From positions 1-24,798 of the IMG/VR virus record IMGVR_UViG_3300025886_000152: a stretch of DNA of 24,798 bases. The stretch is one strand, 5' to 3'. Source of the DNA: a virus. The position numbers and the translations under genes were made by a program. The stretch's first letter is position 1, and every line of letters begins with the position of its first letter. Shown piece by piece: positions 1 through 24,798 of this stretch. The notes beneath the pieces were generated by a model that saw nothing but the letters and a program-made list of their open reading frames with translations, was not told where the DNA came from and searched no databases.

Positions 1-1
1 A

Positions 2-1819
2 GCAAAAGTCAAGTGGTTGTCACAATTTGCGGCATCAGAACTTGCTAAGTCTCACGACGTTAAGTTGAAAGCAAAAGACTACATGGAATCTCTATCATTT
101 AGTGATTTGCGTAAAAATCTTGAAGAATCATCTAAAGAGTCTGTGGAACTTGATGAAGCAATTGACTTCCGTAAAGCACATCAAGAAATCATGGCATATG
201 CCAAGAAGAGTGGTGGTATTGACAAGACTGACTTTGAGAAGGTTGCATACTACGTCAAAGCAATCGGTGACAATCAGAACACACCTAACGTAGCAAACAA
301 AGCATTCATGGCAATGAAGAAGTTTGTTGGTGATATGGATACTGATCCCCGTGATGGTGTGATGTTGATGCTCAAGAAGCATGGTATGATGAAGAATGGT
401 CGTTTGGTGCAAGAGTCTATTACCGAAGGTGCGCTCGGAAAACAATGGGTAAATGGTGCAAAAAGGGTTAAATCTGGTAGTATCACTCTAGTAAAAGCAA
501 AGTTTGCTTACGATTTACATACTGTGATGAAAAATGGTAAGAAGGTTGGTACTTTTGTTTTCGACGATGGTCCAGACGCATTCTCGGTAACGAATATGTC
601 TACCAAGAAAGTCAGTTGGGCAGATCAGATCGATGATATTCCTAAAATGTTTGAGTCGAAAGCGCCTGCACTAAAAAGTTCAGATTATGCGAAAGGTACT
701 TATCAATCTGCACAGGCATTCAAAGATAAGTTTGCCAAAAAGAAGAAAGAGAAGAAAGAGTCTGTTGATGAAGCATCTAAAGAAGGTACGGTTCGTATCA
801 TTGATTTGGGTAACAAAGGACAAGACAAAATTCGTAAAGAGTTGGGTGTTGATAAACTTCCAAACAAAGGTTTCCAAGTACAGGTTATGACTAAGGGTAA
901 ATTTGTAAACCAAGGTAAACCTTACAAGACTATGAAGGATGCAGAGAAAGTTCGAAGTACTGGACAACACTCAATGCAGTTCGATGAAGCAGCACTTGAA
1001 GAAAAGACTAAGTGGAAAATGGGTGATGGTCGTCCAAGAAACGGTGCTCGCATAGAGAACGAAAGATTCTGGGACTTACCGTATGATTCTTTAAAGTATA
1101 TCGCCAAAGATGCTGGTGAGGCCATGAAAGCCAATCCCACCGCAAGGAAGGCAACTACTGGACCGGGCAACTGGGCAGACCAAGTTGCGGATGCTGCCAC
1201 AGTCATGCAATGGAGAAAGAAAAACGGTATTAGGGAGTCTGTAGAACTTGATGAAGCTATGTACAAAGTTGAAATTGAAGGATTGCCTACAACATATGTT
1301 GATGGTGCTAGTCCTGGCGAAGTCAAGAACGTACTCAGAAGGTTGCTGAAAAAACCTGACTATATTCGTATGGTCAAACGTGCACCCGAAGCAGAGATGA
1401 AGCAGTATTTCCGTATGAAAGCTGCGGGTAAAGATGTGGATGAAGCATTCGAAAACGAACTCGATGAAGCCGTTGATAAAACAATGTTAGCAAAAGTTGA
1501 TAAACTTATGGAGCCCACACAATCCGCAAAACAAGCAATTGAAATCGTTGCTAAAAAATTGACTGCTGGTGATAAGAAAAAGGCGGAAAAACTCGTTAAG
1601 CAAGTCTTAAACAGTTATCTTGGAGAAAAATTGGATCCTGTCGGACAAGCCGATGCTGATATTGATAACGATGGTGATGTTGATAAGTCAGACAAATATC
1701 TGAAAAATCGCAGAAAAACAATTAAAAAAGCCATCAAGAAAGTCAAAAAAGAAAAAGATCCTAAAACGATTAGCGGTAAACAAGAAAAAGTAGAAGTAAG
1801 TCCTAAAGTAGACTTATAA
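2..1819 (+). CDS. Modular virion/head protein, probable prohead polyprotein (5' end outside window)
   Basis: The open frame runs in from the window edge: codons from base 2 are in frame, so the TTG at 17 is unlikely to be the true start. Numbering from that TTG, about 600 residues are visible. They look like unrelated small domains joined by acidic linkers with E-L-D-E-A or V-D-E-A motifs at residues 44-48, 250-253, 411-414, 474-477 and 482-485. Recognisable modules are a segment around 351-405 (FWDLPYDSLKYIAKDAGEAM) and one at 415-472 (YKVEIEGLPTTYV), both types I know from marine T4-like structural proteins. Residues 548-559 form an EF-hand/dockerin-like calcium loop (DIDNDGDVDKSD). The C-terminus is very lysine-rich. 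The linkers fit the T4 gp21 prohead protease rule [L/I]-x-E|[A/G/S], so I infer an internal head polyprotein. The exact role is unknown. A late promoter for the next gene overlaps its stop codon. Confidence 0.75.
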   Translation, partial: AKVKWLSQFAASELAKSHDVKLKAKDYMESLSFSDLRKNLEESSKESVELDEAIDFRKAHQEIMAYAKKSGGIDKTDFEKVAYYVKAIGDNQNTPNVANKAFMAMKKFVGDMDTDPRDGVMLMLKKHGMMKNGRLVQESITEGALGKQWVNGAKRVKSGSITLVKAKFAYDLHTVMKNGKKVGTFVFDDGPDAFSVTNMSTKKVSWADQIDDIPKMFESKAPALKSSDYAKGTYQSAQAFKDKFAKKKKEKKESVDEASKEGTVRIIDLGNKGQDKIRKELGVDKLPNKGFQVQVMTKGKFVNQGKPYKTMKDAEKVRSTGQHSMQFDEAALEEKTKWKMGDGRPRNGARIENERFWDLPYDSLKYIAKDAGEAMKANPTARKATTGPGNWADQVADAATVMQWRKKNGIRESVELDEAMYKVEIEGLPTTYVDGASPGEVKNVLRRLLKKPDYIRMVKRAPEAEMKQYFRMKAAGKDVDEAFENELDEAVDKTMLAKVDKLMEPTQSAKQAIEIVAKKLTAGDKKKAEKLVKQVLNSYLGEKLDPVGQADADIDNDGDVDKSDKYLKNRRKTIKKAIKKVKKEKDPKTISGKQEKVEVSPKVDL

Positions 1820-1822
1820 ATA
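1815..1822 (+). promoter_or_regulatory. T4-type late promoter TATAAATA
   Basis: The octamer TATAAATA is a perfect match to the T4 late promoter -10 element used by the gp55 sigma factor. It overlaps the stop codon of the upstream gene and lies 26 bp before the start of the Ig-like virion gene, leaving room for a leader with AGGAGAG as ribosome binding site. Confidence 0.7.
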
Positions 1823-1848
1823 GTATTAAAACTAATAGGAGAGCTATT

Positions 1849-2700
1849 ATGGCATTATGGGGAAATACGGACGCACTAGCTAGTGCTCCAAAATATGTTG
1901 CACCAACACGCGCAGTTGATATGTCGTCTGCTGGTGAAGTTGCGGCAAACGTTATTACAAATCATGGGCACGGATTTATCACTGGAGATCCTGTAACTTA
2001 TACTAGCACAGCCGCGGCTACTAATCTAGTTAGTGGTACGGTATACTATGTTATTCGTTTAACTTCCAGCACATTCAGCCTTGCAGCCACTCCTGCCGCC
2101 GCATTGGTTCCAACACCAATTGTTCTTACCAACGACGGCGATGCTGCAGACACATTTCAAAAAACACCAGACAACTTGTATTTTGTTGACATTTCTGAAG
2201 CAGATTCTAACAAAGCTACAGGTCTTGGTACTGGTGGTTGGACGGAATATACAACATACACAGATGGTCACGGAAACACTCGGAACAAATCTGAAGTATT
2301 GATTGCTATGGCTCGTACTGCAGCAGAAGCTGGCGACACTGGTATTTTGGGTAGTGATGATGATGTTGTTTTTGATACATTGATTACAATCACGACGCAA
2401 CCTTTGCAATCTGATGCTACTGTTGATATCACAGGGCTTGCAGCTGCTACCCTTACTATTGCTGCTTCAGCTTCACCCGCACAAGCAGTTACATACGATT
2501 GGCAGTCATCTGCTGACGGGTTGACTGGTTGGGCTACCGCAACGGTTGCTGGTAGTACCACAACAACAACTTTATCGATTGTCGATACTGACGGTGATTA
2601 TGTTGCTGGTAGATACTTCCGTTGTGTTGTGTCTTCAGCAGGTGCTCTTGCTGCAGATCCTGTAGTATCAAATTCTGTAGTATTGACACAAAGCGCATAA
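1849..2700 (+). CDS. Virion structural protein with C-terminal Ig-like domain
   Basis: This 283-residue protein starts at ATG 1849 behind AGGAGAG. The N-terminus (MALWGNTDALASAPKY) is of a type seen in marine T4-like structural proteins. Next comes a beta-rich Thr/Ala/Val segment, then a middle block with DISEADSNKATGLGTGGW and an E-Y-T-x-Y-T-D-G-H-G-N-T-R pattern at about 110-145. The C-terminal 100 residues look like an immunoglobulin-like fold, with a central YDWQSSADG tryptophan strand and a GRYFRCVVSSAGA strand near the end. Ig-like domains on tailed phages usually sit on capsid or tail surfaces and bind carbohydrate weakly, so I infer an exposed decoration or tail protein. It has its own late promoter, which supports a virion role. 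Confidence 0.7.
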   Translation: MALWGNTDALASAPKYVAPTRAVDMSSAGEVAANVITNHGHGFITGDPVTYTSTAAATNLVSGTVYYVIRLTSSTFSLAATPAAALVPTPIVLTNDGDAADTFQKTPDNLYFVDISEADSNKATGLGTGGWTEYTTYTDGHGNTRNKSEVLIAMARTAAEAGDTGILGSDDDVVFDTLITITTQPLQSDATVDITGLAAATLTIAASASPAQAVTYDWQSSADGLTGWATATVAGSTTTTTLSIVDTDGDYVAGRYFRCVVSSAGALAADPVVSNSVVLTQSA

Positions 2701-2703
2701 ATA
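2696..2703 (+). promoter_or_regulatory. Possible late promoter CATAAATA
   Basis: CATAAATA differs from the T4 late element at one base and overlaps the stop codon of the Ig-like gene, exactly as the perfect element at 1815 overlaps the preceding stop. It could transcribe the 2704-2832 leader and the fibre-like gene. A second weak candidate, TTTAAATA, lies at 2812-2819, only 14 bp before the next start. Confidence 0.4.
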
Positions 2704-2739
2704 ATATTGGGTGCCCCATAAGCGCATGACGGCTAAACT

Positions 2740-2770
2740 GGGGGAGACGCATCTCCCCCGACCCATTTTT
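2740..2770 (+). terminator. GC-rich hairpin, possible terminator or structured leader
   Basis: GGGGGAGA (2740-2747), loop CGCA and TCTCCCCC (2752-2759) make a perfect 8-bp stem. It is followed by GACCC and then five T residues. The T run begins 6 bases after the stem, which is not ideal for a terminator. GGGT (2709-2712) could pair with ACCC (2761-2764) around the stem, giving a larger fold. It lies in the 132-bp gap between two virion genes, the longest non-coding stretch in the late region. Confidence 0.5.
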
Positions 2771-2832
2771 CAAGTGGTCCGAGTCCCGGCAGTAGCATTC
2801 CCTTAATTGGGTTTAAATAATAAGGAATAGAA

Positions 2833-3324
2833 ATGGCAGATAAAAAACTCACATTGTTAACAGCATTGACAGATCCCGTTGGTACGGATGTTATGATGAT
2901 TGTTGATGATGCAACTGGCACTCCAGTATCAAAGAAAATTGAAGTCGAAGATTTATTTGGTGCGCAAACACAATTATCAGTTGCTAAAGTAAATATTGCG
3001 TCTACGACTTCACTTGAACTATCTTCTACCACAACAACAAATATTACCGCTACGGGTGGTGCTACAGTAACAGGAGCGCTGACAGTTAGCAGCACTTTGA
3101 CTGCTAGTAGTGGTGTTGTAGTAACAGGAAATTCTTCGGTTGATGGTACGTTATCTTCTACTGGAATATTTACTGCGCCAAAAATCGTTCTGACTGGCGC
3201 TGTGACGCCAAGCAATAACAATACTGAGGGCTTTGCTGTCGGTACTACTTTTTGGGATTCTGGCTATGTTTATGTTGTTGTTGACACCAATGTGATCAAG
3301 AGGGCTGCCTTAGCAACCTTCTGA
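2833..3324 (+). CDS. Short tail-fibre-like or virion appendage protein
   Basis: The product is 163 residues, starting at ATG 2833 behind AAGGAAT. The N-terminal 45 residues (MADKKLTLLTALTDPVGTDV, then a VSKKIEVEDLFG block) resemble the virion-attachment heads of marine phage fibre proteins. Residues 50-115 are a Thr/Ser/Val/Gly-rich run with repeating short strands (TATGGATVTGALTVSSTLTA), typical of trimeric beta-helical fibres. The C-terminus has a GTTFWDSGYVYVV motif. I infer a small fibre or whisker-like structural protein. The stop overlaps the next start (TGATG), so the two genes are probably translated together. Confidence 0.6.
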   Translation: MADKKLTLLTALTDPVGTDVMMIVDDATGTPVSKKIEVEDLFGAQTQLSVAKVNIASTTSLELSSTTTTNITATGGATVTGALTVSSTLTASSGVVVTGNSSVDGTLSSTGIFTAPKIVLTGAVTPSNNNTEGFAVGTTFWDSGYVYVVVDTNVIKRAALATF

Positions 3325-3674
3325 TGATACTGCTTGATGATGATACTTTTGATGAGTTTGCGATTGCTAACTATAACAATCCAAATTGCGTTTCTGTTTT
3401 AGAGTTTTTGGATGATCTTAAGAGAATAAGATATGTCAAACGACTGATAAAAAAGTTTGCGGAACGCGGCGAGTTGCGAGAGAGGTTGATACTAAATCAC
3501 ATAATCTTCCTCTCAAATAACTTTGGGATTGATGGCACAATGACGATGTTGAGATACAAGGTCGGGAAAGAAAACGTAAATATATTGAATTCTTTTTTGA
3601 TATTTCTGAATTATTGTGATATACTAGTAGAATATGATGAAGATTTACTTTTAAAACTAAGAGAACTTATTTAA
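3324..3674 (+). CDS. Conserved protein of unknown function in the virion gene block
   Basis: This 116-residue, mostly helical protein has its ATG overlapping the previous stop. It begins with the acidic segment MILLDDDTFDEFAIANYNNP. A basic middle follows (DDLKRIRYVKRLIKKFAERG), then an N-H-I-I-F-L-S-N-N-F-G-I segment. I do not recognise a named domain, although the pattern feels like a conserved small protein of marine T4-like phages. Its stop overlaps the next start (TAATG), and the three consecutive overlaps suggest that 2833-4657 is one translational unit. Confidence 0.6.
   Translation: MILLDDDTFDEFAIANYNNPNCVSVLEFLDDLKRIRYVKRLIKKFAERGELRERLILNHIIFLSNNFGIDGTMTMLRYKVGKENVNILNSFLIFLNYCDILVEYDEDLLLKLRELI
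3597..3625 (+). promoter_or_regulatory. Possible sigma70 promoter inside the upstream gene
   Basis: TTGATA (3597-3602), a 17-bp spacer and TATACT (3620-3625) match the bacterial consensus at 10 of 12 positions. It lies inside the 3' end of the preceding gene, about 50 bp before the 327-aa gene. The palindrome TACTAGTA overlaps the -10. AT-rich coding DNA can give such matches by chance. Confidence 0.35.
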
Positions 3675-4657
3675 TGTCAACACTAGTAGATTTGTACGTT
3701 GTTTATCGCATTTTGCGCAAGTTGACTACGCCTTTTGATAAGTGGGATGCGTATAAAACTGGTGTGATTGATGCTTCAGGAAACATACTGAAAAAATCAA
3801 AAGATCGGCTAACCAACGTTGAGCAAAAATCCTTCAACAAATTTGACTTGATGATTTTAAAACTCAAGAAACTTCTAGAAAAGTTGCCTGGCGGTAAGAC
3901 CAAGTTTGCTTCATATGCAGCCGCATTGCTCTTAATCAAAGAGGGCGAAGAGATTGGCGATAACGACGAATTGCTCTCGGAAAGACTTGACGCATATCTT
4001 GCTGGAGAGAACAGTAATCTCGTAGAACAGATTTGTGAAAGTTCAAATCTAGGGCCGAAGATAGCCTATCTTCAAGACGAGTATGGTAAATCGTTCGTCA
4101 ATTCTGCACTCCAAATCAAAGCACAGAAAAAGAAGGTTAGCGAACTTAAGAAGAAACTTGACGCATTCGGTGGGAAGAGTTCGGTGGGTTTGACTTCCGA
4201 GTGGAAGTCAACAAAATCACAATTAGACGTTGAGTTTAAAAAGTTGCAAAATATGAACTCTGTGATGACAAAAACGTTTGGTAAAGAAATGCGAGATTTG
4301 AGGAACAACGATAGGAAAGCATATCAAGAATTGTTCGTCAAAGAAGAAATCGCTAATAATGTGGGTGGCGGTAATATTGCAGGAATGGATCGTGGTAAGC
4401 CTGTAGCGAAAGTTCGTCGTAAAAAGTTTGCTGAACATGATGTTTTCGTTGTTGACTCCGATCGTTATATGAAATCTAGGTTTGGTAAGAAGAAGTATCG
4501 CCCATACGAAGAGTGTGTTGGTGACGATGAGATTGGATGTGCTATACGCGAGTACGGTCTGAAAAACCCCAACAAACCTATCATCATTGAAGATGAAACT
4601 ACCGGTGCTATGATATTTCTCCGTTACGGTAAAACTGGAATATTTACCGACAAATAA
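3674..4657 (+). CDS. Conserved marine T4-like phage protein, probably virion-associated
   Basis: The product has 327 residues. The N-terminal 90 residues (LVDLYVVYRILRKLTTPFDK, then LPGGKTKFASYAAALLLIKE) form a helical domain that I associate with T4-like marine phage structural genes. Residues 145-215 are lysine-rich and probably coiled coil. The C-terminal module begins at about 230 with GGGNIAG and continues with HDVFVVDSDRY, then GDDEIGCAIREYGLKNPNKP and GAMIFLRYG. This module recurs at the ends of several unrelated proteins in such phages and may be an assembly or attachment domain (inference). No enzymatic motif is evident. The start overlaps the previous stop. Confidence 0.6.
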   Translation: MSTLVDLYVVYRILRKLTTPFDKWDAYKTGVIDASGNILKKSKDRLTNVEQKSFNKFDLMILKLKKLLEKLPGGKTKFASYAAALLLIKEGEEIGDNDELLSERLDAYLAGENSNLVEQICESSNLGPKIAYLQDEYGKSFVNSALQIKAQKKKVSELKKKLDAFGGKSSVGLTSEWKSTKSQLDVEFKKLQNMNSVMTKTFGKEMRDLRNNDRKAYQELFVKEEIANNVGGGNIAGMDRGKPVAKVRRKKFAEHDVFVVDSDRYMKSRFGKKKYRPYEECVGDDEIGCAIREYGLKNPNKPIIIEDETTGAMIFLRYGKTGIFTDK

Positions 4658-4658
4658 C

Positions 4659-4687
4659 TTGACATAACTGGTATTTTTTGTTATTAT
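4659..4687 (+). promoter_or_regulatory. Sigma70-type promoter for the primase/nrd block
   Basis: TTGACA (4659-4664), a 17-bp spacer and TATTAT (4682-4687) sit in the only gap between the virion genes and the primase. An inverted repeat ACTCG-AAATA-CGAGT (4692-4706) follows directly, at the predicted transcript start, and could be an operator or a 5' hairpin. Confidence 0.75.
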
Positions 4688-4714
4688 ATCAACTCGAAAT
4701 ACGAGTGTAATATT

Positions 4715-5737
4715 ATGAGCATGTGGCTAGATCAAAAGTATGTTGGTATACTATCTATTCATTTAGATCAATTTAAACGCAAAGGTGGTTATAACTTCAA
4801 CTTCCGGTGTCCGATATGCGGCGACAGTCAAAAAAATAAGACTAAGGCCCGAGGATACATATTTGGACAGAAGGGTGGGTTGTTCTATAAATGTCACAAC
4901 TGCCAAGCTGGTATGTCATTAGGAAACCTAATAAAAGCTGTGAACACCAATCTATATCGTGAGTATTCTTTGGAAAGGTATGCGTCGGGAGAAACTGGAA
5001 AGAAGGCGCACAAAGAGCACAGTTTTGTGTTCAAGCCTGTAAGATTTGAGAGCAATCAGAAATCACTTTTTGATACAGTTCTAAAACCTATAAAAAATTT
5101 TGATAAAGATCACGAAATCATCAAATACGTGCATTCTAGAAAAATCCCAAGTCATAGATATAATACACTATACTATGTTGAGAACGTACAGGACCTAAAA
5201 AAGTTGGCGTCAGGATATGATGACAAGATTGTGACCAGCGAACCTAGATTGGTGTTACCCTTCTATAACAGAAAAAATAAATTAGTTGGGCTATCCGCGA
5301 GAGCGATTCGGGGCGAACAGTTTCGCTATATAAATCTGAAGATTGACGATAATGATCCTATGATTTTCGGTATTGACAAGGTTGACACAAATGATGTGAT
5401 ATATGTAACTGAAGGGCCTTTAGATAGCCTGTTCCTTCCAAACTCGGTTTCGGTGGGTAATGCAAATCTCAGGGTTGCGGCAGAACATCTACCAAAAGAA
5501 AAGCTTGTTTTGATATATGATAATGAGCCTAGAAATAAAGAGATAGTCAAAAACATACAACGATCTGTCAATGACGGATTTAGTGTTTGCGTCTGGCCAA
5601 AATCTTATAAAGAAAAAGATATAAATGACATAATAATGAAGTCGAGCACCACAGAAGAAGAACTTCTTTCTACTGTGAAAGACAGAACGTTTGTTGGACC
5701 AAGATTATTGTTAGAATTTAACAGTTGGAGAATATAA
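4715..5737 (+). CDS. 61: DNA primase (T4 gp61-like)
   Basis: The product makes RNA primers for lagging-strand synthesis, normally as the partner of the gp41 helicase. It has 340 residues; T4 gp61 has 342. A zinc-binding domain is at the N-terminus, with C32-P-I-C35 and C60-H-N-C63. A TOPRIM domain follows, with Y-V-T-E233-G-P-L-D, Y-D269-N-E and D302-I-N-D305 as the expected acidic metal ligands. No helicase domain is attached, which fits the T4 arrangement of separate primase and helicase. Start choice: ATG 4715; a second ATG lies two codons later, and the ribosome binding site is weak. It opens the replication block behind its own sigma70 promoter. Confidence 0.85.
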   Translation: MSMWLDQKYVGILSIHLDQFKRKGGYNFNFRCPICGDSQKNKTKARGYIFGQKGGLFYKCHNCQAGMSLGNLIKAVNTNLYREYSLERYASGETGKKAHKEHSFVFKPVRFESNQKSLFDTVLKPIKNFDKDHEIIKYVHSRKIPSHRYNTLYYVENVQDLKKLASGYDDKIVTSEPRLVLPFYNRKNKLVGLSARAIRGEQFRYINLKIDDNDPMIFGIDKVDTNDVIYVTEGPLDSLFLPNSVSVGNANLRVAAEHLPKEKLVLIYDNEPRNKEIVKNIQRSVNDGFSVCVWPKSYKEKDINDIIMKSSTTEEELLSTVKDRTFVGPRLLLEFNSWRI

Positions 5738-5743
5738 AAAACA

Positions 5744-7540
5744 ATGAAAGATGAACTACATGGTATCAAAGTAGACTATTCACGAGATGAGTTATTTGAC
5801 GAGTTGGGAATAAAAAGACTCAAAGAGTCGTATATGAAAGATGATGAGGTTTCGCCGCAAGAGAGATTTGCGTTTGTTAGTTCGAAGTTTGGGAGTAACC
5901 CAGAACACGCACAAAGATTGTATGACTATAGCAGCAGACACTGGTTGTCGTACTCAACACCAATTTTATCATTTGGGAGAAGCAACACAGGATTACCCAT
6001 TTCGTGCTTCCTTCCATACCTTCATGATAGTGCAGAGGGATTGGTTGAGTGTTTGTCTGAAGTTAATTGGCTGAGTATGCTGGGTGGTGGTGTGGGTATC
6101 GGTGTTGGTATTCGTAGTTCCGATGAAAAGTCTGTGGGCATTATGCCGCACATAAAAACTTATGACGCTAGTTGTTTAGCGTATCGACAGGGGAGAACTC
6201 GCCGAGGAAGTTACGCAACGTATCTTGATATTTCACACCCTGACATCATTTCTTTTCTTGAGATGAGGAAGCCCACGGGTGATCCTAATATGCGAGCATT
6301 AAACCTGCATCACGGTATCAACATCACAGACGATTTTATGAACGTCATAGAAAAATGTATGATTGACAATAATTATGATGATACTTGGGAACTTAAAGAT
6401 CCGCATAACGGTGAAGTCAAAGACACGATATCAGCCAAGTATTTGTGGCAGAAGATTATCGAGAATAGAATGCTGACGGGTGAGCCCTACATGCACTTTA
6501 TTGATACGTCTAACGAAGCGATGCCACAAGCACAGAAAGATTTGGGGCTATCTATCAAGCAATCAAACTTATGTAGTGAAATCATTCTACCTACCGATAA
6601 AGATAGAACTGCTGTGTGTTGTTTGTCTTCATTGAATCTTGAGTATTATGACAGTTGGAGTAAGAACTCATTATTCTTACGTGATGTTGCTGAAATGTTG
6701 GATAACGTTCTGCAGTATTTCATTGACAACGCGCCGGCAGGAATCTCTCGTGCAAAGTATAGTGCTATGCGCGAGAGATCTATTGGTATTGGTGCTCTGG
6801 GTTTCCATGCATATTTGCAGTCGAAGAACCTTGCTTGGGAGAGTGCTATGGCAGTCTCAGCCAACAACAGAATGTTTACCTATATAAGTAAGAAACTGAA
6901 TGAAGTAAATCTAGAACTAGGCGAAGAGCGTGGCGTTGCACCCGATGCTAACGGCACAGGCAAACGGTTTAGTCACATGATGGCAATCGCACCAAACGCA
7001 AGCAGTTCTATTATTATGGGAAACACATCACCATCTATCGAACCGTATCGAGCAAATGCTTACAGACAAGACACGCTTTCCGGATCGTTCTTACATAAGA
7101 ATAAGTACCTTGATAAGATAATCGCGGATGCTGCCGAAGGGAAACCTGAAAACTGGTATGATGATGTTTGGAGTTCCATTATTGCAAACGATGGTTCTGC
7201 TCACCACTTGACATGGTTGGAGGATTATCAAAAAGACGTGTTCAAAACCTCAATGGAAATTGATCAGCGATGGATTGTGCAACACGCATCCGATAGACAG
7301 CAATTTATTGATCAAGCACAATCTTTGAATTTATTTTTTAGACCAGATGCAAATTTGAAATACATTCACGCAGTGCATTTTATGGCGTGGAAACAAAAGT
7401 TAAAGACGCTTTACTATTGCCGTTCGGAGAAGATCGGAAAGGCAGATAAAGTTGCTAAGAGAATAGAGAGAGAGGTAATTAAAGAGTTGGATATGAGTGC
7501 CATCATCGATGGTGATTTGTGTCTCGCGTGTGAGGGATAA
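5744..7540 (+). CDS. nrdA: Ribonucleoside-diphosphate reductase, large subunit (class Ia)
   Basis: The enzyme reduces ribonucleoside diphosphates to deoxy forms for phage DNA synthesis. The active-site pattern is complete: C88 (PISCFL, matching E. coli C225), N275-L-C277-S-E279 (matching N437, C439, E441), C292 (matching C462) and the C-terminal redox pair C593-L-A-C596 that shuttles electrons from thioredoxin or glutaredoxin. The protein has 598 residues against about 750-760 in E. coli and T4. The missing part is mostly the N-terminal ATP-cone, so dATP feedback inhibition is probably absent. It starts 6 bp after the primase stop, with no clear ribosome binding site, and its stop is 1 bp from nrdB. 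Confidence 0.93.
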   Translation: MKDELHGIKVDYSRDELFDELGIKRLKESYMKDDEVSPQERFAFVSSKFGSNPEHAQRLYDYSSRHWLSYSTPILSFGRSNTGLPISCFLPYLHDSAEGLVECLSEVNWLSMLGGGVGIGVGIRSSDEKSVGIMPHIKTYDASCLAYRQGRTRRGSYATYLDISHPDIISFLEMRKPTGDPNMRALNLHHGINITDDFMNVIEKCMIDNNYDDTWELKDPHNGEVKDTISAKYLWQKIIENRMLTGEPYMHFIDTSNEAMPQAQKDLGLSIKQSNLCSEIILPTDKDRTAVCCLSSLNLEYYDSWSKNSLFLRDVAEMLDNVLQYFIDNAPAGISRAKYSAMRERSIGIGALGFHAYLQSKNLAWESAMAVSANNRMFTYISKKLNEVNLELGEERGVAPDANGTGKRFSHMMAIAPNASSSIIMGNTSPSIEPYRANAYRQDTLSGSFLHKNKYLDKIIADAAEGKPENWYDDVWSSIIANDGSAHHLTWLEDYQKDVFKTSMEIDQRWIVQHASDRQQFIDQAQSLNLFFRPDANLKYIHAVHFMAWKQKLKTLYYCRSEKIGKADKVAKRIEREVIKELDMSAIIDGDLCLACEG

Positions 7541-7541
7541 T

Positions 7542-8534
7542 ATGAAAAATCAAGAATTAGTTTTAACGGACGAAAGATCTTATTTCAAACCATTTAACTA
7601 TCCGTGGGCGTATGATGCGTGGCTGAAGCATGAGCAAAGTCACTGGCTTCATACAGAAGTTCCTATGGTGGAAGATGTAAAAGATTGGAAGAAAAAACTT
7701 ACAGAAGAAGAAAGATATTTTTTAACAAACATCTTCAGATTTTTTACGCAGGGTGACATTGATGTTGCTGGTGGATACGTAAAGAATTATTTGCCATATT
7801 TTCCTCAACCAGAAGTTCGAATGATGCTCATGGGGTTTGCTGCTCGTGAGGCGCTGCATATCGCAGCATACTCGCATCTTATCGAAACTATTGGTATGCC
7901 AGAATCTACTTATTCAGATTTTCTTGAGTATCAAGAGATGAAAGAAAAGCACGACTATGTTCTTGAAATATCTTCAAAGAACGGTGATAGGGCGTCGACC
8001 GCCACCCACATAGCAGTATTTTCTGCGTTTACAGAAGGAATGCAACTGTTCAGTTCATTCATTATGTTGTTGAACTTTCCTCGGCACGGTAAGATGAAGG
8101 GTATGGGGCAGATCGTTACTTGGTCTATTGTTGATGAAACAATGCATGCTGAGTCTATGATCAAACTGTTCCGCACCTACATCGAAGAAAACAGAGACAT
8201 CTGGACCGATGAACTAAAAGGTAAAATTTACAGTATTGCAGAACGGATGGTGGAACTGGAAGACAAGTTCATTGACCTAACTTTTAGTATGGGTGAAATG
8301 GAAGACCTAACTCCGGAGCAAGTGAAGAAATATATTCGTTACATTGCTGACAGGAGGCTGATTAGTTTGGGAATGAAAGGTTTATTTAAAGTGAAACGCA
8401 ATCCATTGCCTTGGGTTGAGTCTATGATCAACGCACCGACACACACAAACTTTTTTGAGAACCGAAGCACAGACTATGCAAAAGGTGCTATGGTAGGGAA
8501 GTGGGATGATGTCTGGGGTGATGCGTCTAAATAG
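7542..8534 (+). CDS. nrdB: Ribonucleoside-diphosphate reductase, small subunit (tyrosyl-radical type)
   Basis: This subunit houses the di-iron centre and tyrosyl radical that drive NrdA. The start is ATG 7542 behind GAGGGA; a longer in-frame extension into nrdA (MPSSMVICV) is rejected. The 330-residue protein has all ligands at E. coli-like spacing: D72, E103, H106, E165, E199 and H202. The radical tyrosine is Y110, four residues after H106 as in E. coli H118/Y122. It is therefore a standard class Ia R2, not a Tyr-less class Ic or manganese type. Its one-base spacing from nrdA implies coupled expression. Confidence 0.94.
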   Translation: MKNQELVLTDERSYFKPFNYPWAYDAWLKHEQSHWLHTEVPMVEDVKDWKKKLTEEERYFLTNIFRFFTQGDIDVAGGYVKNYLPYFPQPEVRMMLMGFAAREALHIAAYSHLIETIGMPESTYSDFLEYQEMKEKHDYVLEISSKNGDRASTATHIAVFSAFTEGMQLFSSFIMLLNFPRHGKMKGMGQIVTWSIVDETMHAESMIKLFRTYIEENRDIWTDELKGKIYSIAERMVELEDKFIDLTFSMGEMEDLTPEQVKKYIRYIADRRLISLGMKGLFKVKRNPLPWVESMINAPTHTNFFENRSTDYAKGAMVGKWDDVWGDASK

Positions 8535-8544
8535 AGGAGTATGT

Positions 8545-8748
8545 ATGAAATCAATCAAAGTATTTTGCGAGGAGTGCAACTCAGAATTCCAGATAGATTA
8601 TGTTGATACGGCAGTAGAAGCTAAATTCTGCCCGTTTTGTGCTGAGACTCTAGATGAAGATCTTATGACTGAAGCAACAGCAACTTTTGAATGGCCGGAG
8701 TTTGACGGCTGGGAGAATCCGGAGGAAGATGATTTGCTAAAGAGCTAA
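8545..8748 (+). CDS. Small zinc-ribbon protein
   Basis: This is a 67-residue protein starting at ATG 8545, four bases after a GAGGAG ribosome binding site. C8-E-E-C11 and C29-P-F-C32 form a probable zinc ribbon. The second half is acidic (ETLDEDLMTEATATFEWPEF). Such small ribbons are common in phages, and I cannot name a partner. It sits 10 bp after nrdB and its last base is the first base of the next start. Confidence 0.7.
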   Translation: MKSIKVFCEECNSEFQIDYVDTAVEAKFCPFCAETLDEDLMTEATATFEWPEFDGWENPEEDDLLKS

Positions 8749-9152
8749 TGTGGAAATATAAAAATCAAGAGTTTATTTCTGAAATGATTGGTGACTCTTA
8801 TGGATTCGTCTATGAGATCACCGACACAGAAAATAAAATGAAGTATATTGGTAAGAAGTGGTTTTGGAGCACGAGGAAAAAACCCCCGCTGAAAGGCAAA
8901 ACCCGAAAGCGTATAATAAAAACCGAATCCGATTGGATGAAGTATTACGGGTCGAGCGAAGAAGTCAAACTCCTAGTTGAGCAGGAAGGTACCGAAAGAT
9001 TTGCACGAGAGATCTTGAGGTTGTGTAAGACTAAGGGCGAATGTAGCTATTGGGAACTAAAATATCAGCTGGAATATGATGTTCTATTGAAGCCCGATGA
9101 GTACTACAATTCTTTTGTTGGAGCAAAAATACACAGGAACCATGTAATATGA
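8748..9152 (+). CDS. GIY-YIG-like nuclease, putative
   Basis: The 134-residue protein shows G19-F-V-Y22 and K-Y33-I-G35-K-K, a fair match to the two strands of the GIY-YIG nuclease core. Downstream candidates for catalytic residues are R87 (RFAREIL) and E103 (YWELKYQ). The segment W63-M-K-Y-Y-G-S-S and the closing YYNSFVG also fit this family in phages. It could be a free-standing homing-type or DNA-processing nuclease; no attached DNA-binding domain is visible, so function in the phage is uncertain. The start overlaps the zinc-ribbon stop, and the end overlaps ClpP by ATGA. Confidence 0.65.
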   Translation: MWKYKNQEFISEMIGDSYGFVYEITDTENKMKYIGKKWFWSTRKKPPLKGKTRKRIIKTESDWMKYYGSSEEVKLLVEQEGTERFAREILRLCKTKGECSYWELKYQLEYDVLLKPDEYYNSFVGAKIHRNHVI

Positions 9153-9733
9153 GTGAGATTATGAAAGAATCTAACGTAGTAAGAAATCCAGTACCAATTG
9201 GGTTTATCTTCAACATATACCTCAGCGGTGATATCAAATCATCTGAAGAATATCTTGATGCTTTTGAGGTAATAAGAAACGCACAGCAGAATGATATCGT
9301 CTACATCCACATCAACTCACATGGCGGTGATGTTTCCACAACCATACAGTTTATTCGTTGTATGGGAGATTCTAAAGCGCACATAGTATGCTCGGTTGAA
9401 GGCTACTGCATGTCAGCAGCGACTATGATATTTTTGTGCGGAAACTCTTTTGAGATTTCTGACCATTCTGTCTTTATGTTTCACGATTATTCCGGCGGCA
9501 CGTTTGGCAAGGGTGGAGAAATGTACGATCAAATTACACACGAGCGAAAATGGACCGAGGGCATCCTCCAAGACATCTACCAAAACTTCCTTAACAAAGA
9601 AGAACTGGAATCTTTGATTGGTGGTAAGGACATTTGGATGACTGCAAAGGAAGTGTCATCGAGATTGCATAAACTCAACAAACTCGAAGAAGAAAAAGAC
9701 AAGAGAAAATCAAAAGCTAAAAAAACTAAATAG
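9149..9733 (+). CDS. clpP: ClpP-like serine protease
   Basis: This is a ClpP/crotonase-fold peptidase of 194 residues, close to the usual bacterial length. The nucleophile is S89 in GYCMSAATM, the histidine is H112 in VFMFHDYSGG, and D161 in GGKDIWMTA completes the triad. An oxyanion-type INSHGGDV motif lies at 55-62. The C-terminus ends in a Lys/Glu tail (KLEEEKDKRKSKAKKTK) not typical of host ClpP. T4-like marine phages often carry such a gene. It could act with a host ClpX/ClpA or process virion proteins; the sequence does not decide. The start codon overlaps the preceding stop (ATGA). Confidence 0.88.
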   Translation: MSEIMKESNVVRNPVPIGFIFNIYLSGDIKSSEEYLDAFEVIRNAQQNDIVYIHINSHGGDVSTTIQFIRCMGDSKAHIVCSVEGYCMSAATMIFLCGNSFEISDHSVFMFHDYSGGTFGKGGEMYDQITHERKWTEGILQDIYQNFLNKEELESLIGGKDIWMTAKEVSSRLHKLNKLEEEKDKRKSKAKKTK

Positions 9734-9735
9734 TG

Positions 9736-9743
9736 TATAAATC
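9736..9743 (+). promoter_or_regulatory. Possible late promoter TATAAATC
   Basis: The element matches 7 of 8 bases of TATAAATA and is 13 bp upstream of the start of the basic protein, just after the clpP stop. The spacing is short, because the transcript would begin very close to the ribosome binding site. Confidence 0.35.
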
Positions 9744-9756
9744 TACGGAGACTATC

Positions 9757-9936
9757 ATGTTACAAAAAATCAAAGAGTTCTTTTTCGGGAAAAAAGAAGT
9801 TCCCGTTGTCGAGGTTCCAAAAAAAGCTCCAGCTAAGAAAGCAGCAGCTAAAAAAACAACCGCCGCTAAGAAAGCGCCAGCTAAGAAAAAGCCTGCGGTG
9901 AAACGACCTTCTGCCGCTAAGAAAAAAGCAGAGTAA
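9757..9936 (+). CDS. Histone-tail-like Lys/Ala/Pro-rich basic protein
   Basis: This is a 59-residue protein. The start is ATG 9757 behind ACGGAG; an upstream alternative in the same frame (GTG 9733) lacks this site. Residues 1-12 (MLQKIKEFFFGK) are amphipathic, followed by a short VPVVEVP linker. The rest is built from PAKKA/AAKK repeats, like the C-terminal tails of histone H1 or bacterial Hc1 proteins. Such tails bind DNA or RNA by charge. I infer nucleic-acid binding, possibly in DNA packing or in tethering, but simple sequence limits the certainty. It is followed after 3 bp by the PD-(D/E)XK gene. Confidence 0.65.
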   Translation: MLQKIKEFFFGKKEVPVVEVPKKAPAKKAAAKKTTAAKKAPAKKKPAVKRPSAAKKKAE

Positions 9937-9939
9937 CTG

Positions 9940-10737
9940 ATGGCACAGGAGGGTTTTTTATACGAAGCCAATGTAGCGAAGTGTCTACAAGACTACGGTT
10001 TAGTTAAAAAAAACTATGTTCCTGCAGGCGCATCTTCGGATCGACCAGACTTAGATCTTTTTATAAAAGGCATAGAGTATGGGTGCGAATTAAAAAAAGA
10101 TTTGGCGTCTGCGGGCTCCCTTGTCATAAAATACAATAATGCGGCCGCATCTTTTTCTTTTGGTGACACGAATGGTGCTAAAGAAAAAGAATTTATGAAA
10201 GGTTTGGGTGTTACTAATAAGGTGCTTGCCGCCATCAAATCGAAGTGGAAAAAGAAACTTTGGATTGCCGAAGATCGGGATGAAAAGTGGGTAAAAAGAT
10301 GGGAGGATGCTGGCCAGCCTGACGTTAAGGAAAGGTACAGTCAAGACCTGAAAAACTGTCCAGACATATTTTTTGACTTACCGTCAGACACTATCGAAAA
10401 ATATTATAACCTAAAAGACACATATTACCTGAATGTTGGTACGCATGGTTTTTTCCTATTGGGGCCTAAAGATCCAGCAAAAATGAACGTCAAAACCACA
10501 CCCAAAATCCCCAGATGGTCAAACTCCCATCGAGCAGTTCTTAGAATTCGCATACAATCTAAGGGTGTAACAAAAGCTCTCGCTCAAGAGAAGAGTTTAA
10601 AGAGGCCCACCGGAGGGCAAGGCTACCAAATAACGATGGAAATACAGTTCAAATCTGTCGCAAAATCGCCGTACAATATCGGTCCAGTCTCAAAAGGCAG
10701 TGCAAGTATCATAAAAGGTTTGGTAAAACTGCCATAA
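9940..10737 (+). CDS. PD-(D/E)XK nuclease-like protein
   Basis: The N-terminal 60 of 265 residues carry a PD-(D/E)XK pattern: E9 in the first helix (GFLYEANVAKCL), P36-D-L-D39 and then C-E50-L-K52. This arrangement resembles restriction-endonuclease and Holliday-resolvase folds. The rest (residues 90-265) is unfamiliar, with a DTYYLNVGTHGFFLLG strand pair and a basic region with GGQGYQITMEIQFK. I infer a DNA endonuclease, perhaps for host DNA breakdown or recombination. There is no assigned name. It ends 4 bp before a strong promoter. Confidence 0.6.
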   Translation: MAQEGFLYEANVAKCLQDYGLVKKNYVPAGASSDRPDLDLFIKGIEYGCELKKDLASAGSLVIKYNNAAASFSFGDTNGAKEKEFMKGLGVTNKVLAAIKSKWKKKLWIAEDRDEKWVKRWEDAGQPDVKERYSQDLKNCPDIFFDLPSDTIEKYYNLKDTYYLNVGTHGFFLLGPKDPAKMNVKTTPKIPRWSNSHRAVLRIRIQSKGVTKALAQEKSLKRPTGGQGYQITMEIQFKSVAKSPYNIGPVSKGSASIIKGLVKLP

Positions 10738-10741
10738 AAAC

Positions 10742-10770
10742 TTGACATATGCTCCAAAATCATGTAGAAT
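10742..10770 (+). promoter_or_regulatory. Strong sigma70-type promoter
   Basis: TTGACA (10742-10747), a 17-bp spacer and TAGAAT (10765-10770) sit between two genes. The inverted repeat AATTAC-ATA-GTAATT (10768-10782) overlaps the -10 and the likely start point. The small gene at 10801 follows behind AAGGAG. Confidence 0.8.
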
Positions 10771-10800
10771 TACATAGTAATTTGATGATAAGGAGTGGTT

Positions 10801-11016
10801 ATGCAGGTACGTCAGGAGGTCACAGACTGGTCTAAGGCCGATTATAGGGTTCCCCAACACATTTACATCACCTCTGGGTCGATGCTCGTGGGATACGTCC
10901 CAGAGGGCACCACAGAAGCGATTATTTTCTCAAATCCAAAAAAACAGTGGAGCCCCTCTCGCCGAAAGTTCCGAAATCTCACCAAAGCCGAGATTAGAGG
11001 AATATCTGGAATATAA
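10801..11016 (+). CDS. Small conserved-type early protein, function unknown
   Basis: The product has 71 residues. ATG 10801 is preferred because AAGGAG (10790-10795) is 5 bp upstream; an in-frame GTG at 10795 overlaps that site. Visible segments are HIYITSGSMLVGYVPEGTTE and a basic C-terminal part (KKQWSPSRRKFRNLTKAEIR). I do not recognise a named family. It is the only gene between two promoters, so it is probably transcribed at high level early in infection (inference). Confidence 0.65.
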   Translation: MQVRQEVTDWSKADYRVPQHIYITSGSMLVGYVPEGTTEAIIFSNPKKQWSPSRRKFRNLTKAEIRGISGI

Positions 11017-11044
11017 TGTATTCCAAAATTTCATCAAAAAACGC

Positions 11045-11073
11045 TTGAAATTTGACCCATATTGTGCGATAAT
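11045..11073 (+). promoter_or_regulatory. Sigma70-type promoter for the restriction-modification-like cassette
   Basis: TTGAAA (11045-11050), a 17-bp spacer and GATAAT (11068-11073) precede the nuclease gene. A perfect 10-bp palindrome, TAAGTACTTA (11073-11082), follows directly. The -10 and leader (11069-11092) are repeated at 12478-12501. Confidence 0.65.
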
Positions 11074-11105
11074 AAGTACTTAATCAATCAGAAATGAGAA
11101 ATGAT

Positions 11106-11699
11106 ATGGATTTATCTGTTTCGGCTATTAGATGCGGTGTCAAGGATTATGTCTCAGAGCAGAACCAAGATCACTGGATTGGTACTGCTTATGAAGGATA
11201 TAAGTTTTTAGGTAACAAACAAAAAGGACAGTTTGGTGAAAAGATTATTGACGATTTGTTCAGAAGTCTCGGATGCAAAGTAACCAAACCTAGCAATACC
11301 GGACACGACTCTGTAGTCAACGGTATTCGCATGGAATATAAGTTCTCATTGTCTCAACAGAAGAATGGTATCATTCAGAAGAACTCATGGATGATGAATC
11401 ATGTTGCTGAAGGTAAAGATTGGGAATGGCTGCTCTTTGCCGGTGTTAATCCTGAGGGCACTGATGATGTTGTAGGGTTGCTTTCTAAAGAAAACTTTGT
11501 TAAAATACTCAGAACAGAAAATGAGATTAAGATGAAAGTTCGTGCCAAAGGACAGTTACGTAACAAGTTTTTTGGTGCACAACAAGGTGGTAATAAAGCA
11601 GACAATGACGATTGGATGAGTGGTTCTAGATCATTGGTCGCTTTATTAAATTCAGAATATATGATAGGAGTTGACGAATGGTTGCAGACTTACGGTTAG
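11106..11699 (+). CDS. Restriction-endonuclease-like PD-(D/E)XK protein
   Basis: The 197-residue protein carries a clear nuclease signature near its middle: G-Q-F-G-E-K (the helix glutamate), then SNTGHD (catalytic Asp) and R-M-E-Y-K (E-x-K). Numbered from the alternative ATG at 11094, these are E49, D72, E81 and K83. ATG 11106 is chosen because GAGA lies 6 bp upstream; 11094 has no visible ribosome binding site. The product resembles small type II restriction enzymes. The gene overlaps the methyltransferase gene by 22 bp, so the two are probably translated together. This supports a paired restriction-modification role, although a role in host DNA degradation is also possible. Confidence 0.7.
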   Translation: MDLSVSAIRCGVKDYVSEQNQDHWIGTAYEGYKFLGNKQKGQFGEKIIDDLFRSLGCKVTKPSNTGHDSVVNGIRMEYKFSLSQQKNGIIQKNSWMMNHVAEGKDWEWLLFAGVNPEGTDDVVGLLSKENFVKILRTENEIKMKVRAKGQLRNKFFGAQQGGNKADNDDWMSGSRSLVALLNSEYMIGVDEWLQTYG

Positions 11700-12424
11700 G
11701 AAATTGCTTAGAAATTCTACCAACGCTGCCTGATGACAGTGTGGACATGTTGATGGTAGATCTACCCTACGGTACTACTGCTTGTAAGTGGGATAGTATC
11801 ATACCTCTAGATGAATTGTGGAAACAATACAATCGCATCTGTAAGAAGAATGCTGCTATGGTATTTACGGCTCAACAGCCATTTACGACCACCCTAGCCT
11901 CGTCTAATCTTAAAAATCTACGATACGAGTGGATCTGGGAGAAGCCTCAGGGTACGAATCCAATGAATGCTAAAGTGATGCCTCTCAAAGCACATGAAAA
12001 TGTGTTAGTGTTCTATCGCGCTAAACCCACCTATAATCCTCAAATGTGGTTGTCCACACCATATGGTGGTTTTAAATCAGATACCGCCAAAATTGGTGAA
12101 GTCTATGGTTCAGCACAATCAAAACATCGTGACAATCCAGAGGGCACCAGATACCCCAAAAGCGTCCAGAAATGGAAACAAGAGAAAGGTTATCATCCTA
12201 CTCAAAAACCCGTTTCCATGATGGAATATCTCATTAAGACGTATTCCAACGAAGGTGACACGGTGCTTGATAATACAATGGGTAGTGGCACCACTGGTGT
12301 AGCCAGTATCATGTCAAAACGAAATTTTATTGGTATTGAAATGGATTCAAATTATTACGAAATCGCCAAAAAACGCATCTCCGAAGTAGAAAATATCGCC
12401 ACTCTTAATAACTTTTTAGCATAA
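11678..12424 (+). CDS. DNA methyltransferase, beta class (N6-adenine or N4-cytosine)
   Basis: The product transfers a methyl group from S-adenosylmethionine to an exocyclic amino group of a DNA base. In 248 residues the motifs occur in beta-class order. Motif IV D28-L-P-Y31 (the DPPY box, with Leu at the second position) is near the N-terminus. HPTQKP at 173-178 (motif X region) and the SAM-binding D198-N-T-M-G-S-G-T-T-G (motif I) lie near the C-terminus, followed by F-I-G-I-E221-M-D. Start ATG 11678 is 7 bp after AGGAG. The target sequence cannot be read from the protein. Its overlap with the nuclease gene suggests that it protects phage DNA from that enzyme. Confidence 0.88.
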   Translation: MVADLRLGNCLEILPTLPDDSVDMLMVDLPYGTTACKWDSIIPLDELWKQYNRICKKNAAMVFTAQQPFTTTLASSNLKNLRYEWIWEKPQGTNPMNAKVMPLKAHENVLVFYRAKPTYNPQMWLSTPYGGFKSDTAKIGEVYGSAQSKHRDNPEGTRYPKSVQKWKQEKGYHPTQKPVSMMEYLIKTYSNEGDTVLDNTMGSGTTGVASIMSKRNFIGIEMDSNYYEIAKKRISEVENIATLNNFLA

Positions 12425-12453
12425 GCATATAACAAAACAGTCTAAAAAACCGC

Positions 12454-12482
12454 TTTACAACCACCTCAATACCTGTTATAAT
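12454..12482 (+). promoter_or_regulatory. Sigma70-type promoter
   Basis: TTTACA (12454-12459), a 17-bp spacer and a perfect TATAAT (12477-12482) lie in the gap after the methyltransferase. The segment 12478-12501 repeats the promoter/leader in front of the nuclease gene, at 20 of 24 positions. Confidence 0.7.
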
Positions 12483-12510
12483 ATGTTTTTAATCAATGAG
12501 AGATCGAACT

Positions 12511-12885
12511 ATGTCTTACTTAATTCACCAGTTTCACCTGTCAGATGCTGCCCGAGATCACCTGAATTCAGTTGGTTGGAGTGGGGACTTCGGAGAGTTT
12601 CCTGAGATTGTAATCCAGCGCGATGTCAAATTCGGTGGTTCTGAGAAATTTGAACCTTGGATGTCAGATCACTTCGCTTCAGTTGCCCGTGTAACCGGTG
12701 TCGACACTCTTGAAGATGTGTTTCATGTCGGTAACGGATACGGACCTGAAGGGTCTTGCATTCAGAAGTTCACTCGAATGCATTCGGTTTCTGTGGGTGA
12801 CATCATCGTCAACGAGAAATGTGGTACTGCTTGGATGTGTGAAAGTGAAGGTTGGTCTAACATTGATTTTGGGAGGATGTTCTAA
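12511..12885 (+). CDS. Conserved-type phage protein, function unknown
   Basis: The product has 124 residues. ATG 12511 is preferred over the in-frame ATG 12496, which lies too close to the predicted transcript start and has no ribosome binding site. The C-terminal third has a pattern seen in many phage small proteins: R-M-H-S-V-S-V-G-D-I-I-V, then an aromatic/Cys pair and E-G-W-S-N-I-D-F. There is no catalytic motif that I can name. It is transcribed from its own promoter and followed closely by the exported glycine-zipper gene. Confidence 0.65.
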   Translation: MSYLIHQFHLSDAARDHLNSVGWSGDFGEFPEIVIQRDVKFGGSEKFEPWMSDHFASVARVTGVDTLEDVFHVGNGYGPEGSCIQKFTRMHSVSVGDIIVNEKCGTAWMCESEGWSNIDFGRMF

Positions 12886-12934
12886 GATGACGGCACCAAC
12901 AAAAACTAAATATATTATAAAACGGAGTGACACT

Positions 12935-13468
12935 ATGAAACGTACAATTATTTTTTCTCTTGCAATATTGGTATCTATTTTTTCTGCAACATCTGCTGCC
13001 AAGACTATTCAAGCAAAGGTTATCAAATCGATTCCTGTACAGAACACACAAGAATTTGTTGACGAGCGCAGAGTTTGCACTATGAGTCAGGTTCGAGTGC
13101 CTAGAGAAGTTCCTGTCTACACACGAGAGCGAAGTACAACTGCGCCTGTAATGGGGGCTGTTATTGGTGCCGCGACTGCATACGCAATTACGAGAACAAA
13201 AGAACATCGCAAAAAATCTGCCATTGCTGGTGCGTTGATTGGTGCATATTCTCAGCGCAACAGAACCCGTGAAGTTGTCTCTGGTTACAGAACTGAGTAT
13301 GTGTTCGAGAACCGAGAGACGTGTGAAACCGAATATGTGCCCCGCAGTGAAACTTATGTTTCTGGGTATCAAGTCACTTATGACTTTTTCGGTGAGACTA
13401 TGACATCCATCATGCCAGAACAGCCAGGCGAGTATGTCAACATCAGCATCGAAGCAAGCGTATACTAA
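12935..13468 (+). CDS. Exported glycine-zipper protein (17-kDa antigen-like)
   Basis: ATG 12935 lies behind ACGGAG. The 177-residue product begins with a classic signal peptide: KR, a hydrophobic core (TIIFSLAILVSIF) and a probable cleavage site after SATSAA. There is no lipobox cysteine, so it should be soluble in the periplasm or membrane-bound through its zipper. Residues 70-110 have two small-residue zipper strands (GAVIGAATAYAI and AIAGALIGAY) separated by a KEHRKKS turn, like the outer-membrane 17-kDa antigen/glycine-zipper 2TM family. The C-terminal half has several T-E-Y-V/F segments. A phage protein of this type could alter the host envelope (inference). Confidence 0.7.
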   Translation: MKRTIIFSLAILVSIFSATSAAKTIQAKVIKSIPVQNTQEFVDERRVCTMSQVRVPREVPVYTRERSTTAPVMGAVIGAATAYAITRTKEHRKKSAIAGALIGAYSQRNRTREVVSGYRTEYVFENRETCETEYVPRSETYVSGYQVTYDFFGETMTSIMPEQPGEYVNISIEASVY

Positions 13469-13480
13469 TAGGATTATGTA

Positions 13481-14569
13481 ATGGTTAAGAGACTGCGATC
13501 TGATATTGTATTGGGTATGGGCCCCGAGCCTATCTGGGTTGGTGAGTTTAATAAGACAAAGTTGATTGATGCACTCAACTGGTATAACTACTGTTATGAT
13601 CATAAGAAAGCAAAAGAACTTATTGTGTCTTACTGCCGTCATGCAAAGTATGACAAGAAAACTATTCGGCATGTCGGATCAATTCCAGATTCTAAGATTA
13701 CTTTGCAAGTTGCTTGGATATCCAGAATGATGCTTCAGGGAATGGTTCCTGATGAAACTACTCAAAAGTTTTTTGATGATGGAATGAAAATGCTCCTGAA
13801 CTATAAGGGTGTTCGCATCAAAACTGTTGTCAAAAAGGATGTGCCCAAGGTTTCTGTGCAAGACAGAATATTAGAAAAAGCTCGTGAAGAAGCAGGCGAG
13901 ATCGAAGGATTGATTGATGACTATATTGCATCTGGATGTAAGCAGAAATATGATTTGGAAAAGTATTTTGCTGGTAAGAAACTTAGTGCTGTAGTACTAC
14001 AACGTATGTGTGAAATGTTTATCGACCCATCAAAAGAAATCACTCTTGCGATTGCTGGTGAAGATGAACAAATAAAAGAAGCGTACTCACACTTCACAAA
14101 ACCTCAACTAAAAAAATTAGGTGAGTTTTATGATAACATAGTATCCACCACAAATAAATCTGCTATTGCAAACAAACCTACAAGGAAAAAACGCAGAGTC
14201 AAAGAGAAGCCTGTAACACAAATTGTATCTAAGGTAAAATTTCTTGAAGAACACTCCGGATTTAAATGTGTTCCCATAGAAAAGGTGGTGGGTGCTGATC
14301 AGGTATGGACTTACAACATAAAGACTAAGATGCTGGGTGTGTATAACTCCGACAATGCAAAAGGCTTAACTTTTAAAGGCACTACCCTGAAGAACTTCAA
14401 CACAAAATCCAGTGTAGGGAAGCGGTTACGCAAACCTGAAGTTATTATTCCTGAGTTGATGGATGCGGGTAAAGTCAAGATCAAAAAGATTTTGCCACAA
14501 CTAACTACAAAAGAACAAGGCTTGACAGGTCGCTTTAATTGTGATACAATAGTTCTGAAAATTACATAA
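13481..14569 (+). CDS. Conserved-type T4-like phage protein, function unknown
   Basis: The 362-residue protein lies just before RNase H, as comparable hypothetical proteins do in marine T4-like phages. The N-terminal part (residues 1-130) is helical. A basic linker near 228-245 (NKPTRKKRRVKEKP) leads to a C-terminal domain with QVWTYNIKTKMLGVYNSDNA, then G-T-T-L-K-N-F-N-T-K-S and repeated Lys. The charge and position suggest a nucleic-acid-associated protein, but no motif is diagnostic. Its 3' end contains the promoter for the RNase H gene. Confidence 0.65.
   Translation: MVKRLRSDIVLGMGPEPIWVGEFNKTKLIDALNWYNYCYDHKKAKELIVSYCRHAKYDKKTIRHVGSIPDSKITLQVAWISRMMLQGMVPDETTQKFFDDGMKMLLNYKGVRIKTVVKKDVPKVSVQDRILEKAREEAGEIEGLIDDYIASGCKQKYDLEKYFAGKKLSAVVLQRMCEMFIDPSKEITLAIAGEDEQIKEAYSHFTKPQLKKLGEFYDNIVSTTNKSAIANKPTRKKRRVKEKPVTQIVSKVKFLEEHSGFKCVPIEKVVGADQVWTYNIKTKMLGVYNSDNAKGLTFKGTTLKNFNTKSSVGKRLRKPEVIIPELMDAGKVKIKKILPQLTTKEQGLTGRFNCDTIVLKIT
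14522..14550 (+). promoter_or_regulatory. Sigma70-type promoter inside the upstream gene
   Basis: TTGACA (14522-14527), a 17-bp spacer and TACAAT (14545-14550) match 11 of 12 consensus bases. It lies within the last codons of the 362-aa gene and 31 bp before RNase H, so rnh can be expressed independently. Confidence 0.65.
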
Positions 14570-14581
14570 TAGGAAATCGTA

Positions 14582-15445
14582 ATGATACTCGTGGATCTGA
14601 ATCAGGTAATGATATCTAACTTAATGATGCAGCCTGGTATAACCAAGCATGTTGATGAAAACTTAATTCGACATATGGTTGCACTCGCACTAAAATCTTA
14701 CAACGTTAAATTCAAACAAGACTATGGTGAGATAGTTATCTGCGCTGACGATAAGAACTACTGGAGAAGAGATATTTTCCCGTACTACAAAGCCTCGCGC
14801 AAAAAGTCTAGAGATGCATCACCATATAACTGGGCGCTCATCTTCGAAGTCCTGCATAAAATCAAAGACGAGTTGAAAGAAAACTTTCCATACAAAGTGC
14901 TGCAAGTTGCTGGAGCCGAAGCTGATGACATTATCGGAACTCTATGTCACCAGAACGGTGTCTTCTTGCGCAACGCCGACACGGAACGTATATTGATCTT
15001 GTCTAGTGATAAAGACTTTATGCAATTGCAGAAGTTTGTGAATGTCGATCAGTATAGCCCTATGGCTAAAAAGTTTATTCGCCCTGAAGGCAATCCCCAT
15101 GCATATTTGTGTGAGCACATTATTCGTGGTGATCGTGGTGACGGTATTCCTAATATTCTATCTCAGGATGACACCTTTGTGTCGGAATCTAGACAGAAAC
15201 CCATCAATACAAAGAAGCTAAATATGTGGTTGCAGCAACAACCACAAGAGTTTTGCAACGAAGAAATGATGAGGAACTATAACCGAAACCAGATCTTGAT
15301 TGATCTGCAAAAAATTCCCGAGGCGCTGTCGGAAGATATTGTCAGTATGTACGAAACCACAGAATCTCGTGATAGGAGTCAGTTATTTAACTACTTCATG
15401 AAAAACAAAATGAAACAACTAATGGAACATCTACAGGAATTTTGA
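14582..15445 (+). CDS. rnh: RNase H / 5'-3' FEN nuclease (T4 Rnh-like)
   Basis: The enzyme removes RNA primers and flaps from lagging-strand fragments. The 287-residue length is near that of T4 RNase H (305). The FEN-type acidic metal ligands are all visible: D5 (ILVDLN), D56/D57 (VICADD), the E-A-D-D cluster near 112-115 (AGAEADDIIG), SSDKDF near 155, and GDRGDGIP near 200, followed by the helix-hairpin-helix-like part. The basic RRDIFPYYKASRKKSRD stretch is the expected DNA-binding arch. The gene has its own promoter and the AGGAAAT site before ATG 14582. Confidence 0.9.
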   Translation: MILVDLNQVMISNLMMQPGITKHVDENLIRHMVALALKSYNVKFKQDYGEIVICADDKNYWRRDIFPYYKASRKKSRDASPYNWALIFEVLHKIKDELKENFPYKVLQVAGAEADDIIGTLCHQNGVFLRNADTERILILSSDKDFMQLQKFVNVDQYSPMAKKFIRPEGNPHAYLCEHIIRGDRGDGIPNILSQDDTFVSESRQKPINTKKLNMWLQQQPQEFCNEEMMRNYNRNQILIDLQKIPEALSEDIVSMYETTESRDRSQLFNYFMKNKMKQLMEHLQEF

Positions 15446-15447
15446 TT

Positions 15448-15930
15448 ATGTCTACTGTTACACAAAAACCGACTGATATTAGTCGAATGAATATCGGGGA
15501 GGTGTTTGAGCATATTTCTTCTCTGCCCGCTTCTACGCGCGGACCAGAAATAAAAAGAATTTGTGACATCGCACCGGAAATCAAACTTATCTTGCAACTG
15601 ACATTCAACCAAAGTTATGAGTTTGATTTGCCTAAAGGTAAGCCACCGTTTGAGCCTTTAAACATTCCGGAAAATTTTGGGTACAAAAGATTGGGTAGAG
15701 AAATGAGAAAGTTTCGCTACTTTATGAAAACCCTGACACCCAATATGAAAAGGATAAAGCGAGAAAGTATCTTCATAGAAATGCTGGAAAGTGTTCCTGC
15801 TAAAGAGGCAGATGTTCTTGTCATGATCAAGGATAAAAAACTAAAATACAAAGGCATAACTAGGAAAGTCTTGATGGATAATATCCCCGAAATTTTTGAT
15901 GGTGAAGAGTTGGGAAAGTCCAATGGGTAA
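15448..15930 (+). CDS. DUF6433-like conserved phage protein
   Basis: The 160-residue protein starts at ATG 15448, three bases after the rnh stop; the in-frame TTG at 15442 is not needed. It has an R-x-P-E-I-K-x-I segment (STRGPEIKRICDIAPEIKL), a KGKPPFEPL loop and a basic C-terminal region (KDKKLKYKGITRKVLMDNIP). I connect it by memory to the DUF6433 family of T4-like cyanophages; this was not checked. In T4, small genes after rnh (dsbA, 33, 59) serve late transcription and helicase loading, so a replication or transcription accessory role is plausible. The stop overlaps the next start. Confidence 0.65.
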   Translation: MSTVTQKPTDISRMNIGEVFEHISSLPASTRGPEIKRICDIAPEIKLILQLTFNQSYEFDLPKGKPPFEPLNIPENFGYKRLGREMRKFRYFMKTLTPNMKRIKRESIFIEMLESVPAKEADVLVMIKDKKLKYKGITRKVLMDNIPEIFDGEELGKSNG

Positions 15931-16117
15931 AAGTAAAAGTAGAAATAGCTATAGAGGATTTCGTGAATTCTATGATGAATATGATGACCTCGTTCCTAAG
16001 AAAAAAAGACTAAACAGCAAGCGTAAAAATAAAACCAAGATTAGGGAAAAGCTGGAACAAATTGATATAAATAATTTAGATGATGATCGTCTTGAAGATT
16101 TGGAGGATTTTGAATGA
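15923..16117 (+). CDS. Small highly charged protein
   Basis: The product has 64 residues. ATG 15923 overlaps the preceding gene by 8 bp; GGGAAAG upstream may serve as ribosome binding site. The first half is basic (KKKRLNSKRKNKTKIREKL) and the last 15 residues are acidic (NNLDDDRLEDLEDFE). Similar short charged proteins occur near rnh in T4-like phages. The position recalls T4 gp33, which bridges polymerase and clamp through short motifs, but it is much shorter and I do not claim homology. The stop overlaps the membrane gene by ATGA. Confidence 0.55.
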   Translation: MGKSKSRNSYRGFREFYDEYDDLVPKKKRLNSKRKNKTKIREKLEQIDINNLDDDRLEDLEDFE

Positions 16118-16350
16118 GTACTAGAGCTACATTTGCATTTGTTTTGATATTACTTGGTGTTGCCACTGCGGTACCGTTTATCGCAATATGGTCATTCAAC
16201 ACACTGTTTCCACTAAATATTGAGTATGGCTTTGCTGAGTGGGTTGCGGCAGCAGTTGTTATTCAGATGTTTGGTGGTGCAAGATACATCACAGAAAATG
16301 TTAATAAAGGATTCAATCCAGATAAAAAAATGACAACTTTGACGGATTAA
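16114..16350 (+). CDS. Small inner-membrane protein with two transmembrane segments
   Basis: This is a 78-residue protein. The hydrophobic segments are at about 7-28 (FAFVLILLGVATAVPFIAIW) and 41-56 (EWVAAAVVIQMFGGA), separated by the NTLFPLNIEYGF loop. The motif W-S-F-N-T-L-F-P resembles a common family of phage inner-membrane small proteins. There is no catalytic motif; it may alter host membrane function or superinfection. The start overlaps the preceding stop. Confidence 0.65.
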   Translation: MSTRATFAFVLILLGVATAVPFIAIWSFNTLFPLNIEYGFAEWVAAAVVIQMFGGARYITENVNKGFNPDKKMTTLTD

Positions 16351-16413
16351 AAGGAGGGCCCCCTAAAATCCAGTTTCGTTATGGTAACATAAACTTAACA
16401 AGGAGACTTGCCT

Positions 16414-16575
16414 ATGGTAGAAAGCCAACTAGAAGTACTAAAGAAACATTCTAGGGAACTTGGAAAACGGATTTTCAAGCTAAACAGAAAAGGTAAAACT
16501 GAAGCGTCTTATAAAATGAAGAAAAAAAGAGCAACACTCGACGCTTCAATAGAACAAGTCACGATAAGGGGGTGA
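16414..16575 (+). CDS. Small basic protein (53 aa)
   Basis: This short frame starts at ATG 16414, six bases after AAGGAGA (16400-16406), and ends at TGA 16573-16575. The product is helical and strongly basic (MVESQLEVLKKHSRELGKRI, then KLNRKGKTEASYKMKKKRA). A terminator hairpin follows 11 bp later, which supports it as the last gene of a transcript. There is no recognised function. Confidence 0.55.
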   Translation: MVESQLEVLKKHSRELGKRIFKLNRKGKTEASYKMKKKRATLDASIEQVTIRG

Positions 16576-16586
16576 TCCCATCTAAC

Positions 16587-16616
16587 AAGCGCCTCGCAAT
16601 GAGGCGCTTTACTTTT
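16587..16616 (+). terminator. Rho-independent terminator
   Basis: AAGCGCCTC (16587-16595), loop GCAAT and GAGGCGCTT (16601-16609) form a perfect 9-bp GC-rich stem, followed by TACTTTT. It is the clearest terminator in the window. The ribosome binding site (TTTTGGAG) of the next gene starts in its T tail, so read-through would still be translated. Confidence 0.8.
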
Positions 16617-16626
16617 GGAGAATATT

Positions 16627-16968
16627 ATGAATGGAAAAGGAAGCGGTCGAAGACCCTTGGCGGTAGGAAACAAAGAAGATTACATTGATGCGCATGCGAA
16701 GTTTGAAAGTCAGTGGGATATAATTTTTGGTGGTAAAAACAAAAAACATAGAGAAAGCACTCGTGTCAATATTAGCACACACTTTTCGCGCGAGGGCGGC
16801 CGAAAGGCTGAAGTTTGCCTCAGCGAAGACGGTTATTTTGTAGAGTTTTTTGAGGGTGATGTGCAAGTTGATGTTGTCGATGTTCGGGCACATTCTGTAC
16901 ATTATGCCGAAGATGTCGCAGAAAACTATGTTCTGGGCATCATAAACCCAAAAGAATCAAAGACTTAG
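16627..16968 (+). CDS. Conserved-type phage protein with GKGSGRRPL N-terminus
   Basis: The 113-residue product starts at ATG 16627 behind TGGAG; the longer TTG frame from 16615 is rejected. The N-terminal part (MNGKGSGRRPLAVGNKEDYI, then W-D-I-I-F-G) is a pattern common in small phage proteins, and the C-terminal HYAEDVAENYVLGII motif is another. The two may be separable modules. There is no function that I can state. Because a terminator precedes it and no sigma70 promoter is visible between, it is probably expressed by read-through. Confidence 0.65.
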   Translation: MNGKGSGRRPLAVGNKEDYIDAHAKFESQWDIIFGGKNKKHRESTRVNISTHFSREGGRKAEVCLSEDGYFVEFFEGDVQVDVVDVRAHSVHYAEDVAENYVLGIINPKESKT

Positions 16969-16975
16969 ATAGTGC

Positions 16976-17004
16976 TTGACATTACCCCAGAATTTTGATA
17001 AGAT
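16976..17004 (+). promoter_or_regulatory. Sigma70-type promoter
   Basis: TTGACA (16976-16981), a 17-bp spacer and TAAGAT (16999-17004) lie in the gap before the metallopeptidase. Its spacer shares the string TACCCC and AGAAT with the promoter at 19198, beyond the consensus boxes. The palindrome ATATGCATAT (17003-17012) overlaps the -10 end. Confidence 0.75.
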
Positions 17005-17030
17005 ATGCATATACCAACTGAGGATTTATT

Positions 17031-17486
17031 ATGATTGTATGTGCGATTGACGGAAGGTTCCCACAAAAGCGTCGAGTTGAGAAGTTTATTGATGATGTTG
17101 TCAACCATTTCTTTCCAAAAGATCTCAAGAAAAATGTGTTAATCATTACCAATATGAGAACCAACCTAGGCGACGACGCGGGGCAGTGCTGTAATGCGGG
17201 CGTCGTCCAGTTGGATTCTTCTGTTATGAAATCTGCTCAAGTTATCTCGGTGGAACTTTCTAGGAACATGGTTGACTATGACGATCAAGAACATTACCCT
17301 TACAGCATTAAAGAAATCGTGTCAACCTTAGCGCATGAACTTGTGCATGCAAAACAATACATTCGTGGGGAACTTACAGCAAAACAATACCGTTGGGCTG
17401 AAGAGTACAATGTAAAACATTCTGATATGCCTTGGGAAATCGAAGCATATGGAATGGAAGATGAGTTAGTTGATCTATACTGGTAA
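17031..17486 (+). CDS. Zinc metallopeptidase, SprT/gluzincin-like
   Basis: The 151-residue protein has the motif H102-E-L-V-H106 (TLAHELVHAKQY), the classic HExxH zinc and catalytic signature. PWEIEAYGME at 134-143 may supply the third ligand. Single-domain HExxH proteins with a P-W-E-x-E-A box are common in phages. There is no signal peptide, so it should act in the cytoplasm. The substrate is unknown; DNA-protein crosslinks (as for SprT/Spartan) or host proteins are options. The start ATG 17031 follows TGAGGA, and it is first behind its own promoter. Confidence 0.7.
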   Translation: MIVCAIDGRFPQKRRVEKFIDDVVNHFFPKDLKKNVLIITNMRTNLGDDAGQCCNAGVVQLDSSVMKSAQVISVELSRNMVDYDDQEHYPYSIKEIVSTLAHELVHAKQYIRGELTAKQYRWAEEYNVKHSDMPWEIEAYGMEDELVDLYW

Positions 17487-17503
17487 ACAATAGGAGTTAT
17501 ATT

Positions 17504-18058
17504 ATGATTAGAAAAGGCGAGGCACTACCGTCCGTTTTGTTTAACACTCGGGTGCGAGATGAAAGTATTGAGGGTCCAAATCCATATCGATGGGATCTAA
17601 AATCAAGTGGTGATTATTTTGAGGGCAAACGGGTTATCCTGTTTGGGCTGCCCGGCGCATTCACGCCGACGTGTTCCACCTATCAACTACCAACATTCGA
17701 GAAACTCTTCCCCGAGTTTAACGGATTGGGTATTGACGAGATTTATTGTATCTCAGTTAACGACGCATTTGTAATGAACGCTTGGGCAAAGGATCAATAC
17801 CTGCAACACGTCAAAGTTATCCCCGATGGATCAGGAACATTTACTCGTGAAATTGGAATGTTGGTAGCGAAGGATAATGTAGGGTTTGGTTTGCGGTCTT
17901 GGCGGTATGCAATGGTTGTTGACAATGGTGTTGTGGAAGCATTTTTCCCCGAGGCTGGTATGACCGACAATCTGCACATTGATACGGATCCATACGAGAT
18001 TTCTACACCAGAAAATCTCTTGGCATACTGCCGCACAAAATCTAGGGTGGCCGCATGA
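17504..18058 (+). CDS. Peroxiredoxin (Prx5-like)
   Basis: The enzyme reduces hydrogen peroxide and organic hydroperoxides. The 184-residue protein has the active-site box P50-G-A-F-T54-P-T-C57, with C57 as peroxidatic cysteine, and the family block ISVNDAFVMNAWAKD at 83-97. A conserved arginine is in LRSWRYAMVVDNG. C82 and C176 are candidate resolving cysteines. No glutaredoxin domain is fused, unlike some bacterial Prx5 proteins. A phage copy may protect replication from oxidative stress in the infected cell (inference). AGGAG lies 9 bp before ATG 17504. The stop overlaps the MazG-like start by ATGA. Confidence 0.85.
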   Translation: MIRKGEALPSVLFNTRVRDESIEGPNPYRWDLKSSGDYFEGKRVILFGLPGAFTPTCSTYQLPTFEKLFPEFNGLGIDEIYCISVNDAFVMNAWAKDQYLQHVKVIPDGSGTFTREIGMLVAKDNVGFGLRSWRYAMVVDNGVVEAFFPEAGMTDNLHIDTDPYEISTPENLLAYCRTKSRVAA

Positions 18059-18408
18059 ACGACACTTGGAACGGAGAGGCGCGAGGCACCTGGGTCTTAA
18101 AATCCAGCACCAGCGACGTAATGGTGTCTCGCATTAGAACCTGGCACCGCGATCGCAATCTAATTGAGGGCAGCACCGACAAGGATCAGTTCTGCAAACT
18201 CATTCAGGAGTGCGGGGAACTGTCAGACAATATGTGCAAAGGCAAAGATATGAAGGATGACATTGGTGATATCATGGTGGTGTTGATCAACATTATGGAA
18301 CGCAATGGCTACTCTATGATGGATTGCCTAGAGCAAGCGTGGATTGATATCAAAGACCGTAAGGGTAAAATGATTGATGGTATTTTTGTTAAGGAAGGTG
18401 ATGTATGA
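18055..18408 (+). CDS. MazG-like nucleotide pyrophosphohydrolase
   Basis: The 117-residue protein has a single MazG-type helical core: KLIQE52-C-G-E55-L, then KD-M-K-D-D69-I-G-D72-I. This gives the ExxE...(D/E)xxD pattern of magnesium-binding NTP pyrophosphatases, with Asp at the third position instead of the more usual Glu. Such proteins hydrolyse NTPs or dNTPs to monophosphates. Phage MazG has been proposed to influence (p)ppGpp pools, though dNTP recycling is equally consistent. It is translationally coupled to peroxiredoxin upstream and to the SH3-like gene downstream. Confidence 0.75.
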   Translation: MNDTWNGEARGTWVLKSSTSDVMVSRIRTWHRDRNLIEGSTDKDQFCKLIQECGELSDNMCKGKDMKDDIGDIMVVLINIMERNGYSMMDCLEQAWIDIKDRKGKMIDGIFVKEGDV

Positions 18409-18665
18409 GTGATACAATTAAAGGCTTTATAGAAGCAGCCAAAGAAGGTGTTGTGACAGTGGAGTTTACGAAAGTTGGTACCGGCGAACTGCGAGTTATG
18501 CCGTGTACACTAAATGTAGAACTATCTCACCACAATGTTCCTGAGATCTTGGAACAAAAGGAAACTAACGACCACTTGGTTGTGTGGTGTTTGGACAAAG
18601 AAGCGTGGCGGTCATTTCGAGTAGAGACTGTCATTCGATGGTATACTGGCGCACCGGATGCTTAA
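18405..18665 (+). CDS. WYL_2/DUF2693-like SH3-fold protein
   Basis: The 86-residue product matches by eye the small SH3-barrel phage family DUF2693 (WYL_2): V-T-V-E-F-T-K-V-G-T-G-E-L-R-V-M-P-C-T-L in the first half, then VVWCLDKEAWRSFRVETVIR at the end. Members probably bind nucleic acid or small ligands, but no activity is settled. The start overlaps the MazG stop (ATGA). Confidence 0.65.
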   Translation: MSDTIKGFIEAAKEGVVTVEFTKVGTGELRVMPCTLNVELSHHNVPEILEQKETNDHLVVWCLDKEAWRSFRVETVIRWYTGAPDA

Positions 18666-18695
18666 TTCGAGTAATGAATACTTAAGGAGTTATAA

Positions 18696-18833
18696 ATGAC
18701 ACAGACAGAGCTTAATTTAGGTAGAGGGGAGGAATTAGCAGCACCGTACAACGGGCTATTCTTTTGTCACATTCGTGGTGGTATGTTTAGATGGCCCGAA
18801 TTTATTTCATTTTTTAAAACCAAGAGGTTGTAA
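18696..18833 (+). CDS. Small protein of 45 aa
   Basis: This short frame starts at ATG 18696 behind AAGGAGT and ends in TAA whose last base begins the next ATG (TAATG). The product has an acidic start (MTQTELNLGRGEEL) and a hydrophobic/basic end (MFRWPEFISFFKTKRL). The good ribosome binding site and coupling to the bL33-like gene support it as real. No family is recognised. Confidence 0.55.
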   Translation: MTQTELNLGRGEELAAPYNGLFFCHIRGGMFRWPEFISFFKTKRL

Positions 18834-19018
18834 TGGCTAGAAAAGATAACGATGTTGTGTATTTGATTCCCGAGGGGCAAACTCGTGAGTCACACGATTA
18901 CCACTACACTGTGTATAAAAACAAAAAAATGGAAAAGATGCGGAAGAAAAAATTCAATCCGGTCAGCCGAAAACACGAGTGGTTTATTGAAGTAAAAAAA
19001 CCCCCACATTCTAAGTAG
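18833..19018 (+). CDS. rpmG: Ribosomal protein bL33 homologue
   Basis: The 61-residue protein aligns by eye with bacterial bL33 over most of its length. YTVYKNKKMEKMRKKKFNPV corresponds to E. coli [22 protein letters not shown], followed by S-R-K-H (V-R-Q-H) and a final E-V-K. It has no zinc cysteines, so it is the Cys-minus type. It carries an extra N-terminal stretch (DNDVVYLIPEGQTRESHD). bL33 sits in the large subunit near the E-site tRNA. A phage copy could replace the host protein in ribosomes made or remodelled during infection (inference). Its start overlaps the preceding stop. Confidence 0.75.
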   Translation: MARKDNDVVYLIPEGQTRESHDYHYTVYKNKKMEKMRKKKFNPVSRKHEWFIEVKKPPHSK

Positions 19019-19028
19019 AGACTATATT

Positions 19029-19193
19029 ATGCTAAGTAATTATTTGAAAGATGATGCAATTGAAAGTTTGATTGTAGAAGAATTAAAATCTCAAATTGAA
19101 ACAACTGACGATTCTGCTCTTGTTTCGGCGATGCACACAGTGATTGCATACTACTCTGTGCCGGGCACATATTTCGAGGGTGCATACGACTAA
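19029..19193 (+). CDS. Small acidic protein of 54 aa
   Basis: This frame starts at ATG 19029, 10 bp after the bL33-like stop. The ribosome binding site (GTAGAGA) is moderate. The product is MLSNYLKDDAIESLIVEELK, then a Ser/Asp-rich stretch and the ending MHTVIAYYSVPGTYFEGAYD. The I-A-Y-Y-S-x-P ending is a pattern I recall in small phage proteins. Function is unknown. The next promoter begins 5 bp after the stop. Confidence 0.6.
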   Translation: MLSNYLKDDAIESLIVEELKSQIETTDDSALVSAMHTVIAYYSVPGTYFEGAYD

Positions 19194-19197
19194 AGAC

Positions 19198-19227
19198 TTG
19201 ACAATACCCCCAGAATGGTGTTATAAT
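19198..19227 (+). promoter_or_regulatory. Sigma70-type promoter
   Basis: TTGACA (19198-19203), an 18-bp spacer and a perfect TATAAT (19222-19227) precede the HD hydrolase. The spacer resembles that at 16976 (both have TACCCC and CAGAAT). Confidence 0.75.
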
Positions 19228-19253
19228 ATCATTTCAAATCAGGGAGAACCAAG

Positions 19254-19757
19254 TTGGAAAGTCGAATAGAGTATGCCCGAATATGGGCAGGAACGAAGCA
19301 CAAAGGGCAGTATCGCAAGTATACTGGAGAACCCTACATTGAGCACCCTCTGATCGTCTCAGAGATGGTCAGGGAGCATGGTTTGTCGGAGACAGCCATC
19401 GTTGCGGCAATCCTACACGACACCGTAGAAGACACTGACGCCTCTTTTGAGGAGGTTTTAGAGTACTTTGGCGCAGAAGTCGCCGAATATGTCTGGTATC
19501 TAACCAAGCCCCCAGAGTTCGTTGGCACTAGGTCAATCCGCAAGGAACACGACCGCTGGAGGCTCTCAGCGGCTCCTGAAGAGGTTAAAATCGTCAAGTT
19601 CTATGATGTGATGCACAACGCGGGTAGCATCAAAGAGCACGATCCTGAGTTGTGGTCATCGTGGAGACACGAGATGCAGTTGTTATTTCTCGCAATGGAC
19701 ATCCACAGTATTATTCCCATTATGGAAAAACATAAAGAATTTGTAGATTCTTTGTAA
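19254..19757 (+). CDS. SpoT/MESH1-type HD hydrolase (probable (p)ppGpp or NADPH phosphohydrolase)
   Basis: The 167-residue protein starts with TTG at 19254, seven bases after AGGGAG; no ATG is available before residue 38. The HD-domain signature is intact: H31 (GEPYIEHPLIV), H55-D56 with the E-D pair (ILHDTVEDTD) and D118 in KFYDVMHNAGS, equivalent to the DRLHN box of SpoT. The length matches the small alarmone hydrolase/MESH1 group, with no synthetase or TGS domains. It should hydrolyse the pyrophosphate of (p)ppGpp, so infection may avoid or reverse a stringent response (inference). NADPH phosphatase activity is also known in the family. A strong promoter precedes it. Confidence 0.85.
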   Translation: MESRIEYARIWAGTKHKGQYRKYTGEPYIEHPLIVSEMVREHGLSETAIVAAILHDTVEDTDASFEEVLEYFGAEVAEYVWYLTKPPEFVGTRSIRKEHDRWRLSAAPEEVKIVKFYDVMHNAGSIKEHDPELWSSWRHEMQLLFLAMDIHSIIPIMEKHKEFVDSL

Positions 19758-19763
19758 AAAGTG

Positions 19764-19792
19764 TTGACAAACCATCTTTTATGTGTTAAGAT
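19764..19792 (+). promoter_or_regulatory. Sigma70-type promoter with embedded operator-like palindrome
   Basis: TTGACA (19764-19769), a 17-bp spacer and TAAGAT (19787-19792) drive the DUF932 gene. The -10 and start region carry the palindrome at 19790-19805, which also occurs at the promoter at 23832. Confidence 0.8.
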
Positions 19793-19805
19793 AACATCTG
19801 TTATC
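19790..19805 (+). promoter_or_regulatory. Operator-like palindrome, copy 1
   Basis: GATAACA-TC-TGTTATC is a perfect 7-2-7 inverted repeat that overlaps the -10 element and predicted transcription start. The same arms occur at 23858-23873. A repressor or regulator could bind here (inference). Confidence 0.65.
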
Positions 19806-19827
19806 AAAAAAACTTAAGGAATACATT

Positions 19828-20799
19828 ATGAGTCACGAAGTAGAAGTTATTGACGGTAAAGCACAAATGGCATACGCGGGTCAAGTCCCTTGGCACGGCC
19901 TCGGTACTAAAGTTGGGATAGATCTTACCCCCCGCCAGATGCAGAAAGCTGCTGGATTGGACTGGGGTGTGACGAAGCGCCCATCGTTTGTCACCTATGA
20001 TGGTGAGATGATCGAGACAGGGACCAATGCCCTGTTGCGAGACAGCGACAACCGAGTACTCTCGCCTAGCGTTGGTGACGGTTGGGAACCTGTTCAGAAT
20101 ACTGAAGCATTCGATTTCTTTGCTGAGTTCTGTGCCGCGGGTGACATGGAAATGCACACGGCTGGTTCTCTGAAAAACGGTGAGATTGTCTGGGTTCTTG
20201 CGAAAATCAATGAGTCGTTTGATGTGTTAGGTGACGATCAAGTTGACAATTATATGTTGTTCTCTAACCCGCATCAGTATGGAAAGTCTGTCAATGTTCG
20301 AATGACACCCATTCGAGTTGTATGTAACAATACACTCACGATGAGTCTTGGTGAGAAAAGCAACAACGAAATGAAACTGAATCATCGTCGTGCTTTTAAT
20401 CCTGATATGGTCAAACAGCAGATGGGGTTAGCTCACCAGAAGTTTGAGATGTATCGTGATGCTGCAAAGTTCATGGCGAGCAAACGAACTTCATCTAGTG
20501 ATTTGATTACATTCTTTAACGAAGTATTTCCTGCTGCGAACACCGCCAAACGTGTTGTTACAGAATACTCTGAGTTGTCCACTACTGCTAAAGGTGCGTT
20601 TGATGTATTGGAAACACAGCCCGGTGCAGATATGGCGATGGGTACTTGGTGGAATGCTCTGAACGCGGTGACTTATACGACCGATCACGTTGTCGGAAGA
20701 TCTGCTGACACGCGAATGACTTCTGCTTGGTTTGGTGTGAATCAAACTCGCAAAGTCAAAGCGACCAACCTCGCACTAGAAATGGCGGAGGCAGCATAA
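19828..20799 (+). CDS. DUF932 / phage-plasmid-like protein
   Basis: The 323-residue protein has the family hallmarks: an N-terminal PWHGLGTKV near residue 21, a long beta-rich middle with R-M-T-P-I-R-V-V-C-N-N-T-L-T near 160-175, and a C-terminal helical part with G-T-W-W-N-A-L-N-A-V-T-Y-T-T-D-H. DUF932 proteins occur widely in phages and plasmids, and their biochemical role is not settled. The start is ATG 19828 behind TTAAGGAATA. It is the first gene behind a regulated-looking promoter and overlaps the next gene (TAATG). Confidence 0.8.
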   Translation: MSHEVEVIDGKAQMAYAGQVPWHGLGTKVGIDLTPRQMQKAAGLDWGVTKRPSFVTYDGEMIETGTNALLRDSDNRVLSPSVGDGWEPVQNTEAFDFFAEFCAAGDMEMHTAGSLKNGEIVWVLAKINESFDVLGDDQVDNYMLFSNPHQYGKSVNVRMTPIRVVCNNTLTMSLGEKSNNEMKLNHRRAFNPDMVKQQMGLAHQKFEMYRDAAKFMASKRTSSSDLITFFNEVFPAANTAKRVVTEYSELSTTAKGAFDVLETQPGADMAMGTWWNALNAVTYTTDHVVGRSADTRMTSAWFGVNQTRKVKATNLALEMAEAA

Positions 20800-21284
20800 T
20801 GGAAAATGGATTCACTAAACTACAGACCAGACTCCGCAAGGAGGGCTGGTTTGTAGAGTGGAACATGCCGTGTTGTCAATCGTGTGCGTGGGGTGAAGTC
20901 GAGCACACTGATATGACCAAAGTGTTATTCAATCATTCTCAAGACTGTGAAGTCCCTGACACGAGTGAAGAAGATTGCGAATACTGTGACGGTACAGGTT
21001 TCGACGATGAAGACGATGTTCATTGTGCACATTGTGAAGGTGAGGGTTTCGTCTCACCCCTCTTCAATGACTTCGAGGATCTCGACTATGAACCTGATAT
21101 CAGTGTGAGTGGGTTTGTTTGTATGCCCCCAGAAATTGCTGGTAGTTCTATGTTCTGTTTCGATGGCACCGACGAAGGTGTTGCAAATCTCAAAGCAATC
21201 ATTCCCATCATTGAAGAGTGTGGTTGCAAAATCTATTGGAACGGTAGTGGTAAAACCCGGCCTGATATTAGTTGGGATTGTTGA
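20799..21284 (+). CDS. Zinc-finger protein with DnaJ-type CxxCxGxG motifs
   Basis: The 161-residue product starts at ATG 20799, overlapping the DUF932 stop; a longer in-frame upstream extension has no support. Residues 24-27 give CCQSC. C-E-Y-C-D-G-T-G (67-74) and C-A-H-C-E-G-E-G (82-89) are two consecutive CxxCxGxG repeats, as in the DnaJ cysteine-rich domain. The end, C-G-C-K-I-Y-W-N-G-S-G-K-T-R-P-D-I-S-W, has the look of the phage/bacterial DUF6891 family (from memory). Likely a zinc-binding protein; a chaperone role cannot be claimed because the J-domain is absent. Confidence 0.7.
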   Translation: MENGFTKLQTRLRKEGWFVEWNMPCCQSCAWGEVEHTDMTKVLFNHSQDCEVPDTSEEDCEYCDGTGFDDEDDVHCAHCEGEGFVSPLFNDFEDLDYEPDISVSGFVCMPPEIAGSSMFCFDGTDEGVANLKAIIPIIEECGCKIYWNGSGKTRPDISWDC

Positions 21285-21286
21285 TC

Positions 21287-21315
21287 TTGACATTCACCGA
21301 AAGGTGTGACATAAT
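21287..21315 (+). promoter_or_regulatory. Sigma70-type promoter
   Basis: TTGACA (21287-21292), a 17-bp spacer and CATAAT (21310-21315) stand just after the zinc-finger gene. An 88-bp leader separates the -10 from the next start. Confidence 0.65.
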
Positions 21316-21327
21316 GTGTTTGTGTTT

Positions 21328-21388
21328 GGGGGTGGATATCGAAAATTGCTATGAATTGTTGTGAATTGAAGCCCCCGTTTTATTATAA
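21328..21388 (+). promoter_or_regulatory. Leader with G5/C5 stem and three helically phased AATTG repeats
   Basis: GGGGG (21328-21332) can pair with CCCCC (21372-21376), followed by GTTTTATTAT, a weak terminator-like end. Inside the loop AATTG occurs at 21344, 21354 and 21364, exactly 10 bp apart. It may be an attenuator or regulator site (inference); the stem is short and its loop is 39 bases, so the fold is uncertain. Confidence 0.4.
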
Positions 21389-21403
21389 CTGTATGGAGTT
21401 TTT

Positions 21404-21715
21404 ATGAGTGAGTTAACTTTAGTTGAGATGGAAACGTGCCCTGATGATGTTGTAATTAATATCCTTGGCCCTTACGATGGTGATCTGTTGAGTATCTACG
21501 ATAGAGTTAGAGATCTGGCAAAAACTTATGCCAGAAACTCAGAGAAACTCAGAAACAAAAAAATGCTGGTAGAAATGTTTAGGAACGTCGAAGGTTACCC
21601 GACAGCAGATATATACTGTGAAGGGAAAATCATTCATCGAGTTTTTGCAACAGAAAAAGCGACATCCGATGCTATTGATTCCGGAACTTATAATACAGCA
21701 TATGGGAGATTTTAA
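21404..21715 (+). CDS. Hypothetical protein (103 aa)
   Basis: ATG 21404 lies 8 bp after ATGGAG. The product has an acidic N-terminal part (MSELTLVEMETCPDDVVINI), a helical basic middle (YARNSEKLRNKKMLVEMFR) and a C-terminal A-D-I-Y-C-E-G-K-I-I-H-R-V-F strand region. I recognise no family. It follows the unusual leader and has its stop 2 bp before the next start. Confidence 0.55.
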   Translation: MSELTLVEMETCPDDVVINILGPYDGDLLSIYDRVRDLAKTYARNSEKLRNKKMLVEMFRNVEGYPTADIYCEGKIIHRVFATEKATSDAIDSGTYNTAYGRF

Positions 21716-21717
21716 TA

Positions 21718-21909
21718 ATGTCGATACCGGTAAGCGAACTGATGAGCAGATTCGAGTTCGATCACGAGAACACTTGGAAAAATTATTTTGAGATTGCGGT
21801 GCTGCCATCTCTGATGTTTTATAAGGACGATGATGTCTACGTATATTACAGTCTGGTTTTCCATTTCCTAAATATTAAGGTAGCATTAACTTATAGAAAA
21901 AATAAATGA
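21718..21909 (+). CDS. Hypothetical protein (63 aa)
   Basis: This small aromatic-rich protein (NTWKNYFEIAVLPSLMFYKD, then Y-V-Y-Y-S-L-V-F-H-F-L) starts 2 bp after the preceding stop behind GGGAGA. The hydrophobic portions may form a membrane-associated or beta-hairpin core. No family recognised. The stop overlaps the DUF1289 start by ATGA. Confidence 0.5.
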   Translation: MSIPVSELMSRFEFDHENTWKNYFEIAVLPSLMFYKDDDVYVYYSLVFHFLNIKVALTYRKNK

Positions 21910-22103
21910 TCGAAGACACCACAAGTTTTGTATACTCTCCATGCATAGGTGCGTGCATAATAGACTACAATGAAACGTGCATTGGGTGTCATAGACACAA
22001 AATGGAAATCGTTTATTGGACCGAGTTTACAAACGCGGAGAAGCACGAGATCATTATGCGCATTCGTGATGATAGGGATATGGGGGACTTGTGGCCTTCT
22101 TAA
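21906..22103 (+). CDS. DUF1289 family protein
   Basis: The 65-residue protein has the full family pattern: S-P-C13-I-G-A-C17, a D-Y-N-E-T spacer, C25-I-G-C28-H-R-H, then E-I-V-Y-W and an E-K-H-E-I-I-M-R-I-R helix. The four cysteines probably bind zinc or an iron-sulfur cluster. DUF1289 genes are typical of proteobacteria and may have been acquired from a host. Function is not known. The start overlaps the previous stop, and the end overlaps the following gene by 13 bp. Confidence 0.8.
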   Translation: MIEDTTSFVYSPCIGACIIDYNETCIGCHRHKMEIVYWTEFTNAEKHEIIMRIRDDRDMGDLWPS

Positions 22104-22747
22104 ACTGCAACCTACCACCCTTCGTGTGTTTGATACGAGACGAATACTTGTATGACCACACTAAAGGGCACGGCGAGTTCACCGTAGCAGAGATTCATAG
22201 TGTTGCTAGTATGGAGAGGCGAGTGCCTCTTTTCGAAACGCTATTAGAAAATGGTGTGAACTGGACTAGAAGACCCATCACAGCATTTTGTTGGAAAAAA
22301 GACGCACCAATTTATCCGTTAGAGATGCATCATTATTGGGATTGTTTTTCACCTTACGTCAATGTCAATGTGAGGAATAGACTTGCGAGAAGGCGCGCCG
22401 AGTTAATCGACCACAAAGGTGGGCGCCACTGGGGTGAGTATATGTTCACACTGGATTGGTCTTGGGAAGATCGCACGATACTCGACACAAACTTTTCAGA
22501 AGATCCGGAACATAAGTGCTGTCATATGTTTAAGATGGATGATGGTAATTTCTTCGGGTATCCCAACAACCGCATAGTATGGACAGACGATTCGTACATA
22601 TACAACCGTCTCAATAAGAACCCCGGCTACATAATCGACCACAAGATTTACAATGTGGAGAGTAGACGCCCAGTGGAAACTGAGACTGACGATAACTATA
22701 TGACAGAGTTTGGTGCTGATGTCGGTGTCAGTTACGACAAAGTATAA
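22091..22747 (+). CDS. Conserved-type marine phage protein, function unknown (GTG start)
   Basis: The 218-residue product probably starts at GTG 22091, with GGGGGA at 22082-22087 as ribosome binding site; no ATG is available before residue 40 (SMERR). The N-terminal LPPFVCLIRDEYLYDHTKGH and the segment RRVPLFETLLENGVNWTRRP are distinctive and recall T4-like marine phage proteins. The middle is rich in W, H and Y. There is no nuclease or kinase motif that I can place. The late promoter for the kinase overlaps its stop. Confidence 0.65.
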   Translation: MAFLNCNLPPFVCLIRDEYLYDHTKGHGEFTVAEIHSVASMERRVPLFETLLENGVNWTRRPITAFCWKKDAPIYPLEMHHYWDCFSPYVNVNVRNRLARRRAELIDHKGGRHWGEYMFTLDWSWEDRTILDTNFSEDPEHKCCHMFKMDDGNFFGYPNNRIVWTDDSYIYNRLNKNPGYIIDHKIYNVESRRPVETETDDNYMTEFGADVGVSYDKV

Positions 22748-22750
22748 ATA
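22743..22750 (+). promoter_or_regulatory. T4-type late promoter TATAAATA
   Basis: A perfect TATAAATA overlaps the stop of the upstream gene and lies 26 bp before the kinase start, the same spacing as the element at 1815 in front of the Ig-like virion gene. It is the only perfect late element in the early/accessory region. Confidence 0.7.
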
Positions 22751-22776
22751 AAGGTTTCAATAAGTAGATTACCAAT

Positions 22777-23451
22777 ATGTTAAGATTTTCACAATTCTTG
22801 GAAGAGGGTGTCAACGACCCCGCAATCTTTAAAGCAATATTCTTGGCTGGAGGCCCCGGCAGCGGTAAATCGTTTATGATTGGGCAGACAGCTCTAACTT
22901 CTCTTGGGTTTCGGCTCGTTAACTCTGACCACGCATTTGAAATCGCAATGAAGAAAGCCGGCGAAGAGATGTCACCCGAGTTCATCGGTAGCGACAAAGG
23001 GCAGAGCATGCGCAACGCAGCAAAAACTCTTACGGGTAAGCAACAAGAGTTGTACCTCAAAGGGCGCCTCGGGGTTGTCATCGATGGTACCGGCAGAGAC
23101 TACGCTAAAATCTCGTCGCAAGCCAATCAGATGAAGAAGTTAGGTTATGATGTAGGTATGTTGTTCGTCAATACCAATCTCGAAACCGCAAAAGATCGCA
23201 ACCAAGCTCGTGCTAGAACGTTGCCTGATGATGTGGTGACGGGTTCTTGGAATGACGTACAGAACAACATTGGTAAGTTTCAGTCGTTCTTTAGACAGAA
23301 CATGATGATTGTCGATAACAGCGATGGCGCTGATTGGAAATCTGGTACGATGAAAGGTTTCAAGTGGGCAACAAAATTTGCAAAGCAGCCACCACAGAAC
23401 GCTGCGGCTATTAAATGGATTGCCAGTCAGAAGAAAGGTCGAGCAGTTTAG
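22777..23451 (+). CDS. P-loop kinase (zeta-toxin/AAA_33-like) with T4-type capsid-targeting leader
   Basis: The 224-residue protein has a Walker A, G25-G-P-G-S-G-K31-S (FLAGGPGSGKS), and a Walker B-like V-V-I-D103-G-T-G-R-D. A VNSDHAFE segment (D51) and an arginine-rich lid (RNQARART) are as in zeta-toxin-type and small-metabolite kinases. The substrate is unknown. Residues 1-11 (MLRFSQFLEE|G) match the T4 internal-protein leader MKTYQEFIAE|A: aromatic at 4, F7, I/L8 and E10 before a small residue. With the late promoter, this suggests that the protein is packaged in the head, trimmed by the prohead protease and delivered with DNA (inference). The ribosome binding site is weak. Confidence 0.75.
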   Translation: MLRFSQFLEEGVNDPAIFKAIFLAGGPGSGKSFMIGQTALTSLGFRLVNSDHAFEIAMKKAGEEMSPEFIGSDKGQSMRNAAKTLTGKQQELYLKGRLGVVIDGTGRDYAKISSQANQMKKLGYDVGMLFVNTNLETAKDRNQARARTLPDDVVTGSWNDVQNNIGKFQSFFRQNMMIVDNSDGADWKSGTMKGFKWATKFAKQPPQNAAAIKWIASQKKGRAV

Positions 23452-23453
23452 AC

Positions 23454-23482
23454 TTGACATCTTCTTGACTGTGTGATATCAT
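23454..23482 (+). promoter_or_regulatory. Sigma70-type promoter
   Basis: TTGACA (23454-23459), a 17-bp spacer and TATCAT (23477-23482) follow the kinase stop directly. The 8-bp palindrome ATACGTAT (23481-23488) touches the -10. Confidence 0.65.
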
Positions 23483-23514
23483 ACGTATATCAAATGAAAA
23501 CTGTGAGTTGAAGT

Positions 23515-23835
23515 ATGATCTTTGGAAATATGAAGTACGACTATAACGGTCGCAAACGCAAATCCAAGAAGCCTAAAGGAGAAGTCTGTGTCAAGTATGT
23601 CGCGCCTAAGTTTCAGGAATACCAACCAAAAGCGTCGTATGCAAGCCAACGCGCGGCAGAGACAGAACGCTACCCATCGTTCCATGCTCCTGCGAGATTG
23701 TCGGGAGGAGACCGACGAGAATCCCCAAGATACACCGGAGACTTCGTCATCGGTCTGGGACAACTCCACAAATCCAACGCAGTCCCAGTAACTAACAAAA
23801 AATATGCGGCAGAAATTTCGGATATGATCTCTTGA
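23515..23835 (+). CDS. Conserved-type phage protein with HKSNAVPV motif
   Basis: The 106-residue product is basic at the start (YNGRKRKSKKPKGEV). It ends with Y-T-G-D-F-V-I-G-L-G-Q-L-H-K-S-N-A-V-P-V, a strongly conserved ending in a small family seen in many phages. A competing + frame (23588-23791) is low complexity and rejected. ATG 23515 follows GAGTTGAAG. Function is unknown. Confidence 0.7.
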   Translation: MIFGNMKYDYNGRKRKSKKPKGEVCVKYVAPKFQEYQPKASYASQRAAETERYPSFHAPARLSGGDRRESPRYTGDFVIGLGQLHKSNAVPVTNKKYAAEISDMIS

Positions 23836-23860
23836 CATTATATGGATTATATGTTAAGAT
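23832..23860 (+). promoter_or_regulatory. Sigma70-type promoter with embedded operator-like palindrome
   Basis: TTGACA (23832-23837), a 17-bp spacer and TAAGAT (23855-23860). The -10 and start region match those of the DUF932 promoter (TGTTAAGATAACA), including the palindrome. Confidence 0.8.
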
Positions 23861-23873
23861 AACACCTGTTATC
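23858..23873 (+). promoter_or_regulatory. Operator-like palindrome, copy 2
   Basis: GATAACA-CC-TGTTATC has arms identical to those at 19790-19805 and the same position relative to the -10. Only one of the two centre bases differs. Confidence 0.65.
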
Positions 23874-23899
23874 AAATAAAACTGAAAGGTGATATATTA

Positions 23900-24124
23900 A
23901 TGAAATATATTCATGTCAATCAACACAAGATCAAGTCAAACTTGAAACACGGTACCAACGATCCTGTGATCACAATCAAAGAAGGCCGTAAGAATACCTA
24001 CTGTCACGAAGTGAAGGTGCTCGGGCCGAGTATTGTTCGTTATGGTGAGAATGGTGACAAGATCTTATCCTGCGGTGCTAGAGTTGTTATTGAAACAGAA
24101 AGTGAAGTGGAAATCGTTCGATGA
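23900..24124 (+). CDS. Conserved-type small phage protein (MKYIHVNQH family)
   Basis: The 74-residue protein has a pattern that I recall in many phages: M-K-Y-I-H-V-N-Q-H, then K-H-G-T-N-D-P-V-I-T-I-K-E-G, then H-E-V-K-V-L-G-P-S and C-G-A-R-V-V-I-E-T-E-S-E-V. It looks like a small beta-rich protein. Function unknown. ATG 23900 follows GAAAGGTG. It is transcribed from the palindrome-bearing promoter, and its stop overlaps the next start by ATGA. Confidence 0.7.
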   Translation: MKYIHVNQHKIKSNLKHGTNDPVITIKEGRKNTYCHEVKVLGPSIVRYGENGDKILSCGARVVIETESEVEIVR

Positions 24125-24306
24125 AAGACTACACCAAACAAACTTGGACAAGTCTTTCTCAGTTGGCATCTACAATAGAAAAAGACAAAAGTGAAAAAAT
24201 AAAAGATTTTTTGGGTTACGAATTGATAACTAATAAATATCGATATGGGTTATATTCGGGAATTCTGGTTCGAACCGAAGTACCAAAAAAACAACGAGTC
24301 AAATAG
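24121..24306 (+). CDS. Hypothetical protein (61 aa)
   Basis: This small basic protein (MKDYTKQTWTSLSQLASTIE, then KDKSEKIKDFLGYEL and RYGLYSGILVRTEVPKKQ) starts within the preceding stop (ATGA), which supports translational coupling. I recognise no family. Confidence 0.5.
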   Translation: MKDYTKQTWTSLSQLASTIEKDKSEKIKDFLGYELITNKYRYGLYSGILVRTEVPKKQRVK

Positions 24307-24320
24307 GATAATTTATTGCC

Positions 24321-24572
24321 ATGAGTAACGTAGTAAACTTAGCCGAGTATCGAAGACGTAAGGAGGAACAAACTGAGTTGGAGCGAGATCTAGACGATCT
24401 GCGGCACATCCACAAAATGTCTCGTGAAGAGATTGCGTTATTGATCACCCATATGTTTAATGATGATATGGATATGGAAATCACCGACGAAATCAGTTGG
24501 GAGCATCCCGCATACGACACTGAAAGTTTCAGTTACACGTTGTCATTAAATAATGATGAAGAGCCAGAATGA
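24321..24572 (+). CDS. Hypothetical acidic protein (83 aa)
   Basis: The product begins MSNVVNLAEYRRRKEEQTEL, an opening common in small phage proteins, followed by a charged helix. The C-terminal half is acidic (NDDMDMEITDEISWEHPAYD). ATG 24321 follows AGGATAA at a somewhat long distance. Function unknown. A strong promoter starts just after its stop. Confidence 0.55.
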   Translation: MSNVVNLAEYRRRKEEQTELERDLDDLRHIHKMSREEIALLITHMFNDDMDMEITDEISWEHPAYDTESFSYTLSLNNDEEPE

Positions 24573-24573
24573 C

Positions 24574-24602
24574 TTGACAATTAGCTGGTGGTGGTGTATA
24601 AT
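24574..24602 (+). promoter_or_regulatory. Strong sigma70-type promoter
   Basis: TTGACA (24574-24579), a 17-bp spacer and TATAAT (24597-24602): a perfect match to both boxes, with the palindrome ATAATTAT (24598-24605) over the -10. Confidence 0.85.
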
Positions 24603-24631
24603 TATGTTTCAAAAGCAAGTGAGGTGTTCCT

Positions 24632-24694
24632 ATGTTAAAATCCTATCACAAAGTCGGTTCTGTATATGTTCCTATAGGAAGAAGCGGACAATGA
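24632..24694 (+). CDS. Possible 20-aa leader peptide
   Basis: This short frame starts at ATG 24632 behind GTGAGG and encodes MLKSYHKVGSVYVPIGRSGQ. It is the first start codon after the perfect promoter. It may be a real micro-gene or only a leader. An 8-codon frame (24691-24717) overlaps its stop by ATGA, which suggests coupled short peptides, but size alone gives little support. Confidence 0.3.
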   Translation: MLKSYHKVGSVYVPIGRSGQ

Positions 24695-24729
24695 AGTGCT
24701 TAGAAAAGAAAAGCTAAAGGGTGAAAACA

Positions 24730-24798
24730 ATGAAACTAACAGATAAAGAAATCCTAGACTTTGTAAAAGAAAACATAACAATAGCTAAAGGCATGACT
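24730..24798 (+). CDS. Start of a gene cut by the window end
   Basis: ATG 24730 follows AAAGGGTG. The 23 visible codons read MKLTDKEILDFVKENITIAK, then GMT, a charged helical start. The family cannot be judged from this length. Confidence 0.5.
   Translation, partial: MKLTDKEILDFVKENITIAKGMT

Follow-up and report, generated by a model that had tools for sequence, protein, structure and literature searches.

In phage T4 the prohead protease gp21 cuts after the motif L/I-X-E, and targeting needs no more than the first 10 residues of IPIII (PMC9026906). T4 ipII and ipIII start with MKTYQEFIAE|A and the leader of ipI ends in TITE|A (the bar follows the Glu of known or predicted cuts). T4 IPI, which is injected, blocks a restriction enzyme; the internal proteins of the T-even phages are diverse behind a conserved CTS, the only part that they share (PMC3012670). 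The gene described here is like those of IPI, IPII, IPIII and Alt in its putative short leader ending in an L/I-x-E|A type of site, in the gp21-type protease of the same phage, in its small basic predicted products and in the rapid replacement of sequence behind a conserved junction. However, in T4 every internal protein is encoded separately and with a CTS of its own, whereas here many modules lie in one chain behind one leader, with sites between them.

Another point of comparison is provided by the polyvalent proteins (Iyer et al. 2017, PMC5512222), which also carry many domains per chain, are thought to be injected and show extensive domain mosaicism, with processing proposed for some of them. 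Their domains are largely recognizable enzymes, and the processing proposed for them would be carried out by built-in metallopeptidases, whereas the modules described here are short and mostly unrecognized, and the cutter would be a predicted prohead protease acting at uniform sites. Giant phages of the phiKZ/SPN3US type likewise have many internal head proteins that the prohead protease cleaves behind a short Glu-ending motif, and multi-site propeptides occur (PMC9026906, PMC5694885), but what each of these proteins loses is a propeptide, and the chain is not split into several mature proteins. A search of the open-access literature, with subscription journals and preprints outside its scope, returned no description of such an arrangement; within that scope, the arrangement proposed here would join two known themes, the T4 internal proteins and the polyvalent proteins, in a form that we did not find described.

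The window, a 24,798-nucleotide stretch of viral DNA (IMG/VR record IMGVR_UViG_3300025886_000152), begins with a plus-strand ORF (2-1819, stop codon at 1817-1819) of 605 amino acids that is open at its 5' end. The original prediction numbered residues from the TTG at position 17; since the frame runs past the 5' edge of the window, this TTG is not the start, and residue numbers in the open frame are those counted from it plus 5 (e.g. E52 is E47). In the TTG numbering, all eight sites resembling those of a prohead protease that had been named are present (LEE37|S, LDE47|A, ITE137|G, VDE252|A, FDE324|A, LDE413|A, VDE476|A and LDE484|A), and there are three further sites of the same pattern (VQE133|S, MFE213|S and IRE407|S). 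At several of these P3 is V, F or M, which is outside the strict L/I rule of T4. The pattern [LIVFM]xE[AGS] occurs 11 times in the ORF against an expectation of 2.2 +/- 1.4 (none of 5000 shuffles reached 11), its subset [LIVFM]DEA 6 times against 0.08, and the strict L/I-x-E|A/G/S form 6 times against 0.87, while the control patterns xD[AGS], xK[AGS], xE[KRQ] and the reversed motif stay near expectation in the same ORF. Site density is 1.82 per 100 residues, compared with a mean of 0.41 for the other genes of an overlapping record, in which the two densest genes, and the only ones comparable to the ORF, encode a gp22-like scaffold and the gp21 protease; both of these are gp21 substrates in T4. 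The predicted pieces (Table 1) are all basic (pI 8.2-9.8) and about 39-116 residues long, a wider range than the 70-116 first given. The window part of the gene alone would yield at least seven module-sized pieces, as against the T4 type of one mature protein per gene. The calcium-type loop DIDNDGDVDKSD was correctly located at 548-559 (DADIDNDGDVDK runs from 546 to 557). The ORF gave no Pfam domain above cut-off, nor any match in PADLOC.

Table 1. Predicted modules, sites and other features of the window
Feature	Coordinates	Strand	Relatives or evidence
End of upstream module (AKVKWLSQ..KAKDYMES) to site LEE|S	2..127	+	Also in L003, L005, L007, L124, L147, in other contexts
Linker DNA repeat, copy 1 (GAGTCTGTGGAACTTGATGAAGCAAT), encoding ESVELDEAI	137..162	+	Shuffle breakpoint in L003
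Predicted site LDE|A, P1 Glu at open-frame residue 52 (E47 from the TTG)	155..157	+	
M1 (AIDFRKAHQ..LVQE), four predicted helices, E52|A53 to E138|S139	158..415	+	AlphaFold pLDDT about 80; 39 distinct contexts
Two predicted sites, VQE|S and ITE|G	413..427	+	
M2 (GALGKQWVNG..KMFE)	428..655	+	Also in L003, L004, L057, L194
M2b (SKAPALKSSDY..SVDE), small, Lys-rich, terminal predicted site VDE|A	656..772	+	
M3 (ASKEGTVRI..MQFDE)	773..988	+	Preceded by xDE| in 7 different upstream contexts
M4 (AALEEKTKW..RESVELDE), terminal predicted sites IRE|S and LDE|A	989..1255	+	
Linker DNA repeat, copy 2, 92% identical to copy 1, encoding ESVELDEAM	1235..1260	+	Shuffle breakpoint in L003
M5 (AMYKVEIEGLP..KDVDE), predicted beta-beta-alpha-beta-alpha	1256..1444	+	11 homologous contexts
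Short spacer, predicted VDE|A to LDE|A	1445..1468	+	
M6, basic C-terminal piece	1469..1816	+	PHROG 4359, E 2.5e-13
EF-hand-like loop DIDNDGDVDKSD within M6	1658..1693	+	Sequence
Neighbouring gene, head protein family	1849..2700	+	PHROG 613, E 1.5e-23
ClpP-like protease	9149-9733		PHROG 1827, E 2e-61
Stand-alone P-loop kinase, zeta-toxin/AAA_33, CTS-like leader MLRFSQFLEE|G	22777..23451	+	Internal module elsewhere

The upstream part of the gene is seen in a 52.7-kb record (G010), one end of which (locus L018) coincides with the start of the window in an exact overlap of 127 bases. This part encodes 386 amino acids and starts with MKDDIKE|SLRIRQRDVKP, a CTS-like N-terminus; from the 127-base overlap we infer that L018 and the window form one gene. 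A further locus, L012, has the same upstream part as L018 and continues with another insert, and thus there are variants at precisely that site: after KNLEE, L012 reads GSREADIKK.., the window reads SSKESVELDEAIDF and the L018 contig stops. This divergence would fit module variants within one population. G010 carries T4-type tail, head and replication genes, among them gp23 (PF07068), in which TSLLE|APTN is a probable propeptide site comparable to FLTE|A of T4. The gp21-like protease that the original prediction proposed to look for in the same genome is also found in this record, outside the 24.8-kb window: it belongs to family S77 (PF03420, E 5e-40) and retains the GELxHP and GVSxRG motifs of T4 gp21. 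Such a protease is likewise present in two genome-sized records, most of the other records being fragments that lack it. CTS-like starts are also seen in relatives (MKRLSEISE|A, MKKLTQITE|A and MTDNIDE|A). Directly before the polyprotein in G010, the genes g50-g53 (L021-L023) mostly have CTS-like starts of their own (MKTFSNFLSEQ, MYSFKQFINEQ and MKTFRQHLEE), and among the products of this run are a cytidylyltransferase-like protein that stands alone and one that is very rich in Arg and Lys.

Comparison with relatives, 18 loci in a first set and up to 180 more (some overlapping), revealed the same modules of 40-120 residues in other orders with the junction site kept, in line with the expectation that homologues would have shuffled domains and conserved linkers. 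The window order M1-M2-M2b-M3-M4-M5-M6 becomes M2-M2b-M3-M4-M1 in L003 and M1-M2-M2b-M4, without M3, in L004; in L005, M3-M4 directly follow the first piece and M1 and M2 are absent; and in L112, M3 occurs alone in another chain without its window neighbours (window 765-991, 97.8% DNA identity). The DNA blocks shared with the closest relatives mostly have 94-99% identity, and their ends lie in linkers. In L003, window positions 419-1260 are followed by 137-421, joined within the 26-base linker repeat, and the DNA breakpoints lie at 774 to 983 in L004 and at 160 to 756 in L005. In the close family, 35 of 58 homology breakpoints (60%) fall within 5 residues of a site against 14% by chance, and 47% fall within 3 residues against 9%, with control motifs flat at the same breakpoints. 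Across all 140 non-redundant proteins 16% of breakpoints are within 3 residues of a site against 6%, the excess being 2- to 3-fold; it is smaller partly because two very short motifs move without flanking sites. When all the proteins were cut mechanically at the sites, 220 pieces fell into 38 recurring families, compared with about 110 pieces in about 20 families for random cuts; at 80% mutual coverage the figures were 128 pieces in 29 families against about 23 in about 5. The two mobile motifs, DNDGDVDKSDKYLxxRRKAIKKA (in M6 of the window) and DPCWxGYxxVGMKKKxGKxVPNCVP (residues 84-110 of the L018 polyprotein), are found in many viral contigs and move independently of the predicted cleavage sites, the latter also in cyanophages and in Halorubrum tailed viruses.

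A module that stands right behind a T4-type leader in one phage can lie inside the chain in a second phage and still have the site: MKRLSEISE|AIDF and MKKLTQITE|AINF (L010, L013) correspond to internal ESVELDE|AIDF (window, L104), the leader MVSFKNFCE|ATYQGKK to internal VSIEE|AEYQGRE, and the leader MISFKQHLAE|GVNDPAIFKA to internal QQELGE|GINDPSIFKA. A site lies exactly at the junction in 53 of 182 internal contexts, against 2% expected, with 71% having no exact site. The profile of M1 alone fetched 80 loci, some of them already among the earlier records, which were reduced to 39 distinct contexts; in 31 of these the N-terminal boundary of M1 carries a site, against 8% by chance. Of 20 aligned M1 junctions, 19 have L, I or V at P3, and the residues seen at P2 are D, N, S, T and E; the Glu at P1 in all 20 follows from how the pattern was constructed and is not counted as evidence. 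A P3 that is kept hydrophobic beside a varied P2 is characteristic of a protease site and not of a linker that has merely been copied. Furthermore, the LDEA junctions use codons much as the remainder of the genes does, and therefore DNA identity alone is not what is conserved; on this ground we rejected the idea that the linker is kept purely as a DNA recombination signal.

Given that the full-length MAFFT alignment set fragments of one module on another, structures were predicted for two stretches of the chain, residues 43-262 and 325-495 of the open frame. In the former, AlphaFold predicts the four-helix fold of M1 from residue 53 to about 135, with confidence below 50 up to E52 and from E138 on. 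In the latter, a dip at 412-417 parts M4 from M5, the first predicted strand of which starts just after E418. In the resolved parts of these models the motifs do not lie inside folded domains, the placement that the original prediction had named as speaking against it: M1 is confidently folded only between E52 and E138, and the sites at the border of M4 and M5 lie in the confidence dip. Models other than that of M1 are of low to middling confidence, and M2 and the sites at E218 and E257, for which there are few relatives, are not resolved in them. Foldseek searches gave no match at E under 0.001, and we do not treat a hit to the anti-CRISPR AcrIC9 at E 1.6 as evidence. Likewise, the VIA-align matches of M4 to ribosomal L29-like helical hairpins (Z about 6) and of M5 to the RNA-polymerase-binding protein YkzG (Z 5.1) are within the range of common arrangements for that tool and were not used.

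The original reading of the gene as a head polyprotein with prohead-protease sites is thus upheld at the level of sequence evolution, with support for the term "head polyprotein" coming from a leader that resembles a CTS, from the protease and from the T4-type character of the genome. We consider it likely that the ORF belongs to a modular internal-head polyprotein with one N-terminal CTS, which is cut by gp21 into several basic cargo proteins. The ORF would represent the C-terminal two thirds of this polyprotein in a T4-like marine phage. The short putative CTS at its N-terminus would bring the whole chain into the prohead core, where every [L/I/V/F]-x-E|[A/G/S] junction would be cleaved behind its Glu by the gp21-like S77 protease, freeing about seven or more small basic proteins of 40-120 residues. 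By analogy with T4 IPI, these may remain among the DNA and probably accompany it on injection, and the modules would then probably be injected factors. Of these steps, we infer the cutting itself, the location in virions and the injection, as well as any effect on the host. Since the linkers on both sides of every module are of one kind, recombination at the linker DNA would swap, delete and insert modules with packaging and release unharmed. As an extension to which we give even chances, the linker might have two roles, a protease site at the level of protein and a recombination seam at that of DNA, in a cassette system that would let T4-like marine phages swap the modules of an injected effector kit while the CTS and gp21 of the resident phage package and release the newcomers.

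An alternative, which we regard as unlikely, is that the chain is a polyvalent protein packaged and injected whole, with the ELDEA linkers acting only as flexible joints and recombination seams. The linker DNA repeats do mark exchange points, and the literature describes polyvalent proteins of 2-15 domains that are injected together with phage DNA, the virion RNAP of phage N4 being packaged unprocessed (PMC5512222). However, flexible joints need neither the hydrophobic P3 nor the varied P2 of the junctions; the near-background codons of the LDEA junctions, the recurrence of the same residue pair at the end of the CTS-like leaders of stand-alone versions, and the absence of Pfam and PADLOC matches for the ORF also argue against an uncut polyvalent protein.

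If the chain is cut, its fragments might still be assembly parts rather than cargo, leaving the head as the gp21 fragments of the scaffold-like core proteins gp22, gp67 and gp68 do in T4. This is highly improbable in our estimate: the pieces are domain-sized and M1 has a predicted compact fold, modules recur at more than 94% DNA identity across otherwise different genes, relatives hold enzyme modules (cytidylyltransferase-like and zeta-toxin-like kinase) in the same arrangement, and module content is highly variable, unlike that of an essential scaffold. These points outweigh the similar site density of the gp22- and gp21-like genes of the same phage and the presence of such sites in T4 gp22, gp67 and gp68, which are degraded. 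We attach the least probability of all to cutting by some other protease, perhaps after injection, be it a host enzyme or the ClpP-like protease encoded in the window. The site motif is that of T4 gp21 and of the gp23 propeptide of this phage, and ClpP enzymes are not known to cut at a defined Glu motif.

If this reading is true, the cutting of one chain into many cargo proteins by a prohead protease would be the tailed-phage counterpart of the polyproteins of animal viruses. It would account for many "hypothetical" genes in T4-like marine phages, give a simple rule for splitting such genes into mature proteins, and point to dozens of small candidate injected proteins, possibly anti-defence or host-takeover factors, that domain libraries have missed. 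The idea is directly testable on cultured phages. A tblastn search of these with the window ORF gave no match, and relatives among them were reached only via neighbouring modules: Pelagibacter phage HTVC008M, Methylophilales phage Melnitz, Phage C48C1 (Kyanoviridae) and Agrobacterium jumbo phage Atu_ph07, all four of which have a gp21-like S77 protease. Their homologues, annotated only as hypothetical or cytidyltransferase, are like the window chain in having related modules, CTS-like leaders (MTRYTKTMAE|A, MKKFSEIIE|A and MKWNDLNE|A) and internal sites, but differ in having other module sets and fewer sites per chain. In some of these chains there is an enzyme module, cytidylyltransferase-like or of the zeta-toxin-like kinase type. 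In gp053 of Atu_ph07 the kinase follows EVTE|G within a chain of 778 residues, whereas in the window it is a separate gene, with homologues in HTVC008M, Melnitz and Atu_ph07 gp053; judged by its sequence, the window kinase is probably a separately encoded internal head protein. The cluster of Atu_ph07 that includes gp053 (CDS 31-76) contributes 29 virion proteins identified by mass spectrometry, a total for the cluster and not for gp053 individually (PMC6102473).

Relatives of the C-terminus of the ORF occur in 403 viral stretches, most of them, among the matches listed, through the M6 motif. A polyprotein of the same type is also encoded by a contig filed under the metagenome-assembled bacterium TMED46 (L215), which is probably a phage contig binned with the bacterium.

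What the first reader, a model, noticed from the sequence alone, without database searches (positions are those of the whole stretch)
22743..23451. A kinase that may be packaged in the capsid and injected
Seen: the P-loop protein starts MLRFSQFLEE-G and has a perfect TATAAATA late promoter, although its neighbours have sigma70 promoters. Known: T4 internal proteins carry a 10-residue capsid-targeting sequence (MKTYQEFIAE) cut by gp21 before a small residue. The match covers length, aromatic residue 4, F7, I/L8 and E10. Inferred: a zeta-toxin/small-kinase-like enzyme is made late, packed, trimmed to G11 and delivered with the DNA, to act in the first minutes of the next infection.
Basis: partly seen in the sequence, partly recalled or inferred. 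Interest (0 to 1): 0.75.

Follow-up and report, generated by a model that had tools for sequence, protein, structure and literature searches.

The report
Injected phage kinase with capsid-targeting tag
A marine T4-like phage makes a small kinase carrying the same short address label that tells phage T4 to load proteins into its head, and relatives show that dozens of unrelated phage proteins wear this label and that labelled ones turn up in purified virions, so the kinase is probably injected into the next host with the DNA.

Summary
ORF 22777-23451 (224 aa) is a P-loop kinase starting MLRFSQFLEE|G, with a perfect TATAAATA 34 nt upstream. The packaging reading is well supported, though not shown for this protein itself.

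In 69 of 69 distinct relatives the junction is (L/I/M/V/F)-x-E|G, with a hydrophobic residue two before the Glu and a variable residue between: the pattern of T4 gp21 cleavage. A DNA-pattern scan that ignores homology found the same leader on about 67 unrelated protein families. Where only the first eight residues were fixed, residue 10 was Glu in 41 of 46.

I then tested the leader on a published virion proteome. In cyanophage S-CREM2 the four ORFs matching a motif fixed beforehand are all among the 52 virion proteins (0 of 167 undetected ORFs). In S-SCSM1 one of two is. Neither paper, in the passages read, mentions a targeting signal.

The enzyme is nearest to polynucleotide kinases and zeta toxins. 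Relatives are fused to nucleotidyltransferases, a DUF6267 domain with a ligase-like KxDG motif, a HAD nucleotidase and an ADP-ribosyltransferase-like domain. Best reading: a T4-IP/Alt-type packaged effector, trimmed to G11, perhaps healing nucleic-acid ends. The substrate is unknown.

The parts
22743..22750 (+). TATAAATA, T4-type late-promoter-like box, 34 nt before the ATG
   Evidence: same -34 spacing for the head-protein gene at 1849
22777..23451 (+). Pnk/zeta-like P-loop kinase ORF, 224 aa
   Evidence: (AAA_33 5.8e-11; Zeta_toxin 2.2e-09)
22777..22806 (+). Leader residues 1-10, MLRFSQFLEE: capsid-targeting-like sequence (F4, F7, L8, E10)
   Evidence: rules for residues 4, 7, 8, 10 from PMC9026906
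22807..22836 (+). Predicted new N-terminus after gp21-type cleavage, GVNDPAIFKA, conserved in relatives and in fused versions
22849..22872 (+). Walker A motif GGPGSGKS (residues 25-32)
   Evidence: invariant; aligned with T4 Pnk K15/S16
22927..22929 (+). D51, invariant, aligned with general base D35 of T4 Pnk
23197..23217 (+). Lid RNxxRxR (R141, R145, R147), aligned with T4 Pnk R122/R126
17..1819 (+). Related feature: long ORF (5' end outside the window) with 10 (L/I/V/M)xE(A/G/S) sites, 1.85 expected; carries a domain that occurs elsewhere behind the same leader (L169) and a stretch shared with virion protein SSCSM1_92: candidate polyprotein of internal modules
1815..1822 (+). Second TATAAATA at -34, before head-protein-like gene 1849-2700

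Best explanation
The protein is a CTS-tagged internal head protein. It is made late; its first ten residues (F4, F7, L8, E10) load it into the prohead core. The gp21-type prohead protease cuts E10|G11, the mature kinase stays in the head and is ejected with the DNA into the next host. There the kinase, of the polynucleotide-kinase/zeta superfamily, most likely phosphorylates nucleic-acid or nucleotide ends to counter host damage or defence at the start of infection. Shown here: the leader, its conservation, its portability, its link to virion presence in two published proteomes, and the kinase fold and catalytic residues. Inferred: loading and trimming of this protein, injection, and the substrate.
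For: Junction (L/I/M/V/F)xE|G in 69/69 distinct relatives with variable P2, both stand-alone (54) and fused or long (15). Homology-free scan: 115 of 123 pattern hits lie at plausible ORF starts, in about 67 single-linkage families. Fixing only the first 8 residues, residue 10 is E in 41/46. S-CREM2: all 4 ORFs matching the regex set (SAM hydrolase, APH/ChoK-like kinase, cytidylyltransferase, one hypothetical) are among the 52 virion proteins; chance 0.003, or 0.00035 among non-structural ORFs. S-SCSM1 NMNAT, MKSFLQFLKE|A, is a virion protein. T4 ipII/ipIII start MKTYQEFIAE|A. Contigs of three relatives encode Peptidase_S77/gp21. Atu_ph07: the kinase domain sits in a protein of a tandem array whose members start M(K/R)W..L(T/N)E; 29 proteins of that gene block were found in virions (PMC6102473). 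Structure and T4 Pnk alignment.
Against: No virion data exist for this phage or for any stand-alone relative. One of two leader ORFs in the examined part of S-SCSM1 (SSCSM1_30) was not detected. The S-CREM2 and S-SCSM1 authors note that co-purified proteins cannot be excluded. E10-G11 could be partly structural in this family. HTVC008M and Melnitz have shorter, deviant leaders. gp21 is not on this 24.8-kb fragment. R38 of T4 Pnk is replaced by F54, so 5'-OH kinase activity is uncertain.
Confidence: 0.8

Rival explanations
1. The leader is only the N-terminal part of the kinase fold; the likeness to the T4 signal is fortuitous and the kinase is an ordinary enzyme made during infection.
For: GVNDPAIFKA after the leader is highly conserved and presumably structural. 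The kinase family alone could keep E-G for folding reasons.
Against: The same leader precedes about 67 unrelated families. In the model residues 1-3 and 6-8 are below pLDDT 50. Leader ORFs are virion proteins in S-CREM2. P2 varies while P1 and P3 are fixed.
Confidence: 0.1
2. Packaged as above, but the enzyme belongs to NAD salvage: with NMNAT-like nucleotidyltransferases it forms a NadR-like pair that restores NAD+ against NAD-depleting defences.
For: Fused behind CTP_transf_like domains in L016 and L021 and L133; next to a cytidyltransferase gene in HTVC008M. NMNAT-like proteins are in cyanophage virions.
Against: No AAA_28 hit, which I recall as the Pfam family of the NadR kinase. The nearest folds are polynucleotide kinase, zeta toxin and adenylate kinase, not NadR. 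The same kinase is also fused to DUF6267, a Pol-beta-type nucleotidyltransferase and an NT5C-like HAD domain.
Confidence: 0.2
3. Packaged zeta-toxin-like kinase that poisons cell-wall precursor (UDP-GlcNAc) synthesis or otherwise shuts the host down.
For: Pfam Zeta_toxin above its cut-off; zeta toxin among the best folds.
Against: Zeta's partner antitoxin was not seen in the ORF list, though not searched for by profile. The lid motif and spacing follow T4 Pnk. AAA_33 scores better than Zeta_toxin.
Confidence: 0.15

Closest known systems
T4 internal proteins IPI/IPII/IPIII (capsid targeting sequence)
   Same: Short N-terminal leader with aromatic residue 4, F7, hydrophobic 8 and E10 before a small residue; predicted gp21 cut; predicted injection.
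   Different: Known IPs are small inhibitors of GmrSD restriction enzymes (PMC12373910); here the cargo is a kinase. Host clade and cargo set differ.
T4 Alt (packaged, injected ADP-ribosyltransferase)
   Same: An enzyme carried in the head with a short propeptide removed by gp21.
   Different: Different enzyme and leader. The link is indirect: in Atu_ph07 the kinase is fused behind an ART-like domain (my reading of the sequence) in a tandem array.
T4 polynucleotide kinase (PseT) and bacterial Pnk kinase domain
   Same: Walker A, D35 equivalent, lid R122/R126 equivalents; hhalign E 6.6e-07; 1ly1 TM 0.76 over the target.
   Different: No R38 equivalent; carries the leader; the stand-alone form has no phosphatase domain, though L241 has an NT5C-like HAD domain.
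Polyvalent (injected multidomain) phage proteins, PMC5512222
   Same: The same sort of effector domains joined in different orders and thought to be delivered with DNA.
   Different: There separation is ascribed to built-in peptidases; here LxE|G/A junctions suggest the prohead protease.

Membership tests
CTS-tagged T4-type internal head protein | About 10-residue leader, aromatic 4, F7, L/I8, E10 | tested here: met
   rule from PMC9026906
CTS-tagged T4-type internal head protein | gp21 site (L/I)xE before a small residue, conserved | tested here: met
   69/69 relatives E|G, hydrophobic P3
CTS-tagged T4-type internal head protein | Leader is portable (on unrelated cargo) | tested here: met
   about 67 families
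CTS-tagged T4-type internal head protein | Phage encodes gp21-type protease | tested here: inconclusive
   Window is a fragment; found on 3 of 20 contigs of relatives and annotated in HTVC008M
CTS-tagged T4-type internal head protein | Late expression | tested here: inconclusive
   TATAAATA at -34; 11/60 relatives
CTS-tagged T4-type internal head protein | Protein present and trimmed in the virion | not testable with these tools
   Only other leader proteins have published data
T4 Pnk-type polynucleotide kinase | K15/S16, D35, R122, R126 | tested here: met
   K31/S32, D51, R141, R145 by hhalign
T4 Pnk-type polynucleotide kinase | R38 (acceptor phosphate contact) | tested here: not met
   F54 at that place
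Zeta toxin | Zeta fold/profile | tested here: met
   Pfam 37.5 bits, cut-off 22.3
Zeta toxin | Cognate antitoxin gene alongside | tested here: inconclusive
   None obvious among neighbouring ORFs; no profile search done
NadR | AAA_28-type ribosylnicotinamide kinase domain (family recalled from memory) | tested here: not met
   No AAA_28 hit for the window protein; below cut-off in Atu_ph07

The most novel reading that the evidence does not exclude
Marine T4-like phages run a large CTS-addressed injection programme. A ten-residue leader, plus gp21 sites inside polyproteins, loads dozens of unrelated enzymes into the head, among them a nucleic-acid end-processing set (Pnk-like kinase, HAD phosphatase, DUF6267 with a KxDG motif, CCA/poly(A)-type and HIGH-type nucleotidyltransferases) that acts before any phage gene is expressed.
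Probability: 0.45. Interest if true: 0.88.

Novelty: new variant of a known kind. Interest (0 to 1): 0.74.

Why it matters
It offers a readable sequence rule for which of the many unknown proteins of abundant marine T4-like phages travel in the virion and enter the host first. Cyanophage proteomics papers found an NMNAT-like enzyme, an APH-like kinase, a SAM hydrolase and Cas9 in virions and could not exclude contamination; the leader is a simple explanation for most of them. It also makes injected counter-defence in ocean phages directly testable.

Tried and rejected
A single-sequence search of IMG/VR found nothing; the alignment query worked. TATAAATA as stand-alone proof was rejected: the count is near chance and it is common before other genes. 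The shifted control pattern was not a clean control, because leaders with E at both places match both patterns. A broad leader regex on S-CREM2 gave only p = 0.026 (4/28 against 5/167) because it also matches unrelated starts; the loose LxE regex gave p = 0.24; the regex fixed earlier is the one relied on. PADLOC gave no hit. A profile search of PDB sequences gave only weak adenylate kinase, PSTK and zeta hits. The window's long first ORF has no BLAST relative among phage records but matches by domain. Direct proof from Atu_ph07 failed: the supplementary protein list could not be opened.

Full report
Observation. The ORF, its leader and the TATAAATA box are as described. The box count alone is near chance (3 against 1.24 expected), but it lies at -34 here, at -34 before a head-protein-like gene at 1849, and upstream in 11 of 60 distinct relatives, mostly at -31 to -39. 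Sigma-70-like promoters do stand before neighbours. The window is a 24.8-kb IMG/VR fragment. Its gene order (a block of virion-type genes, then primase and ribonucleotide reductase) is that of marine T4-like phages such as Syn1, P-SSM7 and S-SCSM1.

Relatives. tblastn finds the kinase in Melnitz, HTVC008M and Atu_ph07 phages, and an alignment query finds at least 519 relatives in IMG/VR. Of 69 distinct ones, 54 look stand-alone and 15 fused or long; all 69 have E|G at the junction, with L, I, M, F or V two residues before the Glu and nine different residues between. That is the rule of T4 gp21, which cuts after L/I-x-E (PMC9026906). Of the 54 stand-alone leaders 27 match a broad leader regex outright; several others match from a nearby alternative start, and the rest have a leader of different spacing. 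Fused relatives keep the junction after other domains.

Portability. With related leaders found nearby they fall into 67 single-linkage families, including the kinase, HIGH-type nucleotidyltransferases, DUF6267, ADP-ribosyltransferases and a poly(A)-polymerase-type enzyme. One contig, L231, has seven leader proteins. In ORFs chosen only by residues 1-8, residue 10 is E in 41 of 46, while residue 11 is looser than in T4 (S, A, K, E and others).

Independent test. Published virion proteomes were then used. S-CREM2 (PMC10665884, Table 3) has 52 of 219 ORFs in the virion. The regex fixed, with E at position 10, matches four: ORF6 SAM hydrolase MKDFDSFLEE, ORF14 APH/ChoK-like kinase MKRFDAFLTE, ORF136 MQTFSMFFSE and ORF154 cytidylyltransferase MKNFSSFLTE. 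All four are virion proteins; no undetected and no structural ORF matches (sequences; chance 0.003, or 0.00035 among non-structural ORFs). Seen afterwards and so not counted: ORF13 MKDLHSFLTE, ORF15 MNFSEFNES, and Cas9 ORF12 with RFASFMAEA shortly after its annotated start. In S-SCSM1 (PMC9602691) the virion NMNAT begins MKSFLQFLKEA, but a second leader ORF, SSCSM1_30, was not detected; about 85% of that genome was examined. Neither paper, in the passages read, mentions a targeting signal, and both say co-purification cannot be excluded. In part of the T4 genome (50-148 kb) a wider regex finds ipII, ipIII and one false hit.

The enzyme. AlphaFold gives pLDDT 86 and pTM 0.82, with residues 1-3 and 6-8 disordered. 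The best solved folds are bacterial polynucleotide kinase, zeta toxin and T4 Pnk. hhalign to T4 PseT gives E 6.6e-07 and aligns K15/S16, D35, R122 and R126 with K31/S32, D51, R141 and R145, while R38 is F54 (the roles of the T4 residues are from general knowledge). Fusion partners are CTP_transf_like (L016, L021), DUF6267 (L080), a Pol-beta-type nucleotidyltransferase (L045) and an NT5C-like HAD domain (L241, below Pfam's cut-off). In Atu_ph07 it lies behind an ART-like domain, in a tandem array whose members start M(K/R)W..L(T/N)E, inside a gene block with 29 MS-identified virion proteins (ART-like by its YRGM motif only, since Pfam gave no ART hit). An end-healing role is the reading I favour, at modest confidence; NAD salvage and a zeta-like toxin remain open.

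Beyond the finding. The window's first ORF (17-1819, open at the window edge) has ten (L/I/V/M)xE(A/G/S) sites (1.85 expected for a closely similar motif after shuffling). It contains a domain that in L169 follows the leader MKSFSEFMSEG (E 8e-12), and a stretch shared with SSCSM1_92, a virion protein. It may be a polyprotein of internal modules.

What is not shown: this kinase in a virion, its trimming, its injection and its substrate.

Noticed in passing
window 17-1819: Long ORF with repeated VELDE|A-type sites and a domain found elsewhere behind the same leader; possible polyprotein of internal head modules.
   Followed up: partly
L364:12322-19230 (Atu_ph07 gp54-gp61): Tandem array of mostly about 255-aa paralogues, each starting M(K/R)W..L(T/N)E and most with a YRGM motif: looks like Alt-type ARTs with an 8-residue leader.
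   Followed up: partly
S-CREM2 ORF12 (L365:7704-10313, minus strand): Cas9-annotated virion protein has RFASFMAE|A about 25 residues in: perhaps a packaged nuclease with a misannotated start or a longer leader.
   Followed up: no
L231: One contig has seven different leader-bearing proteins, one an ART-PolyVal domain.
   Followed up: partly
L133 (minus strand ORF of 429 aa): Nucleotidyltransferase with leader MKQFSKFLTE|G joined to the kinase by EDLITE|G: two predicted gp21 sites in one protein.
   Followed up: partly
window 9149-9733: ORF with a ClpP-like stretch (INSHGGDVSTT); not analysed.
   Followed up: no
window 9940-12424: ORF 11678-12424 looks like a DNA methyltransferase (DLPYG) behind ORFs that could be nucleases; not analysed.
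   Followed up: no
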